Below, piece after piece: positions 1 through 12,587 of a stretch of DNA of 12,587 nt. The stretch covers positions 1 through 12,587 of the forward strand of contig JADFON010000024.1 of the NCBI GenBank assembly GCA_022562855.1. The letters run 5' to 3'. Below the pieces are notes generated by a model, which was not told the DNA's origin, did no database searches, and was given only the letters and a program-made list of their open reading frames with translations. Both the position numbers and the translations under genes were made by a program. Source of the stretch: Candidatus Zhuqueibacterota bacterium. Lineage in GTDB: Bacteria; SM23-31. Numbering within the stretch: position 1 is the first letter of the stretch; each line of letters opens with the position of its first letter.

Positions 1-328
1 CTATCCCCTCTCTAAGATATTCGGTGATTATATTGGTCTGCTGGAAATGGTTATGAGATTTGTAGATCATTACCGGAATTCGCTTTTGTAATGAATAGTT
101 AAAATCGTTTTCCATTGTCGCCAATTCATCTTCCAATACATCCGCAGCAAACTCGGCTATATATTGACCGCCTTCATAGAAGTGAATTATAAAGTGCTGT
201 GTTTCAATTAATGACCAGTCGAAATTCTCATAACTTACCTTGTTCTTGCCGAAAACCTGTGCAAAAACAGATGCGGGCAAACTTAACATCACTAATAAAA
301 GTAATACCGGTTTTACAAAATTTTTCAT
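1..328 (-). CDS. Secreted protein, N-terminal fragment (FCB-group gluzincin/beta-propeller-like family), runs off the window
   Basis: The ATG at 328-326 is preceded by a strong purine-rich site (GGAGGG, 337-332). The frame stays open for 109 codons to the window edge, so the C-terminal part is missing. The first ~23 residues form a classical signal peptide: a short basic start, a leucine-rich core and an Ala-X-Ala type end (VFA before Gln). The mature start contains FGKNKVSYENFDW, then THFIIHFYEGG-like and VMIYKSHNHFQQTN-like segments. From memory, this pattern begins large secreted FCB-group proteins that combine a peptidase-MA-like (gluzincin) domain with a C-terminal WD40/TolB-like propeller. 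The metal-binding HExxH would lie beyond the edge, so catalytic competence cannot be judged. It is divergent from the FlaG-like gene, with a 228-base AT-rich gap. The family assignment is recognition from memory; secretion is well supported. Confidence 0.75.
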   Translation of the reverse strand, partial: MKNFVKPVLLLLVMLSLPASVFAQVFGKNKVSYENFDWSLIETQHFIIHFYEGGQYIAEFAADVLEDELATMENDFNYSLQKRIPVMIYKSHNHFQQTNIITEYLREGI

Positions 329-475
329 ATTCCCTCCGGAATTATATCCTATAGATAAAAACTTCAAAGTTAAAGCAAAAGTTCCTTTTACATTATAAAT
401 TACATAATTATCGTCAATTGAATTCAAAAAGTTGAATATAATAACAAAATATTTCTTAAAAAATATAATAATTTT

Positions 476-503
476 TAAAGACTTCCATATCACCTGTCGA
501 TAA
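476..503 (+). promoter_or_regulatory. Candidate sigma-28 (FliA-type) flagellar promoter
   Basis: TAAA at 476-479 is followed 16 bases later by GTCGATAA at 496-503. The enterobacterial sigma-28 consensus is TAAA, 15 bases, GCCGATAA, so the -35 core matches fully and the -10 matches 7 of 8 with one extra spacer base. It lies 53 bases upstream of the start codon of a gene whose product has a FlaG domain, which is what such a promoter would be expected to serve. Transcription would start near 508-512. Confidence 0.6.
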
Positions 504-556
504 CTATAGTGTAAGCCTGAATAATCATAGTCATTCCTACATGGAGGTAGATTAAA

Positions 557-736
557 ATGTCTACTGATTCTGTCGGGCAATTAAGCAACTCGTTTCCAAA
601 TATTCCGAAGACGCATATTCGGTTTGTTGTTCAGGACAAGGTCAGAACTCAAGTTGTAAATTCCAGCAACGATAAGATTATCCGTGAAATTCCGAGAAAG
701 CTCTCTTCGAATATTTATCTTAGTGTATACGCATAA
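557..736 (+). CDS. flaG: Small FlaG-domain flagellar protein (59 aa)
   Basis: ATG at 557, with GGAGG at 543-547 nine bases upstream; stop TAA at 734-736. Residues 20-47 (HIRFVVQDKVR, then TQVVNSSNDKIIREIP) follow the FlaG-family core: an 'xLRFxVD' strand, a 'xVVkVvDxxTgevIRqIP' strand pair, and the signature isoleucine-arginine-x-isoleucine-proline near residue 42. FlaG proteins are usually around 100-130 residues with a long variable N-terminus. This one is only 59 residues, essentially the conserved C-terminal domain plus a short leader, and it lacks much of the usual C-terminal helix. FlaG proteins are linked to flagellar filament length or assembly; the exact role here is inferred. No other flagellar gene is in the window. 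A sigma-28-like promoter upstream and a strong terminator downstream make it a monocistronic unit. Confidence 0.75.
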   Translation: MSTDSVGQLSNSFPNIPKTHIRFVVQDKVRTQVVNSSNDKIIREIPRKLSSNIYLSVYA

Positions 737-813
737 TATAAGTGTGAGTTTTAAGTAATTTATATTATATTTACAATTTTTAAAGAGATTTATTCCCTCG
801 ACAATTTTTGAAT

Positions 814-847
814 AAATCCTGCTATTAAAAATAGCAGGATTTTTTTT
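814..847 (+). terminator. Strong intrinsic terminator after the FlaG-like gene
   Basis: A perfect 12-bp stem, 815-826 with 830-841 (AATCCTGCTATT and its complement), has an AAA loop at 827-829 and runs directly into eight T residues (840-847). It sits about 80 bases after the FlaG-like stop codon. It lies between convergent genes and may also slow minus-strand transcription leaving the methyltransferase gene, though the T tract on that side is poor. Confidence 0.85.
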
Positions 848-855
848 GTCCCGTC

Positions 856-1683
856 TTAGTGCTTGTTTGCCACTACAAAAGTCCTGGCGCCTTCCCGAAA
901 AAAACGTTTTAAAATCGAATCCAGGTGCAAATACCTCGCAACAATATAAATAACGGCTGAAAACCTATCAAGAAAATTTTTATTCCATTGAGCAAATCCT
1001 TCACTCCTGAGCAGTATTTTGTTAAAAAACGCGAATATATAGTAGAAAATTACCGGGATTTTGGTAGCGTATCTTACTTCTTTTTCAAAGCTCCCATAGT
1101 CAATTATCCGCAACCCGGACTTTTTTACCATTTCCGCTACTTCATGAGGTTTAAACGCAGTATGAAAGTAAGTGTCGCCCTTTACTCCCGATATATTATA
1201 GTTTTTTAACGAATCAAGCCCGATCCATTCCGGTCTTTTTCTTGTATAGTTGGGTACAGTTACAAGTAAAGTGCCGTTCGGTTTCAGCAATCTCGATATA
1301 TCTGCAATTACCTTTTCCGGGTTATAAACATGTTCAAGAAGCTCAGAGCACAATATTTTATCAAACGAACGGTCTTTAAGAAACGATAGTTGTTCCGCAT
1401 CCCCTACTATCAAATTGCAAGGAAAATTTTTGCCTTTGCATTTTTCCTTAGCCTTGTACAATACATGAGAAGAAATATCGACCCCAAACGAGGTTCCTCC
1501 TCTATATTCTGTCAAATAAGTGCCTTTGTTGCATCCTATGTCCAATAATAAACCACTCCATGTATCGAGATGCTGAAGCACAAATTTCTTTCTTAATCTT
1601 CCGCGAAGCGTATTATAAACTATTTCCTCTTCAGGATACCTCTCTCCTACCTCCTGGTAAAATCTATAGTAGTCCTTATCCAT
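856..1683 (-). CDS. Class I SAM-dependent methyltransferase (Methyltransf_11/25 type)
   Basis: A 275-residue cytoplasmic enzyme, predicted to transfer a methyl group from S-adenosylmethionine to an unidentified acceptor. Rossmann-fold motifs are visible in order: motif I LLDIGCNKGTYL (46-57), the acidic end of strand beta-2 GVDIS (67-71), GDAEQL (94-99), CSELLEHV (112-119), and the post-motif LLKPNGTLLVTVPN (132-145). Residues about 209-226 are hydrophobic (IPVIFYYIFAFF), suggesting membrane or lipid-substrate association rather than a full transmembrane span. The ATG at 1683 has no clear ribosome binding site, but it lies only 20 bases after the flippase stop, so translation may be coupled in a two-gene operon. 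This context points to modification of a surface glycan, an undecaprenyl-linked sugar or a related lipid; that substrate is inference. A ubiquinone-type methyltransferase is less likely given the neighbour. Confidence 0.85.
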   Translation of the reverse strand: MDKDYYRFYQEVGERYPEEEIVYNTLRGRLRKKFVLQHLDTWSGLLLDIGCNKGTYLTEYRGGTSFGVDISSHVLYKAKEKCKGKNFPCNLIVGDAEQLSFLKDRSFDKILCSELLEHVYNPEKVIADISRLLKPNGTLLVTVPNYTRKRPEWIGLDSLKNYNISGVKGDTYFHTAFKPHEVAEMVKKSGLRIIDYGSFEKEVRYATKIPVIFYYIFAFFNKILLRSEGFAQWNKNFLDRFSAVIYIVARYLHLDSILKRFFREGARTFVVANKH

Positions 1684-1703
1684 GTGTATCGGTTATTAAC
1701 GTA

Positions 1704-3173
1704 TTACCCTGAATTTGGATTTGTCCGGATCAAGGATTTTATGGCGTCGGATTCTTCGGGTTTGAAGAATCCTGTGAGAAAGATTACGATGGGATAAAAG
1801 AAGACCAAACCTGCCTTCACAAAAAAAGACTGCCCACCCGGAATCACAAAAACAACAACGAACATTATACCGATTACTAAGACAACATGCAACAACCGTT
1901 TGTATTCATAGTTAACCGGGTAAAACCGGCGTGTAACGGCTATCAGGGTCAATGACATCAATGCGTACGCTATAACCGTAGCAACAGCCGCGCCTGTCAT
2001 ACCGTACCTCGGAATTAATAGAAAGTTCAATCCTACGTTTGCTAATGCAGATATCCCGGCAATATATAGTAGATATTTAGATTTCTTTTTGATGTAAATT
2101 CCTACTATAAAATTCACATAAACGCCATAAAATACATAGGCTATCATAATTATCGGGACTATAGAAACGCCGTCCCAGAATTTGCTGTCGATTAGATAGC
2201 CGTCTGTAAATGGGATCGGAATTGTTGCCAGTTCTCTCACAAAGAAAGAAATAGCAAGATAAATCCATCCCGCAACAAGAACATAATAGGATAGTACCCG
2301 CGCATATATTTCTTTTGCGTTTTCTTTCGAAGCTATCGAGAGAAAAAAGGGGTGCCATGCAAAGCGAAAAGCCCCGACAGCTAAAGCCATGATCATTGCC
2401 ATTTTGTATCCTGCCCCATAAATACCGACCATTCCCTCCCCGTGAAAATATCTTATAATAAACCTATCTATCAGGTCCATACTGATTATAGATATTCCCG
2501 GCACAATATATGGCAACCCGAAACGGAGAAGCTCGGCGTAAACTTTAGACGATACCTTGTATGTAACGCGGGAAAAAACTATTGGCAGAAGAATCAACAC
2601 CATTACGCCGGATGCCAAAAAGTTTGCAATAAAGATACCTTCAACACCTTTATCGGGTACGAAGTAGAAATTAAGTGACAAAGTGACTGCAACATTGAGA
2701 ATACTGAAAAACATAAACAATACAGAACGCTCTTCTGCACGAAGCACCAACATTGGAATTCTTGCCAGGGAGTCAAATAACAATATCCCGGCTGTCCATT
2801 GTATAATAATTGCATTATTTGGCGATCCGAAAAAAAACCCGGAGATAGAACCGGCATAGAAAAAGGTTCCAATACTCAAAAATATTGAAACAGAGAACAC
2901 GGATAAAAGTGAGGTGCTAAAAACATTTCTATTGGTAAAACCGGGTTCTTTAAGCAGATAAAATCGCAAAAACGCCGTATCCATACCATGAAGAAATATC
3001 ACATTAGCCAGTCCGAGATAGGCAAATATCAATACTGCTTCACCGTATTGAAACGTAGAAACCAACAGGTTTGTGTGAAGTGGAAGTAATAAGAAAGATA
3101 ACGAACGGGCAATTATGTTTGATAAGCCGTATATGGAGATATGTTTGGAAAGCCGCTTTAATTCGGCAAACAT
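1704..3173 (-). CDS. Polysaccharide/oligosaccharide flippase (Wzx-like, MOP superfamily)
   Basis: A 489-residue integral membrane protein of the MATE/MOP exporter superfamily, predicted to move lipid-linked oligosaccharide units across the inner membrane for O-antigen, capsule or exopolysaccharide assembly. The start HISIYGLSNIIARSLSFLLL (11-30) is the usual first helix of the polysaccharide_synt family. About 14 hydrophobic segments are spread over the protein, with the typical central LRFGLPYIVPG...DRFII stretch at the second half-repeat. The length is normal. The ATG at 3173 lacks a good Shine-Dalgarno sequence; the 93-base gap before it is AT-rich and probably holds the promoter. It is followed after 20 bases by the methyltransferase. 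No glycosyltransferase, Wzy or Wzz gene is nearby, so this is a small detached unit rather than a full O-antigen cluster. The transported substrate cannot be read from sequence. Confidence 0.9.
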   Translation of the reverse strand: MFAELKRLSKHISIYGLSNIIARSLSFLLLPLHTNLLVSTFQYGEAVLIFAYLGLANVIFLHGMDTAFLRFYLLKEPGFTNRNVFSTSLLSVFSVSIFLSIGTFFYAGSISGFFFGSPNNAIIIQWTAGILLFDSLARIPMLVLRAEERSVLFMFFSILNVAVTLSLNFYFVPDKGVEGIFIANFLASGVMVLILLPIVFSRVTYKVSSKVYAELLRFGLPYIVPGISIISMDLIDRFIIRYFHGEGMVGIYGAGYKMAMIMALAVGAFRFAWHPFFLSIASKENAKEIYARVLSYYVLVAGWIYLAISFFVRELATIPIPFTDGYLIDSKFWDGVSIVPIIMIAYVFYGVYVNFIVGIYIKKKSKYLLYIAGISALANVGLNFLLIPRYGMTGAAVATVIAYALMSLTLIAVTRRFYPVNYEYKRLLHVVLVIGIMFVVVFVIPGGQSFFVKAGLVFFYPIVIFLTGFFKPEESDAIKSLIRTNPNSG

Positions 3174-3266
3174 CGGCTGTAACGGGGTTTTTTTGTTGGT
3201 GAGTTTGTTATATTGTTCTAAAGTTTAAACTGCTTTTTATAATTCTATAATCAACGAATATTATTG

Positions 3267-3740
3267 TTAAAAATCAAATGTTTTATTCTTATGCATCTCG
3301 GTAAGATCTGCCGCATGTCTTTTTTCTTCTTTGATCAGTTCAGCCAGTGTGCTTTTCCCATTTTCTGTTTTCATTCTTTTTAGTATATGTTTATAAAATT
3401 TTACCGTACTTTTTTCGGTCTTGATCCCAAGCTTAATTGCCGTTAAGGGATGAAAATTTTCGACATCGCCTTCATGAATGAGCGGCAATACTTCTTCATG
3501 AGATATTTCTTTAATCAACTCTTTAAGTTCATTATCGATTGGATCGTCTTTGCCTGATGGTTCGGATTCTTTTAACTCTGTGAATGTCTCCGCATGTAGT
3601 AACTCATCTGAGGCGAAGCTTTTGAAAATTTCCTTTGTGGTTTTGTTTTTAGCCAAACGCGATAATTTTTCGTAAAATTCTGCGCCTTCTTTTTCTAAAT
3701 TCACAGCCAAATCCAACAAATCATGAATTTCATTGCTCAT
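3267..3740 (-). CDS. Rubrerythrin-type ferritin-like diiron protein (no rubredoxin domain)
   Basis: A 157-residue soluble four-helix-bundle protein. It carries a full set of diiron ligands in the rubrerythrin pattern: E16 (seven residues before FY, helix 1), E46 and H49 in DELLHAE (helix 2), E109 in TEKSTVKFY (helix 3), and E139 and H142 in EEKRHAADL (helix 4). A charged linker (about 58-80) separates the two helical pairs. The C-terminal Cys4 rubredoxin domain of classical rubrerythrin is absent, and the protein contains no cysteine, so electrons must come from a separate donor if it is a peroxidase. It begins 45 bases after the feoB stop on the same strand, so it is very likely co-transcribed with feoB. 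The context suggests handling incoming ferrous iron or removing peroxide formed by it; iron storage and peroxide reduction cannot be separated from sequence. Confidence 0.88.
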   Translation of the reverse strand: MSNEIHDLLDLAVNLEKEGAEFYEKLSRLAKNKTTKEIFKSFASDELLHAETFTELKESEPSGKDDPIDNELKELIKEISHEEVLPLIHEGDVENFHPLTAIKLGIKTEKSTVKFYKHILKRMKTENGKSTLAELIKEEKRHAADLTEMHKNKTFDF

Positions 3741-3785
3741 ATTATTATACTTCTCTTTCTGAGGTAGTAATTGGGTTTTAATTCC

Positions 3786-5924
3786 CTAAAAAGTAATATT
3801 AAAAAAATTTAAAGTAAAGTTTAATAATCCCCCGACAAGGAACGCGAATGGGAAAATAAATCCGACAATCCTTATTGCCGTTTTTAAATTTAGTTCCTTT
3901 ACGATGATGAAAACGTTTGCCACGCATGGTACAAACAACGTAATAGTTATCATTGCAACCAATATCTGATTCGGAGTCAATAATCCGTTTTGCACCGCAT
4001 CAAACAAATAAACCGCCCCAAAATCCCTTCTCAGGAACCCAATCAGGAACGCCTCGGTCATTTCTGTCGGTAAACCGAGAAAACTAACAACAAGCGGACT
4101 TGCAGCGTCACGAATAACAATCAAAAGATTTGTTACATCAAGAAAAAACAATATGATAGTTCCAAGTATAAAAAGCGGGATAACTTCTTTAAAATACCAC
4201 TCCATCCGCGCTGTGGTCTTTATTACTATATTTCCAAGTTGGGGTTTTCTAATCGGCGGTATTTCCAGGATAAATGCCGAGGAATCACCTTTCAACACTT
4301 TCGAGGCTAAGAATCCCACCGATAACAGCACTCCAACGACCAGTCCCAGCCAAACCATCATGGCGCCTATAGATACAGTGCTGACCAACGCCAGTAAAAC
4401 GCCAAGCTGTGCAGAACAAGGTATGCCGAGGGCAAGAAGAAGCGTTACTATGATTCTTTCTTTTCTCGTTTCCATAATTCTTGCCGTCATTGTCGCCATT
4501 GTGTCGCAGCCCAAGCCCAATACCATCGGTAATATTGCTTTACCGTTCAAACCGACCATCTTAAAAACCCTGTTCAGCATTACAGCGAGACGCGGTAAAT
4601 AACCGGTATCCTCGAGAATACTGAATAGTAAAAAAAATGTCCCGACAATAGGAAGGACTATGGCAATACCGTAAGATAGAGCCATTGTTATCACGCCATA
4701 ATCACCCACGAAAAAATCGTGAACAACCTTTAACGAGGTCTGCAATAAAGTGAGAGAAACTCCATCGGGAACAGAATAATTGGGTATAACCACTTCACGC
4801 GAAAACGCGATTCCCGTTTCAATTCCATGGGAGGAAGTAAGAGGAATGGTAAATTCCCAGCTTAAGGTATCCAGCACATGGGAATGATTAAACGGTAATA
4901 TCCAGTCAAAAATTCGAATTGCCATTGGATTTATATATTGTCCGAACAAACCGACTTCAAAGAAATCAACCAGAGTCCCTGCACCGAATAATCCAACAAA
5001 CCAATAAGTAAAATATAATACCGCCAGAACTACTCCTATCCCCCAAGCCGGATGCATAGCCAATTTGCCTACTTCTGTTGCAATTAGTTTCGAAGTAACA
5101 GGACTGACAACATAAACCTCGTCCATAATTTTGTCCACGTGGGACATACGGAATTTAGCGATAACGTTTTGCAGACGGTCTTTATAATGTGTTTGTGCTT
5201 GATTTATAATATCGTTTATCCGGTCGATTGAGTCGGATGAAACGGATTCCTGAAGCCATTTACTAAGAGATGTGTCACTTGATAAAAGCATGAGAGCAAG
5301 AGACCTCTTAGAAATCGTACAATCCGGAAGCAGATCTTCGATTTTACTAATCCCATATTCAATTTCACTGGGATATTGATAGCCATACCGGGATTCTCGC
5401 GCGTCCTGAAGGCTTTGCTTTACTTGTTGTAGACCTTTTCTCTGAGTAGCAGTTGTAGGTATAACCGGTATTCCAAATAAATCTTCCAATTTATCGATAT
5501 TTATCGAGATACCTCTTGAATGCGCCTCGTCCGCCATATTCAGCGCCAATACAAATGGAATCTTCATTTCGGCAAGTTGTATAGTTACATATAAACTCCG
5601 GCGAAGATTCTTGGTGTCCGCCACCTGCAACACGGTTTTGTAATCACCCGAAAGAAGTAAATCACGAGTTGCTTTTTCATCTTCGGACTGGGGAGTAAAG
5701 TCGTTTGTTCCCGGAGTATCCGTGACTTTCAGCGTTTCACCGTTCAAGCTCATTTTGCCATGACTTAAGGTGACAGTCGTGCCCGGATAATTAGAAACCG
5801 TTACATATTTGCCGGTAAGGTATCCGAATACAACGCTTTTGCCAACATTTGGATTACCAACCAGTACTATGGATGAGTTGTTATTTGAAGTTGTTGTTTT
5901 GTGGGATATATCTGTTTGAGCCAC
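3786..5924 (-). CDS. feoB: Ferrous iron transporter FeoB
   Basis: A 712-residue inner-membrane Fe(II) importer with an N-terminal GTPase. G1 GNPNVGKS (23-30), the G2 threonines in NYPGTT (45-50), G3 DTPG (69-72) and G4 NMAD (129-132) are all present. The membrane part follows from about residue 290. Gate 1 is GLGCDTMATMTAR (470-482, C473), where the family usually has a V-PA core; a further cysteine lies in IPCSAQ (C503), and Gate 2 is LFVPCVAN (C667). Length is within the family range (E. coli about 773). The start is GTG at 5924-5922: an in-frame stop lies five codons upstream and no in-frame ATG precedes the G1 motif. The ribosome binding site is weak. No FeoA or FeoC gene is seen in the window; the next gene downstream is the ferritin-like protein. 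Specificity for ferrous iron rests on family membership. Confidence 0.93.
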   Translation of the reverse strand: MAQTDISHKTTTSNNNSSIVLVGNPNVGKSVVFGYLTGKYVTVSNYPGTTVTLSHGKMSLNGETLKVTDTPGTNDFTPQSEDEKATRDLLLSGDYKTVLQVADTKNLRRSLYVTIQLAEMKIPFVLALNMADEAHSRGISINIDKLEDLFGIPVIPTTATQRKGLQQVKQSLQDARESRYGYQYPSEIEYGISKIEDLLPDCTISKRSLALMLLSSDTSLSKWLQESVSSDSIDRINDIINQAQTHYKDRLQNVIAKFRMSHVDKIMDEVYVVSPVTSKLIATEVGKLAMHPAWGIGVVLAVLYFTYWFVGLFGAGTLVDFFEVGLFGQYINPMAIRIFDWILPFNHSHVLDTLSWEFTIPLTSSHGIETGIAFSREVVIPNYSVPDGVSLTLLQTSLKVVHDFFVGDYGVITMALSYGIAIVLPIVGTFFLLFSILEDTGYLPRLAVMLNRVFKMVGLNGKAILPMVLGLGCDTMATMTARIMETRKERIIVTLLLALGIPCSAQLGVLLALVSTVSIGAMMVWLGLVVGVLLSVGFLASKVLKGDSSAFILEIPPIRKPQLGNIVIKTTARMEWYFKEVIPLFILGTIILFFLDVTNLLIVIRDAASPLVVSFLGLPTEMTEAFLIGFLRRDFGAVYLFDAVQNGLLTPNQILVAMITITLFVPCVANVFIIVKELNLKTAIRIVGFIFPFAFLVGGLLNFTLNFFNITF

Positions 5925-6026
5925 TAAATTTATCTTTCATATCTATGTTTATGACAGGCGTTTTAATCAAATTTTCTCAATGGATAATTTAACCATACTA
6001 AAAGGTACGGATTGTTTTTTACAATC

Positions 6027-6241
6027 TCAAGTGATTATTGCGTGAAGAAAACCTAAGGTGCGTCAGGCTGGTTTTAAGGATAGAGTAAAGTATACTGTCT
6101 TAAAAATAAATTACATCCCCCACAGGTAGAAAGATGTAGATTACCACCCCGAAAAGATAGGGGCAGGCGTCTTCTTCCCCTCTGCATGAGTGATAAGAGA
6201 CAACTACGCAACAGGATAAATCGATAAATCTGAACACTTGA
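6027..6241 (-). ncRNA. Candidate structured non-coding RNA, possibly 6S-like (about 215 nt)
   Basis: On the minus strand the two ends are complementary: TCAAGTG (6241-6235 read 5'-3') pairs with CACTTGA (6033-6027). A second arm, TGTTGCGT (6213-6206), pairs with ACGCAATA (6043-6036) inside the first. The second arm contains a G-U pair that would be an A-C mismatch on the plus strand, which favours minus-strand transcription. A 7-bp hairpin (CTGCCCC with GGGGTGG, 6166-6144, nine-base loop) lies near the middle, so the RNA would be a rod with an apical hairpin, roughly the architecture and size of 6S RNA. A -10/-35 pair just upstream predicts a start at the first arm. I do not recognise conserved primary sequence of 6S, SRP RNA, tmRNA or RNase P RNA. 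It could instead be a long feoB leader. Confidence 0.35.
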
Positions 6242-6244
6242 TGC

Positions 6245-6274
6245 ATAATAACAATAAAGACGAGGGCAAAACAA
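6245..6274 (-). promoter_or_regulatory. Candidate sigma-70-type promoter for the structured RNA
   Basis: Read on the minus strand: TTGTTT (6274-6269), an 18-base spacer, then TATTAT (6250-6245). The predicted start falls near 6240, exactly where the first complementary arm of the candidate RNA begins. It lies just downstream of the coiled-coil gene stop codon, so it would separate the actin pair from the RNA and feoB region. Confidence 0.4.
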
Positions 6275-6297
6275 TACTGATAAAAAAATAATCTTCT

Positions 6298-6528
6298 TTA
6301 ATAACCCGCCTCTTCGAATTTTTTCATAAGCTCTTTTAACCGCGTGACAGTATAATCTCTTTTGTTCTTCAAAAGTTCATATTCCTTTTCGAGATATGCA
6401 ATCCGCTGATGAAGAGTATTGTTTTCATTTCGGTAGAAAAACACCTTGCCCGCTAAAACAGAAAGCCCTTCTTCAACATTAGACATTGTCCTCAGGATTT
6501 TTTCTGATTTATCGGCTGTATCGGGCAT
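6298..6528 (-). CDS. Small coiled-coil protein, ZapB-like in appearance, paired with the actin homologue
   Basis: A 76-residue soluble protein of unknown family. From about residue 28 to 74 it is a near-continuous amphipathic helix with heptad-like leucine/isoleucine spacing (LHQRIAYLEKEYELLKN, then RLKELMKKFEEAGY), so a dimeric coiled coil is likely. The N-terminal 25 residues are polar with a short hydrophobic patch (VEEGLSVLAGKVFF). It starts with ATG at 6528, 33 bases after the actin-gene stop on the same strand, so the two are probably one operon. The leucine pattern resembles small ZapB-type proteins that bridge division machinery, but helical coiled coils look alike and I do not claim homology. 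Being next to a filament-forming ATPase suggests an adaptor, cross-linker or regulator of that filament. The function is inference; the coiled coil is visible. Confidence 0.75.
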   Translation of the reverse strand: MPDTADKSEKILRTMSNVEEGLSVLAGKVFFYRNENNTLHQRIAYLEKEYELLKNKRDYTVTRLKELMKKFEEAGY

Positions 6529-6561
6529 TATAATTAAACAGGTTATTTCGCAAGTCGTCTT

Positions 6562-7632
6562 TTAAAGCTTTTCCCATTCTTCCACGGGCATATCCTGTCC
6601 CAGTCTTAAACCACCAATTGCCCCGGCATATATCGGATCTTCAGTTAACCGAACTTTCACTTCTCCGAGATCGGATAATTCACTTGCGATTACTTCATCC
6701 AGACCTTTTATACGGCTTCCGCATCCGGCAAGAATGATATTTTCCATCAACAAATTCTGATACTCCTGATCAAACTCGGTGATCATTTTTCTTGTCGTTT
6801 TGATTATGTTGGGCAAAATCGACTCTACCGACTCATATAACTCTTTTGAGATGTCATAACTTACCAATTTACCGCTTACAGAAAATTCCGTCATTATTTT
6901 TGACGGCTTTTTACCTATATGAGCGTGCTGTTCCTTAATTTCTTTCAACCTGAACTGAGAAATACGTGCATTCGGAATTCTTGCCTTCAAAAGATCAAAA
7001 AACTTAGTATCGACTTGATTGCCCGCTGTAAAGAATGTCTGTTGATCTTCTTCTTCCGGTATTGCTCCGTGCATCCTGCAAATGTCAAGCGTTCCTGCCC
7101 CAATGTCAATTATTATTGCAAAACCAAAAACCGACATACCATATGAAACAAGGAAAGGCTCCGAAACGACTAATACGGCATCGACAAGTCCTTCCATAGC
7201 TTTTACCACCGCTTGCCGGTCATTAACGGTGGACCGTGCGGGAGCGCCAACAACCACATAAAGATTTTGCCCTTCTTTTCTCCCAATTAGAGATATGATA
7301 TGATTGATGAATCCTGAAATCGCCTCTCGTTGACGGGAAGCATCTTTTTGATTTCGATGAAATTCAATCACGCCTTTTTCAAGCGGAAAATGCAAATCCA
7401 GTGACATCCGGTTTTTAAAACACTCGTTTCCGAAGACTACGGACTTTCCTACAAGTTTGTAGGCGACCAGGTCCTTTGGGAATCCAACAACACTCGCGAC
7501 ATTCAGCAGTTTTCCTGAGCTTGTGGCGATTGCGCTTTGTGAGGTGCCAAGGTCAATTCCTACAAATAAGTTTTCAGAATTTTGCTGAAAATTACGGTAA
7601 GGTGTTGCCGGATTATCTTCTTTATGGATCAT
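6562..7632 (-). CDS. MamK-like actin-family ATPase
   Basis: A 356-residue bacterial actin (HSP70/actin ATPase fold), expected to form ATP-dependent cytoplasmic filaments. Phosphate-1 loop GIDLGTSQSA (25-34), catalytic-type Glu in VSEPF (E158), phosphate-2 loop IDIGAGTLDI (175-184) and adenosine motif LAGCGSRIKG (301-310) are all present, so it should be active. Several stretches match MamK, the magnetosome-aligning actin, more closely than MreB or ParM as I recall them: SVVGFPKD (48-54 region), SLDLHFPLEKGV (77-88), SEPFLVSYG, EEDQQTFFTAGNQVD (194-208), and the end GGLRLGQDMPVEEWEKL. The ATG at 7632 has GGAG (7643-7640) seven bases upstream. It follows tRNA-Arg by 44 bases and precedes the coiled-coil gene by 33. 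No mamA, B, M, E, I, O or Q homologue is visible, so a magnetosome role is not supported by this window alone. Confidence 0.85.
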   Translation of the reverse strand: MIHKEDNPATPYRNFQQNSENLFVGIDLGTSQSAIATSSGKLLNVASVVGFPKDLVAYKLVGKSVVFGNECFKNRMSLDLHFPLEKGVIEFHRNQKDASRQREAISGFINHIISLIGRKEGQNLYVVVGAPARSTVNDRQAVVKAMEGLVDAVLVVSEPFLVSYGMSVFGFAIIIDIGAGTLDICRMHGAIPEEEDQQTFFTAGNQVDTKFFDLLKARIPNARISQFRLKEIKEQHAHIGKKPSKIMTEFSVSGKLVSYDISKELYESVESILPNIIKTTRKMITEFDQEYQNLLMENIILAGCGSRIKGLDEVIASELSDLGEVKVRLTEDPIYAGAIGGLRLGQDMPVEEWEKL

Positions 7633-7676
7633 GGATCAACTCCAATTTCAAGTAAATGTATCATAAATTGCGTCTG

Positions 7677-7751
7677 TACCCCTGGCAGGACTTGAACCTG
7701 CGACCTTAGGTTTAGGAAACCTCTGCTCTATCCTGACTGAGCTACAGGGGC
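7677..7751 (-). tRNA. tRNA-Arg (anticodon CCU)
   Basis: A complete 75-nt cloverleaf on the minus strand: acceptor GCCCCTG with CAGGGGT, D arm GCTC/GAGC, anticodon loop TTCCTAA with CCT at positions 34-36 (reads AGG), variable loop AGGTC, and T arm GCAGG-TTCAAGT-CCTGC. CCA is not encoded. Two imperfections are visible: a G1-U72 wobble at the top of the acceptor stem and a G27-A43 mismatch closing the anticodon stem. The invariant T-loop and D-arm features are intact, so it is probably functional. The MamK-like gene starts 44 bases downstream on the same strand and may share its transcript. Confidence 0.95.
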
Positions 7752-7943
7752 AAGTCATATATTCTTATAGTGTGTATGACTAATTATATTGTGCAGTGAA
7801 TATTATAGAAAATCTGCCTGGTTATACGTACTTTATTGCTTATTCCTGTTATAACTGCGGTGGGGAATGATAATTATTTTTATCACTTACAGTACTTTTG
7901 AATTTTCCATATTTGGGCTTTCGGAATCTTTTTCAGAAATTAC

Positions 7944-7970
7944 AAAAGTTTAGTTACTTATTAAACTTTT
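7944..7970 (-). terminator. Weak terminator-like hairpin downstream of the CRP/FNR gene
   Basis: A perfect 9-bp AT-rich stem (7944-7952 with 7962-7970, AAAAGTTTA/TAAACTTTT) with a nine-base loop lies 24 bases after the regulator stop codon. Read on the minus strand the downstream U tract is short (UUUUG); on the plus strand it is longer (seven T, 7967-7973), but no plus-strand gene precedes it. It probably marks the end of the coaX-regulator transcript and insulates the tRNA. Confidence 0.4.
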
Positions 7971-7993
7971 TTTAATTGCGCAACCTGAAAGAG

Positions 7994-8671
7994 TTATCCA
8001 TATTTCTTTTTGAACCGGTCATAGTCGTTAATAAACAATTTCCCCTTTTCTTTTGTCACTGTTCCTTCTGCGACAAAGGCTTTTAAGATTCTCGAAATGG
8101 TCTCCCGCGATGTCCCGGCAATGTTGGCAAGATCACGTTGATTCGGCAGGTTCTGAATCTTGACCGTCCCGTCTTTTATTGTGCCTGAATCTTCAGCAAT
8201 CTGTATCAGGGTTGTCGCCACTCTTCCGGTTGCGTCAAATAGCGAGAGGCTCTTTATCTGAGTATCCGATTTTCGCAGCCTCAATGCCAGTTCCTTCAAA
8301 AGTCCTATGGCTATTTTTGGATTCTTTTCTATAAGCTTCAGGAATGTTCCCCTGTACAATACAAAAAGCTCTGCTTCGGTAAGTGTAATTACATTTGCTG
8401 AACGCGCAAGACCGTCCAAGAGAGACATTTCACCAAAGAAATCACCTTCACCGAGAATGGCAAGGATGACCTCTTTGCCTGTTTCGGAAAGTCTCGAAAT
8501 CTTTACCTGACCCTTGTTAATTATGTACAGCATACTGCCTTCATCGGTTTCGGAGACGACTGTAGTATCTTTTCGAAATGTTTGCGTCTTCAAGCTTTTT
8601 GCTAATTCTGATAATGCATTGTCTTCCAATTCAGAAAACAACGGGATTTGACGAAGTTTAGATAACGGCAT
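7994..8671 (-). CDS. CRP/FNR-family transcriptional regulator
   Basis: A 225-residue DNA-binding regulator of normal family length. The N-terminal cyclic-nucleotide-binding domain (about 10-125) has the phosphate-binding cassette GEMSLLDGLARSA (80-92). It includes the Glu (E81), Arg (R90) and Ser (S91) that hold cAMP in CRP, so ligand binding is plausible. After the long dimer helix (about 118-140) comes a winged helix whose helix-turn-helix is NQRDLANIAGTSRETISRIL (177-196), with the typical SRETxSRxL recognition helix. The protein has no cysteine, so an FNR-type iron-sulfur oxygen sensor is excluded. The ATG at 8671 lies 18 bases after the coaX stop, with AAGG about eight bases upstream, so it is probably the second gene of a coaX operon. 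Its regulon and effector cannot be read from sequence. Confidence 0.92.
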   Translation of the reverse strand: MPLSKLRQIPLFSELEDNALSELAKSLKTQTFRKDTTVVSETDEGSMLYIINKGQVKISRLSETGKEVILAILGEGDFFGEMSLLDGLARSANVITLTEAELFVLYRGTFLKLIEKNPKIAIGLLKELALRLRKSDTQIKSLSLFDATGRVATTLIQIAEDSGTIKDGTVKIQNLPNQRDLANIAGTSRETISRILKAFVAEGTVTKEKGKLFINDYDRFKKKYG

Positions 8672-8689
8672 GGCTCTTTACCTTAAACG

Positions 8690-9469
8690 TTAGTTGTTTG
8701 AAGATTTGATTATTCTCCGGTAAATTTTCTCTATCCCGGTCATCGTTAAGTCAGGCTCATAGTACTGTATGACGTCTGTTTTCTCTCTTATGACCGGTGC
8801 GAGCCCACCTGTTGCAATTACGGTGGCTTCGCTTTGCAACTCCTCCTTTATCCTTGAAATAATCCCTTCAACAGAACCTACAGCCCCATACAATATTCCA
8901 ACTTGCATGCTTTTTTCAGTATTTTTTGCAATTATCGTATCGGGAAATTGCAATTCGACACTTGGCAGTTTTGCGGCATGCATATGAAGATGTTGCGCCG
9001 CGGTTTCAAATCCTGGAGAAATGATACCGCCAATATATTCTCCGCCCTGCGAAACAATGTCAAATGTAGTGGCGGTTCCAAAATCAATTATGATAAGAGG
9101 ACCGCCGTATTTTTCATATCCTGCAACAGCATTGCACAACCTGTCTGCGCCGACCGAGAGCGGGTCGTCAGTCTTAATAGGCATTCCTATTGCGGATAAG
9201 CCCGATATCATTACCGGCACTACGTTAAACAAATTTGTCGATATTGAAACGAAATAAGGGGTAACATCCGGCACTACCGATGAAACCGCCGCGCCTGAAA
9301 TATCCGATTCACTCAAGTCCGTATCGGAAAACAGGGATTTAAGCAGAATCCGCCATTCGTCTTCGGTTTTGCGCGTGTGGGTGTCCAATCTCCATCTGTG
9401 TAGCAGCGATTCATCTTTGAATATTCCGATTACAATATTCGTATTTCCAATATCAACGGCAAAAAGCAT
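8690..9469 (-). CDS. coaX: Type III pantothenate kinase
   Basis: A 259-residue cytoplasmic enzyme that phosphorylates pantothenate, the first step of coenzyme A synthesis. It belongs to the ASKHA fold, so its motifs resemble those of actins: phosphate-1 DIGNTN (6-11), GADRL (107-111) with the catalytic-base aspartate D109, DFGTATTFD (129-137), SPG (151-153) and ATGGLA (219-224). The length is typical for CoaX. Type III kinases are not inhibited by CoA and need a monovalent cation, by family knowledge. The ATG at 9469 begins the first gene of a unit continued by the CRP/FNR regulator 18 bases later. The biotin ligase gene (birA) that often precedes coaX is absent; the upstream gene is the divergent amidase. 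The neighbouring MamK-like protein shares the fold but is not a recent duplicate. Confidence 0.95.
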   Translation of the reverse strand: MLFAVDIGNTNIVIGIFKDESLLHRWRLDTHTRKTEDEWRILLKSLFSDTDLSESDISGAAVSSVVPDVTPYFVSISTNLFNVVPVMISGLSAIGMPIKTDDPLSVGADRLCNAVAGYEKYGGPLIIIDFGTATTFDIVSQGGEYIGGIISPGFETAAQHLHMHAAKLPSVELQFPDTIIAKNTEKSMQVGILYGAVGSVEGIISRIKEELQSEATVIATGGLAPVIREKTDVIQYYEPDLTMTGIEKIYRRIIKSSNN

Positions 9470-9513
9470 TAAAATTCATCAAAAAATGTGACCAAAATTT
9501 ATTTTTATCCAAT

Positions 9514-9543
9514 AATATACAAATGATTAACTATTATTTACAA
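9514..9543 (-). promoter_or_regulatory. Candidate sigma-70-type promoter of the coaX unit
   Basis: Read on the minus strand: TTGTAA (9543-9538), an 18-base spacer, and TATATT (9519-9514), about 45 bases before the coaX start codon. The region is AT-rich, which makes chance matches easy. Confidence 0.35.
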
Positions 9544-9549
9544 GGAAAT

Positions 9550-9582
9550 AATATACATGTATATTTTCGTATAAGATTATAC
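9550..9582. promoter_or_regulatory. Two adjacent palindromes in the coaX/amidase divergent region
   Basis: A perfect 16-bp palindrome AATATACATGTATATT (9550-9565) is followed three bases later by a second inverted repeat, GTATAA-GA-TTATAC (9569-9582). They lie upstream of both divergent genes, close to the candidate coaX -35 box, a usual place for an operator. The bound regulator is unknown, and AT-rich DNA makes short palindromes more likely by chance. Confidence 0.35.
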
Positions 9583-9686
9583 TACGTTTTTCTTGATTTT
9601 ATTATTTCTTTTGCGCAATTTGCTTTTTCATATTTTCGCCAATAAACCCAGGATAATAAAACTAATATTCAACACGGGTCATCGAT

Positions 9687-12047
9687 TTGAAATCCTTATT
9701 GACACGACAGTATTTCACTATAGCTTTTCTTTCTTTCTTGATGCTCAATTCATCCTGTTCATTATTTAGAGCAGGGGACAAATCGTATTCACAGCTTACC
9801 GAGAGCATGGAAGGAATCGATACGCGTCCGTTAGAGGGAAGGGTGATCGTTCTTGACCCCGGACACGGCGGTCCTGCACCCGGGGCGGTAGGCACAGGTG
9901 GATTGACGGAAAAGCAGGTCAACCTGAACGTTGCCTTGAGACTGCAATCTTATCTTGAAAACGCAGGTGCAAAGGTAGTTATGACCCGAAGTGTAGATAC
10001 GGGAATGATTGCAGGTAGAATTGACTCTCTCAGGGGCGACGACCTCGACTTTCGCGTCCGGATGTCGGAAAATGAGGAAGCCGATTTATTTATTTCATTG
10101 CACCATAATTCGAACTTACCTCTTAACCGGGATTACAGCGCTATAGAAACATATTATAAAATGGAGGATTATTTTGCTTCTAAGGATGCTGCGCGGATGA
10201 TTCATAAACACTTAGTGAAAAATTTACAAATTCCTCTGAATTTTCTCCTTCCCGGCAACTATTATGTATTGAGAAATAATTCGAGAACTGCGATTCTTGG
10301 AGAAGCATCGTATATATCCAACCCTTCTTTAGAAAAAAAGTTGTCAAATAGTGAGAGTATCGAAATCGAAGCAAGCAGTTATTTTCTTGGGATATTGGAT
10401 TATTTTTCGAGAGGTGTTCCCAGAATTACCGGTGTAACACCGGCAGAGGATGAGGTCGTATACACCGATATGCCGGTTTTTAAAATATCGGTGCTTGAAG
10501 ACGAATATGGAGACGGGATTGATGAACAATCGATATTAATAGGTATCGACGATGAAGAAATTCCTTACACATATGGCTCTTCTCTTATTACAGCGGTCCC
10601 GTCAAAACCGCTGAGCAGTGGTGAACATAATCTGTTTGTAAACGTTGTCAATATTAAAGGTAATCATTCCCTGTTATATGAGTCCCGGTTCATGGTAGAT
10701 ATTCCGCCGGCTCATATTGTGGTAACTCATTCTCCGGGTTCCGTTCCACCTGACAGAATTACGCCTCTCACCATATCGGCGACGGTAATCGATAAGAATA
10801 ACGCCGCTGTTAAAGACAGCACCCCTGTACATATCAAATTCGAAGACGATTCCGGTTCCGAAGAGCTAAATTACACAAAAAATGGGGTTGTAAGGTTCTA
10901 TTACTCATACTTTAAAGAAGGCACTATCCCCTATACAATTCGTTCGGGAGATATTTCATATCAAGGCGCCCTTGTAATAGAAAACCGTGATAAACCGCTA
11001 TTGCTGCTAACCTTCACCAAGAAAGGAAATCCAAATGAGAGACTAAGGAACGTCCTTGTCGGTTTGAACGGCGGACAATTTGGATATACGAACGGCGACG
11101 GGAATATTTCATTCGAAAATCTTGAACAGGGTGAATACACTATTTCTGCAAATCTCCCGGGTTATTATCCTGCAAACCTTCAGCGACGCGTTTCCGGTAA
11201 CAGTTCTCATATTGAATCAGTCAATCTTGAACCAATGTACAGCAGTATCCTGTTTGGAAAAAGAATACTGATCGATCCCGAATTCGGAGGATTGGCATCC
11301 GGTTCAGTTGGACCGTCGGGTCTTCGCGCCGCCGATGAAAATATGGAAACAGCGCGCTACCTCGTGAATCTTCTCAAGGCTGCGGGAGCGGATTCCCGGC
11401 TTACAATAAACCCGGGTGAAGATCTGACGCCCTACTCAAGAGTTCGGCTGTCAAACGAATTCGATGCGCAATTATTTGTCTCGATTCGTCATTCCTCAAG
11501 CACAAATCCGAAAAATGAAGGACTTGCAACCTATGCCTACCCTACAAGCGTCAACGGCAAAAGACTTGGTGCGCTGGTGCTCAACTCAATGACCGATATA
11601 ATGAATTCAAGAGGCGCCGGCCCCATAGAATCAGCCGACTATGTATTGCAGCAAACAGGATGTCCTGCGGTAATAATAAATCTCGGGAACGTTTCAAACC
11701 CGGAAATAGAAGAGGAACTTTATGCATCGAGAAGGAACAGGCTTGAGGCTTATACGGTTTTTACAGCCTTACTGAAATATTATGCCGGAGCATCGAGTGA
11801 CTGGGGAGAATTTTCGGGGAGAATCGTCGATTCTGAAGGAAAACCGGTCGGCAATGCGGTCATCAGCCTTGATAAAACTATTGTAATTCAAAGCGACAGC
11901 AACGGAAGATTCAAGTTCATTGCCCTTGAAAACCGGGAATATTCCGTTTCAATTCAGGCTAAGGAATATAGATCGTTAAACGAAAAATTTGTGATTTCAA
12001 AAAACGACCGGTTGGAAAGAAATTTTACCCTTGTAAGAAACAGGTAG
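9687..12047 (+). CDS. Modular N-acetylmuramoyl-L-alanine amidase lipoprotein with a second, degenerate amidase domain
   Basis: A 786-residue exported protein. A hydrophobic signal (8-20) runs into LNSSC (C24), an imperfect lipobox, so a periplasmic lipoprotein is likely. Domain 1 (about 50-243) is an intact Amidase_3 zinc amidase: H60 in DPGHGG, E75 in LTEKQVNL, H139 in SLHHNS, catalytic E206 in GEASYISN. It should cleave the lactoyl-alanine amide bond of peptidoglycan. Residues 244-435 look like two beta-rich Ig-type modules; 437-513 and 708-783 are CarboxypepD_reg-like modules. Domain 2 (about 520-700) is clearly homologous to domain 1, but the aligned residues are F533, A548, R601 and N665, so it cannot be a zinc amidase. 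The start is TTG at 9687: it sits right before the signal peptide, with an in-frame stop seven codons upstream, but has no clear ribosome binding site. Cell separation or flagellar/envelope remodelling are possible roles (inference). Confidence 0.9.
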   Translation: MKSLLTRQYFTIAFLSFLMLNSSCSLFRAGDKSYSQLTESMEGIDTRPLEGRVIVLDPGHGGPAPGAVGTGGLTEKQVNLNVALRLQSYLENAGAKVVMTRSVDTGMIAGRIDSLRGDDLDFRVRMSENEEADLFISLHHNSNLPLNRDYSAIETYYKMEDYFASKDAARMIHKHLVKNLQIPLNFLLPGNYYVLRNNSRTAILGEASYISNPSLEKKLSNSESIEIEASSYFLGILDYFSRGVPRITGVTPAEDEVVYTDMPVFKISVLEDEYGDGIDEQSILIGIDDEEIPYTYGSSLITAVPSKPLSSGEHNLFVNVVNIKGNHSLLYESRFMVDIPPAHIVVTHSPGSVPPDRITPLTISATVIDKNNAAVKDSTPVHIKFEDDSGSEELNYTKNGVVRFYYSYFKEGTIPYTIRSGDISYQGALVIENRDKPLLLLTFTKKGNPNERLRNVLVGLNGGQFGYTNGDGNISFENLEQGEYTISANLPGYYPANLQRRVSGNSSHIESVNLEPMYSSILFGKRILIDPEFGGLASGSVGPSGLRAADENMETARYLVNLLKAAGADSRLTINPGEDLTPYSRVRLSNEFDAQLFVSIRHSSSTNPKNEGLATYAYPTSVNGKRLGALVLNSMTDIMNSRGAGPIESADYVLQQTGCPAVIINLGNVSNPEIEEELYASRRNRLEAYTVFTALLKYYAGASSDWGEFSGRIVDSEGKPVGNAVISLDKTIVIQSDSNGRFKFIALENREYSVSIQAKEYRSLNEKFVISKNDRLERNFTLVRNR

Positions 12048-12075
12048 TTGGGAAAATTCGCATAAACAAAAAAAA

Positions 12076-12102
12076 CGGTGAATAATTTCTTCACCTCTTT
12101 TT
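12076..12102. terminator. Bidirectional intrinsic terminator
   Basis: A 6-bp stem GGTGAA/TTCACC (12077-12082 with 12090-12095) with a seven-base loop is followed on the plus strand by TCTTTTT and preceded by eight A (12068-12075). It can therefore terminate the amidase transcript and, with an eight-U tract, the minus-strand gene at 12112-12372. It also coincides with the sharp drop in GC content. Confidence 0.75.
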
Positions 12103-12111
12103 CTCTGAAAA

Positions 12112-12372
12112 CTAATTTAAATTTTTTGAAATTTCTCTAGCAAGATTAATATCATTTACTTGTATACGGATTGAAGATATTTTTAATACAAGTTTAGTTT
12201 CCGTTTTACCAAAATCATTTATATATTTGAATTTTTTTTTTTCAATTGATAAAACACAACCATATGCTCCAAAGCCTTTTACTTGAGGATTATTGTTCCC
12301 AAAATTGGTATTAATATAACCCTTTATTGTGGATGTTTCATCATTTTCTATCAATTTAGGAAATTCAAACAT
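12112..12372 (-). CDS. Hypothetical small protein in AT-rich DNA, possibly truncated
   Basis: An 86-residue protein I do not recognise. It has no signal peptide, membrane segment or known motif. The sequence alternates polar and beta-branched residues (GFGAYGCVLSIEKKKFKY, TKLVLKISSIRIQV), suggesting a small beta-rich fold with a short C-terminal helix (NLAREISKNL). Codon use is extremely AT-rich, unlike every other gene to its left. The ATG at 12372 has a purine run (GGAAGA) immediately before it, too close for a good ribosome binding site. The frame stays open 26 further codons upstream (to a stop at 12453-12451) with protein-like content (NFGVNLLNG) but no ATG, GTG or TTG. It may use an unusual start or be the remnant of a longer gene. 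It ends at a good minus-strand terminator, which supports real transcription. Function unknown. Confidence 0.45.
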   Translation of the reverse strand: MFEFPKLIENDETSTIKGYINTNFGNNNPQVKGFGAYGCVLSIEKKKFKYINDFGKTETKLVLKISSIRIQVNDINLAREISKNLN

Positions 12373-12499
12373 TCTTCCATTTAATAAATTAACACCAAAA
12401 TTTAAATTATTTAAAACATATATTGAGTAATATACTACTTTTACTGAGCTTTATCAAGTACATTTAAAGCTATTGAAAACTAAATTTAATGGTACAATA

Positions 12500-12587
12500 A
12501 TGATTGATGATAAATTGATAGAATTATCAAATTTTTTGATCGATCATAAAACTAAAAATAAAAGTGATAATTATTTTCAAGAAGAAG
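12500..12587 (+). CDS. Hypothetical protein, N-terminal fragment at the window edge
   Basis: From ATG at 12500 the frame is open for 29 codons to the end of the window and reads as a plausible hydrophilic helical N-terminus (MIDDKLIELSNFLIDHKTKN). I do not recognise a family from this much. The same frame is open upstream to 12431 (stop at 12428-12430), with protein-like content including FTELYQVHLKLLKTKF and a possible TTG start at 12473, so the true start may be earlier. No clear ribosome binding site precedes either start. It is divergent from the 86-residue gene and shares its very low GC content. Whether the two belong to one acquired unit cannot be told here. Confidence 0.45.
   Translation, partial: MIDDKLIELSNFLIDHKTKNKSDNYFQEE

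Follow-up and report, generated by a model that had tools for sequence, protein, structure and literature searches.

A MamK-family actin-like ATPase and an adjoining coiled-coil gene outside a magnetosome cluster in the phylum SM23-31

Two adjacent genes of an uncultured bacterium from the little-known phylum SM23-31 probably encode a non-magnetosomal MamK-type filament, which would bind ATP and position cargo, together with its dedicated coiled-coil adaptor; we give this reading a probability of about 0.68. The pair is located in a window of 12,587 nucleotides that represents the whole contig C420 of the draft genome G000 (2.5 Mb, 491 contigs, 79.6% complete). Both genes are carried by the minus strand: the first codes for an actin-like ATPase of the MamK family, 356 amino acids long (6562..7632), and the second for an all-helical, weakly ZapB-like coiled-coil protein of 76 amino acids (6298..6528), the proposed filament adaptor. 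These two ORFs and the 33-bp gap between them agree exactly with the coordinates of the initial annotation, which had envisaged, as one of two possibilities, a two-component cytoskeletal system made of a filament and its adaptor and acting in something other than magnetosome alignment. This view is favored here, as the ATPase is not an MreB, FtsA, PilM or ParM and the adjacency of the coiled-coil gene is conserved.

SM23-31 is the GTDB name of a phylum termed Candidatus Sonubiota in PMC11382960, and six of its genomes (among them G000, G001, G002, G004 and G005) have been analyzed. G000, G001 (PL23a_bin.125) and G002 (bacterium SM23_31, LJUD01) represent three genera of one family and are ~80%, 76% and 63% complete, respectively; G005 (CSMAG_2693) is a class-level relative of the window genome. 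An alignment-based scan of genome contigs returned 80 loci with relatives of the ATPase. A single-sequence scan returned nothing, and no relative was found in the viral contigs scanned. In these loci, genes were delimited as simple ORFs, so that a part of the background ORFs may not be genuine.

MamK is the best family for the ATPase, both by sequence and by fold. The likeness to MamK over its whole length, put forward at the outset, is confirmed: residues 22-356 match the NCBIfam MamK model NF040964 (E-value 1.5e-108). With 362.8 bits, the ATPase falls short of the 400-bit cut-off of this subfamily model; its orthologue in G001:C218 passes it with 409.9 bits. The score against BeeR (NF053558) is 180.3 bits, below a cut-off of 530 bits. 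The best sequence match in the PDB is MamK 5ljw (E-value 1.4e-68, 35-36% identity). The MamK-like C-terminus that had been pointed out is also recovered, GGLRLGQDMPVEEWEKL of the ATPase aligning with GALRLAEELPPQYWRQL of AMB-1 MamK. The AlphaFold2 model (pLDDT 91) comprises a disordered segment (residues 1-20) followed by an actin fold (residues 21-356). Its best structural match is the MamK filament subunit 5ljv (Z 43.2, 1.4 Å over 325 residues), as compared to Z values of 39.0 for BeeR and about 33 for MreB and actin. The catalytic residues E158 and D176 correspond to E143 and D161 of AMB-1 MamK; the Asp is invariant in 47/47 aligned proteins, and the Glu is found in 43 of them. Mutating the conserved Glu or Asp in actins abolishes ATPase activity and filament dynamics (PMC5059902). 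Second MamK-like paralogues in the same family, L003 (G001:C137), L005 (G002:C82) and L006 (G001:C3), harbor a Gln at the position of the catalytic Glu, SQPF replacing SEPF. L003 and L005 are located near NfeD-type genes and a gene for a conserved 409-residue protein, L003 being also near a slipin gene.

The phylogeny separates the ATPase from nearly all sampled island-linked MamK. A careful tree assembles 81 proteins with BeeR as the outgroup, and a quick tree includes MreB; support is given below as ultrafast bootstrap/SH-aLRT. AMB-1 MamK, the other magnetosome-linked MamK of the set and paired MamK-like genes form a clade (99/95), and the window ATPase is outside it. The ATPase groups with that of G002 (100/99), then with that of G001 (100/96). 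The SM23-31 group, together with one Glassbacteria sequence, is supported at 100/96 and joins Latescibacterota, Handelsmanbacteria and Gemmatimonadota sequences at 99/99; the Planctomycetota sequences form a further group (100/100). L094, a Nitrospinota MamK encoded beside mam genes, falls on the window's side of the quick tree with a very long branch. It was left out of the careful tree; the magnetosome-linked clade contains nearly all, and not all, of the sampled island-linked MamK. The tree sampled no greigite-type MamK or Mad28 by name, and the bin names of several of its records are possibly wrong. As to a placement within MreB, FtsA, PilM or ParM, which the initial annotation had set against its own reading, the ATPase is none of the four.

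The 76-residue ORF is a real gene, since its homologues, at 57, 41 and 28% identity, adjoin MamK-family genes in three other genomes and the differences with the nearest homologue are mostly at third codon positions (26/19/40). Its product is modeled as a single 72-residue helix (pLDDT 95). The initial expectation that it would accompany the ATPase in related genomes is borne out: with a four-member profile, the gene is detected once per genome in 4/4 SM23-31 genomes with the ATPase, always adjoining an orthologue. In the two SM23-31 genomes without the ATPase, one gives no coiled-coil match and the other only a match of 17.8 bits, interrupted by two stop codons. No coiled-coil gene of this kind adjoins the second MamK-like paralogues of G001 and G002.

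The surroundings of the pair are themselves conserved. Upstream of the ATPase gene are found CoaX, a Crp-type regulator and, directly next to it, tRNA-Arg(CCT) (7676..7751, minus strand); in the two further genera of the family, the orthologue likewise has this tRNA ahead of it. Downstream of the pair follow the FeoB ferrous iron transporter (3786..5924, minus strand), the sole one found in G000, a rubrerythrin/ferritin-like protein (3267..3740, minus strand), conserved in G001:C218, and a polysaccharide flippase. In all three genera of the family, tRNA-Arg is followed by the ATPase, the coiled coil and FeoB, the latter lying 3' of the coiled-coil gene, and the window and G001 have the same arrangement all the way between CoaX and the flippase. 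As this conserved order spans CoaX, Crp, FeoB, rubrerythrin and the flippase, the adjacency may in part reflect nothing more than synteny. In G005, the coiled-coil gene is located upstream of the ATPase gene instead of downstream, still adjacent, and a ParB-like gene lies downstream. The FeoB and rubrerythrin neighbors hint at iron, or may be plain synteny as well. FeoB may form a separate transcript from the pair, a terminator-like hairpin (6112..6138, minus strand; a consensus match only) being predicted between them. Elsewhere in the window, positions 9687-12047 of the plus strand encode a 786-residue protein with two Amidase_3 and two carboxypeptidase regulatory-like matches.

Coiled-coil genes recur next to MamK-family genes that are located off magnetosome islands. 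All seven Latescibacterota-type loci encode a coiled-coil protein of 174-189 residues, 31-81 nt downstream of the MamK-family gene. In Planctomycetota, a coiled-coil ORF is located upstream in 16 of the 17 loci having an upstream ORF; boundaries in these GC-rich loci are approximate because genes were called as simple ORFs, and some of the called upstream ORFs are far longer than their family. In a paired type (Desulfobulbaceae, Myxococcota and others), a membrane-anchored coiled coil lies between two MamK-like genes in 9/10 loci, coiled-coil scores having been computed in four of them. Such scores, calculated with an approximate COILS-type matrix and used solely as a ranking against background ORFs, are reached by 3% of 495 background ORFs. 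The neighboring coiled-coil genes in the other phyla belong to different families.

These loci exhibit diverse gene arrangements. Loci of the paired type, in which two MamK-like genes flank a membrane-anchored coiled-coil gene (L061, L067, L075, L078, L080, L092, L095, L098, L099 and L101), have no mam genes in their fetched flanks and are nested near magnetosome MamK in the tree. In Planctomycetota (L042, L049-L056, L058, L059, L063, L065 and L074), the coiled-coil gene is followed by the MamK-like gene and is mostly preceded by a ParA/BY-kinase-like ATPase gene. The MamK-like gene is followed by a ParB-like gene in L031, L032, L035, L038, L045 and L008 (10460-11074), the ParB-like gene not being seen in L035, where the contig ends; in the Latescibacterota-type loci of this set, a TPR gene precedes the MamK-like gene. 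G005 also possesses a ParA-response regulator fusion near its MamK-like gene. In L047 (7758-14000) and L060 (7226-15506), from KSB1 and Caldithrix, the MamK domain is C-terminal in a 707- or 1254-residue protein, and the gene for this protein adjoins another MamK-like gene as well as genes for a Roadblock/LC7 protein and for an Arf/Ras-like GTPase (an MglA/MglB-like set). The MamK-like gene of L048 is in a contig labeled as a Thermoplasmata archaeon, probably a binning error.

The MamK-like gene is the sole mam-type gene recognized in the 12.6-kb contig, which upholds, for its whole length, the earlier statement that no magnetosome membrane, protease or CDF transporter gene is in view; none are recognized beside the orthologues in G001 and G002 either. 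In a search of the six genomes, MamB, MamQ, MamI and the magnetochrome domain have no match at cut-off in G000, G001 and G002. For MamB and MamQ, which are among the genes that the initial annotation had proposed for a genome-wide search, G000 is also devoid of any match at E <= 0.001. Assuming independence, the joint chance that all three genomes miss a cluster through incompleteness is about 0.2 x 0.24 x 0.37 = 0.02. A magnetosome cluster is likely missing from G000, to be read with its completeness of 79.6%. In G005, by contrast, these searches did reveal a cluster, which shows that the method works in SM23-31. The flanking regions of 36 related loci from other phyla, 519 kb in total, show no resemblance to mam genes beyond generic protease or TPR similarity, and the same mam queries score strongly in most island-linked loci.

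A genuine magnetosome gene cluster is present in G005 and is apparently the first one in SM23-31. Two contigs, L124 (G005:C181, 3641-10752) and L123 (G005:C135, 1-9793), encode MamI, MamE, MamP, a MamL-like ORF, MamM, MamB, MamQ and MamN, plus FeoB. MamP, which includes magnetochrome, reaches 280.7 bits and MamN 372 bits; the mam genes do not reach the curated cut-offs, which is to be expected in a divergent lineage, whereas three of the magnetochrome domains pass. The base and tetranucleotide composition of the cluster contigs fits the rest of the bin. The sole MamK-family gene of G005, located on a third contig, belongs to the window's clade and adjoins the coiled-coil gene. The contig order C145-C181-C135 was tested by end overlap and joining was not shown, so the place of the actin gene inside the magnetosome cluster is unproven. 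A literature search, with most subscription journals outside its range, found nothing linking SM23-31 to magnetosomes.

Among known systems, Magnetospirillum MamK (PDB IDs 5ljv, 5ljw, 5jyg) shares with the window ATPase its family, a full-length alignment (about 35% identity), the fold, the catalytic E and D and the C-terminal helix ending. The window ATPase differs in being outside a magnetosome cluster, outside the main island-linked clade and below the family cut-off. Furthermore, its neighbor is a 76-residue coiled coil, whereas that of Magnetospirillum MamK is the acidic MamJ. In bacteria other than magnetospirilla, MamJ-like partners are believed to have escaped notice (PMC10653835). According to the available part of its description (PMC11929497), BeeR from Verrucomicrobiota (PDB ID 8r2n) is a MamK-related actin of bacteria without magnetosomes and, like the window ATPase, has a disordered N-terminus, 30-50 residues long in BeeR and about 20 in the window protein; the two are 28-30% identical. 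That part of the description mentions no coiled-coil partner for BeeR, unlike the window pair. A literature search for MamK homologues in non-magnetotactic bacteria, again with most subscription journals outside its range, returned nothing closer. In Desulfovibrio magneticus RS-1, MamK and Mad28 work with the coiled-coil proteins Mad20/23/25/26 on magnetosomes (PMC12748827). This system also combines actin-like proteins and coiled coils to position an organelle, but its genes are within a magnetosome cluster and act on magnetosomes, and the window pair is likened to it by description only.

In the favored reading, the 356-residue ATPase would bind ATP and polymerize into a MamK-like filament. 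The 76-residue protein would form a short coiled-coil rod, a dimer or higher oligomer, that may bind the filament and link it to other filaments, the membrane or cargo. By analogy, this adaptor would play the role of MamJ or of the Mad coiled-coil proteins for magnetosome MamK. The pair would have a positioning function and, as no organelle-making genes are detectable in the genome, it probably positions something other than magnetosomes. Alternatively, the locus may be a relic or a detached outlier of a magnetosome island, the other mam genes being lost or unassembled and the filament serving, or having served, magnetosomes. tRNA genes are common sites of genomic islands, and the window genes adjoin one; FeoB is present both here and in the G005 magnetosome cluster, and G005, of the same class, combines this cluster with a single MamK-family gene of the window clade paired with the coiled-coil gene. 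Against this stand the absence of any MamB-type match in G000 and of MamQ, MamI (at cut-off) and magnetochrome in the three incomplete genomes, because of which the distant-cluster outlier considered in the initial annotation is disfavored. The reading frames are intact and the catalytic residues conserved across three genera, which argues against a decaying relic. A similarity comparison did not reveal a link of the window FeoB to magnetosome FeoB either: its identity is 32% with the FeoB of the G005 cluster and 34-35% with the other G005 FeoB and the G004 FeoB. Overall, a relic or detached outlier of this kind is unlikely.

It is also rather improbable that the coiled-coil gene encodes a ZapB-like protein of cell division or of the nucleoid, or is a mere neighbor, and is not the partner of the actin. 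ZapB (PF06005) is likewise small and all-helical, and with a Pfam gathering score of 31.5 bits, the G002 homologue passes at 32.6; the syntenic character of the whole block makes adjacency alone weak evidence for partnership. However, the window protein scores just 16.9 bits and that of G005 20.3, and separate ZapB-like genes lie directly upstream of zapA in G001, G002, G004 and G005, apart from the coiled-coil gene, which led us to set aside its assignment as ZapB. The window gene adjoins an actin and not zapA, of which G000 shows a sub-threshold match only; comparing the profiles of the coiled-coil family and of the separate ZapB-like genes gives only 29% probability. The coiled-coil protein is therefore at most ZapB-like in build. 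Moreover, its gene lies upstream in G005 yet is still adjacent to the ATPase gene, and other MamK-family loci have coiled-coil neighbors. Finally, a divergent MreB or a plasmid-segregation actin is hardly conceivable. Pfam MreB_Mbl does match the ATPase at 68.5 bits, but the MreB models NF010539 and TIGR00904 give 65.9 and 51.8 bits, both below their cut-offs (293 and 365.75 bits) and far from the MamK score. A separate MreB is encoded in the same genome (G000:C81), and the tree placement and the chromosomal synteny with coaX, crp and feoB also argue against such an actin.

MamK is usually regarded as a magnetosome protein. Non-magnetosomal relatives are already known as a concept from BeeR; the window clade, its coiled-coil partner and the recurrent pairing appear undescribed. 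In Latescibacterota, Planctomycetota, SM23-31 and others, however, a large side of the MamK family occurs off such islands and has a coiled-coil gene as its neighbor. The pair represents a concrete two-gene system for expression and imaging, with which one can test if an older positioning system was the source from which the cytoskeleton of magnetosomes was recruited; with the magnetosome cluster of G005 in a relative, both situations can be compared inside one phylum. A wider and speculative reading, which we consider improbable, places the MamK of compass bacteria as a single branch within a broader class of actin and coiled-coil positioning modules spread over several phyla, the module here positioning an iron-handling body or a membrane domain tied to FeoB and rubrerythrin. 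If true, the magnetoskeleton would derive from a pre-existing, non-magnetic system.
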